A DNA stretch of 64,000 nucleotides. It comes from Paenimyroides baculatum (GTDB taxonomy: Bacteria > Bacteroidota > Bacteroidia > Flavobacteriales > Flavobacteriaceae). The position numbers were made by a program, and so were the translations under genes. Of the stretch, positions 1 through 64,000 are shown piece after piece. The stretch spans positions 1-64,000 of the forward strand of contig NZ_VWSG01000013.1 in NCBI RefSeq assembly GCF_008629655.1, in the 5' to 3' direction. Below the pieces are notes generated by a model that saw only the letters and a list, made by a program, of their open reading frames with translations, was not told the DNA's origin and did no database searches. Every line of letters starts with the position of its first letter. Position 1 is the first letter of the stretch.

Positions 1-100
1 CGCAATAGGGATAGAGCGATTGTTGGAGCTCTTTGTTTTGAAAAAACAAAAGCGACTCGCGAAAGCCCGAACTGTAGCAACAGCGGAAGGGATTGCCCAA
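1..100. repeat. Possible flavobacterial extragenic repeat element (partial)
   Basis: The stretch has no convincing gene. It holds a hairpin (ctcttt-gttttg / caaaag near 29-54) flanked by short GC-richer blocks (gggatagagcg, agcggaagggattgccc). From memory, blocks of this kind (gggat-agcgg ... agcggaaagcccg) recur downstream of genes in flavobacterial genomes as a structured extragenic repeat. The left end may be cut by the window edge. The assignment is from pattern memory only. Confidence 0.35.
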
Positions 101-113
101 ATTATGAATAAAA

Positions 114-137
114 AAACTCCTACGAATGCAGGAGTTT
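114..137 (-). terminator. Intrinsic terminator of glmM
   Basis: An 8-bp perfect stem (114-121 with 130-137, sequence aaactcct / aggagttt) with an 8-base loop sits 26 bases beyond the glmM stop. Read on the minus strand, it ends in a run of seven T, as expected for a rho-independent terminator. Confidence 0.75.
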
Positions 138-162
138 GGATAATTATGATGATTAGAAAATA

Positions 163-1548
163 TTACTTAACAATATTTTCAATCTCTTTCAATATTTTTT
201 GCGCTAAATTATCGGCAGCAGTTTGTGTTGGTGCTTCGGTATAAATACGGATAATTGGTTCAGTATTAGATTTTCTTAAGTGAACCCAGGAATCTGCTAA
301 ATCAATCTTAACTCCGTCAACCGTACTGATTTTTTCGTTAGCATAGATTTTCTGCATTTCTTCTAAAATAGCATCCACATTGATTTCAGGTGTTAGTTCT
401 ATTTTATTTTTACTCATATAATAAGCCGGATACGATGCTCTTAAATCTGCTACATCTAAATCTTGCTTTGTCAAATGAGTTAAAAATAAAGCCACACCAA
501 CCAAAGCATCGCGACCGTAATGAATTTCAGGATAAATGATTCCACCGTTACCTTCGCCGCCAATTATGGCATTGTTTTTCTTCATTAATTCAACCACATT
601 TACTTCGCCAACTGCCGATGCTTCGTATATTCCGTTGTGTTTTTCGGTAACATCTCTTAAAGCTCGAGAAGACGACATGTTTGAAACCGTATTACCAGGG
701 GTTTTACTCAACACATAATCGGCAACTGCAACCAATGTGTATTCTTCGCCAAACATTTCACCGTTGTTGCTAATAAACGCCAAACGATCTACATCGGGAT
801 CAACGACAATACCAAAATCGGCTTTTTCTTTTACAACCAATTCGCAAATATCGGTTAAATGTTCTTTTAAAGGCTCGGGATTGTGAGGAAAATGTCCGTT
901 TGGTTCACAGTACAATTCAACCACTTCAACGCCCATTTTCTTTAAAAGATCTGGAATAACGATTCCGCCAGAAGAATTTACACCATCGACAACTACCTTG
1001 AATTTTTTGCTTTTTACGGCTTCAACATCAACCAATTTCAGATTTAAAACTTCATTAATATGTCGATCCATGTAATCGGTAATTTCGGTAATAGTTCCCA
1101 ACGAATCAACATCGGCAAAATCAAAACTGTCAGATTCTGCAATTTCCAAAATCAAAGCGCCTTCGGCTCCGCTTAAAAATTCGCCTTTATTGTTCAATAA
1201 TTTCAGTGCATTCCATTGTTTTGGATTGTGCGATGCTGTTAGAATAATTCCACCATCGGCTTTTTCCAAAGGAACAGCAACTTCAACAGTTGGCGTGGTT
1301 GATAAGCCTAAATCTATAATGTTAATTCCCAAACCAACCAATGTTTGCATAACCAACTGGTGGATCATAGGACCCGAAATACGTGCATCGCGACCAATTA
1401 CAACGGTTAATTTATCTTTTTGCAAACTGTTTTTTAAGAAGGTTCCGTAAGCCGATGCAAATTTTACGGCATCGATCGGAGTTAAATTTTCGCCCACGTT
1501 ACCGCCAATGGTCCCGCGAATTCCGGAAATTGATTTTATTAAGGTCAT
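163..1548 (-). CDS. glmM: Phosphoglucosamine mutase GlmM (phosphohexomutase family)
   Basis: Alpha-D-phosphohexomutase of 461 residues, expected to turn glucosamine-6-phosphate into glucosamine-1-phosphate for UDP-GlcNAc, hence peptidoglycan and surface glycan synthesis in the cytoplasm. Visible motifs: the phosphoserine loop TASHNP (Ser106), the metal loop DPDVDR (Asp250, Asp252, Asp254), the sugar loop GEGNGG (331-336, where classical GlmM has GEMSGH) and the phosphate-binding RKSNTEP (425-431, Asn where the family usually has Gly). The changed sugar loop leaves open phosphomannomutase/phosphoglucomutase activity, but Bacteroidota proteins of this type are normally called GlmM. Single-gene unit with its own promoter and terminator. 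Confidence 0.85.
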   Translation of the reverse strand: MTLIKSISGIRGTIGGNVGENLTPIDAVKFASAYGTFLKNSLQKDKLTVVIGRDARISGPMIHQLVMQTLVGLGINIIDLGLSTTPTVEVAVPLEKADGGIILTASHNPKQWNALKLLNNKGEFLSGAEGALILEIAESDSFDFADVDSLGTITEITDYMDRHINEVLNLKLVDVEAVKSKKFKVVVDGVNSSGGIVIPDLLKKMGVEVVELYCEPNGHFPHNPEPLKEHLTDICELVVKEKADFGIVVDPDVDRLAFISNNGEMFGEEYTLVAVADYVLSKTPGNTVSNMSSSRALRDVTEKHNGIYEASAVGEVNVVELMKKNNAIIGGEGNGGIIYPEIHYGRDALVGVALFLTHLTKQDLDVADLRASYPAYYMSKNKIELTPEINVDAILEEMQKIYANEKISTVDGVKIDLADSWVHLRKSNTEPIIRIYTEAPTQTAADNLAQKILKEIENIVK

Positions 1549-1569
1549 TTATTTATTTTTTTTAACAAA

Positions 1570-1577
1570 CAAATATA
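1570..1577 (-). promoter_or_regulatory. -7 promoter element for glmM
   Basis: TATATTTG on the minus strand matches the Bacteroidota TAnnTTTG element, 22 bases ahead of the glmM start. No clear -33 TTG was found. Confidence 0.5.
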
Positions 1578-1623
1578 AAGAATGATTACTTTAGATAGAT
1601 ACTATTGCAGTTATTTTTATGAT

Positions 1624-2226
1624 ATGAATTTTCTAGCACACATCTATTTATCGGGTACAAACGAACGCATACAGATCGGCAATTTTATGGGCGATGGTAT
1701 CCGTGGAAAAGACTACAAAAATTATCATACCGATATTCAATTGGGTGTTTTATTGCATCGTTCTATTGATAGTTTTACTGATTTTCACCCGATATTCCGT
1801 CAGTCTAAATACCGATTGGTTCCAAAGTTCAATCATTTTTCAGGAATTATTATCGATATGTTTTACGATCATTTTCTGGCGAAGGAATGGGCAATGTATC
1901 ATCATGAAGATCTGGAAGTATTTACCCAGCGATTTTATCGAAGTTTAAAGAATTATAAAGAGGAACTAAATCTAAAAACTCAAAATTTGTTGCCGTATCT
2001 TACCAAAGAAAACTGGCTAGCTAGGTATGCCAATTTAACCGATTTACAGCAGATTTTGAAACAGATGGATTATCGTTTTGCTATGAAATCGAACATGTAC
2101 GAAGCTGTTGACGATCTATATGCGAATTACGAAGATTTTCAGAGGGAATTTCATTTGTTCTTTAAAGATTTAATGGTGCATGCCGAAACAGAACGCATTA
2201 GAATTGAACAAGAACTTAAAAAATGA
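1624..2226 (+). CDS. acpH: Acyl carrier protein phosphodiesterase (AcpH family, DUF479)
   Basis: A 200-residue protein that starts MNFLAHIYLS and runs on as GNFMGDGIRG, the characteristic opening of the AcpH (DUF479) family, which removes the 4'-phosphopantetheine arm from holo-ACP. A further ATG lies 42 bases upstream in frame, but the family signature begins at the chosen start and the length then matches the E. coli enzyme (193 residues). Conserved Asp/His-rich stretches (HRSIDSFTDFHP, DMFYDHFLA) fit the HD-like metal-dependent fold. Divergent from glmM; not part of an obvious operon. Physiological substrate in this phylum is inferred. Confidence 0.8.
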   Translation: MNFLAHIYLSGTNERIQIGNFMGDGIRGKDYKNYHTDIQLGVLLHRSIDSFTDFHPIFRQSKYRLVPKFNHFSGIIIDMFYDHFLAKEWAMYHHEDLEVFTQRFYRSLKNYKEELNLKTQNLLPYLTKENWLARYANLTDLQQILKQMDYRFAMKSNMYEAVDDLYANYEDFQREFHLFFKDLMVHAETERIRIEQELKK

Positions 2227-2257
2227 TTGGGTTTTAATTTTTAGTACGTTACTTTTG
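2227..2257 (+). promoter_or_regulatory. Strong promoter for the CLC gene
   Basis: TTG (2227-2229), 20 bases, then TACTTTTG (2250-2257): an essentially ideal Bacteroidota promoter. The last G lies only four bases before the ATG at 2262, so the transcript is predicted to be leaderless or nearly so. Confidence 0.7.
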
Positions 2258-2261
2258 CACA

Positions 2262-4070
2262 ATGGACGCAGCCAAAAACAAAAAATACCGATTTAAAAAA
2301 GCTTTTCGATACCTTGAAGGAATATTGTATTTATTAAAGACAATTATTTCTGATCGTCAGTTTTTATATATTTCATGTGTTTTGGTTGGTATTTCGTCTG
2401 CGTTGGCGGTTATTTTGCTTAAATCGTTTGCGCATAGCGTTTTTAAATTGGCAACTTATTTAGATACTATTTACAAATTGCCTTTTTCAAACAGTATTTT
2501 TCCTGTAATCGGTATTCTACTGACCGTTTTTGTAATAAAAAAATTTTTAGAAGGATCTATAGAAAAAGGTACAAGCCAAATTATGATCGCCGTTGCCAAA
2601 AAGTCGGGTTATATGCCTAAAAAGCAGATGTACGCGCAGATAATTACCAGTTCGTTAACCGTTGGTTTGGGTGGATCTGCCGGATTGGAATCTCCTATTA
2701 CCATTACAGGTGCCGCTTTTGGATCAAACTTTGCACAAAATTTCCGCTTTAATTATAAAGATCGTACGCTTTTGCTTGCATGTGGTGTAGCATCGGGAAT
2801 TGCAGCTGCGTTTAATGCGCCTATTGCCGGCGTACTTTTCGCCATTGAAGTGATTATTGCCGATATGAGCGTTACGGCGTTTATTCCGTTAATGATTTCA
2901 TCGGCAACCGGCGCCATTGTTTCGGCAGTTGTTTTAAAAGAAAGTATCATACTTAATTTTAAAAGTCAGTTTACTTTTGATTATTCCAACATAGGCTATT
3001 ATGCGCTGGTAGGTGTTGCCGCAGGTTTTTTCTCGATATATCACGCCCGAATGTTCCGGAAGGTGGAGCATTTTGCAGCAAACTTACCTTTTGGTACTTA
3101 TCGAAAAGCTTTAATTGGGGCAAGCATGCTGGCGATTCTTATTTTTCTATTTCCTACGCTTTTTGGTGAAGGCTACGAAAGTATAAAGTCTTTAGCAAAT
3201 AACAATGCAGCCGACATTCTTGAAAATTCCTTGCTTGAAAAATTTAGGAAAAACCCATGGATTGTACTTGCTTTTGTTGGGTTAACGGCATTCATTAAAA
3301 GTATAGCAACCGGTTTAACATTGGGATCGGGCGGAAACGGTGGAAACTTTGCTCCATCGCTTTTTGTAGGTTCTTACCTAGGATATATGGTGGCAAAGTT
3401 TATTGAGTTGATCGGACTTAAAAAACTACCTATAGAAAATTTTACTGTAGTAGGTATGGCAGCCGTTTTAAGTGGTTTGTTCCATGCTCCATTAACTGCC
3501 ATTTTCCTGATAGCCGAAATTACCGGCGGTTACGGTTTAATGGTTCCCTTGTTAATTGTTTCATCAATCAGTTTTGCGATTTCGAAACGATACGATAAAT
3601 ATTCTATGGACATTTTTACCATTGCAGATAAAGGCTTGGTGTTTACATCAGACAAAGACAAAAATATTCTGAATAAAATCGAATTGCACAACATATACAG
3701 TAACGATGCCGAAGTTTTAACAACAGAGAACTCTATGTACGATGTTAAAAACCTGTTTTTAACTACCAGTCAAACTTTTATTCCCATAATAAATGTAGAA
3801 CGAAATGTGTTGGGAGTTATTTATTTGAATGATGTTCGATCTATATTGTTTAACACTTACAAATTAAGCTCCACATTTATAGAAACCGAAATGAAGCCTG
3901 CTTTTTTGGTATCGCTTTCAGAAAACACAGGCAATGCACTTCAATTGATTGACGAAAACAATCTCTCAGAAATACTGGTAACCCAGCAAGACAAACTGAT
4001 TGGTTACGTTACCAAAGTGAAAATTTTAGAAGTTTACCGTGAAAATTTAAAGAATTTAAGGATTGAGTAA
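2262..4070 (+). CDS. CLC-family chloride channel/transporter with C-terminal CBS pair
   Basis: Integral membrane protein of 602 residues. CLC selectivity motifs are visible in order: GTSQI (~103-107), GGSAGLESP (137-145, Glu143 being the expected gating glutamate), NAPIAGVLFAIEV (185-197) and GSGGNGGNFAPSLF (~350). About ten hydrophobic segments span residues 35-445, and residues ~460-600 look like a CBS domain pair, which usually senses adenine nucleotides. The position equal to the internal proton glutamate of E. coli ClC (Glu203) appears to be Val197, as in chloride channels rather than H+/Cl- exchangers; this is read by eye. Followed after two bases by a small gene, so the two are probably co-transcribed. 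Confidence 0.85.
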   Translation: MDAAKNKKYRFKKAFRYLEGILYLLKTIISDRQFLYISCVLVGISSALAVILLKSFAHSVFKLATYLDTIYKLPFSNSIFPVIGILLTVFVIKKFLEGSIEKGTSQIMIAVAKKSGYMPKKQMYAQIITSSLTVGLGGSAGLESPITITGAAFGSNFAQNFRFNYKDRTLLLACGVASGIAAAFNAPIAGVLFAIEVIIADMSVTAFIPLMISSATGAIVSAVVLKESIILNFKSQFTFDYSNIGYYALVGVAAGFFSIYHARMFRKVEHFAANLPFGTYRKALIGASMLAILIFLFPTLFGEGYESIKSLANNNAADILENSLLEKFRKNPWIVLAFVGLTAFIKSIATGLTLGSGGNGGNFAPSLFVGSYLGYMVAKFIELIGLKKLPIENFTVVGMAAVLSGLFHAPLTAIFLIAEITGGYGLMVPLLIVSSISFAISKRYDKYSMDIFTIADKGLVFTSDKDKNILNKIELHNIYSNDAEVLTTENSMYDVKNLFLTTSQTFIPIINVERNVLGVIYLNDVRSILFNTYKLSSTFIETEMKPAFLVSLSENTGNALQLIDENNLSEILVTQQDKLIGYVTKVKILEVYRENLKNLRIE

Positions 4071-4072
4071 TT

Positions 4073-4312
4073 ATGCCAAAAGTAGTGTGTTTGTGTAAAG
4101 AAGTAATTAATTTAAGTGATATTCCAAGTCCTAATCAATTGTTAATGATAGAAGATGTAAAGTATGATAAGTATTTTGATTCTATTGATGCTGAAAAATT
4201 ATATGAAGAGATGACATTGGTTGTAAGATGTCAAAATTGTAAGAGATTATATGTTTATGAAAACGGATTTGAAAACGATCCTTTAATATATAGTTTAGAC
4301 AGACCTGAATAG
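4073..4312 (+). CDS. Small hypothetical protein with CxC/CxxC pair
   Basis: A 79-residue protein that begins two bases after the CLC stop. It has Cys6 and Cys8 near the start and Cys53/Cys56 (CQNC) in the second half, a spacing that could hold one zinc ion as a small zinc ribbon. No signal peptide or membrane segment. I do not recognise the family. The start is taken from the tight spacing to the upstream gene and its coding-like composition. Confidence 0.6.
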   Translation: MPKVVCLCKEVINLSDIPSPNQLLMIEDVKYDKYFDSIDAEKLYEEMTLVVRCQNCKRLYVYENGFENDPLIYSLDRPE

Positions 4313-4361
4313 AAAATTACTTTTTACCAAAGCTTTAATATCTTAAGAACAAAGCAATTTG

Positions 4362-4369
4362 TATATTTG
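4362..4369 (+). promoter_or_regulatory. -7 promoter element for uvrA
   Basis: TATATTTG, 16 bases before the chosen uvrA ATG. It overlaps an in-frame TTG upstream, which argues that the TTG is not the translation start. Confidence 0.55.
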
Positions 4370-4385
4370 CACTTTGAATTTTTCT

Positions 4386-7217
4386 ATGCAAAACTCCGAT
4401 GATAATATACAGGTTTTAGGCGCACGCGTTCACAACCTAAAAAATATAGATGTTACCATTCCACGAGAAAAACTGGTGGTTATTACAGGTTTATCGGGAT
4501 CCGGAAAATCTTCTTTAGCCTTTGACACCATTTATGCCGAAGGGCAGCGACGCTATATTGAAACATTTGCTTCGTATGCGCGACAGTTTCTTGGCGGATT
4601 AGAACGTCCCGATGTTGATAAGATCGAAGGACTTTCGCCGGTGATTGCCATTGAGCAAAAAACCGTTAACAAAAATCCCCGTTCAACCGTTGGAACCATT
4701 ACCGAAATTTACGATTTCATCCGTTTGCTGTATGCCCGCGGATCAGATGCTTTTTCGTACGAAACCGGCGAAAAAATGGTCAGTTATTCCGATGAGCAAA
4801 TCCAGCAACTTATCATTGAAAATTATTCCGGACAGCGAATTAATATTCTGTCGCCCGTAATTCGTTCTCGTAAAGGACATTATCGTGAGTTGTTTGAACA
4901 AATTGCCAAGCAAGGTTTTGTAAAAGTTCGTGTCGATGGCGAAATTCGCGATATTGTTTCCGGTATGAAGTTGGATCGATACAAAATGCACGACATAGAA
5001 ATTGTAATTGACCGTTTGGCGGTTGATGATTCCGAAGATACACAAAAGCGATTGGCTGAAAGTATTAAAACGGCAATGTATCACGGTGAAGACATTATGG
5101 TAGTTTTACCGCATGAAAGTGAAACACCGCGTTTTTTCAGTCGACATTTAATGTGCCCGACTTCGGGAATTTCCTATCCAATTCCGGAACCAAATAGTTT
5201 TTCGTTCAACTCGCCAAAAGGTGCGTGTCCGGTTTGCAACGGTTTAGGATCGATCAATGAAATCAACAGCAAAAAAATCATTCCAAATAACGAATTGTCT
5301 ATAAAAGCAGGTGGAATCGAGCCCATTGGCGAACAAAAAAGCACTTGGATTTTTAAGCAGTTAGAAATTATTGCACAACGTTACGAATTTAAATTGACCG
5401 ATTCTATTAAGGATATTCCTGCCGAAGCGTTGGATGTTATTTTGAATGGTGGCAAGGAAAGTTTTTCGGTTGCATCGAAAATTTTGGGTATTACCAAAGA
5501 TTATAAAATAGATTTTGAAGGAATATCAAACTTCATTAAAAATCAGTTTAACGATGCACCAACTGCAGCAATAAAACGTTGGGCAGGCGATTTTATGGAC
5601 GAAATTATTTGTCCCGAATGTAATGGTTCGCGCCTACGCAAAGAATCGCTTTATTTTAAAGTGAACGATAAAAATATTGCTGATTTGGCAACAATGGATC
5701 TTGATCAATTGTCGGAATGGTTTGGCTCACTGCATAAAAACTTAAGCTCAAAACAACAGCTTATTGCAGGTGAAGTTGTTAAAGAAATTTCTACCCGTTT
5801 GACCTTTTTGTTAGATGTGGGGTTAAATTACCTTACGCTAAACCGATCGTCTAAAACCCTTTCTGGTGGTGAAGCACAGCGTATTCGTCTGGCAACGCAG
5901 ATTGGCTCGCAACTTGTGGGTGTTTTGTATATTTTAGATGAACCAAGTATTGGATTGCACCAGCGTGATAACGAAAAACTGATTACTTCGTTAAAACAGT
6001 TACGCGATGTAGGCAATTCGGTTTTAGTTGTTGAACACGACAAAGACATGATCGAAGAAGCCGATTATGTAATTGATATTGGTCCAAAGGCTGGTTTAAA
6101 CGGCGGACAGATCATTAGTGCAGGTACACCGGCAGAATTGCTGAAAGAAAATACTATTACGGCACAATATTTAAACGGAAGTTTAAGTATTCCAATTCCT
6201 GCAGAACGTAGAAGCGGAAACGGTAAAACACTGAAAATTTTCGGTGCAAAAGGCAACAACCTTAAAAATGTTACGGTAGAATTTCCGTTGGGAACCTTAA
6301 TTTGTGTGTCGGGCGTGTCTGGTTCGGGTAAATCAACCTTAATCAATGAAACACTTTATCCGATATTAAACGAGCATTTTTTCAATGCCGTTAAAGTTCC
6401 GCAGCCTTACGATAAATTGCAAGGTTTAGAGCATATCGATAAAGTGATAGGTATCGATCAAAGTCCGATTGGTAGAACACCACGTTCGAATCCGGCGACA
6501 TATACCGAAGTTTTTTCAGAAATTAGAACCTTGTTTACCAAAACACCTGAAGCAAGTATTCGCGGTTACAAGCCGGGACGTTTTAGCTTTAATGTTAAAG
6601 GCGGACGTTGCGAAACCTGCGAAGGATCGGGTTTACGAACCATTGAAATGGGCTTTTTGCCTGATGTTTATGTTGAGTGTGAAACCTGTCAGGGCAAGCG
6701 TTTTAATCGCGAAACATTGGAAATTCGCTACAAAGGAAAATCAATTGCTGATATTCTAAACATGACGATCGATGAAAGCGTTCCGTTTTTTGAAAACATT
6801 CCAAAAATATACCGTAAGGTAAAAACCATACAAGATGTAGGTTTAGGATACATTACACTGGGTCAGCAAAGTACCACGTTATCTGGTGGCGAAGCACAGC
6901 GAATTAAACTGGCTACAGAATTATCTAAAAAAGATACGGGAAATACGTTTTATATTTTAGACGAACCTACCACGGGTTTGCATTTTGAAGACATTCGTGT
7001 GCTGATGGAAGTCTTGCAGCAATTGGTCAACAAGGGCAATACCGTTTTGGTGATCGAACATAATATGGACGTGATAAAAATGGCAGATTACATTATCGAT
7101 ATTGGTCCCGAAGGTGGTAAAAAAGGCGGCGAAGTAGTTGCTTTTGGCACACCCGAAAAAGTATCGAAAAGTAAAAAAAGCCACACAGCACGCTTTTTAA
7201 AGAAAGAATTAAGTTAG
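4386..7217 (+). CDS. uvrA: Excinuclease ABC subunit A (UvrA)
   Basis: DNA-damage recognition ATPase of nucleotide excision repair; 943 residues, close to E. coli UvrA (940). Two ABC modules are visible: Walker [10 protein letters not shown] (35-43) and GVSGSGKST in the second half, and two signatures [12 protein letters not shown] and [12 protein letters not shown]. Zinc-module cysteines are present as CPVC, CPEC, CETC and CETC. The first half of the N-terminal zinc module reads CPTSG, so the usual second cysteine is a serine. The ATG at 4386 is used because the family begins here and an upstream TTG lies inside the promoter. Single-gene unit. Confidence 0.95.
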
Positions 7218-7284
7218 TTATTAGTTGAAGGTTTTTAGTTTTAAGAACTAAAACATCCGAGATAAACAATCAAATAAAAAATAT

Positions 7285-8007
7285 ATGAAAGACGATTTTT
7301 CAGAAGAAGACATCCGCATAAAAGAAAGTTTAACACAGAAATCGTGGAACGAAATCAGATCGAACGATTCGTGGGCAATTTTTAAAATTATGTCTGAATT
7401 TGTAAATGGTTACGAAAAAATGAGCCGTATTGGTCCGTGTGTATCTATTTTTGGATCGGCACGTACAAAAAACGACAATCCATATTACAAACTGGCAGAA
7501 GAAATTGCTTTTAAAATAAGTAAAGCGGGTTACGGCGTAATTTCGGGCGGAGGTCCCGGAATTATGGAAGCTGCCAATAAGGGAGCGCATTTAGGTGGCG
7601 GTCCGTCGGTAGGTTTAAACATCGATTTACCTTTTGAACAGCATTTTAATCCGTATATTGACCACGACAAAAATTTACAGTTCGATTATTTCTTTGTTCG
7701 TAAAGTAATGTTCGTAAAATATTCGCAAGGTTTTGTGGTAATGCCAGGCGGTTTTGGAACTTTAGACGAGCTGTTTGAAGCAATCACTTTGATCCAAACC
7801 AAAAAAATAGGAAAATTTCCGATAATTTTAGTCGGAACCGAATTCTGGTCTGGTTTATTTGAATGGGTAAAAAGCGTATTGCTTGAAAAATACCTGAATG
7901 CATCGCCAGAAGACATGAATCTTATAAAGGTTGTTGATACAGCCGATGAAGTAGTAGCAATTATTGATACCTTCTACAAGAAATACAATTTAAGTCCGAA
8001 TTTTTAA
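7285..8007 (+). CDS. LOG-family nucleotide 5'-monophosphate phosphoribohydrolase
   Basis: A 240-residue Rossmann-like protein of the LOG/TIGR00730 family, which cleaves ribose-5-phosphate from AMP or cytokinin monophosphates. Family motifs are intact: GGGPGIMEA (88-96), the Arg139-Lys140 pair and PGGFGTLDE (154-162), which hold the phosphoribosyl group and catalytic glutamate. It carries an extra ~45 N-terminal residues with no motif. Cytoplasmic, no signal peptide. A clear terminator follows, so it is a single-gene unit. Bacterial substrate is not certain; pyrimidine/purine nucleotide hydrolase (PpnN-like) is the alternative. Confidence 0.8.
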   Translation: MKDDFSEEDIRIKESLTQKSWNEIRSNDSWAIFKIMSEFVNGYEKMSRIGPCVSIFGSARTKNDNPYYKLAEEIAFKISKAGYGVISGGGPGIMEAANKGAHLGGGPSVGLNIDLPFEQHFNPYIDHDKNLQFDYFFVRKVMFVKYSQGFVVMPGGFGTLDELFEAITLIQTKKIGKFPIILVGTEFWSGLFEWVKSVLLEKYLNASPEDMNLIKVVDTADEVVAIIDTFYKKYNLSPNF

Positions 8008-8013
8008 TACATC

Positions 8014-8043
8014 AATCCGTTTTCAAAAGAAACGGATTTTTTT
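8014..8043 (+). terminator. Intrinsic terminator after the LOG gene
   Basis: Nine-bp perfect stem aatccgttt (8014-8022) / aaacggatt (8030-8038) with a seven-base loop, followed by a T run to 8043. Confidence 0.85.
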
Positions 8044-8065
8044 ATGCTTTTTTCCAATAAGTATC

Positions 8066-8073
8066 TATCTTTG
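8066..8073 (+). promoter_or_regulatory. -7 promoter element for hutI
   Basis: TATCTTTG fits TAnnTTTG and lies 21 bases before the hutI ATG. Confidence 0.5.
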
Positions 8074-8094
8074 GTTATCAATTTTTCAAAATAA

Positions 8095-9327
8095 ATGAAA
8101 ACCCTATTTTACAATATAAAAGAACTTTTTCAGGTTCGCGAAAACAATCAATCAATATTAAAAGGAAGTCAAATGAAAGAGCTTCCTTCTATAAAAAATG
8201 CCTTTTTAATGGTTGAAAATGATCTGATTGCAGATTATGGTTCTATGGAAAATGCACCTACAGATTTTGATGAATCGGTTGATGTTTCTGGTAAAATGAT
8301 CATGCCCAGCTATATTGACAGTCACACGCACATTGTTTATGCAGGCAACCGCGAACAAGAATTTGTTGATAGAATTAACGGTTTAAGTTATGATGAGATT
8401 TACAAACGTGGGGGCGGAATTTTAAATTCGGTAGAAAAACTGCGTAATGCTTCTGAAGACGAATTGTATAAAGATGCAGCTGCTCGTTTGGAAGAGTTAA
8501 TTGCTTTGGGAACCGGAGTTATCGAAATTAAATCGGGATATGGTTTAAGTTTAGAAGCCGAACTAAAAATGCTGCGTGTTATAAAAAAATTGCAAGATAA
8601 TTATCCTGTAAAAATTAAAGCTACGTTTTTAGGTGCGCATGCTGTTCCACCAGAATTTAAAGACAATCAAGCAGGATTTGTAGATGAAATTTGTAATGTA
8701 ATGATTCCTGAAATCGCAAAATCGGGCTTGGCAGATTATGTTGATGCTTTTTTGGAAACCGGATATTTCACCGTTGATGAAACTCGAAAAGTTATCAAAG
8801 CAGCAACAAATCACGGTTTAAAATCAAAAATCCACATTAATCAGTTTACGGCAATCAACGGAATTGAGATGTGTGTGGAAGAAAACGTTCTTACGGTAGA
8901 TCATTTGGAAATTGTTGAAGATGCAGATATTGAAGCACTGAAAAAAGGAAAAACCATTCCTGTGGCTTTGCCAACCTGTTCGTATTTTATATCAATTCCT
9001 TACACACCTGCACGTAAATTGTTAGATGCCGATTTGCCGTTGGTCATCGCATCAGATTACAATCCTGGAACAACACCAAGCGGTAACATGAATTTTGTGG
9101 TTGCAACTTCGTGCGTAAAAATGAAATTGACTCCAGAAGAAGCTTTTAACGCCGCAACATTAAATGCAGCTTACTCTCTGGAAGTTGAAAACGAATACGG
9201 CAGTATTACCAAAGGAAAAAAAGCATCGTTTTTTATTACAAAACCTCTAAATTCTATTTATGCCATTCCGTATAATTTTGGAAGCAATCCAATAGAATCG
9301 GTTTATTTAAACGGTATCAAACAATAA
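8095..9327 (+). CDS. hutI: Imidazolonepropionase HutI
   Basis: Metal-dependent amidohydrolase, 410 residues, that opens 4-imidazolone-5-propionate to N-formimino-L-glutamate, the third step of histidine degradation. Visible: the metal-binding HTH pair in SHTHIVYAG (His77, His79), FLGAHAVP, DHLEI and SDYNPGT, all diagnostic for HutI among amidohydrolases. Cytoplasmic. It is followed 212 bases later by hutG on the same strand, which supports the pathway; hutH and hutU are not in the window. Confidence 0.93.
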   Translation: MKTLFYNIKELFQVRENNQSILKGSQMKELPSIKNAFLMVENDLIADYGSMENAPTDFDESVDVSGKMIMPSYIDSHTHIVYAGNREQEFVDRINGLSYDEIYKRGGGILNSVEKLRNASEDELYKDAAARLEELIALGTGVIEIKSGYGLSLEAELKMLRVIKKLQDNYPVKIKATFLGAHAVPPEFKDNQAGFVDEICNVMIPEIAKSGLADYVDAFLETGYFTVDETRKVIKAATNHGLKSKIHINQFTAINGIEMCVEENVLTVDHLEIVEDADIEALKKGKTIPVALPTCSYFISIPYTPARKLLDADLPLVIASDYNPGTTPSGNMNFVVATSCVKMKLTPEEAFNAATLNAAYSLEVENEYGSITKGKKASFFITKPLNSIYAIPYNFGSNPIESVYLNGIKQ

Positions 9328-9330
9328 AAA

Positions 9331-9358
9331 CACAGCGGCAATTTACATTGTCGCTGTG
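9331..9358. other. Hairpin downstream of hutI
   Basis: Eleven-bp stem (9331-9341 with 9348-9358, one G-T pair). It is flanked by A runs on the + strand, so the T tail needed for termination exists only when read on the minus strand. It may still define the hutI 3' end. The rest of 9359-9539 is AT-rich with nothing I can name. Confidence 0.5.
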
Positions 9359-9539
9359 AAAAAAAATAGTTATGAAAAAGATTTTTATAAATCGAAATTT
9401 AATTATCGATATATATTTACCTATTACAAAGTTAATAATAAATCATTAATTTTGAATAAGATAACGTATGTTAAATTTTAAAAAAGTATCAATAATACTT
9501 ATAACTCTTGATTTTACTATGATTTTTTACACCTGTTAA

Positions 9540-10580
9540 ATGGAAAATTTTGAATACTTTAACACAAACACTTTATCGCAGCATTTAGTTTTAAGAAAAG
9601 ACGAAACTAAATTTGGCGAAAAAATCAAATATCCTTCTAATCAAGAAGTTAGCTTGAGCGATTTTTTAAACGAAACCAAAGCATCGTTTATTGTTTTCGG
9701 TATTAAAGAGTGTGTAGGCATCAAGGCAAATTTCGGGCGTCTGGGCGATACCCATAGCTGGGACGTGTTTTTATCGTCGTTTTTAAACATTCAGAACAAC
9801 AAATACCTTAAAGCATCAAACGTTGCGGTAATAGGTTGTTTAGATTACAAAAAATACGATGAAGAAATAGCACGTTTAAATCCGAATATTCCTGATGATC
9901 TGCAGCGTTTATACGAAATAGTTTCAGAAATAGATAAAGACGTTACGTATATGAATACGCTCATTCATCGTGCGGGTAAAAAGGCGATTGTAATTGGTGG
10001 CGGACACAATAATGCCTATGGAAACATTAAGGGATTGGCGCTGGCAAAAGGCAAAAGCGTGAATGTTGTGAATTTTGATGCCCATACCGATTTTCGAACT
10101 ATGGAAGGTCGTCACAGTGGTAACGGTTTTTCGTATGCTTTTAACGAAGGATTTTTAGATACTTACTGCGTTTTTGGTGCACATGAAAATTATTTGAACA
10201 AATATATGATGCATCAGTTTAAAGATCAGCCCGAAAAACTGAAGTTATTTACTTTTGAAGATTTAAAGGTTCGATTTGAAAAAGATTTCATCACAAGTAT
10301 AAACAACGTAAATAAGCTGATAAAAAACAAACCGTACGGAATTGAAATTGATGTGGATGCAGTCGAAAATATTGCAAGCAGTGCCATGTCATCAAGCGGA
10401 TTTTCGGTTACAGAAACGCGTCAGTTTGTACATCTAACAGCAAATAATGCAAACGCAAGCTATCTGCATTTGTGCGAAGGATCGGCAAGTTTAGGTACAT
10501 CGCCTGCAAATATGTTAGGAAAATTGTTAACATATCTTGTAACCGATTTTATAAAAGCGCAATTGCCTTACGTTAAATAG
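9540..10580 (+). CDS. hutG: Formimidoylglutamase (arginase superfamily)
   Basis: Ureohydrolase-fold enzyme of 346 residues, expected to hydrolyse N-formimino-glutamate to glutamate and formamide, finishing histidine breakdown after HutI. The dimanganese ligands are visible as GGGHNNAYG (His156), NFDAHTDFR (Asp180, His182, Asp184) and EIDVDAVE (Asp271, Asp273). The neighbouring hutI makes formimidoylglutamate the best substrate; agmatinase or arginase are less likely. A glycosyltransferase gene starts six bases after the stop and may be co-transcribed. Confidence 0.87.
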   Translation: MENFEYFNTNTLSQHLVLRKDETKFGEKIKYPSNQEVSLSDFLNETKASFIVFGIKECVGIKANFGRLGDTHSWDVFLSSFLNIQNNKYLKASNVAVIGCLDYKKYDEEIARLNPNIPDDLQRLYEIVSEIDKDVTYMNTLIHRAGKKAIVIGGGHNNAYGNIKGLALAKGKSVNVVNFDAHTDFRTMEGRHSGNGFSYAFNEGFLDTYCVFGAHENYLNKYMMHQFKDQPEKLKLFTFEDLKVRFEKDFITSINNVNKLIKNKPYGIEIDVDAVENIASSAMSSSGFSVTETRQFVHLTANNANASYLHLCEGSASLGTSPANMLGKLLTYLVTDFIKAQLPYVK

Positions 10581-10586
10581 ATTTTC

Positions 10587-11735
10587 ATGCAACTATCCGT
10601 CGTTATCTTAAATTATAATGTGAAGCACTTTTTAGAAATCTGTGTAAAAAGTGTTCAAAAAGCTATTGAAAACATCAATGGTGAAATTATTGTTGTTGAT
10701 AATGCTTCTACCGATGGATCAAAGGAAATGATGCAACACACTTTTCCTGATGTAACTTATTTGTATCAGAAAGAAAATTCTGGTTTTCCCAAAGGAAATA
10801 ATATCGGTGTTGATCTTGCAAAAGGAGAGTTTATCTGTATTTTGAATCCAGATACCATTGTTGCAGAAGATACGTTTGAAATTTTATTGAAAGAATATCA
10901 AACACTGAAAGATCCCGGGATTTTAGGTTGCAGATTGATCGACGGATCGGGCAAATTTCTTCCCGAAAGCAAACGCGGAGTGCCTACACCTTGGGTTGCT
11001 TTTACAAAAGTAGCATCGTTATATAAAATTTTTCCGAAAACAAAATGGTTTAATAAATACTACGCGCAACATATTTCTGAAAACGAAACAGGAAAGGTTG
11101 ATATTTTGGTTGGAGCGTTTATGTTTATGAAACGAAATCTTTACTTGCAAGTAGACGGGTTCGATGAAGGATGTTTTATGTACGCAGACGATATCGATTT
11201 AAGTTATATGGTTTCAAAAACAGGTTTGCAGAATTATTACGTTCCAAAAACTACTGTTATTCATTTTAAAGGAGAAAGTACGTTGAAAGACGGAAAATAT
11301 ATGATGCGTTTTAAAGAAGCCATGCAGTTTTTTTATCAAAAGCAATTTAAAACATCGTGGTGGTTCAATAGTATTATGAATATTGGTATTGCATTGTTCG
11401 CATTTAAAAAGAAATCAGAAAAAAGCAATACAACCAACTTTACAGATCATTATATTTTGGTTACCAACAACGTAACTATTTATCAAAATGTTGTAAATAA
11501 GATGGATAAACCTTTAGATTGGGTTTATTTTCTGGATGATTTCGAAACAATAAATCAGCCTAATAAAAATATCGAAGTTTTAATTGATAGCGAATCAATT
11601 AGTTATAAAGATTATATACGATTTATCAATCAAAATCAAAAAACAAATAAATCGTTTAAAATTCGAGCTTTAAAATCAGATTTTTTTATCGGAAGCAACG
11701 ATAAAAACGATAGGGGAGAAATTTTATCTTTCTAA
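10587..11735 (+). CDS. Family 2 glycosyltransferase (WbbL-like)
   Basis: A 382-residue GT-A glycosyltransferase. The N-terminus SVVILNYNVKHFLEIC and VDNASTDGS form the nucleotide-sugar site; LNPDTIV carries the DxD-type metal motif, and the ADDIDLS segment holds the likely catalytic acid. After residue ~270 there is a weak hydrophobic patch, then a ~100-residue tail (ending FIGSNDKNDRGEI) that I recall from other flavobacterial glycosyltransferases but cannot name. Likely cytoplasmic side of the membrane, acting on a lipid-linked or surface glycan. It starts six bases after hutG, an odd operon partner. Confidence 0.8.
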   Translation: MQLSVVILNYNVKHFLEICVKSVQKAIENINGEIIVVDNASTDGSKEMMQHTFPDVTYLYQKENSGFPKGNNIGVDLAKGEFICILNPDTIVAEDTFEILLKEYQTLKDPGILGCRLIDGSGKFLPESKRGVPTPWVAFTKVASLYKIFPKTKWFNKYYAQHISENETGKVDILVGAFMFMKRNLYLQVDGFDEGCFMYADDIDLSYMVSKTGLQNYYVPKTTVIHFKGESTLKDGKYMMRFKEAMQFFYQKQFKTSWWFNSIMNIGIALFAFKKKSEKSNTTNFTDHYILVTNNVTIYQNVVNKMDKPLDWVYFLDDFETINQPNKNIEVLIDSESISYKDYIRFINQNQKTNKSFKIRALKSDFFIGSNDKNDRGEILSF

Positions 11736-11780
11736 CCATTAAAAATTTTAAATAAACAGGTAAATAGTCTTAAAAATTAC

Positions 11781-11788
11781 TATTTTTG
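11781..11788 (+). promoter_or_regulatory. -7 promoter element for the E2 gene
   Basis: TATTTTTG fits TAnnTTTG and lies 37 bases before the ATG at 11826. Confidence 0.5.
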
Positions 11789-11825
11789 TAATACTTTAAT
11801 CTAAATACAACTCTTTACTAAAAAT

Positions 11826-13130
11826 ATGGCAAAGTTTGAATTAAAATTACCTAAAATGGGTGAAAGTGTTGCAGAGGCAACCATTACAAATTGGGTAAAA
11901 AATGTTGGAGATACTGTTGAACAAGACGAAACAATTGTTGAAGTAGCTACCGATAAAGTTGATAGTGAAGTACCTACTGAAGTTAGTGGTAAAATAATTG
12001 AAATTTTATTTCAGAAAGATGATGTTGTTCAAGTAGGGCAAACAATTGCCATTATTGAAACAGAAGGTGGCGATGCTGCACAACCAAGTGCTGCACCTGC
12101 AAAAGAAGAAGTTTCGGTTGAAAAAGTTGAAAAAACAGTAACACAGGCACAAGAAACTGTAGAAGCTGCGGATTTTAATGCATCGGAAAAGTTTTTCTCG
12201 CCTTTAGTTAAGAATATTGCAAAAGAAGAAGGTATTTCTATTGCCGAATTAGAAGCAATCAACGGAACCGGAAAAGATGGTAGAATTACCAAAACAGATA
12301 TATTAGATTACGTTAAAAACAGAGGTTCACAACCTGCGGCAGCTCCTGTTCAAAAAACAGCGGCTCCAGCACAAACTGCACAGCCAGTTGCTGCTAAAGC
12401 GGCACCGGTTTCTGTAAACGGACAAGACGAGATTGTAGAAATGGATCGTATGCGTAAAATGATTGCGCACCACATGGTTCAATCGGTTCAAACATCGGCT
12501 CACGTTCAGTCGTTTATCGAAGTTGATGTTACAAACATCGTAAACTGGAGAAATAAAACTAAAAATGCTTTCGAGAAGAGAGAAGGAGAGAAGCTTACTT
12601 TTACACCGATCTTTATGGAAGCTGTTGCAAAAGCATTGAAAGATTTCCCAATGATGAATATTTCGGTTGATGGTGATTATATCATTAAACGTAAAAATAT
12701 TAATTTAGGAATGGCTGCGGCTTTACCAAACGGAAATTTAATTGTTCCTGTAATTAAAAATGCAGACCAATTGAATTTAGTTGGAATGGCAAAAGCGGTT
12801 AACGATTTAGCAGATCGCGCAAGAAATGGTAAATTAAAACCAGACGATACACAAGGTGCAACATACACAGTTACAAACGTTGGTACATTTGGATCTGTTT
12901 TCGGTACACCAATCATTAGTCAGCCGCAAGTAGGTATTTTAGCTTTGGGAGCTATTAGAAAAGTTCCTGCGGTTATTGAAACTCCTGAAGGTGATTTCAT
13001 TGGTATCCGTCAAAAAATGTTCTTATCACATTCTTATGACCACCGAGTTGTAGATGGTTCTTTAGGCGGACAGTTTGTTCAAAGAGTGGCAAATTATTTA
13101 GAAGCTTTTGATCCTAACAGAGATATTTAA
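11826..13130 (+). CDS. 2-oxo acid dehydrogenase E2 (dihydrolipoyl acyltransferase)
   Basis: A 434-residue acyltransferase core of a 2-oxo acid dehydrogenase complex. Order of parts: lipoyl domain 1-80 with lipoylated Lys44 in ATDKVDS, a Pro/Ala/Gln-rich linker, the peripheral-subunit-binding domain ~140-180 (SPLVKNIAKEEG ... GKDGRITKTDI), a second linker, and the catalytic domain with SYDHRVVDG (His406). The DKVDSEVP lipoyl context and single lipoyl domain resemble branched-chain E2 more than pyruvate E2. No E1 or E3 gene is adjacent, so partner subunits are encoded elsewhere and substrate is inferred. Confidence 0.88.
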   Translation: MAKFELKLPKMGESVAEATITNWVKNVGDTVEQDETIVEVATDKVDSEVPTEVSGKIIEILFQKDDVVQVGQTIAIIETEGGDAAQPSAAPAKEEVSVEKVEKTVTQAQETVEAADFNASEKFFSPLVKNIAKEEGISIAELEAINGTGKDGRITKTDILDYVKNRGSQPAAAPVQKTAAPAQTAQPVAAKAAPVSVNGQDEIVEMDRMRKMIAHHMVQSVQTSAHVQSFIEVDVTNIVNWRNKTKNAFEKREGEKLTFTPIFMEAVAKALKDFPMMNISVDGDYIIKRKNINLGMAAALPNGNLIVPVIKNADQLNLVGMAKAVNDLADRARNGKLKPDDTQGATYTVTNVGTFGSVFGTPIISQPQVGILALGAIRKVPAVIETPEGDFIGIRQKMFLSHSYDHRVVDGSLGGQFVQRVANYLEAFDPNRDI

Positions 13131-13138
13131 AAATAAAA

Positions 13139-13169
13139 AATCCCGAAGTGAAAACTTCGGGATTTTTTT
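13139..13169 (+). terminator. Intrinsic terminator of the E2 gene
   Basis: Eleven-bp perfect stem (13139-13149 with 13154-13164), GAAA tetraloop, then a T run. Confidence 0.9.
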
Positions 13170-13178
13170 GTTAAAGAA

Positions 13179-13283
13179 TTGCTAATCTTGCTCTATCAGC
13201 CTAAAGATCAATTGGTTCAATTGGAATTAAAAGTATTCGTTTATTACGGTAATAAAAGAATGTTTGATAAAATGTTAGACTGA
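13179..13283 (+). pseudogene. Possible remnant of a RhuM/Fic-type N-terminal domain
   Basis: A 34-codon open stretch just after the E2 terminator reads ...ILLYQPKDQLVQLELKV and then YYGNKRMFDKM before a stop. The pattern resembles the start of RhuM/virulence and related Fic-linked proteins as I remember it (iIYqp.d..vqlEVr...tvWLtqkqMaeLF), but nothing of the rest of such a gene follows. No good start codon. Assigned by eye only. Confidence 0.3.
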
Positions 13284-13866
13284 CAGAATCTTATATGTAA
13301 CAGAAGGTTTATTCCATCTCCAGACTTCTGATGTATGTTAATTTGTTAAAAAAGTAGACTGTTTTTACGGCTGTAACACTACTCTTAAAATCCAATACTC
13401 TCTGGTTGACTGATTTTAACCATTTATTGTAGAAAATGTATTAAAAACATACTGTTAAAGAATATTAAATTTGAACAAAACAGAATTGGAAATGATTACT
13501 GTTTCTAAGGTTTTAAAGATCAGACGTTCATAGTTTAATGTTTGTGAAATCAAATTAATGCAGAAAAAAGGTTGTTGGTGGTTATGCTTAAGTTGTTCAC
13601 ACTATAATTTTACAGAAGTAATACTTTATAAATAAAGCAGTATTGTGTAATTATGCGGATTTTATCGCCGGTTTTATTACGTTTTATCAATAGAAGGTTC
13701 ATTTAGGGCTACTTTTGGTATTCTGTTTGTTATAGTAATTGGAACTTCATTTGTGTGAGAAATCTCTTAAAGTCATAGTTTACAGTTTGCATTCGTGAAT
13801 TTTAAGATTGGTTTACTGCGGGTTATTTGCAGTGAAAGTACAGGTTTCTTATTTGATATTAAGCAG
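13284..13866. other. Gene-poor region before the AraC gene
   Basis: About 580 bases with no credible ORF above 25 codons in a good context. The one signal I can see is TACTTTTG (13710-13717), a possible -7 element for the AraC gene, about 150 bases before the chosen ATG. Looks like decayed DNA. Confidence 0.4.
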
Positions 13867-14772
13867 ATGGAAGGAATAAAAATTAGTAATGTAAAAGAGT
13901 TAGAGGAGATGAAAGAATTTTTAACCAAACCATTTTTAGATTTAAAGAACAAGCAGTTTTTAAGCCTGCATTCTTTAAAAAATCTGTGTGATGAAGAACG
14001 GGAGTTTTTCACCTCTAAAAAAGCGGGTGCCTATACGGTTCATTTTTATATACAGGGAAACGGTGTCTACAGGCTCGGCAATCAGGAAATTATGGTTGAA
14101 TCCCGTGCTTTGTTGTTTAGCCCGCTCGATCGTATCAAGCAGTTTCATACGTCAGATGAATGTGAGGGATTTGCCCTTATTTTTTCTGAAACGTTTTTCG
14201 GTAAAACCAGTATGAAGAGTTTTTTTCTGCATCATACGCAGTTGTTCAATAGCCTTGATAAGATCGTTTTCTTTCCGGTTGAAGATCGTTTTGAAGATGT
14301 ATTTAACTTGTTTCAGCTGATTATTAACGAAATGAGAAGACCTTACAGTGAAATTCAAGAACAGATTCTTCTTAACTACGTATTCAGTATGCTGCTGATT
14401 AGTGAGGAGCTGCATAAGCACGAACAGGTAACGCTTAGAGTTGATAACGACATTAAAATTGTTAGAAATTTTAAATTGCTTTATAATAACGAGTTAAATA
14501 AAAGACAGAGCTTGAAATTCTTTTGTGACAAAATGAATTTAAGCTTGAATACCTTGGAAAGGGCGTTTAAAAAGTATGAAAATACAACGCCTAAAAAATG
14601 GACAAATAAACGGTTGGTTTCTGAAATTCAGATTGAATTAAACCGTATGGAAAACTCTATTGGTGAAATTGCTTTTAAATTCGGTTTCAGTGAGGTAACC
14701 AACTTTACCAAGTTTTTTAAGGGACAGACAGGAATAACGCCCAAACAGTTTAGGGCAAGATTACAGCTTTAG
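13867..14772 (+). CDS. AraC-family transcriptional regulator
   Basis: A 301-residue regulator with a cupin-like N-terminal sensing half (YTVHFYIQGNGVYRLGNQEI, a beta-barrel pattern) and a C-terminal double helix-turn-helix: SLKFFCDKMNLSLNTLERAFKK and IGEIAFKFGFSEVTNFTKFFKGQTGITPKQFR. The latter holds the classical AraC second-helix signature. A GTG 72 bases upstream would add 24 residues; the ATG is preferred because the added segment is unlike the family. It sits in an accessory patch next to a 49-residue protein and an orphan lipoprotein, which are candidate targets. Ligand unknown. Confidence 0.82.
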   Translation: MEGIKISNVKELEEMKEFLTKPFLDLKNKQFLSLHSLKNLCDEEREFFTSKKAGAYTVHFYIQGNGVYRLGNQEIMVESRALLFSPLDRIKQFHTSDECEGFALIFSETFFGKTSMKSFFLHHTQLFNSLDKIVFFPVEDRFEDVFNLFQLIINEMRRPYSEIQEQILLNYVFSMLLISEELHKHEQVTLRVDNDIKIVRNFKLLYNNELNKRQSLKFFCDKMNLSLNTLERAFKKYENTTPKKWTNKRLVSEIQIELNRMENSIGEIAFKFGFSEVTNFTKFFKGQTGITPKQFRARLQL

Positions 14773-14821
14773 TAAGATTTGACTCAATTTTATAAAACAA
14801 ACATAATACACACTGAGAACA

Positions 14822-14971
14822 ATGGATAATGATGACGAGTTGGAAGAGCAGATAGAAATCAAAAAGGTTTTTACCGAAGAATTGCTCAAACAGATTGATA
14901 CATGGAATCAGAAGTTAAGAGAATTAGATATTCCTTTAAAAGTTGACCTTAAATTTATCGATGAACTTTAA
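14822..14971 (+). CDS. Small acidic hypothetical protein (49 aa)
   Basis: ATG at 14822, stop 14969-14971. The product is strongly charged (MDNDDELEEQIEIKK at its start) and probably helical, with no cysteine, signal peptide or membrane segment. It lies 49 bases after the AraC gene and is closed by a hairpin, so it likely ends that transcript. Function unknown; codon use looks coding. Confidence 0.55.
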   Translation: MDNDDELEEQIEIKKVFTEELLKQIDTWNQKLRELDIPLKVDLKFIDEL

Positions 14972-14979
14972 AAATAAAC

Positions 14980-15010
14980 AGCTGTATAAATTTATATACA
15001 GCTTTTATTG
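14980..15010 (+). terminator. Terminator after the 49-residue gene
   Basis: Nine-bp stem agctgtata (14980-14988) / tatacagct (14995-15003), then TTTATTGTT. Modest GC content and a broken T tail. Confidence 0.55.
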
Positions 15011-15037
15011 TTCTATTAATAGTTAAATATATTTCGT

Positions 15038-15691
15038 ATGACACATATTAAAAATAGTAGGTCCAGTTTGTTGCTGCTTTCTTTATTAACAATTACTGTA
15101 GCTTGCCAAAAACGTATTGAAAACAGTAAAGGAAGGCAGGTTTTAAAGAATGAAAAAGTTGAAAACACTGCCATACAATCTGGTTCTTACCAAACCCCAA
15201 AAGATGTTGATGCTATAAAGGAATTGTATGCGGCATGGGATCAAAGAGAAAAGAATGGATCGTTCAAAAAAATCTCCTTTAATTACAATTGCGAGAATGA
15301 AAAAAGCGGTGAGTTGACTTATTTTTTCGAAAATGGTAAATTAAGAATCATAGAACACACATACAGTGAATATTATCATTTTTCTGCCACAGACCGCTAT
15401 TATGTTACTGAAGGTATTGCGTTTTTTGTTTACAGTAAAGAAGTAGTGTGGTCTTTTGAAGCAGAAGGAAAAACTAAAGACAATGTAACAGAATACAGAG
15501 GATATGTCATTAATGATAAGCCTGTTGAATGTTTAGAAAAGAAGTATATTTTACGCTCGCGTGTAGATAACAATCCAGATACGGATCAAATCGCAAACAA
15601 AATTTCAGATTGCAGGAATATTGAGAAACTTATCAAAAATTACGAAAGACTGGTAACCTATAAAAGCAGCAGCGATGTAGATTGTCTTTAA
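15038..15691 (+). CDS. Hypothetical lipoprotein
   Basis: A 217-residue exported protein: basic start, hydrophobic run LLLLSLLTITVA and a lipobox cysteine (VAC-QK) at Cys23, so a predicted lipoprotein. The mature part has a helical lead and then alternating beta-like stretches with two or three cysteines (NYNCENE, VECLEKK, SDCRNIE) and no recognised domain. Flanked by terminators on both sides, hence probably monocistronic; possibly related to the adjacent AraC regulator. I do not recognise the family. Confidence 0.65.
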   Translation: MTHIKNSRSSLLLLSLLTITVACQKRIENSKGRQVLKNEKVENTAIQSGSYQTPKDVDAIKELYAAWDQREKNGSFKKISFNYNCENEKSGELTYFFENGKLRIIEHTYSEYYHFSATDRYYVTEGIAFFVYSKEVVWSFEAEGKTKDNVTEYRGYVINDKPVECLEKKYILRSRVDNNPDTDQIANKISDCRNIEKLIKNYERLVTYKSSSDVDCL

Positions 15692-15726
15692 AGGTTGTGA
15701 TACTAAAACTATAAAGCCTAAAATTA

Positions 15727-15762
15727 AAAAACCGTTTTTAATGTCCAAAACGGTTTTTCTTT
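15727..15762. terminator. Bidirectional terminator
   Basis: Stem 15727-15738 / 15747-15758 (core aaaccgtttt / aaaacggttt), T-rich on both strands. It serves the lipoprotein gene (+) and the DOMON operon (-), which converge here. Confidence 0.8.
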
Positions 15763-15853
15763 GAATAAAGTTGTTTGTTGTTGTATTGCGTTTAGTAAAA
15801 TTGTAAAACTTCTATAAAAAGGATTTATGCAGTATAAAGCTGCTTATTCCAAA

Positions 15854-16594
15854 CTACTTCTTAACAATCTTGTCGTAACTGATGCTTCCGTCGGTCAATT
15901 CGTATTCTACAACGTACGTACCTTTAGCAAGTGTTGAAACATCGATGCTGCTTTTACCTTCTGTTAAAGTAGTTTTTATCATTCTTCCCGTAGTATCATA
16001 AAAGGAAACTTTCTTAATTGTTCCGTTTTCACCAAAGTGTAGTAAATCTGTAACCGGATTAGGATATACTTTGATTTTCTGCTGATCAAAATCTTCTGTA
16101 GAAAGGCTTGCTTTCATTACCAATGTACTATAACCGCGGCTTGTTCCGTGGTTTGCCAAACTTAAACCCGTTCCTCTTGCATAGCTTATTGAAATGTTAC
16201 CGGCAGCGTTTGCTATGGTATAATCTTCTGTTCCGCCTGCAAGTGTTCTGGTTGCAACTATAGTTCTGATGCCCGATGCCACGGTATTGCTTGATACAGT
16301 CCAATGCTGTGTTACATCTGCGACAGGGTTTGATCCCACACCGGCGAAAGTATAATCTAAATTGCTTTGTGAATTGTAGATAAATCCGTCTGATCCGTTG
16401 TCCATTCCAGCGCTTCCAAAACCTATACCAAGGTATGAATTGCTGTTGCCTGTAAGGGTAATGGTTGCAGTTGTAGCATTTGTTTCTAGTTTTACAACCA
16501 TTCCTGTGCTGCCAAGTGTTACGTTACCCGAGGTAAATTGTGCATTTGCTGCCAAAATGGTTAGAAATGCTGTTAAAGTAAAGATTTTTTTCAT
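15854..16594 (-). CDS. Secreted DOMON-domain protein with T9SS sorting tail
   Basis: A 246-residue protein: signal peptide ending at ANA-QF (about residue 19), a DOMON domain at ~20-165 (LGIGFGSAGMDNGSDGFIY, then HWTV, then LANHGTSRG) and a type A T9SS C-terminal domain (KVYPNPV near 175 to the final KIVKK). DOMON domains bind heme b or sugars; Met64 and His149 sit where the heme ligands of cytochrome DOMON domains (Met, and His before Gly) are found, so heme b is favoured. T9SS would carry it to the cell surface. Last gene of a tight operon with a cytochrome c and YceI protein. Confidence 0.8.
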   Translation of the reverse strand: MKKIFTLTAFLTILAANAQFTSGNVTLGSTGMVVKLETNATTATITLTGNSNSYLGIGFGSAGMDNGSDGFIYNSQSNLDYTFAGVGSNPVADVTQHWTVSSNTVASGIRTIVATRTLAGGTEDYTIANAAGNISISYARGTGLSLANHGTSRGYSTLVMKASLSTEDFDQQKIKVYPNPVTDLLHFGENGTIKKVSFYDTTGRMIKTTLTEGKSSIDVSTLAKGTYVVEYELTDGSISYDKIVKK

Positions 16595-16597
16595 TTT

Positions 16598-17125
16598 TTA
16601 TTTTTTTAAAAGATTGATTATTGCTTGGTTTCTGCTTTCTATAGCGTATTCAAAAACAGTTTTCTCCTGATTGTCTTTTATCGTTGGGTCTGCCTTATGA
16701 TCCAGAAGCAGACGTACCAGTTCTTCATTACCACTTTTTACTGCTAAAAACAAAGGGGTTTCACCATTTTGGTCTGCCAGATTTGGATTGGCTCCTTTTT
16801 CAAGAAGTTTCAAGGTAAGGTCTTTGTTGTAATGTACTGTCATGGTTGCTAAAGCGGTTCCTTGTGCACTTACATGGTTGATATTGTCTGCGTGATCGAT
16901 CAAGTGCATAGCTACCGGAATGTTACAGCGGTAGCAGGCAAGGATCAAGGCTGTATAACCACGCGAATCGATTTCATTGATTGCCTTCGGATCTTTTTCG
17001 GTCAATGCACTCAATTCTGTAAGTGATCCGTTTCGGGCAATATCAAAAATGCTTTTATCGCTGTTTTGTGCGTTGCTTGATATCGAACAGATGATAAGTA
17101 GCAGGGTGAATACTGTTTTTTTCAT
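16598..17125 (-). CDS. Exported ankyrin-repeat protein
   Basis: A 175-residue protein with signal peptide (MKKTVFTLLLIICSISSNAQ) and about four ankyrin repeats, for example GYTALILACYRCNIPVAMHL, GANPNLADQNGETPLFLAVK and KADPTIKDNQEKTVFEYAI. Ankyrin repeats bind other proteins; periplasmic examples next to catalase or heme proteins are known (AnkB of Pseudomonas). Here it lies three bases before the DOMON gene and four bases after YceI, so it probably scaffolds or protects that exported redox set. Exact partner is unknown. Confidence 0.82.
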   Translation of the reverse strand: MKKTVFTLLLIICSISSNAQNSDKSIFDIARNGSLTELSALTEKDPKAINEIDSRGYTALILACYRCNIPVAMHLIDHADNINHVSAQGTALATMTVHYNKDLTLKLLEKGANPNLADQNGETPLFLAVKSGNEELVRLLLDHKADPTIKDNQEKTVFEYAIESRNQAIINLLKK

Positions 17126-17129
17126 AATC

Positions 17130-17675
17130 TTACTGCTTTACTAATGTAAAATTGTAGGTTACATCTACTTCTTCTGCAATTTTTTTTGTCATCATTTTTG
17201 GAATCGTAACTTTATAATCTGCCGGACGTGCCTTAAAAGAACCTGTTACAGTAATTTTTCCATCTTTTAAGGTAACAGTTGCTACAGATTTTACCGGTCG
17301 GTCTGTACCGTGAAAGTTCAGTGTACCCTCTATGGTATATTTTTTAGCGGTAGACGTAAGATCGCTAAGCTTAAAATTCACTATTTTTCCTTTAAAGGTT
17401 GTTTTAGGGTATTTGGCTGTTTCGGCGTAACTTTCGTTAAAATGTTCTTCCATTAGCTTCACGGTAAACTTAAAGTTGCTTACAGAGGAGACCGATGCAA
17501 TTGAGCCCGTAGCGGCATCTAGAACCGTAACGTTGTTGCTGTCTTTGGCATTTACATCTTCAAAAAGCGGTACCGATGCTTCAAAAGCGAGTTTTCCGTT
17601 TTTGGTGCTATATTTCTGTGCACTCACAACCTGCGTGCATAATGCTATTGTTAATAATAATAACACTTTTTTCAT
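17130..17675 (-). CDS. YceI-family periplasmic lipocalin-like protein
   Basis: A 181-residue exported protein (signal peptide to VVSAQ) of the YceI family: FEASVPLFEDVNAKDSNNV, MEEHFNESYAETAKYPKTTFKG and the paired beta strands to the end fit this eight-stranded lipocalin-like barrel. YceI proteins bind isoprenoid quinones or amide lipids in the periplasm. Located between the cytochrome c lipoprotein (three-base gap) and the ankyrin gene, which makes a quinone-linked redox role attractive, but this is inference. Confidence 0.87.
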   Translation of the reverse strand: MKKVLLLLTIALCTQVVSAQKYSTKNGKLAFEASVPLFEDVNAKDSNNVTVLDAATGSIASVSSVSNFKFTVKLMEEHFNESYAETAKYPKTTFKGKIVNFKLSDLTSTAKKYTIEGTLNFHGTDRPVKSVATVTLKDGKITVTGSFKARPADYKVTIPKMMTKKIAEEVDVTYNFTLVKQ

Positions 17676-17678
17676 GGT

Positions 17679-18032
17679 CTAATTTTCTAAAAGTCCGTCT
17701 TCTTTCCATTTTACAACGATGCTGATGTCGGCTGCAGACATGGTTCCTCCCTGAGGCATACGTAATGGATCACCTGCCGGTCGCTGGATTCGGTCTATTA
17801 TTTGGTTGATCGCTCCGTTTACCTGTGCATAGGTGTTTAGTGGTCGTGACGATGCCGAACCGCCTGTGGAATGGCACGAAGTACATTTTGCCTCCATAAT
17901 ACCTTTTACGTGCTTGGTATAGGTGATTTTTTCTGTTGGAACTTCTGTGTTTGAAACTTCGTCGTAAGTGGAACTTTCACACGATACCATTGCAATACCA
18001 AGTATAATTGCTGTAAATAAATTCTTTTTCAT
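17679..18032 (-). CDS. Mono-heme cytochrome c lipoprotein
   Basis: A 117-residue protein. A lipoprotein signal with lipobox cysteine Cys18 (MVSC) is followed by one c-type heme site CTSCH (Cys50, Cys53, His54) and RMPQGG (Met92), the usual methionine ligand region. Expected at the outer membrane or inner-membrane periplasmic face. A longer in-frame start at 18098 exists, but it would put 22 residues before the signal peptide and overlap the upstream gene, so 18032 is used. One base separates it from DUF5777, which marks translational coupling. Confidence 0.85.
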   Translation of the reverse strand: MKKNLFTAIILGIAMVSCESSTYDEVSNTEVPTEKITYTKHVKGIMEAKCTSCHSTGGSASSRPLNTYAQVNGAINQIIDRIQRPAGDPLRMPQGGTMSAADISIVVKWKEDGLLEN

Positions 18033-18033
18033 A

Positions 18034-18879
18034 CTAAAAAACTCTGTAAAGGTTAAACCCAAAATAAATTTTGCCTTTTCCCCAATCTCCTGTTGCATTG
18101 GTAAGGTAACCGATGTCTGAATTGACTTGTGAGTTGGAAAAAAGAAGCTGGAATACGTGTCCGCCTGTTTCGATATCTACACCAAGCGATGCTGGATTTT
18201 TATAAACGTCAGACTCTGAGAAATTAACGAAGTACTCCGCATTGATGGAAACTCGTTTTGAGATTTTGTATCTGCCGCCAAAACCTGCCAGCATCTGGTC
18301 TTTTTCGTCTGTATTGGGCATGTACAGGTTTTTGTGTACATAAGATGGCGATAACTGTAGCGAAAAACTTTCACTGAATCTTCTTGAAATTAGCAATTGC
18401 GAAAGATAGGAGATACGGTTGGAAAACTCCAATTTCGGAAAATCCTCTTTGTCTAATTCCGAATTCAATGCCACAGTATGGTAGCCAACTACTTCCACAG
18501 GTAATTTTTCAGATTGTTTTATAATTCGGTATTTAATTGCACCTTCATAGGTTTTCATGAACGTTTCCCTTGAAAGGCTTAAAGACAAATTGTCGCTTAA
18601 ACCGTAGATAAAACCGATTTTTGTAGCTGCATCATCCAATCCGAAAAAGTTGTCGAATCCTTCGCTTACATCGCCAAAGCGGTGCGCAACCACAAAATAA
18701 AGGTCTCCTTTTGCAGCGAGTTTGGTAGATTGAGCCGTAACAATCTGTAGTCCTTTAAATGCGGGTGGTACAAAATCGGAATTAGTACTTAAGGTGTCAA
18801 TTTGTTTTAACAGGTCGTCTTCCTGGGCAAATAGAGCGGATGACGACAACAGTAAAAGCATTGTAACGCGTTTAATCAT
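18034..18879 (-). CDS. DUF5777 family beta-barrel protein
   Basis: A 281-residue exported protein (signal peptide MIKRVTMLLLLSSSALFAQ) that ends in aromatic FGFNLYRVF, a typical outer-membrane barrel C-terminus. The pattern GLQIVTAQSTKLAAKGDLYFVVAHRFGDVSEGFDNFFGLDDAATKIGFIYG is what I know as DUF5777. First gene of the five-gene operon running to 15854, directly behind a promoter with a Crp/Fnr-like operator. DUF5777 genes are often found with cytochrome c and YceI genes in Bacteroidota; the function is not established. Confidence 0.82.
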   Translation of the reverse strand: MIKRVTMLLLLSSSALFAQEDDLLKQIDTLSTNSDFVPPAFKGLQIVTAQSTKLAAKGDLYFVVAHRFGDVSEGFDNFFGLDDAATKIGFIYGLSDNLSLSLSRETFMKTYEGAIKYRIIKQSEKLPVEVVGYHTVALNSELDKEDFPKLEFSNRISYLSQLLISRRFSESFSLQLSPSYVHKNLYMPNTDEKDQMLAGFGGRYKISKRVSINAEYFVNFSESDVYKNPASLGVDIETGGHVFQLLFSNSQVNSDIGYLTNATGDWGKGKIYFGFNLYRVF

Positions 18880-18904
18880 TTATTGTTTTGTTAAGAAGTT
18901 TTAA

Positions 18905-18912
18905 CAAAATTA
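18905..18912 (-). promoter_or_regulatory. -7 promoter element of the DUF5777 operon
   Basis: TAATTTTG on the minus strand, 26 bases ahead of the DUF5777 ATG. No -33 TTG is present at the right distance; a palindromic activator-type site lies there instead. Confidence 0.6.
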
Positions 18913-18934
18913 TAAACCACGTTAAATCTAGTTG

Positions 18935-18948
18935 GTGACTTTAGTCAC
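18935..18948. promoter_or_regulatory. Crp/Fnr-type operator (GTGAC-TTTA-GTCAC)
   Basis: Perfect inverted repeat gtgac-ttta-gtcac, equal to the GTGA-N6-TCAC core bound by Crp/Fnr regulators. Its centre is about 40 bases upstream of the start predicted from the -7 element at 18905-18912, the place of a class II activator site. A Crp/Fnr-type regulator gene is immediately upstream. Confidence 0.65.
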
Positions 18949-19037
18949 TTCAACCGGGTTTTGACGCTATTTTAAATGATTATAAGTAACGGTACAATTT
19001 TATGAGATAAGAAACACTCTTAAAGCAATCGTATTTT

Positions 19038-19685
19038 TTATGGGCTTACCTTTTTCTTGTTTAGTAGTTCAATTCCGTATTTGTGTTGCACAACATGACC
19101 TTCGTTAACAAGTTTTTTAAGTACTCTGCTTACCACTTCGCGTACAGTTCCCAATCCGGTAGCTATTTCTTTGTGCGAGATCATTACCGGGTTAGTTCCG
19201 GTAAGTTCTACTTGTTTTTGAATGTAGTTAAATACCCTAATATCTAGTTTATGGTACACGGCATCATTTACCATGTCCATCAGCGCGGTAAATCGAGTAT
19301 CGTATTCTTCGTAAAATACGGTATTTATTAACGGATATTTTTTTACAAACCTTAAAAAATCAGATACCGGGATTAAAGCGAATTTTGAATGCTCTTCGGC
19401 ATAGGCATAAATACGGCTTATGGAATTCTGAAAGATCGATGCAACCGTCATAATACAGCTTTCACCGGGTTTTATGTAGTAATACAGCAGTTCACGACCG
19501 TCGTTCAACGTATAAACCTTAACCGACCCGCTAAGCAGAATGGGAATGTTGTTAATACGTTGCCCCGGAGCAATAATCTCTGTACGGGCTTTAACTTCCG
19601 CTATAACAGCACAATTATCAAGTTCCGCTAAAAATTCGGATCCCAGAAAAGCAAATTTTTCGGATAGATGTTTTTTGTTACTCAT
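19038..19685 (-). CDS. Crp/Fnr-family transcriptional regulator
   Basis: A 215-residue regulator with an N-terminal cyclic-nucleotide-binding-like barrel (GQRINNIPILLSGSVKVYTLNDGRELLYYYIKPGESC) and a C-terminal winged helix. The recognition helix TVREVVSRVLKKL has Arg182, Glu183, Ser186 and Arg187, that is the ExxSR pattern of Fnr plus the RE of Crp, which predicts a GTGA or TTGA half-site. Only two cysteines (25, 77), so no Fnr-type iron-sulfur cluster; ligand unknown. It is upstream of, and on the same strand as, the DUF5777 operon, whose promoter has a matching operator. Confidence 0.87.
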   Translation of the reverse strand: MSNKKHLSEKFAFLGSEFLAELDNCAVIAEVKARTEIIAPGQRINNIPILLSGSVKVYTLNDGRELLYYYIKPGESCIMTVASIFQNSISRIYAYAEEHSKFALIPVSDFLRFVKKYPLINTVFYEEYDTRFTALMDMVNDAVYHKLDIRVFNYIQKQVELTGTNPVMISHKEIATGLGTVREVVSRVLKKLVNEGHVVQHKYGIELLNKKKVSP

Positions 19686-19742
19686 TTCTAAATATGCATT
19701 AAATAGGTGAAAATTGTGTGGTATTTTAAGTTAAGTAGGTGA

Positions 19743-19772
19743 CAAATTTAGAATTATTCAATAAGTATGCAA
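19743..19772 (-). promoter_or_regulatory. Promoter of the Crp/Fnr gene
   Basis: On the minus strand TTG (19770-19772), 19 bases, TAAATTTG (19743-19750). Two TAGGTGA blocks (+ strand 19704-19710 and 19736-19742) flank the start site region and could be regulator half-sites. Confidence 0.6.
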
Positions 19773-19950
19773 TGTTTTTTTACTATTTTTAATTGTTAAA
19801 TGTTCTTGAGATACAAAAGATTGTAAATTCTTTTATTTGAATGAGTAAAAAAGTGCGTCTTGAAGTAAGACCATATCAAACCAAAATCTAATTTATTGTT
19901 AGGTAATTAACTGGCTTTCGGTTTTAAAGAAGAAGATATAATTATAAATG

Positions 19951-19985
19951 AAAACCGCTTCACAGCTAATTAGTGAAACGGTTTT
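19951..19985 (-). terminator. Intrinsic terminator of the DEAD-box helicase gene
   Basis: Stem 19951-19963 / 19973-19985 (aaaaccg.ttcac / gtgaa.cggtttt). The single non-Watson-Crick position is a G-U pair in the minus-strand RNA but a C-A mismatch in the plus-strand RNA, which favours minus-strand use. Apart from this and the promoter above, 19775-19945 shows nothing. Confidence 0.75.
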
Positions 19986-19989
19986 TCTA

Positions 19990-21132
19990 TTAGAATTTAT
20001 TTAAATCGATGCCATCTGTTGGAATTGGCTCTATAAAGTATTTCATTTTTTTCTGAATAACCTTAAAATGATGTATATCTTCTACAGTTAAAATTGTAAT
20101 AGCTTTTCCCTTTTCATTTGCTCTTCCTGTTCGACCTATTCTGTGAACATAATCAAACGGAGAGCGTGGTAGTTCGTAATTTATAACAACAGGTAACAAA
20201 TCTATATGAATCCCTCGCGACAAAAGATCTGTGGAAATAAGAACCTGAATTGTACCGTCTTTAAAGTCTTGTAAGGTTTGATTTCTTGCACCCTGTGTTT
20301 TTTTACTGTGCAATGCCGATGCCTTTATTCCGTTTTTAACCAGTTTAACCACAAGATTGTCTGCCGTTCGTGTAGATGAAACAAATATCAGGACTTGTGT
20401 GGTAATTTCGGTTTTTAACAGATATCTTAAGAAAGGACCTTTACGTTCTGGTGTAACATAATAGGCAAGCTGATCTATTGCTGCTACTGTTTCTGTTTCG
20501 TTTTTTACTTCAACCGTTTCAAATGTTGCATGTAGTGTAGATTTTATTTTTTCAACCTTGTCATTCAACGTTGCAGAAAACAGTATGTATTGGCTTGCTG
20601 ACGGAATTTCTTTTAAAACAGATTGTAATTCTTCTTCAAAACCTAATTGAAACATTTTATCTGCCTCGTCTATAATCAGTGTTTCTAATTGAGACAGCGA
20701 TAAAGCGTTTTGTTCCATAAGGTCAAGTAACCTGCCGGGTGTAGCAATAAGCAGCTCGGTACCCATCATGTTTTTCATCTGCGGATTTATCGAAGCGCCT
20801 CCGTAAACAGCCATTCCTTTTACAGGTCTTTTTAGAAAAGAAGTACACGATTTTACAAATGCTTCGATCTGTATAGCTAATTCTCTGGTGGGAACAAGTA
20901 TTAAAACGGGAATGTTTCTTGAATTTTTATACGATAAATGCTGACGCTTTTCTAATATCGGTAATATAAAACTTGCCGTTTTTCCTGATCCGGTTGGGGC
21001 AATACCCAAAACACTTTTTCCTTTTAAAATTAAAGGAATTGCATTTTCCTGAATAGGGAATGGTTTGGTTATTCCCTGAGAGGGTAAAGCTTCACAAAGT
21101 TGCTTGGATATTCCTAATTGTTCAAAAGACAT
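19990..21132 (-). CDS. DEAD-box ATP-dependent RNA helicase
   Basis: A compact 380-residue helicase core without a long basic tail. Motifs in order: Q motif (PFPIQ, Gln28), APTGSGKT (45-52), PTRELA (81-86), TPGRLLD, IDEADK (DEAD at 155-158), SAT, and in domain 2 TDLLSRGIH and HRIGRTGRA. Unwinds short RNA duplexes, usually in ribosome assembly or RNA decay, often cold-induced. Closest by eye to the RhlE group. Monocistronic with a good promoter. Confidence 0.92.
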   Translation of the reverse strand: MSFEQLGISKQLCEALPSQGITKPFPIQENAIPLILKGKSVLGIAPTGSGKTASFILPILEKRQHLSYKNSRNIPVLILVPTRELAIQIEAFVKSCTSFLKRPVKGMAVYGGASINPQMKNMMGTELLIATPGRLLDLMEQNALSLSQLETLIIDEADKMFQLGFEEELQSVLKEIPSASQYILFSATLNDKVEKIKSTLHATFETVEVKNETETVAAIDQLAYYVTPERKGPFLRYLLKTEITTQVLIFVSSTRTADNLVVKLVKNGIKASALHSKKTQGARNQTLQDFKDGTIQVLISTDLLSRGIHIDLLPVVINYELPRSPFDYVHRIGRTGRANEKGKAITILTVEDIHHFKVIQKKMKYFIEPIPTDGIDLNKF

Positions 21133-21149
21133 GTATAATAATATTTATG

Positions 21150-21182
21150 CAAATGTAGGATATTTAATACATCTTCTTCAAA
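21150..21182 (-). promoter_or_regulatory. Promoter of the DEAD-box helicase gene
   Basis: On the minus strand TTTG (21179-21182), 21 bases, TACATTTG (21150-21157), 18 bases before the ATG. Confidence 0.65.
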
Positions 21183-21302
21183 AATCAAATAAGCGATTTA
21201 TCAACTTACAAATGCCTGATGTATTATTGTTAATAAATTTAACTTTTATTTATCAGTACAGCTATTATGCGTTTTAGTTTTTTAAATACTTTTACCCGCA
21301 GA

Positions 21303-21746
21303 ATGAAAACAAGATTTCTAAAATACTGCCTGTCGATTGCTGCATTACTTTTTGTGGCATTTACATGTTTTCCAAACAACGCGCAACCTTTGCAGTTTGG
21401 TAAAGAAAACACACAGGCAGATTCAGCATATCTTCATCCTGACAAAAAAGTTGCTTCTCACCTTGTTCTAAAAAAGGTGAAGGAAAGTAGTTTTCATAAA
21501 CAAAATCTTCAACGAACATTTGTAAGCCATTCTAAAGGAAGCTGTCCCGAAACACAGTTCGAGGCTCAAAATACGTTGACTCTTAAAAAGGCAAAAGCTC
21601 TTTTTAAATTTGAAGTACTTCGCTTTGCCCAGATTTTATCGGGCAAAGGCTTTAATGAACAGCGTTCTGTTCGTTTTAAATATTCCCGTTTTAATTCTTT
21701 TTTGCACAGTGCCCTGTATATCAGACTACAGGTCATGCGACTGTGA
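21303..21746 (+). CDS. Small exported hypothetical protein upstream of the RND operon
   Basis: A 147-residue ORF starting MKTRFLKYCLSIAALLFVAF, which looks like a signal peptide or single membrane anchor; an ATG 36 bases earlier is also in frame. The rest is basic (many Lys/Arg) and ends with ALYIRLQVMRL; no domain is recognised. Its 3' part contains a strong hairpin (21623-21630 with 21641-21648). It sits just upstream of and on the same strand as the efflux genes, so it may be a leader ORF. Whether it is translated is uncertain. Confidence 0.45.
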   Translation: MKTRFLKYCLSIAALLFVAFTCFPNNAQPLQFGKENTQADSAYLHPDKKVASHLVLKKVKESSFHKQNLQRTFVSHSKGSCPETQFEAQNTLTLKKAKALFKFEVLRFAQILSGKGFNEQRSVRFKYSRFNSFLHSALYIRLQVMRL

Positions 21747-21855
21747 TTTTTTAATGATTTTTTGAATTTTGTAGGCTCACCGTTCGTCAATTACTGACAG
21801 AATGCAGGCTTGCACGTATTTATTTGAATTTTCAAGATCATTAAAATTAACAAAC

Positions 21856-22941
21856 ATGATAAAAAAAGGTCTTATGTTGGTAAGCTTCTGTATAGCTTTA
21901 CTGCATATTGGTTGCCAGTCTCATAAAGAAGAAAAACACGAAAAAACAACACTTTCCATAACAACTCCGCTCGTAAAGGATACCATAATATTAAAAGATT
22001 ATGTGGCACAGATAAAATCTGTAAACCATATCGAAATCCGCGCACAGGAAAAAGGATACCTGCAGAAAATTTATGTAGATGAAGGTCAGTTCGTAAAAAA
22101 AGGACAATTGCTGTTTAAGATCATGCCAAATCTGTACGAAGCTGATGTGAACCGTGCAAAAGCGGAAGCTGATTATGCACAGATTGAATATAAAAACACC
22201 AAACAGCTTTACGATAATAATGTGGTTGCCGCTAACGAATTGGCAATGGCAAAGGCTAGATATAGTAAAGCTTCGGCAGAAGTTGCAGCTATGAAAACGC
22301 ATTTACAGTTTACCGAAATCAGAGCTCCTTTCGATGGAATTATCGATCGATTCCATGTACGTGTAGGTAGTTTGATTACCGAAGGTGATCTTTTGACGGA
22401 ATTGGCTGATAACAGTAAAATGTGGGTGTATTTCAACGTTCCCGAAGCCGAATATCTTGACCAGATGAGCGAAAAACCAAAAGACGGTCTTTTGCGCGTA
22501 GGATTGAAAATGGCAAACGGAAAAATGTTCGAAAACGAAGGAGTTGTTGAAACAATTGAAGCCGATTTTGATAATGAAACAGGAAATATTGCCTATCGTG
22601 CCACATTTTCTAACCCTAAAAGTCTGCTGCGTTTCGGTCAAACAGGAAATGTAGTGATCACTACACCTTACAAAAATGCACTGCTTATTCCGCAGAAAGC
22701 AACATTTGAGGTTTTAGATAAAAAGTATGTATTTGTGGTTACAAAAGATCACACTGTTAAGGCGCGCGAAATTAAAATTGCAGCCGAAATTCCGCATGTG
22801 TATGTGGTGCAGTCGGGTATTCAAAAAGATGATCAGATCTTGTTGGAAGGTCTTCGTCTGGTAAAAGAAAACGATAAAATCACAACTAAATTCATCACTC
22901 CGCAAAAAGCATTGTCAAGCCTTGAATTGTATGCAGAGTAA
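21856..22941 (+). CDS. RND efflux periplasmic adaptor (MFP) lipoprotein
   Basis: A 361-residue membrane fusion protein (AcrA/MexA type). The start at 21856 gives a lipoprotein signal with lipobox cysteine (HIGC-QS) at Cys20; an in-frame ATG at 21802 would bury it. Following parts: lipoyl half-motifs (IEIRAQEKGYLQKIYVDEGQFVKKGQLLF and IRAPFDGIIDRF), an alpha-hairpin between them (~90-145), beta-barrel and membrane-proximal domains. Links the RND pump (next, 15-base gap) to the outer-membrane channel. Confidence 0.92.
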   Translation: MIKKGLMLVSFCIALLHIGCQSHKEEKHEKTTLSITTPLVKDTIILKDYVAQIKSVNHIEIRAQEKGYLQKIYVDEGQFVKKGQLLFKIMPNLYEADVNRAKAEADYAQIEYKNTKQLYDNNVVAANELAMAKARYSKASAEVAAMKTHLQFTEIRAPFDGIIDRFHVRVGSLITEGDLLTELADNSKMWVYFNVPEAEYLDQMSEKPKDGLLRVGLKMANGKMFENEGVVETIEADFDNETGNIAYRATFSNPKSLLRFGQTGNVVITTPYKNALLIPQKATFEVLDKKYVFVVTKDHTVKAREIKIAAEIPHVYVVQSGIQKDDQILLEGLRLVKENDKITTKFITPQKALSSLELYAE

Positions 22942-22956
22942 CTAAAAAACTTTCAA

Positions 22957-25900
22957 ATGTTTAAAAAAATCATACACAGACCGGTATTCGCAATTGTAAT
23001 ATCGGTCGTAATCCTCTTTGTGGGTGCACTTGCCATAAAACAGTTGCCAACCTCACAATTTCCGCAGATTGCACCAACAACCGTAAGTGTTTTTATCGCT
23101 TATCCCGGTGCAAGTGCAGACGTTTTGGTAAAATCGTCGCTAATTACACTTGAAAATGCCATTAACGGTGTGCAGGGCATGCGGTACATTTCTACCGATG
23201 CTACCAGTGCCGGCGAAGCTACGCTTAATGTAGTTTTTGATCCGGGAACAGATCCCAACGAAGCAGTTGTACTCGTCAAGACCAGAGTTGATCAGGTAAT
23301 GCCACTGCTTCCGGAACTGGTTCAGAAAGAAGGGGTGATTGTTACGCCGATACAACCCAGTATGCTGATGTACGTGAACTTGTACAGCAAAAATAAAAGT
23401 ATGGACGAAAAGTTTCTGTACAATTACGCTACCGTAAACATCATTCCCGAAATTAACAGGGTAAAGGGTATTGCTAAAGCACAGATTTTAGGAAGTCGCC
23501 GTTATGCCATGCGTATCTGGTTGAATCCTGAACGTATGCGTGCCTATAATGTTTCGGTTGATGAAGTTATGAAGGCAATTGGCGAACAAAGTATTATTGG
23601 TCGTCCGGGAAGAATCGGACAGAGTTCGGGTATTGCCGCACAGTCATTGGAATATGTGCTTACCTATAAGGGGCAGTACAATAAGCCTGAAGAATATGAA
23701 GGAATTATCATTCGTGCAAATTCGCAAGGGGAAAATATCAAACTAAAAGACATTGCAAAGGTTGAATTGGGTAGTGAGTTTTTTGATATCTATTCAAATC
23801 TGGACGGTGATCCATCGGCATCAATCATGCTGAAACAAAATTACGGCAGTAATGCAAATGAGGTGATTGAACAGGTAAAGTTGAAGTTGGAAGATATGAA
23901 ACAGAATTTTCCACCGGGTGTAGATTATAAAATAAGTTACGACGTTTCGCAATTTTTGGACGCTTCTATTGAACAGGTATTACACACTTTGCGCGATGCT
24001 TTTATATTGGTAGCTGTAGTAGTATTCATTTTCTTGGGCGACTGGCGATCTACTGTGATTCCTATCATCGCAGTGCCAGTATCCTTAATCGGAGCCTTTT
24101 TTGTAATGCAGATTTTCGGACTTTCAATTAACTTGGTGACTTTGTTCGCTTTGGTTTTGGCAATTGGTATCGTAGTCGATGATGCCATTGTGGTGGTCGA
24201 GGCGGTTCATGCTAAAATGGAAGAAAAACACGTATCGCCCTACAAAGCTGTAAAAGAGGTTATGGGCGAAATTAGCGGTGCCATTATAGCAATTACAATG
24301 GTTATGGTGTCGGTTTTTCTGCCTATCTCGTTTATGACCGGACCCGTGGGAACTTTTTATCGCCAATTTTCTATAACTATGGCGAGTGCTATTGTTATTT
24401 CTGCGGTTATTGCCTTAACGCTTACGCCGGTTTTGTGTGCCATATTGCTTAAAAATAACCACGGGAAACCTAAAAAAGTGAATCTGCTTACACGTTTTAT
24501 CGATGCATTTAACCGTGGATTCGAAAAGCTTACGGGTAAATATGTTGTGATTTTAAAGAAAATCGTCAATAGAAAATCGGTTACTTGGACAGTTTTACTC
24601 GTTTTTTGTGCGGGAATTTATGTTCAGAACTACTTTCTGCCGGGAGGATTTATTCCGAGTGAAGATCAGGGGACGATTTATGCGGTAATTCAGACGCCGC
24701 CAGGATCAACTTTAGAACAGACTAATCAGGTAGCGCGTAATCTTCAAAAAATATGTAAGGAAGTCGATGGAGTGGAATCGGTTGCTTCTTTGGCAGGATA
24801 CGAAATCATGACCGAAGGTCGTGGTTCTAACGCCGGAACATGTTTGATCAATTTAAAAAGTTGGGGAGATCGTGAGCATACCGTCACCGAAATTATGGAA
24901 GAACTGGAAGGTAAAACCAGAAACTTGGGGGCGGTGATTGAATTTTTTGAACCACCTGCAATTCCGGGATTTGGTTCTTCTGGTGGATTTTCTATGCGTT
25001 TGCTTGATCAAAATGCTTCTACCAATTATCATGAGTTTGATAAGATCAACAAAGAATTCATGGCGAATTTGGGTAAACGTAAAGAACTTACTGGGGTATT
25101 TACCTTCTTTGCTGCCAATTATCCACAGTACGAGTTAGAGTTTGATAACAGCGCAGCCATGCAGAAAGGGGTGTCAATAGGTAAGGCTATGGAGAATTTG
25201 AATATTTTGGTGGGAAGTACTTACGAACAGGGGTTTATCCGTTTTGGTCAGTTTTTTAAGGTGTACGTGCAATCGTCTCCCGAATTTAGAAGTCTGCCTT
25301 CAGATATTTTAAATCTGTATGTGAAAAATGATACCGGTGAAATGGTGCCGTATTCTTCTTTTATGAAGTTGAAAAAAACACAGGGACCGAACGAAATTAC
25401 CCGTTACAACATGTACAATTCAGCTTCAATCCGCGGACTTCCGGCTGCGGGTTATACAACGGCAGATGCGATTGCGGCTATTAACGAAACGGCTGTAAAA
25501 ACACTTCCGCACGGTTACAAGATTGCATGGGAAGGTCTTTCGTTTGATGAAGCCCAACGTGGTAATGAAGCTTTGTACGTTTTCGGAGTGGTGTTGATCT
25601 TTGTTTACTTGGTACTCGCAGCACAATATGAAAGTTTTATATTGCCGCTTGCCGTAATTTTATCGTTACCTGTTGGTGTTTTCGGATCGTTCTTTATGTT
25701 AAAAGCAATGGGACTTGCAAATGATATTTATGCACAGGTTGGACTCATCATGCTTATTGGTCTGCTGGGAAAAAATGCCGTGCTTATCGTAGAATATGCC
25801 GTCCAGAAAAGGCAGAGCGGAGCAACTATTTTAGATGCCGCTGTGGAAGCTGCTACTGTTCGTTTCCGTCCGATCCTTATGACATCTTTTGCATTCATAG

Positions 25901-26109
25901 CGGGATTGATTCCTTTGATTTTTGCACATGGAGCAGGGGCAATCGGTAATCATACCATCGGGGCATCAGCACTGGGCGGTATGTTCTTTGGAACGGTGTT
26001 CGGTGTGCTGGTTATTCCGGGACTTTATGTGATTTTTGCAAAACTTGCAGACGGTAGAAAGATGATTAAAAATGAAGATGAGACACCTTTAACAAAAGAT
26101 ATTTATTAA
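22957..26109 (+). CDS. RND multidrug efflux pump (HAE1/AcrB type)
   Basis: Inner-membrane proton-driven pump of 1050 residues, same length as AcrB (1049). Begins MFKKIIHRPVFAIVISVVIL (TM1), then the porter domain, then TM2-TM6 with the proton-relay pair in GIVVDDAIVVVE (TM4), a second periplasmic loop and TM7-TM12 with the relay lysine region GLLGKNAVLIVEYA. The full HAE1 pattern means drugs, dyes, detergents or other hydrophobic compounds rather than metal ions. Middle gene of the three-gene efflux operon. Confidence 0.95.
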   Translation: MFKKIIHRPVFAIVISVVILFVGALAIKQLPTSQFPQIAPTTVSVFIAYPGASADVLVKSSLITLENAINGVQGMRYISTDATSAGEATLNVVFDPGTDPNEAVVLVKTRVDQVMPLLPELVQKEGVIVTPIQPSMLMYVNLYSKNKSMDEKFLYNYATVNIIPEINRVKGIAKAQILGSRRYAMRIWLNPERMRAYNVSVDEVMKAIGEQSIIGRPGRIGQSSGIAAQSLEYVLTYKGQYNKPEEYEGIIIRANSQGENIKLKDIAKVELGSEFFDIYSNLDGDPSASIMLKQNYGSNANEVIEQVKLKLEDMKQNFPPGVDYKISYDVSQFLDASIEQVLHTLRDAFILVAVVVFIFLGDWRSTVIPIIAVPVSLIGAFFVMQIFGLSINLVTLFALVLAIGIVVDDAIVVVEAVHAKMEEKHVSPYKAVKEVMGEISGAIIAITMVMVSVFLPISFMTGPVGTFYRQFSITMASAIVISAVIALTLTPVLCAILLKNNHGKPKKVNLLTRFIDAFNRGFEKLTGKYVVILKKIVNRKSVTWTVLLVFCAGIYVQNYFLPGGFIPSEDQGTIYAVIQTPPGSTLEQTNQVARNLQKICKEVDGVESVASLAGYEIMTEGRGSNAGTCLINLKSWGDREHTVTEIMEELEGKTRNLGAVIEFFEPPAIPGFGSSGGFSMRLLDQNASTNYHEFDKINKEFMANLGKRKELTGVFTFFAANYPQYELEFDNSAAMQKGVSIGKAMENLNILVGSTYEQGFIRFGQFFKVYVQSSPEFRSLPSDILNLYVKNDTGEMVPYSSFMKLKKTQGPNEITRYNMYNSASIRGLPAAGYTTADAIAAINETAVKTLPHGYKIAWEGLSFDEAQRGNEALYVFGVVLIFVYLVLAAQYESFILPLAVILSLPVGVFGSFFMLKAMGLANDIYAQVGLIMLIGLLGKNAVLIVEYAVQKRQSGATILDAAVEAATVRFRPILMTSFAFIAGLIPLIFAHGAGAIGNHTIGASALGGMFFGTVFGVLVIPGLYVIFAKLADGRKMIKNEDETPLTKDIY

Positions 26110-26110
26110 A

Positions 26111-27547
26111 ATGAATAAGAGAAAAATATATAGATATGCAGTTGCTACTTGTGTGATTTTAAGCATGGCGGCCTGTAAATCATTAAATGTACCCGAAAAA
26201 ACAGAAAACCGTTCGGTACCTGATATTTTTACAGAGGTTGCAAACGATAGTTTAAACTCGGGCAGAATTAATTGGAACGAGTATTTTAAGGATGCTAATT
26301 TGCAGAACCTGATCGAAACGGCTTTTAAGAATAATCAGGAACTGAATATTACCTTACAGGAAATTGAAATTTCTAAAAACGAAATCCGTGCACGAAAAGG
26401 AGAATATCTGCCTTCTGTTGGTATAAAGGCTGGAGTTGGAGTGGAAAAAGCAGCCCGTTATACGAATATTGGTGCGATGGAAGCTACCACAGAAATAAAG
26501 CCAGGTAAGGAAATGCCCGAACCTTTGGCTGATTTTGGTGTTGGACTTTATGCAGATTGGGAAGCTGACATCTGGGGAAAACTTCACAATGCAAAAAAGG
26601 CTGCTGTGAACAGATATTTGGCAACCATAGAAGGTCAGAATTTCATGAAAACTAATCTAGTGGCAGAAATAGCAGAATCGTATTACGAACTGTTGGCATT
26701 AGATAATGAACTGGAGATCGTACAGCAGAATATCAAAATTCAGAATAATGCCTTCGAAATCGTAAAACTGTTGAAACAATCTGCACGTTCCAACGAACTG
26801 GCTGTAAAAAGATTTCAGGCACAGGTGTTAAAAACAACTGCTCTGCAATACGAAATTCAACAGAAGATTGTGGAAACAGAAAACCAGATTAATTTCTTGG
26901 TAGGTAGATTTCCGCAACATGTAGATCGAAGTACAACTGAATTTGTAAACATGGTTCCTGAAGCGGTTTACACCGGTTTACCTGCAGATCTGCTGGCAAA
27001 TCGTCCGGACATCAAACAGGCTGAAATGGAACTGACAGCTTCTAAACTGGATATAAAATCGGCAAAAGCAAGATTCTATCCGTCGCTTGGTATTTCTGCG
27101 GGCGTGGGGTATCGTGCTTTTAATCCTTCATTTTTATTTAATCCGCAGTCGTTGCTTTATTCTCTTGCAGGAGATTTGGCTGCTCCGCTTGTCAATCGTA
27201 ATGCTATCAAAGCAGCATATTATAATGCTAATGCGAAGCAGATTCAGGCAGTTTACAAGTACGAGCAGACAATCTTAAAGGCTTATATCGAAGTAGCAAA
27301 TCAGCTGTCTAAAATTGACAACCTGCAGAATACCTACGATTTAAAAACTCAGGAAGTTGATGCATTGACACAGTCGGTTACCATTTCAAACGATCTGTTT
27401 AAATCCGCTCGGGCAGATTACATGGAAGTTTTACTTACGCAGCGTGAGGCTTTAGAAGCTAAATTTGAATTGGTTGAAACAAAAATGCAGCAGTTAAAAA
27501 CAACAGTTGCGGTTTACCGAGCGCTTGGTGGCGGCTGGAATAATTAA
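26111..27547 (+). CDS. Outer-membrane efflux lipoprotein (NodT/TolC family)
   Basis: A 478-residue outer-membrane channel: lipoprotein signal with lipobox cysteine (MAAC-KS), then two TolC-type repeats, each with long helices and paired strands (NNQELNITLQEIEISKNEIRARKGEYLPSVG and DLLANRPDIKQAEMELTASKLDIKSAKARFYPSLG). Starts one base after the pump gene stops, so translation is coupled. A strong terminator follows, which closes the operon. Confidence 0.92.
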   Translation: MNKRKIYRYAVATCVILSMAACKSLNVPEKTENRSVPDIFTEVANDSLNSGRINWNEYFKDANLQNLIETAFKNNQELNITLQEIEISKNEIRARKGEYLPSVGIKAGVGVEKAARYTNIGAMEATTEIKPGKEMPEPLADFGVGLYADWEADIWGKLHNAKKAAVNRYLATIEGQNFMKTNLVAEIAESYYELLALDNELEIVQQNIKIQNNAFEIVKLLKQSARSNELAVKRFQAQVLKTTALQYEIQQKIVETENQINFLVGRFPQHVDRSTTEFVNMVPEAVYTGLPADLLANRPDIKQAEMELTASKLDIKSAKARFYPSLGISAGVGYRAFNPSFLFNPQSLLYSLAGDLAAPLVNRNAIKAAYYNANAKQIQAVYKYEQTILKAYIEVANQLSKIDNLQNTYDLKTQEVDALTQSVTISNDLFKSARADYMEVLLTQREALEAKFELVETKMQQLKTTVAVYRALGGGWNN

Positions 27548-27579
27548 AATACTAAAAAGAAATCTCTTTGAATAATATA

Positions 27580-27606
27580 AAGCGACTTTATAAGTCGCTT
27601 TTTTAA
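27580..27606 (+). terminator. Intrinsic terminator of the RND operon
   Basis: Nine-bp stem aagcgactt (27580-27588) / aagtcgctt (27592-27600) and a T run. Confidence 0.85.
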
Positions 27607-27794
27607 TCGTGTATATCAAATTGTAAAATATCAATTCAAAAAAGAAGAAATCATAAATATATGATAGTATTAAAATTTTGTTAGAATCTGTATAGTTTTT
27701 TAAAATGGCATTATGTTGGAAGTATTAATGTAAGAATAAACCGAAAGTCATGCACTTGGTATTAGGTTTTTACTTTCTACAGCGGTTTACTTAT

Positions 27795-27825
27795 AAAGTG
27801 AGTGTTTCAGCACTCACTTTTTATA
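27795..27825 (+). terminator. Orphan plus-strand terminator
   Basis: Ten-bp perfect stem aaagtgagtg (27795-27804) / cactcacttt (27811-27820) with T tail. No gene precedes it after the RND terminator at 27600, so it may close a small RNA or mark a deleted gene. Confidence 0.6.
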
Positions 27826-27850
27826 ATGTAAGCATGAATTATCAACATAA

Positions 27851-27880
27851 AAAACGCCCATCACGTTGGATGGGTATTTG
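27851..27880 (-). terminator. Orphan minus-strand terminator
   Basis: Stem around cccatc / gatggg with an outer G-U/A-U extension; read on the minus strand it ends in a run of six T. No minus-strand gene is visible between here and 28200, so its transcript is unknown. The region 27881-28122 is AT-rich with nothing else I can name. Confidence 0.5.
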
Positions 27881-28122
27881 TACCAAATAAAGGTTTCAAT
27901 TCTATTTCAAAGCATAATATCTAATTCAAAACGTGTGCCAGTTCTTAACAGAATATTAATAAATATGTGTTCTAATTGGTATTAGAGCACTTTTTATATA
28001 CTAATTTCTGGTTTTGTAGATACCATAACTAAAATACACAAATTGGCGGGAGAAAATATTCTACAAACTGTGTGAAAAATAGATTTTTTATGTATATATA
28101 AAAACTAAATTAATTTTATAAA

Positions 28123-28140
28123 TAGTATAAAAATATACTA
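28123..28140. promoter_or_regulatory. Second copy of the MarR-type palindrome
   Basis: Perfect 7-4-7 inverted repeat TAGTATA-AAAA-TATACTA. Its AGTATA-N4-TATACT core equals the palindrome over the marR/crt promoter (33927-33942). It covers the place of the -33 element for the -7 box at 28160, so it can control the 30-residue peptide gene. Confidence 0.55.
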
Positions 28141-28159
28141 AATTTTAAAATTGTTTTTG

Positions 28160-28167
28160 TACATTTG
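28160..28167 (+). promoter_or_regulatory. -7 promoter element for the 30-residue peptide gene
   Basis: TACATTTG, 40 bases before the ATG at 28208. Confidence 0.55.
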
Positions 28168-28207
28168 ATCAGTATTAAATTAGTGTTAATCTCCCTTATA
28201 AAGCAGT

Positions 28208-28300
28208 ATGGTTATGAAACAAAAATTATCTTATGTCGTTTGGGTTGTACTTAGTTTTTTATTCCCTGTACTGTTGTGGTTGGGAGAAAACTTTATTTAA
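28208..28300 (+). CDS. 30-residue single-span membrane peptide
   Basis: ORF with two possible starts (28208 and 28214), product MVMKQKLSYVVWVVLSFLF followed by PVLLWLGENFI. A short basic end, about 20 hydrophobic residues and a polar tail give a one-pass membrane peptide. It has its own -7 box, a MarR-type palindrome at about -40 and a compact terminator, that is a full transcription unit of about 200 bases. No family recognised. It converges on the carotenoid operon. Confidence 0.5.
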   Translation: MVMKQKLSYVVWVVLSFLFPVLLWLGENFI

Positions 28301-28342
28301 AAGTGTTTATTTTAGTACGGATTTTTTATTTAGTAGAAAAGT

Positions 28343-28364
28343 ACACCCTTCGGTGTGTTTTTTA
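28343..28364 (+). terminator. Terminator of the 30-residue peptide unit
   Basis: Stem acacc (28343-28347) / ggtgt (28352-28356), CTTC loop, then GTTTTTTATT. Confidence 0.65.
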
Positions 28365-28450
28365 TTAGATGATGATTGTATCAAAAAAAGGAGGATAGGA
28401 TTATTTCAGATAAAATAATATTTACTGTAGAATTTTAATTCAATACTAAA

Positions 28451-29759
28451 TTAACCTTCTTTCTTCAAGGCAGTTTTGTATGCTGTAAGGGCGCGTTCTC
28501 TTGCGATAGAATGTTCAACGATTGGTTGTGGATAAGCAACTGTTCCGTACTCGGGAATCCATTTTTTTATATATTCATAATCTTTGTCAAACTTTTCTGT
28601 CTGAAGGTGCGGATTAAATACTCTGAAATACGGTGCAGCATCACAACCCGAACCTGCTGCCCATTGCCAGTTTCCGTTGTTTGCTGACAAATCGTAGTCA
28701 TTCAATTTTTGGGCAAAATAAGCTTCACCCCAACGCCAGTCTATAAGCAGGTGTTTACAAAGAAAACTCGCCGTAATCATGCGTACTCTGTTGTGCATAT
28801 AACCGGTTTTGTTCAACTGTCGCATTCCTGCATCTACAATGGGATATCCCGTAGTGCCCGTACACCAGCGTTCGAATTCCTGTTCGTTGTTGCGCCAGAT
28901 TATTGTATCATAAACGGGTTTAAATGACTCGTTGGTAACGTTTGGAAAATGATAAAGGACCTGCATAAAAAATTCGCGCCAGATAAGTTCGTTCAACCAG
29001 GTTTGGTTGTGTTTGGCTGCAAAGGCAGCACATTTTCTAACGCTGATGGTTCCAAATCTCAAGGCTGTTCCAAGTTTTGTGGTTCGTTGTAGGGGCAGGG
29101 AAGTCCCTATATTTATCATATTCTTTAATGATTGAAAGATCTAAAACGGGATCTTGAAAAAGAAAATCAGTCTTATGGAAACCTATGGTATCTAACGATA
29201 AAATCTCTTTAAAATCTTGCGTTAAATAGTTGTGATTATTAACTGCGATGCTTTTTATCTCATTGGTTTGAAATTGCAGTTTCCATTTTTTAGAATAAGG
29301 TGTGTAAACGGTATAAGGCAATCCGTCTAGTTTTGTAATGTCTGATTTATCAAAAATCACCTGATCTTTATATGCCTTAAACGGAATACTGTAGGTTTTG
29401 AAGAAATCGAAGATTTGCCTATCGCGATTGATAGCTTGTGGTTCATAATCGTGATTGCAATAAACCGATTGAATATCGTATTCTGCGTGTAGTTTTTTGA
29501 AGATGTCCGACGGTTTTCCTAAAAAAGTGGTAAGTTTTGACTTGTTGTTTACCTTCAGTTTATTGTTTATGTTCTGCAATGCCTGATGAATATAGTCAAC
29601 TCTGCGATCTTCTTTGTCATCGAGCTTGTTCAATATATCTTCATCAAATATAAAAATGGGCAGAACGGGAAATCGGGAGTTTAATGCGTGATTCAAACCG
29701 GTATTATCGTCCAATCTAAGATCTCTTCTAAACCAAAAAATACTGATTTTAGTCTTCAT
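28451..29759 (-). pseudogene. phr: Deoxyribodipyrimidine photolyase, frameshifted
   Basis: Class I photolyase whose reading frame is broken. The 5' part (from ATG 29759, MKTKISIFWFRRDLRLDDN) holds the antenna-binding alpha/beta domain up to YRDFPA; the FAD domain continues in another frame (LQRTTKLGTALRFGT ... LIWREFFMQ ... DYDLSANNGNWQWAAGSGCD). Removing one base from a C run (minus strand; G run 29092-29095 on the plus strand) joins them exactly. The full length (~435 residues) and all FAD-binding motifs are otherwise intact. It may be a fresh mutation, a sequencing error or phase variation. Last gene of the carotenoid operon, 11-base overlap with crtY. Confidence 0.82.
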
Positions 29760-30444
29760 TAGTGATTCCTTTAAAACGTTTGAAGAAATAAAGCACCAAT
29801 AAAAACTGCGTGTATCCGTAAACCGCATCTTCTATGGGTATGGTAAGTATTCTAATACCTAAAAAATCATTAGGATTATAATTTACAATAGGCGATTCCA
29901 AACCGGTACCGGTTAAAATTCCATTCACTGGAAAAAAGCCTAACATTAATATAGTGTATACTGCAGATGCTTTGCCTATCCAAGGTACGCGTGCAATAAA
30001 ATGCAGATATATAAGGGTTAAAATAATTGCTACAGCGGTTACCAAAGTATAAACTTTATCATAATGTAACAATGCGATCAAAGAACAACCTATAATGCTT
30101 ACAAAAACAATAATGTTATTGAAACTGCTGAGTTTGTTCCATTTAAAAAACAGATCAAAACAAAAATAGGTAAACACACAAGAAAATGGAATACATATAA
30201 AAAACAGCCATTCTTCCAACGGAAGTCCTGCTAAGATAATTCCAAGTGTATAATCGTTGTTAAACCACCAAACACCTTTCGATGTAAACCATACATCCCA
30301 TAAAATGAACGGTATTGCTACAACAATTGCAGCTTTTATAAAAGGAACAAAATAACGGTTGAATTTAATTCGGTGGTCAAACGAAGCAATAAAACAGACA
30401 ATTATCGTGAAAAACAGAATGGCAGAGTAGGTATACGAAATCAT
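29749..30444 (-). CDS. crtY: Lycopene beta-cyclase, CrtYcd type
   Basis: A 231-residue polytopic membrane protein, the fused form of the CrtYc/CrtYd lycopene cyclase. About seven membrane segments; the two domain signatures are FTSKGVWWFNNDYTLGI with PLEEWLFF in the first half, and IPIEDAVYG in the second, each with the conserved acidic pair. It converts lycopene to beta-carotene. Four-base overlap with crtZ upstream and 11-base overlap with photolyase downstream, so coupled within the crt operon. Confidence 0.88.
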   Translation of the reverse strand: MISYTYSAILFFTIIVCFIASFDHRIKFNRYFVPFIKAAIVVAIPFILWDVWFTSKGVWWFNNDYTLGIILAGLPLEEWLFFICIPFSCVFTYFCFDLFFKWNKLSSFNNIIVFVSIIGCSLIALLHYDKVYTLVTAVAIILTLIYLHFIARVPWIGKASAVYTILMLGFFPVNGILTGTGLESPIVNYNPNDFLGIRILTIPIEDAVYGYTQFLLVLYFFKRFKGITNED

Positions 30445-30899
30445 TTTTTGGAGGTTTTGGCGTACATTTTAAAATACTTGAATGGAACATATAAAAATCC
30501 GAAACATTCACCGTGTTCTTTGCCAATATGTTTGTGATGCTGTTTGTGTGCACGGCGTAATGCCATGAAATATGAGTTGTTTGTTCGGGTAAGAAATTTA
30601 AAACGTTGGTGTATAAATATATCGTGTACAAAAAAATAGGTCATGCCGTAAAGCATAATTCCTAATCCTATAAAAAAAATGTAGTTGAAATTGGCAAGCG
30701 AACCAAAATACATCAAAGCGATTGTAGGCAGGGCAAATATCACGAAAAAATAATCATTTCGTTCAAAAGCACCTTCTGTACTGTGGTCGTGATGATCTTT
30801 GTGCAACGTCCATAAAAAACCGTGCATAATGTATTTGTGAATTAGCCAGGTAGCTCCTTCCATCAATACAAAAGTGATAAACGCAATTAAAAAATTCAT
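30441..30899 (-). CDS. crtZ: Beta-carotene hydroxylase CrtZ
   Basis: A 152-residue non-heme di-iron hydroxylase of the fatty-acid-hydroxylase superfamily. All histidine clusters are present: HKYIMH, HKDHHDH, HDIFIHQR and HKQHHKH, with membrane segments between. It adds 3- and 3'-hydroxyls to beta-carotene, giving zeaxanthin. Between crtB and crtY in the operon. Confidence 0.93.
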   Translation of the reverse strand: MNFLIAFITFVLMEGATWLIHKYIMHGFLWTLHKDHHDHSTEGAFERNDYFFVIFALPTIALMYFGSLANFNYIFFIGLGIMLYGMTYFFVHDIFIHQRFKFLTRTNNSYFMALRRAHKQHHKHIGKEHGECFGFLYVPFKYFKMYAKTSKK

Positions 30900-30935
30900 A
30901 GCAGTTCTCTTTTAAACGATTTTTATTCGGAATAT

Positions 30936-31772
30936 TTACAAAACCGCAGCCTTGTAACGCAGGTAACTTTTAAATGCCACATACGCTTTTTGTGCATTAG
31001 GAACGCGGGTTCTGTTCGATAATATTTCTACCGGCGATTTCTTCTTAATTTTCGAAAACAGCAGCAAATAATATTTATATGCCAGATAAACCCCGAATTT
31101 TGATGAATTTGGCAGTTTTTTTATTCCGATTAAGGCTTCAGCAAATTCTTCTTCGATTTCTTTTTCGATTTGATATTTGATGTCACGATCGAAAAGTTCC
31201 ATATCTACATTCGGAAAATAACTGCGACCCAGGGTTTGATAATCTTCTTTTAAATCTCTTAGAAAATTTATCTTTTGAAAAGCCGATCCCAGTTTCATTG
31301 CATAAGGTTTCAGTTCATCAAACTGCTTTCTGTTTCCTTCGGTAAAAACCTGCAGACACATCAATCCAACCACTTCGGCAGAACCGTAGATGTATTCGTT
31401 ATAAAGATTAGAATTATAATCAATCTGATGAAGATCCATAGACATGCTATGCAGAAATTGTGCAATAAGGGCTCGGTCGATGTCATATTGAATCACAGTT
31501 TCCTGAAACGACTGTAAAATTGGGTTCAGTGAGATGCCTTCCTGCAAAGCAGTTTCGGTTTCAATGGTCAGTCTGTTCAGTAGTTTTTCCTTGTCGTATC
31601 CATGAAAACTGTCAACAATCTCGTCGGCAAGGCGCACATAGCCGTAAATGGCGTAAATGCTTTTGCGAATGGCGGGTTTAAGTGCCAAAATACCCAATGA
31701 AAAACTGGTGCTGTACTTCTCGGTGGTTTTCTTGCTTACTTCGTAAGCCAATTCATCAAACAATTTTTTCAT
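30936..31772 (-). CDS. crtB: Phytoene synthase CrtB
   Basis: A 278-residue squalene/phytoene synthase-fold enzyme that joins two geranylgeranyl diphosphates to phytoene. Substrate-Mg motifs are visible: DEIVD (50-54) and DLKEDYQTLGRSYFP (~178). The EYIYGSAEVVGLMC segment is characteristic of the family. No crtE (GGPP synthase) is in the window, so the precursor is made from a locus elsewhere. Three-base gap to crtI. Confidence 0.93.
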   Translation of the reverse strand: MKKLFDELAYEVSKKTTEKYSTSFSLGILALKPAIRKSIYAIYGYVRLADEIVDSFHGYDKEKLLNRLTIETETALQEGISLNPILQSFQETVIQYDIDRALIAQFLHSMSMDLHQIDYNSNLYNEYIYGSAEVVGLMCLQVFTEGNRKQFDELKPYAMKLGSAFQKINFLRDLKEDYQTLGRSYFPNVDMELFDRDIKYQIEKEIEEEFAEALIGIKKLPNSSKFGVYLAYKYYLLLFSKIKKKSPVEILSNRTRVPNAQKAYVAFKSYLRYKAAVL

Positions 31773-31775
31773 AGC

Positions 31776-33248
31776 TTATATTTTTAGTTTGTTGACTTCT
31801 TTAGCGACTATTTTTCCCGATATAATTGCGGGCGGAACTCCCGGTCCGGGAACGGTAAGCTGTCCGGTATAAAACAGGTTGTTTACTTTTTTGTTGCGAA
31901 TTTTGGGTTTAAGTACTGCCGTTTGATTCAGTGTATTTGCCAAGCCATAGGCATTTCCGCCATAAGCATTGTAATCTTCAATAAATTCTGATACGCAGTA
32001 ACTTTTTTTGTAATCGATTTTATCGTACAGATTACTTACTCCGGTATGTTTTTCAATTCTGTATAACATTTCCTTTAAATAGTGTTCTCTTATCGATTCT
32101 TCATCATTAATTCCGGTAGCAATCGGCATCAGCAGAAATAGATTTTCACAATTTTCGGGAGCTGTTGCAGCATCGGTTTTAGAAGGACAACATGCATAGA
32201 ACAGTGGTTTTTCGGGCCATTTCTTTCCGCTGTAAATACAGTCGATATGCACATCTAAATCGTTTTCAAAAAACAACGTATGATGGGTTAGGTTTGGAAT
32301 ACGCCCTTTAATTCCTAAATAAAAAATAAGACTCGATGGAGCAAAGGTTCGATTTTTCCAGTAATTTTCGTCGTAATTTTTATATTCTGCATCTAAAAGA
32401 CTTTCGGTATGATGATAATCTGATGAAGCGATAATACTATCAAATTCCAAAATTTTACCATTGGTTTCGATTGAAACCACACGGTTATTTTCTACATGAA
32501 TCTTTTCTATGGAATGATTAAAGTGAAAATGTACACTCTGATTTTCTGCAACTTTTTTCATTGCCGATACCAGACTGTAAAAGCCGCCCATTGGATAATG
32601 AGTTCCCAAAACGTAGCCGCCATAATTCATAAGACTATACAAAGCGGGAATATTTTTGGGCGATGCTCCAAGGAAAATAACTGGAAATTCCATGAGCGCC
32701 TGTAATTTTGGACTTTTGAAGTATTTGGAAACATACCTTCTGAAATTGGTAAGCAGATCAAGCTTTAACACACTGATCGCAATTTTTGGCGATGCAAATT
32801 CCAACCAGTTATAACAAGGTTTGTTAACGAATTCCTGCATTCCCACCTTATATTTGTATTTTGCCGATTCCATAAAACGCTCAAGTTGAGCAGCAGCTCC
32901 GGTTTCAATATGTTCAACTGTTTGTTTTAATTCTTCATAATTTTCGGGAACAGCAATTTTAGCATCCGAAAAAATCATTTCAAACTGTGGATTCAACGAA
33001 ACAAGCTTATAAAAATCTGATGATTTATAACCAAAATCAGCAAAGAAATTTTCGATAATATCAGGCATCCAATACCAACTTGGGCCCATGTCAAAAACAT
33101 AACCGTTATCGGTGGTAAACTGTCTGGCTCTGCCTCCCGGTTGGTCGTGCTTTTCAAATACATGAACTTCATTACCAGCTTTTGCAGCATACGCAGCAGC
33201 AGACAATCCAGAGAAACCGGAACCTATGACAGCTATTTTCTTTTTCAT
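31776..33248 (-). CDS. crtI: Phytoene desaturase CrtI
   Basis: A 490-residue FAD-dependent carotenoid desaturase. N-terminal dinucleotide fold VIGSGFSGLSAAAYAAKAG and GGRA; C-terminal signature TVPGPGVPPAIISGKIVAKEV. CrtI-type enzymes add four double bonds to phytoene to give lycopene, consistent with the cyclase and hydroxylase downstream. Its ATG overlaps the marR stop by one base (TAATG). Confidence 0.93.
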   Translation of the reverse strand: MKKKIAVIGSGFSGLSAAAYAAKAGNEVHVFEKHDQPGGRARQFTTDNGYVFDMGPSWYWMPDIIENFFADFGYKSSDFYKLVSLNPQFEMIFSDAKIAVPENYEELKQTVEHIETGAAAQLERFMESAKYKYKVGMQEFVNKPCYNWLEFASPKIAISVLKLDLLTNFRRYVSKYFKSPKLQALMEFPVIFLGASPKNIPALYSLMNYGGYVLGTHYPMGGFYSLVSAMKKVAENQSVHFHFNHSIEKIHVENNRVVSIETNGKILEFDSIIASSDYHHTESLLDAEYKNYDENYWKNRTFAPSSLIFYLGIKGRIPNLTHHTLFFENDLDVHIDCIYSGKKWPEKPLFYACCPSKTDAATAPENCENLFLLMPIATGINDEESIREHYLKEMLYRIEKHTGVSNLYDKIDYKKSYCVSEFIEDYNAYGGNAYGLANTLNQTAVLKPKIRNKKVNNLFYTGQLTVPGPGVPPAIISGKIVAKEVNKLKI

Positions 33249-33913
33249 TACAAGATTTGTTTTTTGTACAGATTGGCTTCGTCTAAAAGCTTTTCCAAAT
33301 CGGTATTTTTTTGATAAATAGGAACATGAAACTCGTTGAGTTTGGTAAGCAGTTTTATTAATTCCAATTTTTCAGGTTCTGATAAATTACCGCACACAAG
33401 CATGGTCGCCGTACGAATTTTTTCCATCTGCTGATCCAAAACCTGCAAACCTTCTTGGGTAATACTTATAATTTTACTGCGTTTATCTGTTTCGGAATCT
33501 TTTTGAACTGCCCAACCTTTCTGCATTAATCTGTTGATAATTAGAATACCTGCCGGTTTTTCGTGCACATTTTTTTTGATGAGATCCATCTTCGTCATTT
33601 CACCAAACGCTTTAAGGTTAATCAGATAGATAAAATCTTCTTGAGTAGAAAAATCCGATCCTGAAATTGCAGCTCTTGAATAATTTTTAGCAAAACGGTT
33701 CATGTGTACAAGAAGCGTGCTTATAACACTTTCGGCACTTCTCCCCAAATCTTTACCTTCCCATTCAGGAGTTTTAAAACGAAGTGGCTGTGTATAATTG
33801 TCGGCAACCCATTTTTTAAAACCAGAAATGCTGTCAGGATATCTGTTATCTGTATTAGATAATTCGAATTCTTCCACCAAATCTACCGTTTTTTTAACAA
33901 GATTATATTTCAT
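33248..33913 (-). CDS. MarR-family regulator heading the carotenoid operon
   Basis: A 221-residue winged-helix regulator (longer than the ~145 of typical MarR owing to N- and C-terminal helices). The core LKAFGEMTKMDLIKKNVHEKPAGILIINRLMQKGWAVQ and the wing DSETDKRSKIISITQEG fit MarR. First gene of the crt operon, so it is probably autoregulated: a perfect palindrome lies on its -7 box. CrtR of Corynebacterium, also MarR-type, responds to isoprenoid diphosphates; a similar ligand is plausible here but not shown. Confidence 0.88.
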   Translation of the reverse strand: MKYNLVKKTVDLVEEFELSNTDNRYPDSISGFKKWVADNYTQPLRFKTPEWEGKDLGRSAESVISTLLVHMNRFAKNYSRAAISGSDFSTQEDFIYLINLKAFGEMTKMDLIKKNVHEKPAGILIINRLMQKGWAVQKDSETDKRSKIISITQEGLQVLDQQMEKIRTATMLVCGNLSEPEKLELIKLLTKLNEFHVPIYQKNTDLEKLLDEANLYKKQIL

Positions 33914-33926
33914 AATGAAATTTTAT

Positions 33927-33942
33927 AGTATACAAATATACT
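33927..33942. promoter_or_regulatory. MarR-type operator over the -7 element of the crt operon
   Basis: AGTATA-CAAA-TATACT, a perfect 6-4-6 palindrome. The minus-strand -7 box TATATTTG (33933-33940) is inside it, so a bound dimer would block transcription of marR-crtI-crtB-crtZ-crtY-phr. Confidence 0.65.
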
Positions 33943-34369
33943 TTATTTTTGATTAGTTTGTATTGAAACATGTTATTTTTAAAACGAATAGTAAGTAAAA
34001 GTAAATCTGTTTTCAATAATAATATGATCATAATCAATTATAGAAAGAAATTATATGAGTAAGGTAAATTCGCTAAAGTAGAAATGTGATGTTTTATATA
34101 ATCGCATTAAGTAGATATGTTGGTTAAATTTTGTATGCATCTACAAGCCAATTGACTGTTGTCGCAATTTAGCTGCATTAAAACTTTAGTAAATGAGAAA
34201 AGGTTGCTATTTCTAATGTTTGATTATTCCAAAATTGATTAAGAAGGAAAGGTGCTTATCAATATTAAATCAATTAAAATCATTAGGATAATCATCTGAT
34301 ACTTTACATTATAAAGCTTGTAGAAAATTGATTAGTATTTATTATACTACGTTGTAATACTTAAATAAT
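33943..34369. other. Intergenic region without recognised features
   Basis: About 430 AT-rich bases between the crt promoter and the terminator of the btuB operon. No ORF, hairpin or repeat that I can support. Confidence 0.5.
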
Positions 34370-34391
34370 AAAAGCTCCTAAAGGAGCTTTT
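34370..34391 (-). terminator. Terminator of the btuB operon
   Basis: Nine-bp stem aaaagctcc (34370-34378) / ggagctttt (34383-34391), TAAA loop; T-rich tail on the minus strand, just after the stop of the BtuG-like gene. Confidence 0.8.
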
Positions 34392-34412
34392 ATACTATTT
34401 TTTTTTTAATAT

Positions 34413-35426
34413 TTAAAACTTATAAAAACCGTTGGTTCCTATACCGCCTGTGAATTCTTTAACAATACTTCCGTCTTCTTTGTAAATAACAATTTTAGAA
34501 TTATCAGTAAAACCATTCGCATCCGAAGTAAAAATAGTTCCGTTGATTACATTAAAACCATATAAAACAGAATATTGATCACCTGAAGCAACATCAAATA
34601 ATTTTGTACTTGCCGATGCGAACGAATTATTCATTTTGTAAATACCTGTACCAGCTGTATAGTAAATGTTTGATCCGTCATTTACAATATTTCGGCTGTT
34701 TGCTTGAGTAAGTTCTTTTGTAGATGAAATAGTTGTGTTGCTTACAATTGAAATACTGCTTGAAGCATCTGTACTTCCTAAAACATAAACAAATTGTCCG
34801 TTTGTGGTAATACCGTTTATTGCGCTTTCAAAAGCAATATCAGTAGTATTGGTGTCGCTTGTAGGATTAATTACTTCAACAGCTGTTCCGCCACTGTAAA
34901 AACCATTCGCTGCATAAATATATTCGCCGGCAGCAACAATTTGTTCAGCTGTATTGTTCAATTCAATTTCCTTTACAAAAGCAAAAGTTTCTGCATTGTA
35001 AACATTTACAGATTTGTCATTTAAGCTCGTAACATACAATTTATTGTTTTTAATAACTGCGTAACGTGGCGAATTTAAGTTTTGGCTAATGGTGTGTACC
35101 GATTTAAATGTTTTTTTGTTAACCACTTCAATAGTGTTTGAATTGTTCATAACTACAAAAACATACTTATCTGTAACAACCATGTGTTGTGAAACATCGC
35201 CTAAGGCACGACCGTTTGATGTTCTGAAAATATCGTTTGTAATAGTAGTTATACCGCCGTTGATGTGTGATGTTGATGCATTTGCTTTTGTAAAGTTACC
35301 TTCGTTCGATGCAAAAAAACCGTCTAAATATTTTTCGTCTGGGTTTACAGGAATCGAGTTGTCATCAGAATTACTACAGCTGTACAAAAGTGCAACAGCA
35401 AACATTGGAGCTAAAATTTTTTTCAT
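34413..35426 (-). CDS. BtuG-like surface lipoprotein (YncE-type beta-propeller)
   Basis: A 337-residue lipoprotein with lipobox cysteine (LYSC-SNSDD) and acidic residues straight after it, the outer-surface export signal of Bacteroidota lipoproteins. The mature part is a run of propeller-blade repeats (for example VVNKKTFKSVHTISQNLNSPRYAVIKNNKLYVTSLNDKSVNVYN). BtuG of Bacteroides thetaiotaomicron is a surface beta-propeller that catches cobalamin and works with BtuB. Two bases behind btuB under a cobalamin riboswitch, this is very likely its counterpart. Confidence 0.78.
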   Translation of the reverse strand: MKKILAPMFAVALLYSCSNSDDNSIPVNPDEKYLDGFFASNEGNFTKANASTSHINGGITTITNDIFRTSNGRALGDVSQHMVVTDKYVFVVMNNSNTIEVVNKKTFKSVHTISQNLNSPRYAVIKNNKLYVTSLNDKSVNVYNAETFAFVKEIELNNTAEQIVAAGEYIYAANGFYSGGTAVEVINPTSDTNTTDIAFESAINGITTNGQFVYVLGSTDASSSISIVSNTTISSTKELTQANSRNIVNDGSNIYYTAGTGIYKMNNSFASASTKLFDVASGDQYSVLYGFNVINGTIFTSDANGFTDNSKIVIYKEDGSIVKEFTGGIGTNGFYKF

Positions 35427-35428
35427 TT

Positions 35429-37270
35429 TTAAAACTTTTTAATTAATTGTATATGATAATTTCTGCCCGGCATTACGCGTTCGGGCATGTTTGTATAAAC
35501 CGTATTTGCGGAGTTTTTTATTTTTAAATTGATGATAAATGGATTGTTTTTAATTTTGATTTTCTGCTGAATATCTACATCAATTATTCCGTAACCAGCT
35601 AAAGCACTTGTTTTGTCATTTGATGCTGTTGTAAATATTTGATCCACATACAAGAATGATGGTGCAATACTGAAATTTTTATAACCGTAAAAAAGTTGCA
35701 CATTAAACTTATGTAAAGGTGTATAAGTAAGCTGTTTTTCTGTTTTTTTATCTATTGATTTGGTGTAGCCGTAATTAGAATTTAGCTGAACAGTATGATT
35801 ATTCCATTGCTTTTTCAGATTGAAAAAAAGGTCGGCTCCATAAATAGTAACTTCATCAAAATTATTAGCTTCCCAAAAACCGGCGTTTGTAGGAATCCAT
35901 CGAATCATGTTTGTGATTGATGTGTAATAAGTTGATATATTAAAAGTTACTGATTTGTATTTAAAGTTATTGTTTATATCGAACTGATAACTTGTTTCGG
36001 GTTTTAAATTTAAATTTCCGCCCGGTTGCCAATACAAATCGTTGAATGTTGGTATGCGGTAATTTTTAGATGAGTTTATTTTTAACTGATAAAATTCGGT
36101 GTTGTAATAAAGTCCTGCCGAAAACAAAAACGGATTTTCGTAATCTTTTGCCATTTCGTTTTTCGCACCAATTTCAATTCCTAAACGATTTGTAAAATCA
36201 TAATTTCCTAAAACACTTACAGCAAAAATTTCCTGTGTTGAAAAAGGTAAACCCGAACCTTGGCCTTCGCCTGTTGTTTTTTGATATTCTAAAAATCCCG
36301 ACAATTTAAAATTCTGCAACACATTATAAAAACTTTCGTTCTTAAAATATAAAGTATTCGCTTTTCCGCCCGATTTACTGTCAGTAGGCAATTGATCAAA
36401 ATAACTGTATGATTCTTTAATATTCGCTACGTAAAACGTATTCAAAAACCGATTGGTTTTATAATGCCATTTTAACAGATTTCGATTGTAATTATTCTGA
36501 TATTTTGTTTTTGTCTGATATGGTGTCAGCAAAGCAAAATGGCGGTCATCATTGTAAGTTGATGAATAAAATTCAACCGTATTGTTTGTATTTATTTTGT
36601 AGGCAAGTTCGGCACCAAAATCGGTATTGAAAAACTGTCCGTTTATATTTTTACGATTTTTACCAATCCATTCATAATCATTATCACTTTTATTGTAACC
36701 AAAATGAGCATTTACGGCAAATTTGTCAAATCCGGTCGAAATTTTATAATGAATTCCCTGCGTATTAAAACTGCCATAATTCAGTTGAATTTCATTCTCG
36801 GTTTTTCGGTTAAACTCCAGTTGATTGTTTAAATGAATGGTTCCGCCAATAGCGCTGCTTCCGTATAGAACGCTTCCGCCACCTGGTTTTACAACAATAT
36901 TATCGTAACTTTTAAAAGCTGTAGAATTAAAATCGGTCTGACCTAATAGGGATGAATTTATCTTAATTCCGTTCCATAAAACACTGGTCTGTTGTGCGGT
37001 TGTTCCACGAAAAGACGGTGAACTAACCATTCCGTAACCGTTTTCCTTAAAATATAGTGTAGTGTTTTTCTGAAGAAAATCTGTAAATGTTCCAACGCTG
37101 TTCTCTACCAAAGAATCGTTTAAAACAATGGAATTCTGTGATTTAGACTGATTAGAAATTTTGCTTTTTTCAATAATAAGTTCGTCTAATTCAATAGAAG
37201 AATTACTCTGCGAATACGCAATGTAGCTAAAAGTTGAAAAAAATAAAGAATAAACGACCGCTTTGTTCAT
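35429..37270 (-). CDS. btuB: TonB-dependent cobalamin receptor BtuB
   Basis: A 613-residue outer-membrane receptor, similar in length to BtuB (~600). Signal peptide to YS-QS, a plug domain at ~25-140 (ENSVGTFTDFLQKNTTLYFKENGYGMVSSPSFRGTTAQQTSVLWNGIKINS; VVKPGGGSVLYGSSAIGGTIHL), then a 22-stranded barrel ending in a C-terminal aromatic strand (YHIQLIKKF). No N-terminal carboxypeptidase-like extension as in SusC. The cobalamin riboswitch in front fixes the substrate. Confidence 0.93.
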   Translation of the reverse strand: MNKAVVYSLFFSTFSYIAYSQSNSSIELDELIIEKSKISNQSKSQNSIVLNDSLVENSVGTFTDFLQKNTTLYFKENGYGMVSSPSFRGTTAQQTSVLWNGIKINSSLLGQTDFNSTAFKSYDNIVVKPGGGSVLYGSSAIGGTIHLNNQLEFNRKTENEIQLNYGSFNTQGIHYKISTGFDKFAVNAHFGYNKSDNDYEWIGKNRKNINGQFFNTDFGAELAYKINTNNTVEFYSSTYNDDRHFALLTPYQTKTKYQNNYNRNLLKWHYKTNRFLNTFYVANIKESYSYFDQLPTDSKSGGKANTLYFKNESFYNVLQNFKLSGFLEYQKTTGEGQGSGLPFSTQEIFAVSVLGNYDFTNRLGIEIGAKNEMAKDYENPFLFSAGLYYNTEFYQLKINSSKNYRIPTFNDLYWQPGGNLNLKPETSYQFDINNNFKYKSVTFNISTYYTSITNMIRWIPTNAGFWEANNFDEVTIYGADLFFNLKKQWNNHTVQLNSNYGYTKSIDKKTEKQLTYTPLHKFNVQLFYGYKNFSIAPSFLYVDQIFTTASNDKTSALAGYGIIDVDIQQKIKIKNNPFIINLKIKNSANTVYTNMPERVMPGRNYHIQLIKKF

Positions 37271-37310
37271 TTGTTTAACCTTTTCTCCGAAGGCGAAATC
37301 AATTAGTAAT

Positions 37311-37480
37311 CATTAGGCAGGTCTCCTGGCTTGCTTCTTGTTTTTGCCTTCCCAAAAAAATTCAGTGGCGTAGTTAAAAACAAAAGTTCGTTACAAACAA
37401 AGCTTACAGTTGCGGGAACAGCATAGGAATTGAAAAAATCGCACCTATTTCCCTATTAATGCAAAAAATTGCAACCTAAT
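37311..37480 (-). ncRNA. Cobalamin riboswitch
   Basis: The minus strand carries the classical B12 aptamer parts in order: AATAGGGAA, GCTGTTCCCGCAACTGTAA (37404-37422), CCACTG, GGGAAGGC, and the B12 box AAGCCAGGAGACCTGCC (37316-37332). Between it and the btuB start is a small hairpin (TTTCGCC/GGAGAAA, ~37280-37298) that may be the expression platform acting on translation start. Confidence 0.95.
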
Positions 37481-37486
37481 ATCTGG

Positions 37487-37517
37487 CAAAAGTACTCTAT
37501 TTTATCAATATTGCAAA
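37487..37517 (-). promoter_or_regulatory. Promoter of the riboswitch-btuB operon
   Basis: On the minus strand TTTG (37514-37517), 19 bases, TACTTTTG (37487-37494). The predicted start falls at about 37482, the 5' edge of the aptamer. Confidence 0.75.
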
Positions 37518-37592
37518 TTAAAGTTTGTAATACCAATTCTACAAAAAAATAATATTTTTTAAATTATCTTTAAAATTATGAATAGTACCACA

Positions 37593-38360
37593 ATGAAAAT
37601 ACTTTTAAATCTGATTTTTGTTTTATTTACGATAAATTCCTTTTCGCAGAAAATCGATTTTGAAACAGAGAAAAAAATCATCAGAGAAACATTAAGTCAG
37701 TATTTAGATACAAGTCCAAATTCGGTTGCGAGTTACATCAAAGGGAAAAAAGGATATGAAATGTTGCAGTTTGCCTATAAAATGGGAATTGTAATGGAAG
37801 AAGATTCCCTTAAAAAGCAGGAACTTGTTCATATTTTAGTTGATAGTTTGGATGATATTTCCAACAGTATTTCAGCAGAATTAAAAACCAGAAAAATTCG
37901 AGTACAAATAAGCGACACACTTTATGCTTATAAGTACAAACCATTAAACAACGATCTTCGAAAAAATGCAGATTGGGATGACAATTATAATAATTTGCTT
38001 GATGATTTTAAGTATAACAATATGGCGCGGTTGGATACGATTATTGGCGAAGAATATATCGATTTAATTAAAAGGCAGATACATTACAAAGACACTGACA
38101 AATTGTTTTCTGCTAAAGAATTAGATCAATCGTACTACCAGTTTACCACAGAAAATGATTCGTGCAATGATGAATATTGTTTTAAGGCAGATAAAGTTTA
38201 TCGCGCCGTATTCAACGATTCTTTTACAAAAGGTTGCTATTTGTTTTCGTTTTACTGCAGAGACAATCAAATTTGCCGGAGTTTTATTTTTATACGAAAA
38301 GAACAAAACCAATGGATTTATGTAGATGATTATCCGTCTTGGATTATTGATGAATGGTAA
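37593..38360 (+). CDS. Exported hypothetical protein
   Basis: A 255-residue protein with signal peptide MKILLNLIFVLFTINSFSQ; an ATG 15 bases earlier is also possible. The mature part is charged, has two close cysteines (NDSCNDEYCF) and two more near the end (YCRDNQICRS), which may form disulfides, and a tail rich in Trp/Tyr (YVDDYPSWIIDEW). Family not recognised. It lies between the btuB operon (divergent) and btuF but carries no riboswitch, so a link to B12 uptake is only positional. Confidence 0.65.
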   Translation: MKILLNLIFVLFTINSFSQKIDFETEKKIIRETLSQYLDTSPNSVASYIKGKKGYEMLQFAYKMGIVMEEDSLKKQELVHILVDSLDDISNSISAELKTRKIRVQISDTLYAYKYKPLNNDLRKNADWDDNYNNLLDDFKYNNMARLDTIIGEEYIDLIKRQIHYKDTDKLFSAKELDQSYYQFTTENDSCNDEYCFKADKVYRAVFNDSFTKGCYLFSFYCRDNQICRSFIFIRKEQNQWIYVDDYPSWIIDEW

Positions 38361-38376
38361 ATTGATAGTACTCAAC

Positions 38377-38407
38377 TTTGCGAAGCGAGGTTCATTCACT
38401 ACTTTTG
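38377..38407 (+). promoter_or_regulatory. Promoter of the 177-residue hypothetical gene
   Basis: TTTG (38377-38380), 19 bases, TACTTTTG (38400-38407); ATG at 38453. Confidence 0.65.
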
Positions 38408-38452
38408 CAAGCTACAATACATTTATTATATTTTAACTTTTAATTTAATTAT

Positions 38453-38986
38453 ATGAAACCAGAAGATACATATGATTTTACACTTAAAATGTTTACTCAA
38501 AAAGCTCAATTTGAGCAGTGGTTGAGAATATTCTTTTATCTAGACAATCGTTTAAATTCGGAATTCGATTCTGTGTATGAAAGTTCATATTATATTAAAC
38601 TTTACGAACTTTTAACTGCTGGATTGGATTATGCAAATGATGCTTTAAATGTTTTACACAATATCAATAATAAAAAGTTAGAAAAATGGTATGAGACTTT
38701 GGTTGCAGGATTAGTAGCTTTGAAAGATGAAATTTCAGAAACCGAATTAGAATTTATTCGTTATAAACGTCATAATGCTTGTCACATTTTTCAAGATTCT
38801 TATGAAATCAAGATTAACAAAAAAGATTTAATTGAACGGACAAATAGATTCAATTTAAAGCAACAATTTCATCAATTATTAGATAAACATGAAACCGAAG
38901 ATAATTTTTATAAATATCTCTTTTCGAAATTACATCCTATTAGTGAAAAAATTTATAAAGATTTACAAACCATAAATGCATTATAA
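38453..38986 (+). CDS. Hypothetical cytosolic helical protein
   Basis: A 177-residue protein without signal peptide or membrane span, rich in Tyr, Leu, Glu and Lys in heptad-like order, so probably all-helical. No motif recognised. It has its own good promoter and is separated by ~190 bases from btuF. Function unknown. Confidence 0.65.
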   Translation: MKPEDTYDFTLKMFTQKAQFEQWLRIFFYLDNRLNSEFDSVYESSYYIKLYELLTAGLDYANDALNVLHNINNKKLEKWYETLVAGLVALKDEISETELEFIRYKRHNACHIFQDSYEIKINKKDLIERTNRFNLKQQFHQLLDKHETEDNFYKYLFSKLHPISEKIYKDLQTINAL

Positions 38987-39148
38987 ACTCAATACGTAAA
39001 GTCTCTCGACTTTGAAATTTATAATAAAAAATAAAATAGTCAAAATAAATTGGATCAGTAGCAACACAAAATCAATCAAAAGCAGTACACAATCGTACTA
39101 AAATCGGCAATAATTAAACAGAAACTTAAAAAATACTTTTTGTTAAAC

Positions 39149-39156
39149 TATCTTTG
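39149..39156 (+). promoter_or_regulatory. -7 promoter element for btuF
   Basis: TATCTTTG, 20 bases before the chosen ATG at 39176; this also argues against an in-frame upstream start at 39140. Confidence 0.55.
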
Positions 39157-39175
39157 CGCAACTAAAAGTGCAAAA

Positions 39176-40303
39176 ATGAATCTATCAAAATATGTATTGC
39201 TAACGGTTTTTATAGTTTTTGTAAGCTGTAAAAAAACGACTGAAACTACAACTGCAAAAGTTGAAAACAGCATTGAATTCGCCAACGGATTAGAAATACA
39301 CAACTACAACGGTTTTGTTGTAATGAAGGTTACCAAACCTTGGCCAAATGCCACTAAAACGTTTACGTACGTTTGTGCAAAATCTAACAAAAACCTGCCA
39401 GACAGTTTGGCAAAATACACTTTTATACAAACGCCGGTTAAAAATCTGGTAGCAACATCAACCACACATATTTCTTCGATTGTTGCTTTAAATGAAACCG
39501 ACAAACTGGTTGGTTTTCCTAATTTAGATTACATTTCATCTGCCGATGTTCGTCAAAAAATCGATGCCGGAAAAGTAAAAGAATTGTCAGATAAACACAG
39601 TTTGAATTTCGAAAAAACGGTCGATTTGCAACCACAATTAATCGTCGGGTTGAGTATGGACAGTGAAACGGCAAAATTCAATCAGTTCGAAAAAGCCGGA
39701 ATTCCCGTTTTATACAATGCCGATTGGGTAGAAACATCGCCTTTGGGAAAAGCAGAATGGGTAAAGTTTTTCGGAGTTTTGTTTGATCAACAGCAAAAAG
39801 CCAACGAATATTTTAACAACATTGTTTCAGAATACAACAACGCTAAAAAATTAGTCAACAACGTAACGAATCGACCAACCGTTTTAAGCGGAGCCATTTT
39901 TCAGGATGTTTGGTACGTTCCGCAAGGCGAAAGCTGGATGGCTGAATTTATAAAAGATGCCGGCGGAAATTATTTGTGGAGCGATACAAAAGGTACGGGA
40001 AGTTTGTCGTTATCGTTTGAAGCTGTTTTTGAAAAAGCTATGAACGGCGATGTTTGGATTGGTCCGGGCGAATTTACAACGTTCGATCAAATGGTGGCAG
40101 CCAACAAACATTATGGAAAATTTGCTGCGTTTCAAAACAAAAAAATCTATTCGTATTCAATCAAAAAAGGACCAACCGGCGGTATCATTTTTTATGAAGA
40201 TGCACCAAATCGTCCGGATTTGGTATTGAAAGATTTAATTTCGATCCTTCATCCAAACGTTTTACCAAATTACAAACCAGCATTTATTGAAGCCTTAAAA
40301 TAA
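39176..40303 (+). CDS. btuF: ABC importer substrate-binding lipoprotein (BtuF/FecB type)
   Basis: A 375-residue class III periplasmic binding protein with lipobox cysteine (FVSC-KK). The two lobes contain TSTTHISSIVALNETDKLVGF, LQPQLIVGLS and LYNADWVETSPLGKAEWVKFFGVLF, typical of iron-complex/B12 binding proteins in Bacteroidota. One-base overlap with the permease gene. The neighbouring btuB-btuG operon suggests cobalamin; heme or siderophore are alternatives, since no riboswitch precedes this gene. Confidence 0.78.
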   Translation: MNLSKYVLLTVFIVFVSCKKTTETTTAKVENSIEFANGLEIHNYNGFVVMKVTKPWPNATKTFTYVCAKSNKNLPDSLAKYTFIQTPVKNLVATSTTHISSIVALNETDKLVGFPNLDYISSADVRQKIDAGKVKELSDKHSLNFEKTVDLQPQLIVGLSMDSETAKFNQFEKAGIPVLYNADWVETSPLGKAEWVKFFGVLFDQQQKANEYFNNIVSEYNNAKKLVNNVTNRPTVLSGAIFQDVWYVPQGESWMAEFIKDAGGNYLWSDTKGTGSLSLSFEAVFEKAMNGDVWIGPGEFTTFDQMVAANKHYGKFAAFQNKKIYSYSIKKGPTGGIIFYEDAPNRPDLVLKDLISILHPNVLPNYKPAFIEALK

Positions 40304-41316
40304 TGTTTGCAAAATATTCCAAATACCATTTACTTTTTCTTGTATTGCTTATAGTTGCAGCGGTTTTAAACCTTGTAATTGGGTCGGTACGAATTCCTGT
40401 AATCGCTATTTTGGAAATTTTAAGCGGTAACTTTTCAGGAAAAGCAAGCTGGGAATACATTGTTTTAGAATATCGATTACCTAAATTAGTCATTGCCTGT
40501 GTTGTTGGTGCAGCGCTTTCAATTGCGGGAATGATGATGCAGACACTTTTTCAGAACCCAATGGCTGAACCTTATATTTTAGGCGTAAGTTCGGGGGCAA
40601 GTCTGGGTGTAGCAATCTGTATATTGGGGAAAAGTTTGTTTTCACTCACACTGCAAAATTACCTAACAGGCAACCTTACCATTATTTTGTTTGCTTTAGC
40701 CGGAAGCGTTTTGGTAATGTTCATTATTTTAGGGATATCGCAACGCATAAAACAAATTGCTACGCTGTTAATTGTGGGGTTGATGTTCAGCAGTTTTACA
40801 AGTGCTTTTGTGAATGTTCTGGCTTATTTTTCGACAGCCGAAGAATTAAAGAAATTCACTTTTTGGAATTTAGGCAGTTTAGGAAACATTTCGTGGCAGC
40901 AGATTTATTTTATAGTTCCAATTTTATGTACAGCCTTGGCAGGATCTTTCTTGCTGAACAAATCTTTAAACACGCTTTTAATGGGCGAAGGCTATGCCAG
41001 AAGCATGGGATTAAACATTAAAAAAATCAAGTTTTTAATAATCTTGGTAACCTGTATGTTGGTTGCGGTTTGTACTGCTTTTGTAGGACCAATTGCATTT
41101 ATAGGCTTGGCAGTTCCGCACATTACACGAATCATTTATAAAACCACCAATCATTTTCATTTGTTTACAGGGAACATAATCATGGGTGCTTTAATATTAA
41201 TTACCTGCGATATTATTTGTCAGTTACCAGGCGAACAGTTCGTTTTACCGATAAACGCAGTGACTTCAATTTTAGGTGCGCCTTTGGTAATTTATTTGAT
41301 TTTGAGAAATAGATAA
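40303..41316 (+). CDS. btuC: ABC importer permease (BtuC/FecCD family)
   Basis: A 337-residue FecCD-type permease with about ten membrane segments. Family signatures: RLPKLVIACVVGAALSIAGMMMQTLFQNPMAEPYILGVSSGASLG, VGPIAFIGLAVPHITR (the ATPase-coupling region) and LPINAVTSILGAPLVIYLILR. Pairs with the binding protein just upstream. No ATPase gene follows, because the next gene is on the other strand; the ATPase must be encoded elsewhere or be shared. Confidence 0.87.
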   Translation: MFAKYSKYHLLFLVLLIVAAVLNLVIGSVRIPVIAILEILSGNFSGKASWEYIVLEYRLPKLVIACVVGAALSIAGMMMQTLFQNPMAEPYILGVSSGASLGVAICILGKSLFSLTLQNYLTGNLTIILFALAGSVLVMFIILGISQRIKQIATLLIVGLMFSSFTSAFVNVLAYFSTAEELKKFTFWNLGSLGNISWQQIYFIVPILCTALAGSFLLNKSLNTLLMGEGYARSMGLNIKKIKFLIILVTCMLVAVCTAFVGPIAFIGLAVPHITRIIYKTTNHFHLFTGNIIMGALILITCDIICQLPGEQFVLPINAVTSILGAPLVIYLILRNR

Positions 41317-41322
41317 ACATAA

Positions 41323-41348
41323 AAAAAGCAAGTATTTACTTGCTTTTT
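41323..41348. terminator. Bidirectional terminator between btuC and usp
   Basis: Eleven-bp perfect stem aaaaagcaagt (41323-41333) / acttgcttttt (41338-41348). It covers the stop codon of the convergent usp gene and has T tails on both strands. Confidence 0.85.
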
Positions 41349-42184
41349 TGTTCTTTTAAAACCAATACGGGAACATCGGCATGATACGATAATTGCTTAC
41401 TTAAACTGGTTATGAAAATCTTTTCGAAAAAGTTTAAATGACGTTTCACAATGCACATTACATCAATTAACTGATCATCTATAAAAAAGAAAACACTTTC
41501 GTCTAATTTTTCGTTTAAAACGGTATGAAAAGTCACATTTTCATTGTTAAACTCCTCTTTCCAACTGTTTAAAACGTTCATAGCGTCAGGATTTTCTTTC
41601 CGTAAAACATGCAACACTTTTACATCGGCATTTAAAGATTTTGCAATCTTAATTATCTGATGCAATCCTGCTTTATCACTGTCGCGAAGCATTGTTGCAA
41701 ATCCAAAATTATTCAAGCGTTTAAATTCAGCTTTGCGTGGAACACTTAAAATCGGAATATCAACATTTTCCATTACATGAACGGTGTTCGATCCGAGTAA
41801 TTTCTTTTCAAACCCGGAATTTCCGTTTGTTCCCATCACAATAAAATCAATATTTTCATCGCGAATTATTTTATGAAGAATCGAAAGCATAATTCCTTCC
41901 TCAAAAATAAAAGTCAGTTTAATATCGCTACAATCAACATCTGTCGCAATACTTCTTAATTTCGGAACCTGTTTTTTATAATTATCAAAATTATTCAGTT
42001 CAATAGAATTATATACATTCTGAATCAGTTCTGGCTGTCCGGCAGAAGTCGTAGAAATTACAGGCATTTCATACGTATTCAAAACATAAATTTCGGCATC
42101 AATACTTTTGGCAAGCTTCAAAGCGTAAACAAATGCATTGTTTGCAGTTTCTGAAAAATCGGTTGGGAAAAGAATCTTTTTCAT
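41336..42184 (-). CDS. Tandem universal stress protein (UspA family)
   Basis: A 282-residue protein with two Usp domains. The first begins MKKILFPTDFSETANNAFVYALKLA and has MGTNGNSGFEKKLLGSNTVHVMENVDIPILSVP, the G-2x-G-9x-G(S/T) ATP-binding pattern. The second (~155-282) is degenerate (VKRHLNFFEKIFITSLSKQLSYHADVPVLVL) and lacks the glycines. The ORF is open 132 bases further upstream, but the family begins at 42184. Monocistronic, stress-related role inferred from the family. Confidence 0.88.
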   Translation of the reverse strand: MKKILFPTDFSETANNAFVYALKLAKSIDAEIYVLNTYEMPVISTTSAGQPELIQNVYNSIELNNFDNYKKQVPKLRSIATDVDCSDIKLTFIFEEGIMLSILHKIIRDENIDFIVMGTNGNSGFEKKLLGSNTVHVMENVDIPILSVPRKAEFKRLNNFGFATMLRDSDKAGLHQIIKIAKSLNADVKVLHVLRKENPDAMNVLNSWKEEFNNENVTFHTVLNEKLDESVFFFIDDQLIDVMCIVKRHLNFFEKIFITSLSKQLSYHADVPVLVLKEQKSK

Positions 42185-42305
42185 AATCTTGAGCTGTTGG
42201 TTTGTCGCTATTAAATTACAAAAAATTAAATGATTGTAAAAAAATATTGCGTTTTTTTTCAGTATACACAAGCTTTTAAAATTAGCAGGATTTATAAAGT
42301 TGGCG

Positions 42306-42313
42306 TAAATTTG
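42306..42313 (+). promoter_or_regulatory. -7 promoter element for mnmE
   Basis: TAAATTTG, 18 bases before the mnmE ATG. Confidence 0.55.
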
Positions 42314-42331
42314 CATTTCAATATTTGGTTT

Positions 42332-43732
42332 ATGATTTTAAACGATACAATAGTAGCATTGGCTTCGGCATCGGGCGCTGGTGCAGTAGCATTAATCCGT
42401 GTTTCGGGACCGCAGGCAATTGATTTGGTTGCTGATGTTTTTCAGTCTGTAAAAAATAAAGATTTGTGCAAACAGAAAACGCATACGCTTCATTTGGGTT
42501 TTATTAAAGACGATGAAAAAATCATTGATCAGGTGCTGGTATCGCTTTTTAAAGGGAATAATTCTTACACAGGTGAGCCTACGGTTGAAATTTCGTGTCA
42601 CGGATCTACTTTTATCCAACAGCAAATCATACAACTTTTATTGAGAAAAGGCTGCAGAATGGCAACTGCCGGCGAATTTACCATGCGATCATTTTTAAAT
42701 GGAAAAATGGATTTATCACAAGCCGAGGCAGTAGCCGATTTAATAGCATCAGATAATGAAGCGTCGCACCAAATAGCCATGCAGCAAATGAGGGGCGGAT
42801 TCAGTAACGAAATTGCCAAATTGCGTGAAGAACTGCTGAATTTTGCCTCTCTGATTGAATTAGAGTTGGATTTTTCTGAAGAAGATGTGGAGTTTGCCGA
42901 TCGAACAGCATTTCGAGATCTGGTAAACAGAATTCAGTTTGTTTTAAAACGATTGATAGATTCTTTTGCGGTTGGAAACGTGATTAAAAATGGGATTCCC
43001 GTAGCCATTGTAGGTGAACCGAATGTTGGAAAATCGACTCTTTTAAATGCTTTGTTAAACGAAGAACGTGCCATAGTTTCAGATATTGCCGGAACTACGC
43101 GCGATACCATTGAAGATGAATTGGTAATTGAAGGAATCGGTTTTCGATTTATTGATACCGCCGGAATTCGCGAAACAAAAGATGTGGTAGAAAGTATAGG
43201 AATTCAAAAGACGTTCGAAAAGATAGAGCAATCGCAAGTTGTTGTTTATTTGTTCGATAGCTTGAAATTTAAAAATCAAGCTGCAGATTATATTGTTGAG
43301 ATTGAAAAAGTTAAAAATAAATATCCGCAAAAACCTTTAATTGTTGTAATTAATAAAGTGGATTTATTAAAGAATGATGAAATTGAAGTTATTAAAAATC
43401 AACTGACCAGTTTAAATGTTAAGCTAGAAACGATTTCTGCCAAAAATAAAGAAGGAATTGATGCCTTAAAAAAACAGCTGATAAGCTTTGTAAATACCGG
43501 TGCGCTTCGTAATAACGAAACTATTGTAACCAACACGCGCCATTATGATTCGTTGATAAAAGCTTTAGAAGAAATTCAGAAAGTGCAATGGGGATTAGAT
43601 ACCAATGTATCTGCCGATTTAATGGCAATTGACATCCGTCAGGCTTTATATTATTTCGGTGAAATTACAGGTCAGGTGACAAACGATGAATTATTAGGAA
43701 ACATTTTTGCTAATTTTTGTATCGGTAAGTAA
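42332..43732 (+). CDS. mnmE: tRNA modification GTPase MnmE
   Basis: A 466-residue enzyme that, with MnmG, puts the (carboxymethyl)aminomethyl group on U34 of certain tRNAs. N-terminal formyl-THF-binding domain (TIVALASASGAGAVALIRVSG; SCHGS; GEFTMRSFLNGKMDLSQAEAVADLI), helical domain, inserted G domain with GEPNVGKST (228-236), the DIAGTTRD switch, DTAGIRE and NKVD, and the final CIGK carrying the catalytic cysteine. The start at 42332 matches the family; the frame is open upstream. Confidence 0.95.
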   Translation: MILNDTIVALASASGAGAVALIRVSGPQAIDLVADVFQSVKNKDLCKQKTHTLHLGFIKDDEKIIDQVLVSLFKGNNSYTGEPTVEISCHGSTFIQQQIIQLLLRKGCRMATAGEFTMRSFLNGKMDLSQAEAVADLIASDNEASHQIAMQQMRGGFSNEIAKLREELLNFASLIELELDFSEEDVEFADRTAFRDLVNRIQFVLKRLIDSFAVGNVIKNGIPVAIVGEPNVGKSTLLNALLNEERAIVSDIAGTTRDTIEDELVIEGIGFRFIDTAGIRETKDVVESIGIQKTFEKIEQSQVVVYLFDSLKFKNQAADYIVEIEKVKNKYPQKPLIVVINKVDLLKNDEIEVIKNQLTSLNVKLETISAKNKEGIDALKKQLISFVNTGALRNNETIVTNTRHYDSLIKALEEIQKVQWGLDTNVSADLMAIDIRQALYYFGEITGQVTNDELLGNIFANFCIGK

Positions 43733-43827
43733 TTTATAAGTTTTATATGTTTCGTTTAAATAACCTTTGTTAATCACATTAAAGTTTACTATTTTCATAC
43801 AATAATGAAAATAACCATAAAAACATA

Positions 43828-45315
43828 ATGATCAACTACTACGTTGTTTTAGAAATTCCGAATTTTTCAGATCAGGCGGTTATAAAAAAGGCATACAGAA
43901 AGTTGTCTAAAAAGTATCATCCCGATGTGAATAAAGATCCGTTTGCGAGTTCGTGTTTTTTAAAGATTAGCGAAGCTTATAATTTTTTGATTGATGATAA
44001 CAAACGCATGTTGTTGCATCAGTTTTTATACCTTCATGAAGTTTCACAAGTAGCAAAAGATAATTATCAAACTAAACATCAAGAAACACACACACAAAAT
44101 CAACAGCAAAATTCAGTTCAAGTAGAACCTGTTATCCATTTATTTTCTGCCGATAAAAAACATTTCGTTTTAAACGATCATATTTTGTTGCAGTGGAGTG
44201 TTAGTCAGTGTAAATCTGTGACCATAAATGTTTTTGGAAATGTTGCTTTTTCGGGAACACATTATTTAAAAATTGATCATTTTGCAGAAGAAATTATTGT
44301 TTTAATGACAGTTGTAGGCTTCGACGATAAAGAATATAAGTATCAGATAAAATTGCAGTACCGCAATAAAAATCCTGCTAAAAGAGCTTTTCAGCAAATA
44401 AAATCTCAATATCCCAATGCCGATGAAATCCATTTTAAAAAGGAAACTTTCTTTGGTTTACATACCCGTATAAGTAAAACCGAGTTTAAAAACCGAATGT
44501 TTCTTTTAGGATCATTATTTTTAATATTGACTGTTTTGTTCTTTTTAACAAATGCTAAAACACTCGTTTTCTTTTTATTACTTATACTGTCTTGGATTAT
44601 TTTTAGTCAGTGTTACAAACGCATACACGATACCGAAAAATATAAATATAAAGTCGGTTTGTTGCTAATTCCAATTTATAATTTATTTATTATCAGTAAA
44701 TTATTTGTTTTAGATAGTGAACGACAGGTTAATGAATTTGGAATGATTTCTGAAAAATCCACCGATAATTTTAAAGATTGGATTGCGAATGGATTTAAAG
44801 TTCTAAATAAACAGGTAACATTGCTACAAAAACTGTCAATAGGTAGTTTTTTATTTTTGGTTATTTTAGTATTGTTCAAAAGCACCAGCACATATCAAGA
44901 AATTCAGGTAAATCTGACGTCGTATTATATTGATACATCAAGACCAAACACAAACGGAAGTATACACAGAGATTATTTTGTGGTTTTTAACGATAAAATA
45001 CCCGTAAATGTTTCCGAAAATTATTTTGACGAAATTGTTTATCGCAAAAAATTCGATACATATAAAATTGCTTTAAATAACAATAATGTAGAATACATCC
45101 GATTGATCGATTCTAAAAACAACAATACCGAACGGTTGAATTTTGGCGTGCTTCAAAGTAATAATCCGTTACTTATAATTACATTTTTACTGTTTTTAAG
45201 TCAGTTGTATGTGTGGCGAAACCTTACAAAACCTGCAGAACTAAAATTCGCTAACGGATACATGGTTTTTGTCATGATTATTTATCTGTACGCCATTTTT
45301 GTAACACTATTTTAA
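43828..45315 (+). CDS. J-domain membrane protein with DUF805-like segment
   Basis: A 495-residue protein. Residues 1-65 form a J domain with the HPD tripeptide (KKYHPDVNKD), which stimulates DnaK-type chaperones. A Gln/His-rich linker and a beta-rich domain (~100-185) follow, then a paired membrane region (~230-265), the motif YKRIHDTEKYKYKVGLLLIPIYNLFIISKLF, resembling DUF805, one more span at ~340 and two at the C-terminus. Such a J-protein would bring DnaK to the cytoplasmic membrane face. The architecture is unusual and its client is unknown. Confidence 0.75.
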   Translation: MINYYVVLEIPNFSDQAVIKKAYRKLSKKYHPDVNKDPFASSCFLKISEAYNFLIDDNKRMLLHQFLYLHEVSQVAKDNYQTKHQETHTQNQQQNSVQVEPVIHLFSADKKHFVLNDHILLQWSVSQCKSVTINVFGNVAFSGTHYLKIDHFAEEIIVLMTVVGFDDKEYKYQIKLQYRNKNPAKRAFQQIKSQYPNADEIHFKKETFFGLHTRISKTEFKNRMFLLGSLFLILTVLFFLTNAKTLVFFLLLILSWIIFSQCYKRIHDTEKYKYKVGLLLIPIYNLFIISKLFVLDSERQVNEFGMISEKSTDNFKDWIANGFKVLNKQVTLLQKLSIGSFLFLVILVLFKSTSTYQEIQVNLTSYYIDTSRPNTNGSIHRDYFVVFNDKIPVNVSENYFDEIVYRKKFDTYKIALNNNNVEYIRLIDSKNNNTERLNFGVLQSNNPLLIITFLLFLSQLYVWRNLTKPAELKFANGYMVFVMIIYLYAIFVTLF

Positions 45316-45345
45316 ATTTCCGCTATATTTATAGCACTTACAAAA

Positions 45346-45363
45346 TTCTAATTAGATTTTAAT
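45346..45363 (+). promoter_or_regulatory. Direct-repeat operator TTCTAAT-N4-TTTTAAT
   Basis: Two heptamers with an 11-base period (45346-45352, 45357-45363), the layout of OmpR/PhoB-family sites. They lie 21 bases upstream of the -7 box of the response-regulator gene. The second heptamer with its flank (TTTTAATCAC) is identical to the first repeat of the array at 47483. Confidence 0.6.
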
Positions 45364-45384
45364 CACCGTTCACTCGGTAAATTT

Positions 45385-45392
45385 TATTTTTG
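45385..45392 (+). promoter_or_regulatory. -7 promoter element for the response regulator
   Basis: TATTTTTG, 18 bases before the ATG at 45411. Confidence 0.55.
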
Positions 45393-45410
45393 CAAATTAC
45401 AGCTAAAACA

Positions 45411-46109
45411 ATGAGTACAATATTAATAATTGAAGACGAACAGCACGTAGCCGACCTGATTAAACAGAGTTTGGAAGAAGAAGGTTATAATGTGCTGCAT
45501 GCTGCTGATGGTTTGAAGGGAATTGAATTGATAAAATCAGAAAATATTCAGTTGGTAATATTAGATATTTTACTGCCAAAAATGAACGGGTTGGAAGTTT
45601 GCAGACAGATCCGCAACGATGGTTATACCGATCTTCCAGTGTTGATTTTAACGGCTTTAGGCAGTGCAGAAAATATTGTTTTAGGATTTGATACCGGTGC
45701 CGATGATTATTTGGCAAAACCTTTTAAGCTGATTGAACTGAAAGCTCGAATTAAAAATCTTTTAAGACGAAGCGAGTTTTTCGATGCCAATGGAACGGTG
45801 ATTAACGATGTATACAAATTTGCCGATTTAGAATTGAATGATTACACCAAAAAAGTCACTCGAAATAATAATGAAATCTCGTTAACATCTACAGAATATC
45901 GCTTGTTGTTGGAATTTATGAAAAACCCTACAAAGGTTTTAAACCGTGGCGATTTGTTAGATAACGTTTGGGGAATTAACTTTGACAACGGCACAAATGT
46001 AGTTGACGTTTATGTAAATTATCTGCGTAAAAAACTGGATAAATTTGGCGATAAAAAATTAATTCACACTGTTACCGGTATGGGTTATGTTCTAAAAAAT
46101 GACGCATGA
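45411..46109 (+). CDS. OmpR-family response regulator
   Basis: A 232-residue two-domain regulator: receiver domain with acidic pocket IIEDE, phospho-acceptor Asp52 (ILDILLPKMNG), Thr and Lys105 regions (LTALGS; LAKPF), then a winged-helix effector (EISLTSTEYRLLLEFMKNP ... VDVYVNYLRKKLDKFG). The earlier ATG at 45390 sits in the promoter and is rejected. Its stop overlaps the kinase start by four bases (ATGA). Confidence 0.93.
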   Translation: MSTILIIEDEQHVADLIKQSLEEEGYNVLHAADGLKGIELIKSENIQLVILDILLPKMNGLEVCRQIRNDGYTDLPVLILTALGSAENIVLGFDTGADDYLAKPFKLIELKARIKNLLRRSEFFDANGTVINDVYKFADLELNDYTKKVTRNNNEISLTSTEYRLLLEFMKNPTKVLNRGDLLDNVWGINFDNGTNVVDVYVNYLRKKLDKFGDKKLIHTVTGMGYVLKNDA

Positions 46110-47482
46110 AAACCTATAGCAAAACCGTACTAACCATTGTTTTAATTTTTGTTGTTTACACCTTAATTTTTACAGGATATATTTATTATTCGTTTTCGAA
46201 TTTTGCTTTTGAAGATTTCTATAAACGGCTGGAATTAAGAGCCGGAACCATAGCAACTATGCAATTGGGCGAACCTGAAGAATCGTTAAAGGTTAAAGAA
46301 ACGTACGAGAATTTTTTAGAAAATCTGCCTAAACAGAAATACTATATTCTTCCTATTGAAAATAATCAGATTGTAGGCGAAATTCCGCAAGAAGTTCCTT
46401 CTAAAGTGGTTCGAAATACCTTAAAAAGCAAAGCTTTTAATTACAATAATGCTGATTTGTTTTATAGCGGATTAATTTACGAAGACGCTAAAAAGAACAA
46501 ATATGTTGTGGTTGTTTCTGCAGAAAATTATTTCTATACCCATCATATTATTTACCTTCGAAACTTACTGATAACATCACTTGTGTTTTCGCTGCTTCTT
46601 ATTTTTGTGATTTCTCATTTTGTATTGCGAACGTTGATTCGACCAGTAAAATCGATCATAAAAGATGTAAATAAAATCGGGTCAGAAAATTTACACCTTC
46701 GCTTGGAAGTTTCAGATGCTAAACACAAAGATCCAATCAGCGAACTGAAATATACATTTAATGATATGTTGAATCGTATTGAAACATCTTTTGAAACCCA
46801 GAAGAATTTCATCAGTAACGCATCGCACGAATTAAATACGCCGTTGACATCGATAATAGGCGAGGCAGACCTTATTCTTTCTAAAGAACGATCGATTCCC
46901 GAATACGAAAAAGCACTGACAAATATTTTGTTAGAAGCCGAAAAATTGGAAGAAAAAACCAAAGCACTGCTTTTTTTAGCGCGAACCGGTTATACCGAAA
47001 ATACCAAACGTTTTGATAAAGTGCGTGTTGACGAATTGTTGATGGAAGTTCAGCAAAACCTTTCAAGAGTAAACAAGAATCTTAAAATTAAGATGGATTT
47101 CAGCTTACTGCCCGAAAGTCCAGAAAAATTAAAAATCAAAGGAAATGAACAATTGCTTCATTTGGCAATTTCAAACATTATATCAAATGCCAGCAAATAT
47201 TCAGACAATAATGAGGTTTATCTGGCATTGGGCGCTACCGAACAATCTGTTGTAATCATCATTAAAGATAAGGGTATTGGTATTCCAGAATCGGAAATGC
47301 CGTATATTTTTGATCCTTATTTTAGGGCATCAAACACCTTTAATTATGAAGGTTACGGTATTGGATTGCCTTTAAGCCGTAACATTATTAAAATGCATAA
47401 TGGCGAATTATTGATAAAATCTGTCGAAAAAAGCGGTACAACTGTACAAATTATTTTGCCTACAGGAAACTACAAACTGTAA
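46106..47482 (+). CDS. Sensor histidine kinase
   Basis: A 458-residue membrane kinase. Two spans (~8-28 and ~152-172) enclose a periplasmic sensor of ~120 residues; then HAMP (LIRPVKSIIKDVNKIGSENLHLRL), HisKA with phospho-accepting His241 (SNASHELNTPLTSI), and the ATPase N, G1 and G2 boxes (NIISNASKYS, KDKGIGIP, GYGIGLPLSRNI). Forms a pair with the upstream regulator. Its signal is not evident; the general build resembles envelope- or metal-sensing kinases. Confidence 0.93.
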   Translation: MKTYSKTVLTIVLIFVVYTLIFTGYIYYSFSNFAFEDFYKRLELRAGTIATMQLGEPEESLKVKETYENFLENLPKQKYYILPIENNQIVGEIPQEVPSKVVRNTLKSKAFNYNNADLFYSGLIYEDAKKNKYVVVVSAENYFYTHHIIYLRNLLITSLVFSLLLIFVISHFVLRTLIRPVKSIIKDVNKIGSENLHLRLEVSDAKHKDPISELKYTFNDMLNRIETSFETQKNFISNASHELNTPLTSIIGEADLILSKERSIPEYEKALTNILLEAEKLEEKTKALLFLARTGYTENTKRFDKVRVDELLMEVQQNLSRVNKNLKIKMDFSLLPESPEKLKIKGNEQLLHLAISNIISNASKYSDNNEVYLALGATEQSVVIIIKDKGIGIPESEMPYIFDPYFRASNTFNYEGYGIGLPLSRNIIKMHNGELLIKSVEKSGTTVQIILPTGNYKL

Positions 47483-47552
47483 TTTTAATCACATTCTAAT
47501 AACTGCCTTATTTTCTAATAACTTTATAATTTCATTCTAAAACCCTTCTAAT
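47483..47552 (+). promoter_or_regulatory. Six-copy TTCTAAT operator array, 11-bp phased
   Basis: Heptamers at 47483 (TTTTAAT), 47494 (TTCTAAT), 47513 (TTCTAAT), 47524 (TTATAAT), 47535 (TTCTAAA) and 47546 (TTCTAAT). Steps are 11, 19, 11, 11 and 11 bases. This is the direct-repeat geometry of OmpR/PhoB-type regulators. The array starts at the kinase stop codon and ends 11 bases before the -7 box of the usp operon. Confidence 0.7.
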
Positions 47553-47563
47553 ACCAACGGTCG

Positions 47564-47571
47564 TAATTTTG
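47564..47571 (+). promoter_or_regulatory. -7 promoter element of the usp-lipocalin-DUF1275 operon
   Basis: TAATTTTG, 21 bases before the ATG at 47593. The last repeat of the array covers the -33 region. Confidence 0.6.
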
Positions 47572-47592
47572 TTTCAAACATTAGGTGAAATT

Positions 47593-48099
47593 ATGAGCGC
47601 AGTAAAAAAAGTATTGATTCCTACCGATTTCAATGTTAAATCGTTAAATGTATTGTTAGAATTTTTAAGAAGAAACCCTAACGACCAATTCGAAGTTATT
47701 TTGGCGCATGGTTATGATATGTCTTATTCTTTTAGAGATTTATTGTTTTATTCTGAATACAAAATTCTTAAAAAAATACAATCAGATGAGTTTTGTGAAT
47801 CGTGTAAATTAATCGAAAACACGTATCAGTCTAAACTTACAAAATTAAAATTCAGCATTTTAACCGGTAGCACCAAACGCTATGTTAGAAATTATGTTGA
47901 AGCAAATAATATTGATTTTATTGTTTGCTGTAACGATTACAAAATGAAGTTTAAATCAAGAGATAGTTTCAACTTAATACCTTACTTAAAAGCTACAAAA
48001 GTTGAAATAATTAATATTGAAAACACACAGAATGTCGTAACAGAGTTGGAACATTCGGAACAACTTGCCGATATTTTTTTATCAAGCATAGAACAATGA
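47593..48099 (+). CDS. Universal-stress-protein-like protein
   Basis: A 168-residue single Usp-like domain (KKVLIPTDFNVKSLNVLLEFLRRNPNDQFEVILAHG). The ATP-binding glycine signature is missing: the region corresponding to it reads CCNDYKMKFKSRDSFNLIPYLKATKVEIINIE, so nucleotide binding is unlikely. A closely placed pair of cysteines (FCESCKL) is a peculiarity. First gene of an operon behind the TTCTAAT array and therefore a likely target of the adjacent two-component system. Four-base overlap with the next gene. Confidence 0.75.
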   Translation: MSAVKKVLIPTDFNVKSLNVLLEFLRRNPNDQFEVILAHGYDMSYSFRDLLFYSEYKILKKIQSDEFCESCKLIENTYQSKLTKLKFSILTGSTKRYVRNYVEANNIDFIVCCNDYKMKFKSRDSFNLIPYLKATKVEIINIENTQNVVTELEHSEQLADIFLSSIEQ

Positions 48100-48584
48100 G
48101 AAAAACAGCACCGTTTGCATATAGTTTAATTTTAATAGTACTGCTTTGTTGTGGAACTGCATTAATTAAGGGCGATAGTCCCGAAGATTTAATTGTGGGG
48201 AAATGGGAAGAAGTAGACTGGAATTTTGAACGAATTAATGTAGATTCTACAGAGGTAAACGGCAATTTGTTAGCTTACCAGAAAAACGAACTCTACAACA
48301 ATATGATTATTCATCAGGGTGAAGAGTGGGAGTTTTTTCCGAAAAAAAAGCTGACTTTAACTCCGAAAGATAATTCTGAAGAGAAAAAGATCAAATGGTA
48401 TTTAAAAGGTCGTGGTAATATTTTAGAACTTCGATATGGCGATGATGTAGTAGAAAGTTATCAGGTTCACAAACTAACCAAAGATACCATGGTTATTTAT
48501 TACAATTTTGATTTGCAGATGAGGGGAAGCGTTAAAATCACCTTTAAAAAAGTAGAAGAACAAGATTATGCTCAGAAAATATAG
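48096..48584 (+). CDS. Exported lipocalin-like protein
   Basis: A 162-residue exported protein. The hydrophobic leader ends in LLCCGTA; either cysteine might be a lipobox residue. The mature part has the pattern of Bacteroidota lipocalin-like domains: LIVGKWEEVDWNF near the start, alternating strands and KKITFKKV-type end. Probably an envelope stress protein that binds a small ligand. Four-base overlap with the usp-like gene and 17-base overlap with the DUF1275 gene. Confidence 0.65.
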   Translation: MRKTAPFAYSLILIVLLCCGTALIKGDSPEDLIVGKWEEVDWNFERINVDSTEVNGNLLAYQKNELYNNMIIHQGEEWEFFPKKKLTLTPKDNSEEKKIKWYLKGRGNILELRYGDDVVESYQVHKLTKDTMVIYYNFDLQMRGSVKITFKKVEEQDYAQKI

Positions 48585-49383
48585 TACACATAGAACGCAT
48601 GACGATAATTTAAAATTAGGCGCACTTACTGCTTTTTCGGCAGGAATGGTCAATGTTATATCTGTAATTGTGTTTTTTGCTTTTACATCGAACATAACAG
48701 GTCATTATGCTGTTTTTGCACAAGAACTTGCAAAAGGAAACTGGTTTCAGGCGGCAATTGTTATTCTGTGGATTATATTATTCTTTTTCGGAAGTTTTAC
48801 ATCGAACTTTGTAATTATCCACGGAAACAAATACATTGGCAGGTATTTATCGCATGCTATTCCTATTATTTTGGAAATTATCTGTTTGCTTGTTGTTGGA
48901 ATTTATCTTCAAGGATTTTATACCGAAAGTTTGCAGGAAACCGAGTTTTTAGTAGGATTATTATTGTTCGCAATGGGACTTCAAAACGGATTAACCGCAA
49001 GTATATCTAATTCGGCAGTAAAAACAACCCACTTAACAGGTTTAACAACCGATTTGGCTATTGCACTTTCTATGATGACCAAAAAACATTACAGAAAAGA
49101 CGAAAAGGTAATAGAAAAAATACAGCTTTTAAGTTCTATTATGTTTTTTTATGTGTTGGGCGGCGTAATTACAGGCGTGCTTTACAACACTATTCAAAAC
49201 TATACGTTTTATATTGTTTGTTTTTTCTTAACGATTATTATTCTTTACGATTACTATAAACTGACGGTTTTAAAGTACAATCACAAAAAGCTTTTCAGTT
49301 TAAGACAAGAAGCAAGAGAAAGTAAAAACAATATTCAGGAAGAACAAAACAATAACATAACAGAGAAAAATACCTGTTATTAA
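48568..49383 (+). CDS. DUF1275 (YoaK-type) membrane protein
   Basis: A 271-residue protein with six or seven membrane segments; AFSAGMVNVISVIVFFAFTSNITGH near the N-terminus and LLLFAMGLQNGLTASISNSAVKTTHLTGLTTDLA in the middle are the two characteristic motifs of DUF1275. Function of the family is not known. A charged C-terminal tail (~240-271) is cytosolic. Last gene of the operon; starts 17 bases inside the preceding gene. Confidence 0.88.
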   Translation: MLRKYSTHRTHDDNLKLGALTAFSAGMVNVISVIVFFAFTSNITGHYAVFAQELAKGNWFQAAIVILWIILFFFGSFTSNFVIIHGNKYIGRYLSHAIPIILEIICLLVVGIYLQGFYTESLQETEFLVGLLLFAMGLQNGLTASISNSAVKTTHLTGLTTDLAIALSMMTKKHYRKDEKVIEKIQLLSSIMFFYVLGGVITGVLYNTIQNYTFYIVCFFLTIIILYDYYKLTVLKYNHKKLFSLRQEARESKNNIQEEQNNNITEKNTCY

Positions 49384-49427
49384 AGAGAATCTTTAATTTT
49401 TCATATAATTAATTTACTTGTAAGAAG

Positions 49428-49470
49428 AAACGCCAAGGCTTGAGAAACCTTGGCGTTTTGTGTTTTTTTA
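49428..49470 (+). terminator. Terminator of the usp-DUF1275 operon
   Basis: Eleven-bp perfect stem aaacgccaagg (49428-49438) / ccttggcgttt (49448-49458), then TTGTGTTTTTTT. Confidence 0.88.
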
Positions 49471-49485
49471 TTGTTTGAAGCTCAT

Positions 49486-49576
49486 CACTTCGAGTAGATT
49501 TTTCTTAATGAAATGGAGGAAAATCGTATCGAGAAGTTTTGTATTGAAAGTTCTCGACAAGCTCGAACCGACAAAG
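49486..49576. repeat. Palindromic flavobacterial intergenic repeat
   Basis: Two nested imperfect palindromes rich in TCGA: cttcgag-tagattttt ... aaaatcgta-tcgagaag (about 49488-49536) and gttctcga-caagc-tcgaac (about 49550-49567). I recall near-identical sequence between genes in many Flavobacteriaceae. No ORF. Only one copy is visible in this window. Confidence 0.55.
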
Positions 49577-49589
49577 ATCATTATAAATT

Positions 49590-50306
49590 TTACTTTCTTA
49601 TTAAAGCTCGATCTGTTTTAACCGTATTGAACTTCTTTTTAAAAGGAATCATGTAACTAACAGTGTATCCAAAACCAACACCAATATTTCCGCTGTATTT
49701 TTGTCCGAAACCTGGGTAGTAAAGGTTTTCAAATCCTTCTGGCTGCGTTTGATAAAACAAACCTTTTAAACGGGCATTCATTCCTACATATAAATTGTTT
49801 GCAACTTCAACCTTTATTCCTACAACCAATTCCAACCAATGTGCCATTAATCCTGTCGATTTTAATTCAGGATACTGCATTTCTTCATCAAAATAAGCAT
49901 TTCCGGTATTTACGCGGTAGCTGTGCAGTGTTTGATTGTGGTAACTTAAACCGTAACGTCCACCAACATAGATCAAATTATCCATATCTAACCAGTTTTG
50001 ATGAAAGTTTCTTTCGGCACCCAACTTTAAAAACATTCCGGTGGTTGTGTACGAAAGCTGATCGTCTTCTTTAAATCGGTCTTCAAAACCAGCTTCGGCA
50101 GCCAGATACCATTTTTTATTGTAACGATAATCGGCATTAAATTCCAAACCCTTATAATCTTTATCCCAAAAATTGCGCGAAGCCTTAACCACATCAATAC
50201 CAATACGTAAACCGTAAACATCGGGATATATTTTTGGTAAGGAATCTTGTGCAAACAAGTTAGTACTGGCTATAAATGCACTAATAATAAAACTGAAGGT
50301 GCGCAT
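49590..50306 (-). CDS. DUF6048 family outer-membrane barrel protein
   Basis: A 238-residue exported protein: signal peptide to LFAQ, then LPKIYPDVYGLRIGIDVVKASRNFWDKDYKGLEFNADYR and repeated amphipathic strands, consistent with a small outer-membrane beta-barrel; this pattern is DUF6048 as I recall. It overlaps the DUF6452 lipoprotein gene by 26 bases; the two are usually neighbours in flavobacteria, next to rlmD. Function unknown. Confidence 0.75.
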   Translation of the reverse strand: MRTFSFIISAFIASTNLFAQDSLPKIYPDVYGLRIGIDVVKASRNFWDKDYKGLEFNADYRYNKKWYLAAEAGFEDRFKEDDQLSYTTTGMFLKLGAERNFHQNWLDMDNLIYVGGRYGLSYHNQTLHSYRVNTGNAYFDEEMQYPELKSTGLMAHWLELVVGIKVEVANNLYVGMNARLKGLFYQTQPEGFENLYYPGFGQKYSGNIGVGFGYTVSYMIPFKKKFNTVKTDRALIRK

Positions 50307-50778
50307 TGTCGGTATTTGTAAGTTCGTTTGTAAGTCTGTTCATGCTTCGTATCCACGTATCTTCAGAAACACTTGTTGTTTTTACGGCATTAAATTCGTG
50401 AAAAATAGTTTTGTAACCGCAAGCTTTAGAAACATAAAGTGCTTCGGGTGTATAAGTAAATCGCAACTGATCTGTTTTGTGAATAGTATCGCTATTACTT
50501 CCGGTTGGAATGAAAAGTTTTAGATTCCAAGTTGTTTCGCTAGTATTTATCTGTAATGGAAGTTCGATTGTTGATGTACTTCTAAAAATCAGCGTTTGAT
50601 TAGATCCTTCAGCAGTAGCAGCTATTTTTGCAGCAGATTTACGAATTTCAGGATCTAAACGATCAAATAAACCAATGACAACGTTTGGAGTTTCCGATTC
50701 GCTACCCGAACAGATATCGTCTTTTTCACATGCCGATAGACCTAATGCAAGCAAGCCTACAAACCAAATTTTTCTCAT
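50281..50778 (-). CDS. DUF6452 family lipoprotein
   Basis: A 165-residue lipoprotein (lipobox LSAC-EKDD; acidic residues after Cys17 suggest surface export). It has ICSGSESETPNVVIGLFD after the anchor and a conserved cysteine in SKACGYKTIFHE; I recognise this as DUF6452. Followed by DUF6048 with overlap, so the barrel and lipoprotein probably act together at the outer membrane. Likely continues the rlmD transcript (76-base gap). Confidence 0.75.
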   Translation of the reverse strand: MRKIWFVGLLALGLSACEKDDICSGSESETPNVVIGLFDRLDPEIRKSAAKIAATAEGSNQTLIFRSTSTIELPLQINTSETTWNLKLFIPTGSNSDTIHKTDQLRFTYTPEALYVSKACGYKTIFHEFNAVKTTSVSEDTWIRSMNRLTNELTNTDNAHLQFYY

Positions 50779-50854
50779 ACATTTTTTAATAGACTGTAAA
50801 AATACAAAATCATTTTGTAAAAAAAGAGCAGCTGTTAAGCCACTCTTGTATATT

Positions 50855-52267
50855 TTATTTTTTTTCTAACAAAACCACATTTTCAACGTGATGCGTTTGC
50901 GGAAACATATCAACCGGTCGTACGCGAACAACCTTATACATTTCGTCCATTAAAGCTAAATCGCGAGCTTGGGTTGCCGAATTACAACTAACGTAAACCA
51001 CACGTTCCGGAGCAATTTTTAAAATTTGTGCTACCACATCTTTGTGCATTCCATCGCGAGGCGGATCAGTAATAATTACATCAGGCTGACCATGTTGTTC
51101 GATAAATTCATCGTTAAAAACATTTTTCATATCGCCCACATAAAACTCACAATTGGTAATATTGTTGCGTTCGGCATTCACTTTTGCATCGGCAATTGCT
51201 TCAGGCACAGCTTCAACACCAATTACTTTTTTGGCATTTTTTGATACAAACTGTGCAATGGTTCCGGTACCCGTATATAAATCATAAACCAGTTCGTTGC
51301 CTGTTAAACCTGCAAAATCTCTAGTAATACTATATAATTCGTATGCTTGATCTGAATTGGTTTGATAGAACGATTTTGCATTAATGCTGAATTTCAATCC
51401 TTCCATTTCTTCCAAAATATAATCGCGACCATGGTAGCAAATTACGTTTTGATCGTAAATAGTATCGTTCAATTTACTGTTGATCACATATTGAAGCGAT
51501 GTAATTTCAGGGAAACGATCTTTTAAGAAATCAAGCAGCAATTCACGTTTCTTTTTATCTTCTTTAAAAAACTGAATCAGAACCATTATTTCTCCTGTCG
51601 ATGACGTTCTGATCATCAACGTACGCAACAAACCGGTATTTTCGCGCGGATTGAAAAATTCCAGACCGTTTTCATTTGCGAAATCACGAATTTCATTACG
51701 AAGCGCGTTTGAAGGATCTTGCTGAAGATAACATTTTTTAATATCTAAAATTTTATCCCACATTTTTGGAATATGAAAACCAAGGGCATTTTCTTTACCT
51801 AATTCTTCGCCCGATTTAATTTCATCATCTGTTAACCAACGTGCGTTAGAAAAAGAAAATTCCATTTTATTGCGGTAGAAAAATTGTTCTTTCGACCCTA
51901 AAATAGGTTCAAATTGTGGTAATTCAATCTTTCCAATTCTTTTTAAATTGTTTTCAACTTCTTGGTGCTTGTATCCCAACTGAAATTCGTAACCCATGTT
52001 CTGCCACTTACAACCGCCGCAAGCACCAAAATGCTGACAAACTGGTTCAACGCGTTGTGCAGATAATTTGTGAAAAGCAACTGCTTTACCTTCAAAATAA
52101 GCCTTACGCTTTTTAAAAGTTTGAACATCTACCACATCACCCGGTACAACATTCGGAATAAAAATAATTTTACCATCGGGAGCTTTTGCTACCGAAACGC
52201 CTTTTGCGCCTGCATCAAGGACTTCTACGTTTTCGAATACGATTTTATCGGTTTTTTTTCTTGCCAT
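50855..52267 (-). CDS. rlmD: 23S rRNA uracil-C5-methyltransferase (RlmD family)
   Basis: A 470-residue RNA m5U methyltransferase. N-terminal TRAM domain (~10-65), iron-sulfur cysteines Cys77, Cys83, Cys86 (CQHFGACGGC) and Cys179, then a Rossmann domain with DLYTGTGTIAQFVS for AdoMet, DPPRDGM, and the catalytic nucleophile in VYVSCNSAT. RlmD methylates U1939 of 23S rRNA (RlmCD in Gram-positives does U747 too). An in-frame ATG at 52309 would add 14 residues upstream of the promoter, so 52267 is used. Confidence 0.9.
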   Translation of the reverse strand: MARKKTDKIVFENVEVLDAGAKGVSVAKAPDGKIIFIPNVVPGDVVDVQTFKKRKAYFEGKAVAFHKLSAQRVEPVCQHFGACGGCKWQNMGYEFQLGYKHQEVENNLKRIGKIELPQFEPILGSKEQFFYRNKMEFSFSNARWLTDDEIKSGEELGKENALGFHIPKMWDKILDIKKCYLQQDPSNALRNEIRDFANENGLEFFNPRENTGLLRTLMIRTSSTGEIMVLIQFFKEDKKKRELLLDFLKDRFPEITSLQYVINSKLNDTIYDQNVICYHGRDYILEEMEGLKFSINAKSFYQTNSDQAYELYSITRDFAGLTGNELVYDLYTGTGTIAQFVSKNAKKVIGVEAVPEAIADAKVNAERNNITNCEFYVGDMKNVFNDEFIEQHGQPDVIITDPPRDGMHKDVVAQILKIAPERVVYVSCNSATQARDLALMDEMYKVVRVRPVDMFPQTHHVENVVLLEKK

Positions 52268-52271
52268 GGTA

Positions 52272-52279
52272 CAAAAATA
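52272..52279 (-). promoter_or_regulatory. -7 promoter element for rlmD
   Basis: TATTTTTG on the minus strand, its last base only four bases from the ATG; predicts a leaderless transcript. No -33 match. Confidence 0.45.
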
Positions 52280-52443
52280 ATATAATGTTTGCAGAAATTT
52301 CTGCACCAACCGTTATTTAGATTGTTTATAAAATTAACCCTTAATGTTTTTAGAAAGATTCTATTTTTAGTACCTTGCACCTTTGGATGATTTCTCTCCG
52401 TTAAGAAGGAATGGCATATTTTAAAATTTATAAACTAATAATA

Positions 52444-53679
52444 ATGAGTAGTTTATTAACAAGTAACGATGCAATTGCATTAGAAGAAAAATACGGAGCG
52501 CATAATTACCACCCGCTTCCGGTAGTACTTACAAAAGGTGAGGGCGTTTATGTTTGGGATGTTGAAGGTAAAAAATATTATGATTTTTTGTCGGCATATT
52601 CGGCAGTAAACCAAGGACATTGTCATCCAAAATTGGTTGAAGCTTTAACAAATCAGGCACAACAACTTACACTTACTTCACGTGCATTTTATAACGATAA
52701 ATTAGGCGTTTACGAAGAAAAAATCACCAAGTTGTTTGGTTTTGATAAAGTTTTGCCAATGAATTCTGGTGCAGAAGCTGTGGAAACAGCTATTAAACTG
52801 ACAAGAAAATGGGCTTACGAAGTAAAAAAGATTAAGGAAGAAGAAGCGGTAATCGTAGTTTGTGAAAATAATTTCCACGGACGTACAACTACCATTATTT
52901 CTTTTTCAAACGATCAGGAAGCTCGTAAAAACTACGGTCCTTATACCGAAGGTTTTGTGCGTATTCCTTATAATAATATCGATGCTTTAAAAGATGTTTT
53001 AACAAACAAAAACGTTGCAGGATTTTTAGTAGAGCCTATTCAAGGCGAAGCTGGCGTTTATGTTCCGGATAGCGGATATTTGTCGGCAGCATTTGAATTG
53101 TGTAAGAAGAATAATGTGTTGTTTATTGCTGATGAAGTTCAAACAGGAATAGCACGTACAGGTAGAATGTTGGCGGTTGATTATGAAAATATCAAGCCCG
53201 ATGTTTTAATTTTAGGAAAAGCATTATCTGGAGGAATGTATCCGGTTTCGGCTGTTTTGGCAGATGACGAAATTATGAATGTAATTAAACCTGGACAACA
53301 CGGATCTACTTTTGGAGGAAATCCTTTGGCAGCCGCAGTTGCAATGGCAGCTTTAGATATTGTTCTTGACGAAAAATTGGCAGAAAATGCCGAAAGGTTA
53401 GGAGCGATCTTCAGACAACGTTTAAATGATTTCATTCAAACATCGAACATTTGTTCAATGGTGCGCGGAAAAGGATTATTGAATGCTATTTTAATTAATG
53501 ATACAGAAGAAAGTGATACTGCTTGGAATATCTGTTTGCGCTTACGCGATAACGGATTGCTTGCAAAACCAACACACGGAAACATTATTCGTTTTGCACC
53601 ACCATTAGTAATGAACGAAGAACAATTGTTAGATTGTGTTAGAATTATCACAGAAACGTTAAAAGAGTTTGAAAGATAA
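52444..53679 (+). CDS. rocD: Ornithine aminotransferase
   Basis: A 411-residue class III PLP aminotransferase that turns ornithine and 2-oxoglutarate into glutamate-5-semialdehyde and glutamate. Starts with [12 protein letters not shown], typical of ornithine transaminases; PLP residues are seen in [10 protein letters not shown], Asp230 (DEVQTG) and Lys259 (LGKALSGG). The upstream in-frame ATG at 52411 would precede the conserved start and is not used. Monocistronic with a strong terminator. Confidence 0.93.
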
Positions 53680-53714
53680 AAAAGAGGCTGACATTTGTCA
53701 GCCTCTTTTTTATC
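53675..53714. terminator. Bidirectional terminator between rocD and the GNAT gene
   Basis: Nineteen-bp perfect stem (53675-53693 with 53696-53714). It overlaps the end of both convergent coding regions and has T tails in both directions. Confidence 0.92.
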
Positions 53715-54873
53715 TTAAAACTTTATGTAATTCTACTGGTTTGCTTGTATCGAAATGATAGCGGTAGGTTCTTAATTTTCTACTTAAATCGGCACCCAAA
53801 CTTTTGGCTACATTAATCATTTTCGGGTTAAAATCGCCAATCCACTGCATTTCATAATCCGTGTAAGATAATTGTTTATCCATGATTTTCTGACCTTCAA
53901 TCATCATAAAATTATCAACACCTTTTCCTTGCCATTCCGGAACCACTCCAAAAGCAATCCCAATGATTCGTTTGCTTTTATTAAATGTTTTGTACCAAAG
54001 AAATTTAAGTTTGTGAAAAATATCGAACTTCCCGTTCAAGTGTTTAAAATACTGGTTTAAATCAGGTAAATTCAACCAAAAAGCAACAGGTTCATTTTTA
54101 TAGTACACAAACCACACAATTTTTGGATCAATAACCGGTTTCATGGTTTTAAAAATCAGTTTGCCTTGCGATAAAGAAAGATCTTTTCCACCGCCATGAC
54201 TTGCCCATGCTTTATTATAAACAGTCACAAAATCGGCAACATACTTATCTAAATTTTTCATATCCAGATATTCTGCCTTAAAATCTTTGTCTTTGGCAAT
54301 ATGTTCGTGACGATCGTGCAGTTTTGGTCTTAATTGCTGATTTATTGCAACCGAAAAACATTCCTGATTAAAATAAGTTTTAAAACCATAATTTTCGAAC
54401 AAATCTATATAATACGGAAAATTGTAGTTCATGTTATACAAAGGTTCGTAGAAACCTTCAATCAGCAAGCCCCACCATTGGTCACGTTCACCAAAATTTA
54501 TCGGCCCGTCCATGGTTTCCATATCATGTTGTTTCAACCATTCCTTTGCCTGATCAAACAAATAATTAGCTGCGGTTTGATCGTTGATACATTCAAAAAA
54601 ACCAATGCCGCCAACAGCCGCTTTGCCTTCGTATTTAGGATTTACAAAAGCAGCAATTCTTCCAATTACTTCATCATTACCGTTAAACAAAATCCAGCGA
54701 ATGGCTTTACCGCCACGTTTAAAAAGCTTGTTTTGTTCAAGATCGAACACTTTTTCAATGTCCTGATTTAAAGGCTGGATCCAATTTTTATCGTCCTGGT
54801 ACAGTTTAACCGGAAAATTTAAAAATTGCTTGCGCGTTTTATTGTTTTTGACTTCTACTGTGTACATAACCAT
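53710..54873 (-). CDS. GNAT-fold N-acyltransferase-like protein
   Basis: A 387-residue protein with N-terminal GNAT-like strands (WILFNGNDEVIGRIAAFVNPKY) and a second acyl-CoA-type region around 290-340 (RIIGIAFGVVPEWQGKGVDNFMM, with the Q/R-x-x-G-x-G/A-type loop WQGKG). It thus looks like a double GNAT domain, as in femAB-like and related enzymes. Common in Bacteroidota as a hypothetical. Substrate unknown. ATGs at 54873 and 54867 are both possible starts. Confidence 0.7.
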   Translation of the reverse strand: MVMYTVEVKNNKTRKQFLNFPVKLYQDDKNWIQPLNQDIEKVFDLEQNKLFKRGGKAIRWILFNGNDEVIGRIAAFVNPKYEGKAAVGGIGFFECINDQTAANYLFDQAKEWLKQHDMETMDGPINFGERDQWWGLLIEGFYEPLYNMNYNFPYYIDLFENYGFKTYFNQECFSVAINQQLRPKLHDRHEHIAKDKDFKAEYLDMKNLDKYVADFVTVYNKAWASHGGGKDLSLSQGKLIFKTMKPVIDPKIVWFVYYKNEPVAFWLNLPDLNQYFKHLNGKFDIFHKLKFLWYKTFNKSKRIIGIAFGVVPEWQGKGVDNFMMIEGQKIMDKQLSYTDYEMQWIGDFNPKMINVAKSLGADLSRKLRTYRYHFDTSKPVELHKVLR

Positions 54874-54885
54874 GTTTAATCAACA

Positions 54886-54893
54886 CAAATGTA
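54886..54893 (-). promoter_or_regulatory. -7 promoter element for the GNAT gene
   Basis: TACATTTG on the minus strand, 13-19 bases before the possible starts. Confidence 0.5.
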
Positions 54894-54918
54894 CAAAAAG
54901 TTTGTGAGGTTGATTTGT

Positions 54919-56610
54919 TTAAAAATCGGGATCAACCTTAAAAATGACCCATTCTTTTGTGATTGGATGAAAAAATTCCAGCGTATGTGCGTGCAAATGC
55001 AGTCGGTTTGACTTTGTTCCATACAAATCATCACCTTTAATTGGTGCATTTAATCCTGATTTATGAGCTGAATGTACGCGTAATTGATGAGTTCTGCCGG
55101 TTATTGGAAAATATTGAATTCGAGTTGAATTTTCGGTTTTTGATAAAACTTTGAATTCTGTAACTCCCATTTTTCCATATTCGTAACAGACAATTTGTCG
55201 CGGACGATCGTCTAAATCAACACGTAATGGTAATTCAATTTTTCCAGAATCCGGTTCAATCAATCCATCTAACAACGCAATATAACTTTTCTTGACCTTA
55301 CGTTTTATAAACTGTTTTTGAAGATTTTCGTGAGTATCTTTATTTTTTGCAAGAACCATTAAGCCTGAAGTGGACATATCTAACCGATGAACAATTAACG
55401 GTCCGGTTGCCTGCGGATACCTGTTTTTAATGCGTTCGTAAACCGAATCGCTGATATTGATGCCGGGAACCGATAAAAATTCGGCAGGTTTATTTATTAC
55501 CACCAAATAAGGATCATCATAAATAATTTCCAGTTCTTTATCTTTTGCAGGATTTTGTAAAAACGGATTTTCATCGACCTGCAATCCTTTCAACATGTGA
55601 CTTAAAATGGGCTCGCATTTTCCCCAGCACGACGGATAAAACTGTTGGTGTTTGCGTACTTCGGATTTTGGCGATTGTCCCCACCAGAATTCTGCCAAGG
55701 CAATTGGTTTAAAATTATTTTTGAAGGCGTACTGAAATAATTTGGGTGCACAACATTCGCCGGCACCAGCAGGAGGTTGGGAGTGAAGTGCTGTTTTAAA
55801 AATATTGAGCAGTGATTTTTCTTCACTTTCGGCATTTAGAAAAGTATAGTTTGTAAAAAGCCAGTTTTGTAACGCATTCGACTTTTGTTTGCGAAGATTC
55901 TTTAGAATTTCAATTTGATCTGTTAAGATGGAAATTTCTTTATTGATCGAATTTAATTCAGCTTCAAAATTACCGGTTAATTCTTTCAGTAAATGTTTGT
56001 CGTATAAACTCTGTTTGATTAAATCAGCTTCAAATTGTTGGTATTCTTCAATTGAAAGTGCTTCTTTTTTTAAGATTCGTTCTTGCTTTCTAATTTGTTT
56101 ATTGATTTTTATCTTCTTTTTGAAAGAATCGATTTCTTGTTTTGCAGTTAATTCTAAATCAGTTTGTTTTTTTTGAAAATTCTTTAAATCTGTATTATTT
56201 TCTAACGATTCAATTTCTCTGTTTATAGAATTTAGTTCTTCTTCTTTACGTAAAAAATAACCGTTATCTGTAAGCATATCAAACACAGGCGGAACAAAAA
56301 AAGCAATTGAATTACTGTTTGCAAGTTTACCCGAATAGGCAGCTAAAAAACCTAATGTACCTTTATTTTCAACAATTAAAACGCCAAACATTTTACCAAT
56401 GGGCAATAAGTCAGAGTTGTTTTCTAACCCAAAATTATGTTGCAATTCATCATTAGTTTCCAAAAAACGTTGCACTTGTTTAGCAGCGATTTCACATAAC
56501 GGATGCACATCATAATAAAACGGAAAATTTAATTTTTCAGGTAATCTTATATGAGATACATCTTCGTTAAAAGAAATAAAACAAGGTGTTTCTGTTGAAT
56601 TTGTACTCAT
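54919..56610 (-). CDS. RluA-family pseudouridine synthase with long N-terminal extension
   Basis: A 563-residue protein. The C-terminal ~220 residues are an RluA-type synthase (KPAEFLSVPG; HRLDMSTSGLMVL with catalytic Asp411; GRTHQLRVH). The first ~345 residues are not found in ordinary RluA: a globular lead, a Lys/Glu-rich coiled coil (~120-245), and a cysteine block ECCAPKL (Cys286, Cys287) ... PSCWGKCEP (Cys328, Cys332) that may bind metal. No S4 domain is visible. Target uridine unknown; rRNA or tRNA. Confidence 0.85.
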   Translation of the reverse strand: MSTNSTETPCFISFNEDVSHIRLPEKLNFPFYYDVHPLCEIAAKQVQRFLETNDELQHNFGLENNSDLLPIGKMFGVLIVENKGTLGFLAAYSGKLANSNSIAFFVPPVFDMLTDNGYFLRKEEELNSINREIESLENNTDLKNFQKKQTDLELTAKQEIDSFKKKIKINKQIRKQERILKKEALSIEEYQQFEADLIKQSLYDKHLLKELTGNFEAELNSINKEISILTDQIEILKNLRKQKSNALQNWLFTNYTFLNAESEEKSLLNIFKTALHSQPPAGAGECCAPKLFQYAFKNNFKPIALAEFWWGQSPKSEVRKHQQFYPSCWGKCEPILSHMLKGLQVDENPFLQNPAKDKELEIIYDDPYLVVINKPAEFLSVPGINISDSVYERIKNRYPQATGPLIVHRLDMSTSGLMVLAKNKDTHENLQKQFIKRKVKKSYIALLDGLIEPDSGKIELPLRVDLDDRPRQIVCYEYGKMGVTEFKVLSKTENSTRIQYFPITGRTHQLRVHSAHKSGLNAPIKGDDLYGTKSNRLHLHAHTLEFFHPITKEWVIFKVDPDF

Positions 56611-56685
56611 GTAAATTTTAATTAAATGTCTGAATTGTGCAACTAATTGCGTTTTTTTGAAACGGTTTAGAACTGTAAATAGCCG

Positions 56686-56693
56686 TATATTTG
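56686..56693 (+). promoter_or_regulatory. -7 promoter element for the DUF983 gene
   Basis: TATATTTG, 17 bases before the ATG at 56711. Confidence 0.55.
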
Positions 56694-56710
56694 TACAAAA
56701 TTAATAAGAA

Positions 56711-57070
56711 ATGTCTTACGTAAGTAAAGTTTTAGATGGTACTTGTCCGAAATGTGGCGAAACCAAAGTTTTTAAGGCAAAAGGAAATCCGTTTTTGTTT
56801 AAAATGCCGGTTATGAATGCGCGTTGTTCAAAATGCAGTTATTCGTTTCACCGTGAACCTGGTTTTTACTTTGGCGGAATGTATATGAGTTACGCATTAA
56901 CGGTAGCAGAAATGGTAGCTGTTTTTGTGTTAGGCTTACTGTTCAACGTTGGTTTTTTAAGTATTTTCTTTGGTGTTGTTTTAATTGTACTGCTGTTATC
57001 TACGTTTAATTACCGCATGTCGCGATTAATGTGGCTGAATTTATTCTATAAAAACGAAGAGGAAGTTTAA
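56711..57070 (+). CDS. DUF983 family membrane protein
   Basis: A 119-residue protein with a zinc-ribbon-like start (CPKC at 12-15 and CSKC at 39-42), the motif EPGFYFGGMYMSY and two membrane segments (~60-100), all diagnostic for DUF983. Function unknown; in other bacteria it is linked to cytochrome oxidase loci. Ends two bases before the convergent AraC gene. Confidence 0.87.
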   Translation: MSYVSKVLDGTCPKCGETKVFKAKGNPFLFKMPVMNARCSKCSYSFHREPGFYFGGMYMSYALTVAEMVAVFVLGLLFNVGFLSIFFGVVLIVLLLSTFNYRMSRLMWLNLFYKNEEEV

Positions 57071-57072
57071 AA

Positions 57073-57957
57073 TTATCTTTCGTTTTTATACATTTTTCGA
57101 AAATCCGAGGCCGTAATTGCAACCTGTTTTTTAAACAATCGTGAAAAATAGGTATAATCTGTAAAACCTAAATCAAACGCAATTTCGTTAAGGGTTTTGT
57201 TGGTATAAAGTAATTGACGTTTTGCTTCCAGAACAATACGATCGGTAATAATTTCGGTAGTAGTTTTTTGGGTGATCGACTTAACTATTCTATTTAAATG
57301 TTTTTGGGTAATATTCAATAAATCAGCATATTCGGTTGCTGATTTTATTTTTGTAAAATGTTCGTCGACCAACTTTTCAAACTTTGAAAATACCGACTGG
57401 TAATGTCTTAAATCTGAAAAATTAACAGCACTTTGGGTTTCTAAAAATCGGTTTAAATAAATATAGATCTGTGTTAAATACGATAAGATCAATTGTTTTT
57501 TCTTCCATTCTTCTTTTGCAGATTCCATTAAAAGTGTTTTAAAAAGATCTTTTATCAACTGGCATTTATCTTTACTCAAATAGATACATTTATCAGAATA
57601 ATTCGATTCAAAAAAAGGAAAATCTTTAATGGAATTATTCACATACGTCATTTCATAAAAATCTTCGGTATGAAAAAAAATGTATCCGTCAATATCGTCT
57701 GAAAGTTCCCACGAATGCGTTTGTCCAGGATACAGAAAAAAGACCGATCCTGGTTTTACTTCGTACTTATTAAAGTCAATTTCGTGAATTCCGGTGCCTT
57801 TTGTAAACAGAAAAACAGCATAAAAATTATGCTTGTGCGGCTTCTCAATTCGCGAGTGATGTAAAAGCAAATGATTGGTTATGGTGTTGGCATAAAAAGA
57901 GTTTTCAGGTTCTTTATTTTTAAAATCATTTATTTTTAACAGTTCAATTTCAGACAT
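57073..57957 (-). CDS. AraC-family transcriptional regulator
   Basis: A 294-residue regulator with an N-terminal cupin (HKHNFYAVFLFTKGTGIHEIDFNKYEVKPGSVFFLYPGQTHSWEL), which often senses a small ligand, and a C-terminal AraC HTH pair (SATEYADLLNITQKHLNRIVKSITQKTTTEIITDR and TLNEIAFDLGFTDYTYFSRLFKKQVAITASDFRK). Divergent from an ABC exporter gene, its likely target. A perfect 17-base palindrome lies in the intergenic region. Confidence 0.9.
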   Translation of the reverse strand: MSEIELLKINDFKNKEPENSFYANTITNHLLLHHSRIEKPHKHNFYAVFLFTKGTGIHEIDFNKYEVKPGSVFFLYPGQTHSWELSDDIDGYIFFHTEDFYEMTYVNNSIKDFPFFESNYSDKCIYLSKDKCQLIKDLFKTLLMESAKEEWKKKQLILSYLTQIYIYLNRFLETQSAVNFSDLRHYQSVFSKFEKLVDEHFTKIKSATEYADLLNITQKHLNRIVKSITQKTTTEIITDRIVLEAKRQLLYTNKTLNEIAFDLGFTDYTYFSRLFKKQVAITASDFRKMYKNER

Positions 57958-57988
57958 TTTTAAAAATTTATTTGCGTAATCAATTAAA

Positions 57989-58005
57989 AATCAATACATT
58001 TGATT
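57989..58005. promoter_or_regulatory. Palindrome AATCAA-TACAT-TTGATT in the AraC/ABC divergent region
   Basis: Perfect 6-5-6 inverted repeat between the AraC start and its -7 box (TAATTTTG, minus strand 58011-58018). Candidate operator for the AraC protein or another dimeric regulator. Confidence 0.45.
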
Positions 58006-58041
58006 CATTACAAAATTAAACTTTGTATTTCATATTTATTT

Positions 58042-58079
58042 AAAGATTGCTGGGGTTTCTTGGCAATCTTTTCTTATTT
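58042..58079 (+). terminator. Terminator-like hairpin in the ABC exporter leader
   Basis: Nine-bp stem aaagattgc (58042-58050) / gcaatcttt (58063-58071) with a 12-base loop and a T-rich tail, ending 11 bases before the ABC gene. No plus-strand gene precedes it since the DUF983 gene, so it may be an attenuator. Confidence 0.55.
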
Positions 58080-58089
58080 TTAAATAAAA

Positions 58090-59871
58090 ATGCAAATCGC
58101 AACGTTGTTTAAAAATTTACGGCCGTATGTAAAACCTTACAGAACATTGGTTACGGGCACATTACTGCTTACTTTGGTAGGATCGTTAACGGCACAGGTT
58201 AACGCTTGGATTTTGCGTTACACGGTTGACGAACTTACTTTGATTATTCCCCAGCAGAATGCTTTGCAGCTTGGTTTAAAATTACTTCTTTTTATTTCAA
58301 TTGTATTAATTGGTAAAGAAATTTTAAATGCCTTTATAACTTTCGGACAAAAATATTACGGTGAAAAACTGCGAATTTATATTTCTAAAGATCTTGCACA
58401 AAAAATTATCGATAAAATTTTAACCTATCGATTGTCTTTTTTTACATCGAACGATAACGAAGCAGGAAGATTGCAAACTCGAATTGATCGCGGTATAGAA
58501 AGTTTAACAAGGCTGGTTCAAAACTTTTTTATTGATATTGTACCATTATTTGCAAATGCTATTGTGGCGTTGTTCTTTATGTTTCAGGCAAATTTTTACG
58601 TTGGTTTGGTTGGTTTGTGTATTGTTCCAATTTATTTTATAGTTACCAAAAAACAGGCACAGAAATTAAGCGGATGGCGTAGAAATTTACGTGGCTTTCG
58701 CGAATCTAAATCACAGGGAATCATTAGTATTATCGATTCAATTACGGTTATAAAATCGTTTAATAGAGAAGATATCGAATCTAAAAAACAGCTACAGCTT
58801 CAAAACGAATTAACCAACAACCAGTTGCAAACACGTAAAACCAGTTTCTTTTTCGACGGATTAAAATCGTTTATTGAGCAATTCGGTGTGGTAATCATCA
58901 TTATTTTAACGGCATATTTTGTGCTTACGGGCAATATGACCATCGGTACCATTATGTTTCATATCTTGCTGTTCAACAACGTATCGGCACCTATAAGACA
59001 GTTGCACAGAATTTATGATGAAATGAATGATGCCATGATTTATTCTGAAAGTTATTTTGAAATTTTAGATGCTAACGAAGAGAAAGAAGCATCGGGAACC
59101 GTTAAAACCGAATTTTTAAAAGGACATTTTAAACTGAATAATGTTTCATTTGCATATCCAAACGGAACAAAAGCGTTGTTTGACATTAATATTGATATTC
59201 AACCCAATAAAATTACAGCTTTGGCTGGTTTATCCGGTGCAGGAAAAAGTACGATTATAAATCTGTTGGATAAATTTTATACACCTTCGTCTGGTGAAAT
59301 TCTTTTAGACGGAATTCCTTTAGAAGATTACGACACCCATTTTTTAAGAGAAAATATTGGATTGGTGCTTCAAAAAAATCATATTTTCAGCGGATCGATT
59401 GCTGATAATATCCGTTACGGAAAAGTAAATGCAACAAATGAAGAAGTTATAGAATCAGCAAAAAAAGCATATATTCATGATCAAATTGTAAAATTGCCTG
59501 ATCAGTACGAAACAAAAGCAACAGCTTTATCTGGCGGACAACAACAACGAATTGCAATCGCACGGATGTTTTTAAAGAATCCGCCAATAATTTTTCTCGA
59601 TGAACCCACGGCAAGTTTAGATGCTATTGCTACTGAACAGATTAAAAACAGCTTGGATGCCATTAAGAAAAACCGCACGGTTGTTATTATTTCTCACAGT
59701 ATTTCACAGATCATCGACGCCGATATTATTTACGCCATGAAAGAAGGAAAAATTACGGAAGTTGGCAAACATGAAGAAATTTATAAGCAAAATGGCGTGT
59801 ACAAAGAAATTTTCGATGCCAGCGCGCGAAGCATGAATATTGAAAAAATTGCAAAAACCTACGATAATTAA
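58090..59871 (+). CDS. ABC exporter (fused permease-ATPase)
   Basis: A 593-residue half-transporter: six membrane segments within 1-320 (type IV exporter fold) and an ATPase with Walker A GLSGAGKST (~380), Q loop VLQKNH, signature LSGGQQQRIAIARM, Walker B PIIFLDEPTA and the H-loop SHSIS. Homodimer expected to export a lipid, peptide or drug; MsbA/lipid A flippase and multidrug exporters are the closest types by eye. Divergently placed from an AraC regulator. Confidence 0.9.
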   Translation: MQIATLFKNLRPYVKPYRTLVTGTLLLTLVGSLTAQVNAWILRYTVDELTLIIPQQNALQLGLKLLLFISIVLIGKEILNAFITFGQKYYGEKLRIYISKDLAQKIIDKILTYRLSFFTSNDNEAGRLQTRIDRGIESLTRLVQNFFIDIVPLFANAIVALFFMFQANFYVGLVGLCIVPIYFIVTKKQAQKLSGWRRNLRGFRESKSQGIISIIDSITVIKSFNREDIESKKQLQLQNELTNNQLQTRKTSFFFDGLKSFIEQFGVVIIIILTAYFVLTGNMTIGTIMFHILLFNNVSAPIRQLHRIYDEMNDAMIYSESYFEILDANEEKEASGTVKTEFLKGHFKLNNVSFAYPNGTKALFDINIDIQPNKITALAGLSGAGKSTIINLLDKFYTPSSGEILLDGIPLEDYDTHFLRENIGLVLQKNHIFSGSIADNIRYGKVNATNEEVIESAKKAYIHDQIVKLPDQYETKATALSGGQQQRIAIARMFLKNPPIIFLDEPTASLDAIATEQIKNSLDAIKKNRTVVIISHSISQIIDADIIYAMKEGKITEVGKHEEIYKQNGVYKEIFDASARSMNIEKIAKTYDN

Positions 59872-59896
59872 ATTTCTTTAAAGTCAGATTTTTTTC

Positions 59897-59918
59897 CTAC
59901 ATTTAATAAAAAATGTAG
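59897..59918 (+). other. Hairpin just ahead of the AsmA-like gene
   Basis: Eight-bp perfect stem ctacattt (59897-59904) / aaatgtag (59911-59918), then cttttatg. It may be the ABC gene terminator; it ends five bases before the next ATG and could also mask that start. Confidence 0.5.
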
Positions 59919-59923
59919 CTTTT

Positions 59924-62206
59924 ATGAAAATCACCAAACCTGTAAAAATCATAGGCATTATTGCCTTGTCTGTACTATTGTTGGCAGTTATTGTAAATGT
60001 TGCAATAAATTTGATCATTAAAAATCAGCTTCCTAAAATTATCGAAGACAAAAACGATACCGCCTATAATCTGGTGTATGACGATATGAATTTCTCAATT
60101 TTCAGCAACAGTTTGTCTATAGAAAATGTGGAATTAACACCCAAGAAGAATGCTGATATTAAAAAAGACATCGATTTTTTTGGAAAAGTAGAACGTATCA
60201 GTGTAACAGGAGTAAATTTCTACGAACTTATCAAGAATAAAAATCTAAAAGCCTATACTATTTCTGTTATTGGTCCGGATATTACCGTTTTAAAACCTGC
60301 GGTGCGCGACACGCTTAAAAGTGAATCAAAGTTATCATCTATTATCGATATTGATAAAATAAGTATTCAAAAAGCGCATTTAAGAATGATGACTTCTGGC
60401 AACGACACACTTTTACACGAAGTTTTTAATTTTAATTCAGAAATCGATGGAATTCACATGGGCGAGTACACTGCCAAAAAAGATATTCCGTTTACATATA
60501 CCGATTACAGTTTTAAAATTGATTCCATTTATAGTGTGGTAAACGATCTGCAAATAGTAAAATCTGCAAAAATAGAAATAGACAAGGACAACATTTCTGT
60601 GAACAATTTTAGAATGTTGCCCTATAAAACGTCTAAAGAATTTAAGCAGAATACTATCGAAACCAATACTCGAATTTTGGTCGATGTGCCAAAACTTACC
60701 TTAAAAAATACCGATTGGGGTTATAATAATGACGATTTGTATGTGAAGATCGGAACAATTTCTATAGATTCAATCAATGTGCGAATTTTAGATCAAAAAA
60801 ATCAGACAGTTGCTCAACAGGCAAAAAAAGATATTGAAAAAGTTGCACAGCCGTTGATTCCTTTTCAGTTGGATGTTGATGAAATCGATATAAAAAAATC
60901 ATGGTTTAATTCGTTGGGAATATTAGATATAAGCAATGTAAACATCAAAATTAAAAAGATCTCCAACAAAGTAAAACAGCATTTATTGATTGATGAATTT
61001 CAGTTGAATAATCCGCAGTTTGTACATATTCCAAAGAAAACACCTAAAAAAACAAGCGAACCTAGTAAATTGAACGATCTTATTTTAATCAATAAAGTTT
61101 CGGTGAACAACGCCAATTACGTTTTAAAAGATAAAAACGCAAAGTATAAAAAACTAACGGTTAACAACTTTAATTTAACCTTAAGTGATATTCGGGTCGA
61201 CGATAAAACGGTTCTGGAAAACGTTCCGTTTGTGTATAAAAATCCTTTGCTTACAACAGGTAAAATTCATTTCGATACCGGTAAAGATTACAACATTCAT
61301 GCAGCGGGAATTGTTGTAAAACAGGCAAATGCATCCGTAAAAGATTTTAAAATGATTCCGAAAATAACCCGTAAACAGCATGCGTCAAAATTAAAGTACG
61401 GTCAGGATTATTACAATTTATCAACAGCATCTATTCAGTTCAACAACTTTAATTGGGGTTTTAACGCACAAGATGAATTTTTTATTAAGTTTAAAGAAGT
61501 AGTTTTAAATAGTATGGATGCGCATATTTATCGCGATGCATCGATTCCCAACAACCCAAAAGAAAATCATTTGTACAGTTACAGGTTGCGAAATGTTGAT
61601 TTTCCTTTCGAAGTTCAAAGCCTAAAAATCAAAAATTCTAAACTAATTTACGAAGAAGATTCTGCTACAAGTACCAATCCGGGCAAGCTTACTTTTGCGA
61701 ATTTCAATTTAACGGCATCGAATATTTATAGCGGATACAAGCGTTCAAGCGGACCAAAAACACAGATTGTTGTCAATACAAAATTTATGCAGCAGGGCGA
61801 TTTGGTAGCAAGCTGGCAGTTTGACATTATGGATCGATCTGATAAATTCAACATCAACGGCGATTTAAAGAACTTTCCGGCTCCGGCAATGAATCCGTTT
61901 TTAAAACCTTATATGAAAGTTCAGGCAAACGGCAAGATCGATCACATGGCGTTTAATTTCAACGGAAACAACGATCAGGCGAACGGAAACTATGCTATGG
62001 ATTTCAAAAATTTAAAAATGACGCTTTTTAACAAGGAAAATAAAGAACGTAAAGTGTTAACTGCTGCTGCTAATTTGGTTGTAAGATCTGATACCGATGG
62101 ATTTAAAAAGACGGAGATTAAACCGGTTGATCGTAAAAAAGAAAAATCGTTTTTTAATTTTTTATGGTTGTGCATAATGCAGGGCTTAAAACAAACGGTA
62201 ATTTAA
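59924..62206 (+). CDS. AsmA-like/DUF748-type envelope protein
   Basis: A 760-residue protein with one N-terminal membrane span (GIIALSVLLLAVIVNVAINLI) and a long periplasmic beta-rich body. Two similar blocks are visible, VNNFRMLPYKTSKEF ... LTLKNTDWGYNNDDLYVKI (~225-270) and VKDFKMIPKITRKQH ... IQFNNFNWGFNAQDEFFIKF (~465-515), pointing to an internal duplication. Proteins of this type are thought to bridge inner and outer membrane and move lipids. Fifty-two bases behind the ABC exporter gene. The name is by resemblance only. Confidence 0.65.
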   Translation: MKITKPVKIIGIIALSVLLLAVIVNVAINLIIKNQLPKIIEDKNDTAYNLVYDDMNFSIFSNSLSIENVELTPKKNADIKKDIDFFGKVERISVTGVNFYELIKNKNLKAYTISVIGPDITVLKPAVRDTLKSESKLSSIIDIDKISIQKAHLRMMTSGNDTLLHEVFNFNSEIDGIHMGEYTAKKDIPFTYTDYSFKIDSIYSVVNDLQIVKSAKIEIDKDNISVNNFRMLPYKTSKEFKQNTIETNTRILVDVPKLTLKNTDWGYNNDDLYVKIGTISIDSINVRILDQKNQTVAQQAKKDIEKVAQPLIPFQLDVDEIDIKKSWFNSLGILDISNVNIKIKKISNKVKQHLLIDEFQLNNPQFVHIPKKTPKKTSEPSKLNDLILINKVSVNNANYVLKDKNAKYKKLTVNNFNLTLSDIRVDDKTVLENVPFVYKNPLLTTGKIHFDTGKDYNIHAAGIVVKQANASVKDFKMIPKITRKQHASKLKYGQDYYNLSTASIQFNNFNWGFNAQDEFFIKFKEVVLNSMDAHIYRDASIPNNPKENHLYSYRLRNVDFPFEVQSLKIKNSKLIYEEDSATSTNPGKLTFANFNLTASNIYSGYKRSSGPKTQIVVNTKFMQQGDLVASWQFDIMDRSDKFNINGDLKNFPAPAMNPFLKPYMKVQANGKIDHMAFNFNGNNDQANGNYAMDFKNLKMTLFNKENKERKVLTAAANLVVRSDTDGFKKTEIKPVDRKKEKSFFNFLWLCIMQGLKQTVI

Positions 62207-62215
62207 AAATGTAAT

Positions 62216-62223
62216 TAACTTTG
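62216..62223 (+). promoter_or_regulatory. -7 promoter element for the SDR gene
   Basis: TAACTTTG, 17 bases before the ATG at 62241. Confidence 0.5.
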
Positions 62224-62240
62224 CCAAAAGATTTCGATTA

Positions 62241-62987
62241 ATGAAAACAATACTTATTACGGGTGCAAGTTCAGGAATTGGCTATGCAACTGCGAAAATT
62301 TTGGCTGAAGGAAACCGATTGATTCTTTGTGGAAGAAGGTTGGAACGATTACAACAACTGGAAGCCGAACTTACCAATACACCAACCTTATTATTACAGT
62401 TTGATGTTGCAAAGAAAGAAGAAGTTTTTACTGCTTTTAATTCGATCCCTGCTGAATGGCAAAATATAGATGTATTGATTAATAATGCAGGTAATGCGCA
62501 TGGTTTGGCTAGTTTTCAGGATGCCGATTTAGATGATTTGGATGCAATGATCAACATCAACGTAAAAGGATTAATCTATGTAACCAAAGCATGTTTGCCT
62601 TTTATTAAAAATTCTCATAATGCACATATCGTAAATATTTCATCGATTGCCGGTAAACAGGCTTATGCAAACGGAGCAACGTATTGTGCATCAAAATGGG
62701 CGGTAGAAGCACTTACAAAAGGCATGCGTTTAGATTTTCTTCCGTTGGGAATTAAAGTTACAGGTATAGCACCCGGCGCCGTTGAAACAGAATTTTCTTT
62801 GGTTCGATTTAAAGGAAATGAAGATATAGCAAGTAAAGTTTATCAAGGTTATAAACCTTTAAAAGCCGAAGATATTGCCGCGAATATTGCTTTTGCAGTA
62901 AATCAACCAAAACATGTGCAAGTAGCCGATATTACAATTCTGCCGCAAGCACAAGCTGACGCTACTACGATTTTGCGTACTTTATAA
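62241..62987 (+). CDS. Short-chain dehydrogenase/reductase (YdfG-like)
   Basis: A 248-residue classical SDR. Cofactor loop GASSGIG (8-14), NNAG, and catalytic Ser/Tyr/Lys in ISSIAGKQAYANGATYCASKWAVEAL; CGRRLERL in the second strand suggests NADP(H). PGAVETEF and the C-terminal layout resemble YdfG (3-hydroxy acid/serine dehydrogenase), but SDR substrates cannot be read from sequence by eye. Confidence 0.87.
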   Translation: MKTILITGASSGIGYATAKILAEGNRLILCGRRLERLQQLEAELTNTPTLLLQFDVAKKEEVFTAFNSIPAEWQNIDVLINNAGNAHGLASFQDADLDDLDAMININVKGLIYVTKACLPFIKNSHNAHIVNISSIAGKQAYANGATYCASKWAVEALTKGMRLDFLPLGIKVTGIAPGAVETEFSLVRFKGNEDIASKVYQGYKPLKAEDIAANIAFAVNQPKHVQVADITILPQAQADATTILRTL

Positions 62988-63025
62988 CAATTTATATAAT
63001 CATTATATATTTGTTATACATTCCA

Positions 63026-63056
63026 TTGCAAAACATTGTTTTTAAATGTAAATTTG
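63026..63056 (+). promoter_or_regulatory. Promoter of purM
   Basis: TTG (63026-63028), 20 bases, TAAATTTG (63049-63056), 19 bases before the ATG at 63076. Confidence 0.7.
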
Positions 63057-63075
63057 CACAACAACACACAAAAAT

Positions 63076-64000
63076 ATGAGTTCAGATAATAGTACAAATC
63101 GTTATGCGCAACGTGGGGTATCTGCCCAAAAAGAAGATGTGCATAATGCTATTAAAAATATTGATAAAGGATTGTTTCCTAAAGCTTTCTGCAAAATTGT
63201 TCCCGATTATTTAACAAATGACGAAGATTATTGCTTGATTATGCACGCCGATGGAGCAGGAACAAAATCGTCTTTGGCGTATCTTTATTGGAAAGAAACC
63301 GGCGATTTATCTGTATGGAAAGGTATCGCACAAGATGCTTTGATTATGAATATCGATGATTTGTTGTGTGTTGGTGCTACAGATAACATCATGTTGTCGT
63401 CTACAATCGGCAGAAACAAAAATCTGGTTCCGGGCGAAGTTATTTCTGCAATTATCAACGGAACAGAGGAATTGATTGATGAATTGAAAAAATTCGGAGT
63501 TACGATTCATTCTACAGGTGGTGAAACGGCTGATGTTGGTGATGTTGTTCGAACAATTATTGTAGATTCTACGGTTACGGCTCGAATGAAACGTAGCGAT
63601 GTTATTGACAATGCCAATATTAAACCGGGCGATGTTATTGTAGGTTTGGAATCTTTCGGACAGGCAACTTACGAGAAAGAATACAATGGCGGTATGGGAA
63701 GCAACGGTTTAACATCTGCTCGTCACGATGTTTTTGCCCATTATTTGGCAGAAAATTACCCAGAAAGTTTTGATCCGTCGGTACCAAAAGATTTGATCTA
63801 TTCTGGTGCTAAAAAATTGACCGATGAAGTGGAAGAATCGCCAATAAACGCTGGTAAATTAGTGCTTTCTGCAACCAGAACCTACGCACCAATTATAAAA
63901 GAAATATTAGCAAAATTTAGTGCAGATGATGTTCACGGAATGGTTCACTGTTCTGGTGGCGCGCAAACAAAAATTTTGCATTTTGTAGATAATGTTCACG
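63076..64000 (+). CDS. purM: Phosphoribosylformylglycinamidine cyclo-ligase PurM (3' end cut off)
   Basis: The first 308 codons of AIR synthetase, which closes the imidazole ring in purine synthesis (FGAM + ATP to AIR). Starts MSSDNSTNRYAQRGVSAQKEDV. The PurM family signature is visible as HADGAGTKSSLAY and DALIMNIDDLLCVGA, then STGGETADVGDVV and CSGGAQTKI close to the window end. This is the long Bacteroidota form (about 390 residues), so roughly 80 codons lie beyond the window. Clean reading frame. Confidence 0.93.
   Translation, partial: MSSDNSTNRYAQRGVSAQKEDVHNAIKNIDKGLFPKAFCKIVPDYLTNDEDYCLIMHADGAGTKSSLAYLYWKETGDLSVWKGIAQDALIMNIDDLLCVGATDNIMLSSTIGRNKNLVPGEVISAIINGTEELIDELKKFGVTIHSTGGETADVGDVVRTIIVDSTVTARMKRSDVIDNANIKPGDVIVGLESFGQATYEKEYNGGMGSNGLTSARHDVFAHYLAENYPESFDPSVPKDLIYSGAKKLTDEVEESPINAGKLVLSATRTYAPIIKEILAKFSADDVHGMVHCSGGAQTKILHFVDNVH

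Follow-up and report, generated by a model that had tools for sequence, protein, structure and literature searches.

A phased heptamer array before a usp–DUF1275 operon of Paenimyroides baculatum, a probable operator of the adjacent OmpR/PhoB-family regulator

Between a sensor histidine kinase (HK) gene and a usp-like operon of Paenimyroides baculatum lie six phased heptamers, which are best explained as the operator through which the adjacent OmpR/PhoB-family response regulator (RR) controls, and probably activates, the usp operon; the probability of this reading is put at about 0.87. The array itself, its strict geometry, its deep conservation, its linkage to usp, a second site at the RR gene and a link between recognition helix and motif are the observations on which the argument is built. 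Bacteroidota have a promoter consensus of their own and, to our knowledge, few two-component operators have been defined in this phylum so far. Through a conserved phased operator, an uncharacterised stress system of several Bacteroidota lineages would become directly accessible to study; such an operator would tie this system to Usp-like and DUF1275 proteins and give a testable rule leading from recognition helix to motif.

The array and its genomic setting

The features concerned are collected in Table 1. All six heptamers are on the plus strand with at most one mismatch to TTCTAAT, and their start-to-start differences are 11, 19, 11, 11 and 11; no such heptamer was found on the minus strand of positions 47460-47585. 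The array lies between the HK gene and the ATG of the usp-like gene: its first base directly follows the HK stop codon (47480-47482) on the 3' side, and 11 bases separate the last heptamer from the -7 box. Heptamers, spacings and distance to the box had been given in the initial annotation, and recounting the coordinates found these figures exact. The box conforms to TAnnTTTG, the -7 consensus reported for Flavobacterium psychrophilum (PMC9723704); if it spans -12 to -5, as in that study, the heptamers cover approximately -93 to -24. A TTG at the expected -33 place of this promoter is not present.

Table 1. Features of the regulator–kinase–usp region in the window, that is, the whole stretch of 64,000 nucleotides analysed; a slot is the start of a heptamer counted from the -7 box
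Feature	Coordinates	Strand	Remarks
Heptamer TTCTAAT, RR gene's own promoter	45346..45352	+	slot 39
Heptamer TTTTAAT, RR gene's own promoter	45357..45363	+	slot 28
-7 box of RR gene	45385..45392	+	TATTTTTG
OmpR/PhoB-family response regulator (RR)	45411..46109	+	Response_reg and Trans_reg_C; recognition helix GTNVVDVYVNYLRKK
Sensor histidine kinase (HK)	46106..47482	+	HisKA, HATPase_c; modelled N-terminal sensor of mixed alpha/beta fold
Heptamer 1, TTTTAAT	47483..47489	+	slot 81
Heptamer 2, TTCTAAT	47494..47500	+	slot 70
Heptamer 3, TTCTAAT	47513..47519	+	slot 51
Heptamer 4, TTATAAT	47524..47530	+	slot 40
Heptamer 5, TTCTAAA	47535..47541	+	slot 29
Heptamer 6, TTCTAAT	47546..47552	+	slot 18
-7 box of usp operon	47564..47571	+	TAATTTTG; consensus TAnnTTTG (PMC9723704)
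Divergent UspA-like gene, operon gene 1	47593..48099	+	
Small protein, operon gene 2	48096..48584	+	N-terminal hydrophobic stretch
DUF1275 membrane protein, operon gene 3	48568..49383	+	PF06912, 3.4e-33, 115.6 bits against a gathering cut-off of 25.4

Four strictly 11-bp-spaced heptamers represent the maximum of the window over all periods from 7 to 22. In 100 simulated third-order Markov sequences of 64 kb, strict runs did not go beyond 2, and three in-phase copies within 80 bp turned up 4 times; simulating the local 110 bp 20,000 times with a first-order model gave 3 in-phase copies at most. That such regularity is most unlikely to be due to chance, as initially claimed, is borne out by these simulations together with the fixed spacing, strand and slots described below. 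Across the genome, TTCTAAT-N4-TTCTAAT with up to two mismatches occurs 90+86 times against 75+87 for the reversed pattern, and exact YTYTAAT-N4-YTYTAAT 10+4 against 5+7. Because genome-wide dimers hardly exceed the reversed pattern, the array is a local feature and no genome-wide repeat; the motif search proposed as a check thus upheld the array as a local feature but gave no clear genome-wide excess of dimers. These are also the counts of a hunt for the regulon in this genome with single dimers, from which individual sites with the right slots are regulon candidates only.

Genes of the window and usp members were compared with Pfam and NCBIfam profiles, and all others mentioned here were named by eye from their sequences. 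The position of the recognition helix was set by analogy with known family members of the regulator. A structural model of the HK sensor domain (pLDDT 86.8) found no match in the PDB at E<=0.001; the best ones were 4zr7 (3.4e-03), CzcS 5gpo (1.4e-02) and CpxA 8uk7 (1.9e-02), and the modelled domain resembles other sensor domains only weakly. Of 34 aligned usp members, 16 match the Usp profile (PF00582) at E<=0.1, the best of them at 8e-06; the protein encoded in the window does not match it. For the small protein, neither Pfam nor NCBIfam gave a match above cut-off, and the name 'lipocalin' proposed initially for this middle gene finds no support there. The DUF1275 assignment passes the Pfam cut-off (Table 1), and a model of this protein (pLDDT 79) gave weak MFS-type matches only (best E 2.6e-02), in line with TCDB, which puts DUF1275 near MFS (PMC7778945). 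An identity as SulP-like anion transporter is unsupported. Upstream of the RR gene lies a gene for a DnaJ-domain protein with a DUF805 region (43828-45315), which has full-length matches at this place in only three of the 80 loci surveyed below (L034, L035 and L036).

Conservation and fixed geometry across Bacteroidota

Loci related to the window (labelled with L-numbers) were gathered from named Bacteroidota genomes by HK similarity only, the array being disregarded, and the best 80 of 104 confirmed relatives were kept. Sphingobacterium is heavily represented among them, the others being from its relatives, Flavobacteriia, Cytophagales and several MAGs; the window HK is 98% identical to that of P. 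ummariense (L034). An RR match was found in all 80 loci and usp in 76, the best usp match being located at most 600 bp behind the HK in 72; the small gene and DUF1275 were both matched in 60. Every one of the 76 usp loci has one or more exact YTYTAAT heptamers in the 250 bp before usp, and 68/76 have an exact dimer YTYTAAT-N4-YTYTAAT there, the eight loci without the dimer being L038, L044, L048, L052, L054, L095, L103 and L109. Among 250-bp tiles of the same loci, a dimer is found in 81/4063 on the plus strand (targets included) and in 1/4063 on the minus strand. In four loci (L099, L104, L111 and L049, whose stretch stops at the contig end) the fetched DNA gave no usp match, and none of them has a dimer behind the HK. 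The G+C content of dimer-bearing loci extends from 28 to 52%.

The repeats are found again, with their distance to the -7 box, in lineages ranging from Paenimyroides to Sphingobacterium, Algoriphagus and Zunongwangia. The initial annotation had named repeats lost beside a conserved promoter as evidence against its reading; comparison among relatives found the repeats conserved along with the promoter. Alignments A1 and A2 used 38 and 34 of the available sequences, and A3 left out 9 of the 32 first given. Within Paenimyroides heptamers and spacers are conserved to about the same degree, L036 keeping 38/42 heptamer and 24/28 spacer positions of the window, and selection is therefore visible only in the wider comparison. 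In 39/80 loci (L037, L039, L040 and 36 others) the HK stop codon itself lies inside an exact heptamer, which in 38 cases has a partner 11 bp on; therefore the end of the protein and the operator are constrained together.

Six Sphingobacterium loci (L076, L079, L083, L084, L087 and L112) contain another double dimer, located about 4.4 kb on. The best usp match stands directly behind it in L076, L083 and L087; in L084, the locus whose genes were listed, an ABC/HlyD/TolC-like insert comes first, and the double dimer precedes a second usp that continues into the small gene (at 7454-12960 of this locus, the second usp has its own array and the ABC/HlyD/TolC-like set lies between both usp genes). 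When 395 genomes of the phylum were searched for the exact double dimer, 2 matches (L122 and L123) were obtained, each ahead of a start codon and a usp-like N-terminal sequence; L122 is not an independent case, since it reads like the promoter of L057. In six loci (L097, L098, L101, L107, L110 and L113) a SulP-like transporter replaces the small gene and DUF1275 behind usp. The usp system is patchy in the window's GTDB genus: a kinase match at 1e-60 was found in 25/61 same-genus genomes and was missing from 36/61, and HK identity exceeds 40% in only three (own, L010 and L011). L010 and L011 repeat the order RR, HK, array, usp, small gene and DUF1275.

Spacing is close to invariant. Heptamer pairs in the 167 nt behind the HK are spaced by 11 in 90 cases, by 9 in one and by 7, 8, 10 or 12-17 in none; longer spacings of 18, 19 and 20 occur 17, 21 and 25 times, respectively. 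The other strand has 9 heptamers in this region and zero pairs. Placement relative to the promoter is fixed as well. The count covered the 59 promoters (the window's among them) that have an exact TAnnTTTG and left out the 18/77 without one in the searched 90 bp; 217/219 exact heptamers fall in eight narrow slots, which start at 17-18, 28, 39-40, 50-51, 69-71, 80-82, 99-101 and 110-112 from the -7 box; the two strays both belong to L105. When only one locus per group was taken (33 rows, window included, imperfect -7 box allowed), the best offsets were 50, 39, 70, 28, 17 and 81. A dimer, TTCTAATTAGATTTTAAT (45346-45363), also occurs in the RR's own promoter, at slots 39 and 28 of its box. When the window's 101 TAnnTTTG sites (both strands) were scored by slot, the usp promoter came to 26/28, the RR promoter to 22 and the next site to 18; of these, the RR score is the sole independent test, because the slots came from usp promoters.

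OmpR/PhoB-type operators are a known kind, recognized by direct repeats of about 7 bp with 11-bp spacing, one strand and a strict 4-bp spacer, by a linked regulator with receiver and Trans_reg_C domains, and by fixed placement relative to the promoter. The array and its neighbour have the first two features, and the third holds for usp promoters and is weaker in other targets (12/26 loci, see below). The proposal that sites for OmpR/PhoB-type dimers are present here is thus supported by the 7+4 geometry, by the adjacent regulator with Response_reg and Trans_reg_C domains and by conservation in distant lineages.

Recognition helix, paralogues and further targets

Across 20 orthologues, the recognition helix shows only a few, conservative changes. 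Of 97 further OmpR-family matches, the best 60, from 26 genomes, served to compare similarity of the helix (10 or more of 15 residues identical) with the presence of an array nearby (score of at least 18 of 21 for three 11-bp-spaced heptamers). With helix and score cut-offs that were chosen after the table had been seen, and with loci partly dependent on each other, a score of at least 18 is reached by 10/16 regulators with a similar helix versus 2/44 others (Fisher p ~6e-6), and the 11-bp spacing beats the best of six other spacings in 11/16 versus 5/44 (p ~3e-5). In the controls, the best of six other spacings reaches 18 in 4/16 similar-helix and 3/44 other cases, and the minus strand in 0/16 and 2/44. 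The recognition helix is thus linked statistically to the nearby motif. Below 18 are 6/16 similar-helix regulators. L188 has an identical helix, yet no array; in L191, where a Usp-like and a bestrophin-like gene follow, no array was found either.

In 17 same-genus relatives of the kinase (L012-L028, with helices of the NTNV(V/I)DVYI type) there is no exact dimer behind the HK; all 17 have one to five exact heptamers in the 320 bp behind the HK, and the 11-bp spacing beats six other spacings in 15/17. Five further same-genus loci share the helix GTNFIDVYINYLRKK: an exact dimer lies 47-83 bp behind the HK in L029, L031 and L032, and the nearest dimers of L030 and L033 are at distances of 584 and 1402 bp, respectively. 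SulP-like, bestrophin-like and TDT-like genes (named by eye) also occur behind related regulators.

In the same genome, a paralogous regulator (40% identity, helix HTNVVDVYISYLRNK) is encoded on contig C11, about 4.7 kb from an outer-membrane-factor gene. The promoter of this CzcC-like gene carries TTCTAATGCAATTCTAAT at slots 50/39, and the same slots recur before CzcC-like genes in four more genomes (L154, L155, L158 and L170). Two metal-efflux-like operons of the P. baculatum genome have a dimer at slots 50/39, at C11:15983-16000 (L001) and C14:18613-18630 (L118); the C14 dimer precedes genes for a 125-aa protein and a CzcA-like pump. When 26 further loci were compared with the slots, 12 fitted (at least 20 of 28), 12 did not and 2 were without an exact TAnnTTTG; with only 12/26 fitting, the register holds less strictly for targets other than usp. 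A dimer is also found upstream of a similar AraC-like gene in the same genome and in P. ummariense; of the two loci, L157 has it at slots 40/29 and L120 without a good -7 box.

A broader generalization is tentative, its chances falling a little short of even: one cis-code may serve a whole clade of regulators, most helices of the TNVVDVY(V/I)NYLRKK type reading 11-bp-phased TTYTAAT-like heptamers, often in the same slots, at promoters that for the most part drive genes of membrane transport (DUF1275, SulP-like, CzcC/CzcA-like efflux), whether or not a Usp partner is present. Were this true, the targets of many uncharacterised two-component systems would be predictable from sequence alone, and in many species the kinase stop codon would be part of the operator of the target.

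Mechanism, alternatives and known systems

We infer that the regulator binds the array, that binding depends on phosphorylation and is cooperative, and that it leads to activation. In the proposed mechanism, the kinase would phosphorylate the regulator, dimers of which would sit head to tail on heptamer pairs (7-bp site, 4-bp spacer, one per DNA turn) and stack along the array, ending beside an RNA polymerase positioned at a TAnnTTTG -7 box without a -33 TTG. The stacked regulator would then most likely turn on usp and the genes behind it. Stacking of the phosphorylated regulator towards RNA polymerase is suggested by analogy with Mycobacterium tuberculosis PhoP (PMC4832192). The reach of the heptamers over about -93 to -24, together with the lack of a TTG at -33 of the usp promoter, is the reason for reading the control as activation, which is held with moderate certainty. 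The single dimer at the RR's own promoter may confer autoregulation in Paenimyroides. As a dimer upstream of the RR occurs in only 9/79 loci and in zero Sphingobacterium ones, autoregulation is not general.

Control might instead be exerted by another protein or with the opposite sign. The array could be read, mainly or in addition, by a paralogue whose helix is nearly identical, for instance the one encoded on contig C11, and this would amount to metal-sensor control or cross-talk; the paralogue's helix and the nearby efflux promoter, with its slots repeated in L154, L155, L158 and L170, are compatible with this, but the usp array stays beside its own RR–HK pair in distant lineages and the promoter of this RR carries the motif, so that the paralogue is an unlikely reader. 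The array could also be the operator of a repressor, the bound regulator blocking the -7/-33 region, since only 11 bases lie between the last heptamer and the -7 box, and heptamers stand around the -33 place. However, the missing TTG would rather suit an activator-dependent promoter, and the arrays begin as far as about 110 bp before the -7 box, probably beyond what blocking needs; repression is accordingly considered improbable.

Readings that dispense with a DNA-binding regulator fare worse. The position of the array directly behind the HK gene, whose stop codon so often falls within an exact heptamer (39/80 loci), might suggest an RNA-level or terminator element of this gene, but six loci have their second double dimer about 4.4 kb from the HK (before a second usp in L084), HK loci without a usp match have no dimer, and the register is kept to the -7 box. 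The array accompanies usp, not the HK, and an element of the latter kind is rejected as very improbable. Equally rejected, with scarcely any probability left, are chance in AT-rich DNA and a generic A/T tract resembling an UP element: the motif is AT-rich and genome-wide dimers are hardly in excess, but simulations and conservation tell against both, as do the fixed spacing and strand, the fixed slots and the occurrence in loci of 28 to 52% G+C. An operator of the adjacent regulator thus remains the preferred explanation of the array.

The operator kind has well-known representatives. The pho box of Escherichia coli PhoB and the boxes of Bacillus PhoP and WalR are 11-bp-phased direct repeats beside or over the -35 region; they differ from the usp array in motif, sigma-factor consensus and regulons. 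Among the matches listed from open-licence literature, the usp-linked system, its motif, the fixed slots and the phylum-wide reach were not found; in open-licence papers, no match joined DUF1275 with two-component systems in Bacteroidetes or universal stress protein with DUF1275. By sequence, the regulator and the kinase are closest to the CusR/CzcR/SilR regulators (TIGR01387, cztR_silR_copR) and their kinases (TIGR01386), the best-scoring NCBIfam models with 210.3 and 192 bits, respectively; unlike members of these families, they score below the curated cut-offs of 279.2 and 292.55, and the regulator likewise falls below that of the Bacteroides PhoB model NF053854 (171.6 bits against 270). 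The resemblance to heavy-metal regulators extends to the paralogue near a CzcC-like operon in the same genome, whereas the target here is usp–DUF1275 instead of an efflux pump. RprY of Porphyromonas gingivalis (PMC3646045) is comparable as a stress-response regulator of Bacteroidota, and the usp gene PG0245 appears in the expression tables of that paper; in contrast to the usp system, the one TTCTAAT in the paper belongs to a primer, and its text has no 'direct repeat' or 'binding site' wording. A parallel in architecture is M. tuberculosis PhoP, another OmpR/PhoB-family regulator: according to PMC4832192, its sites are 7-bp direct repeats with a strict 4-bp spacer, and three or four repeats are bound more strongly than two. 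Unlike the PhoP sites, of which the heptamer is TCACAGC, the usp promoters have a different heptamer, with up to five exact copies arranged in 11-bp-phase blocks 18-20 bp apart and held in a fixed register to the Bacteroidota -7 box.
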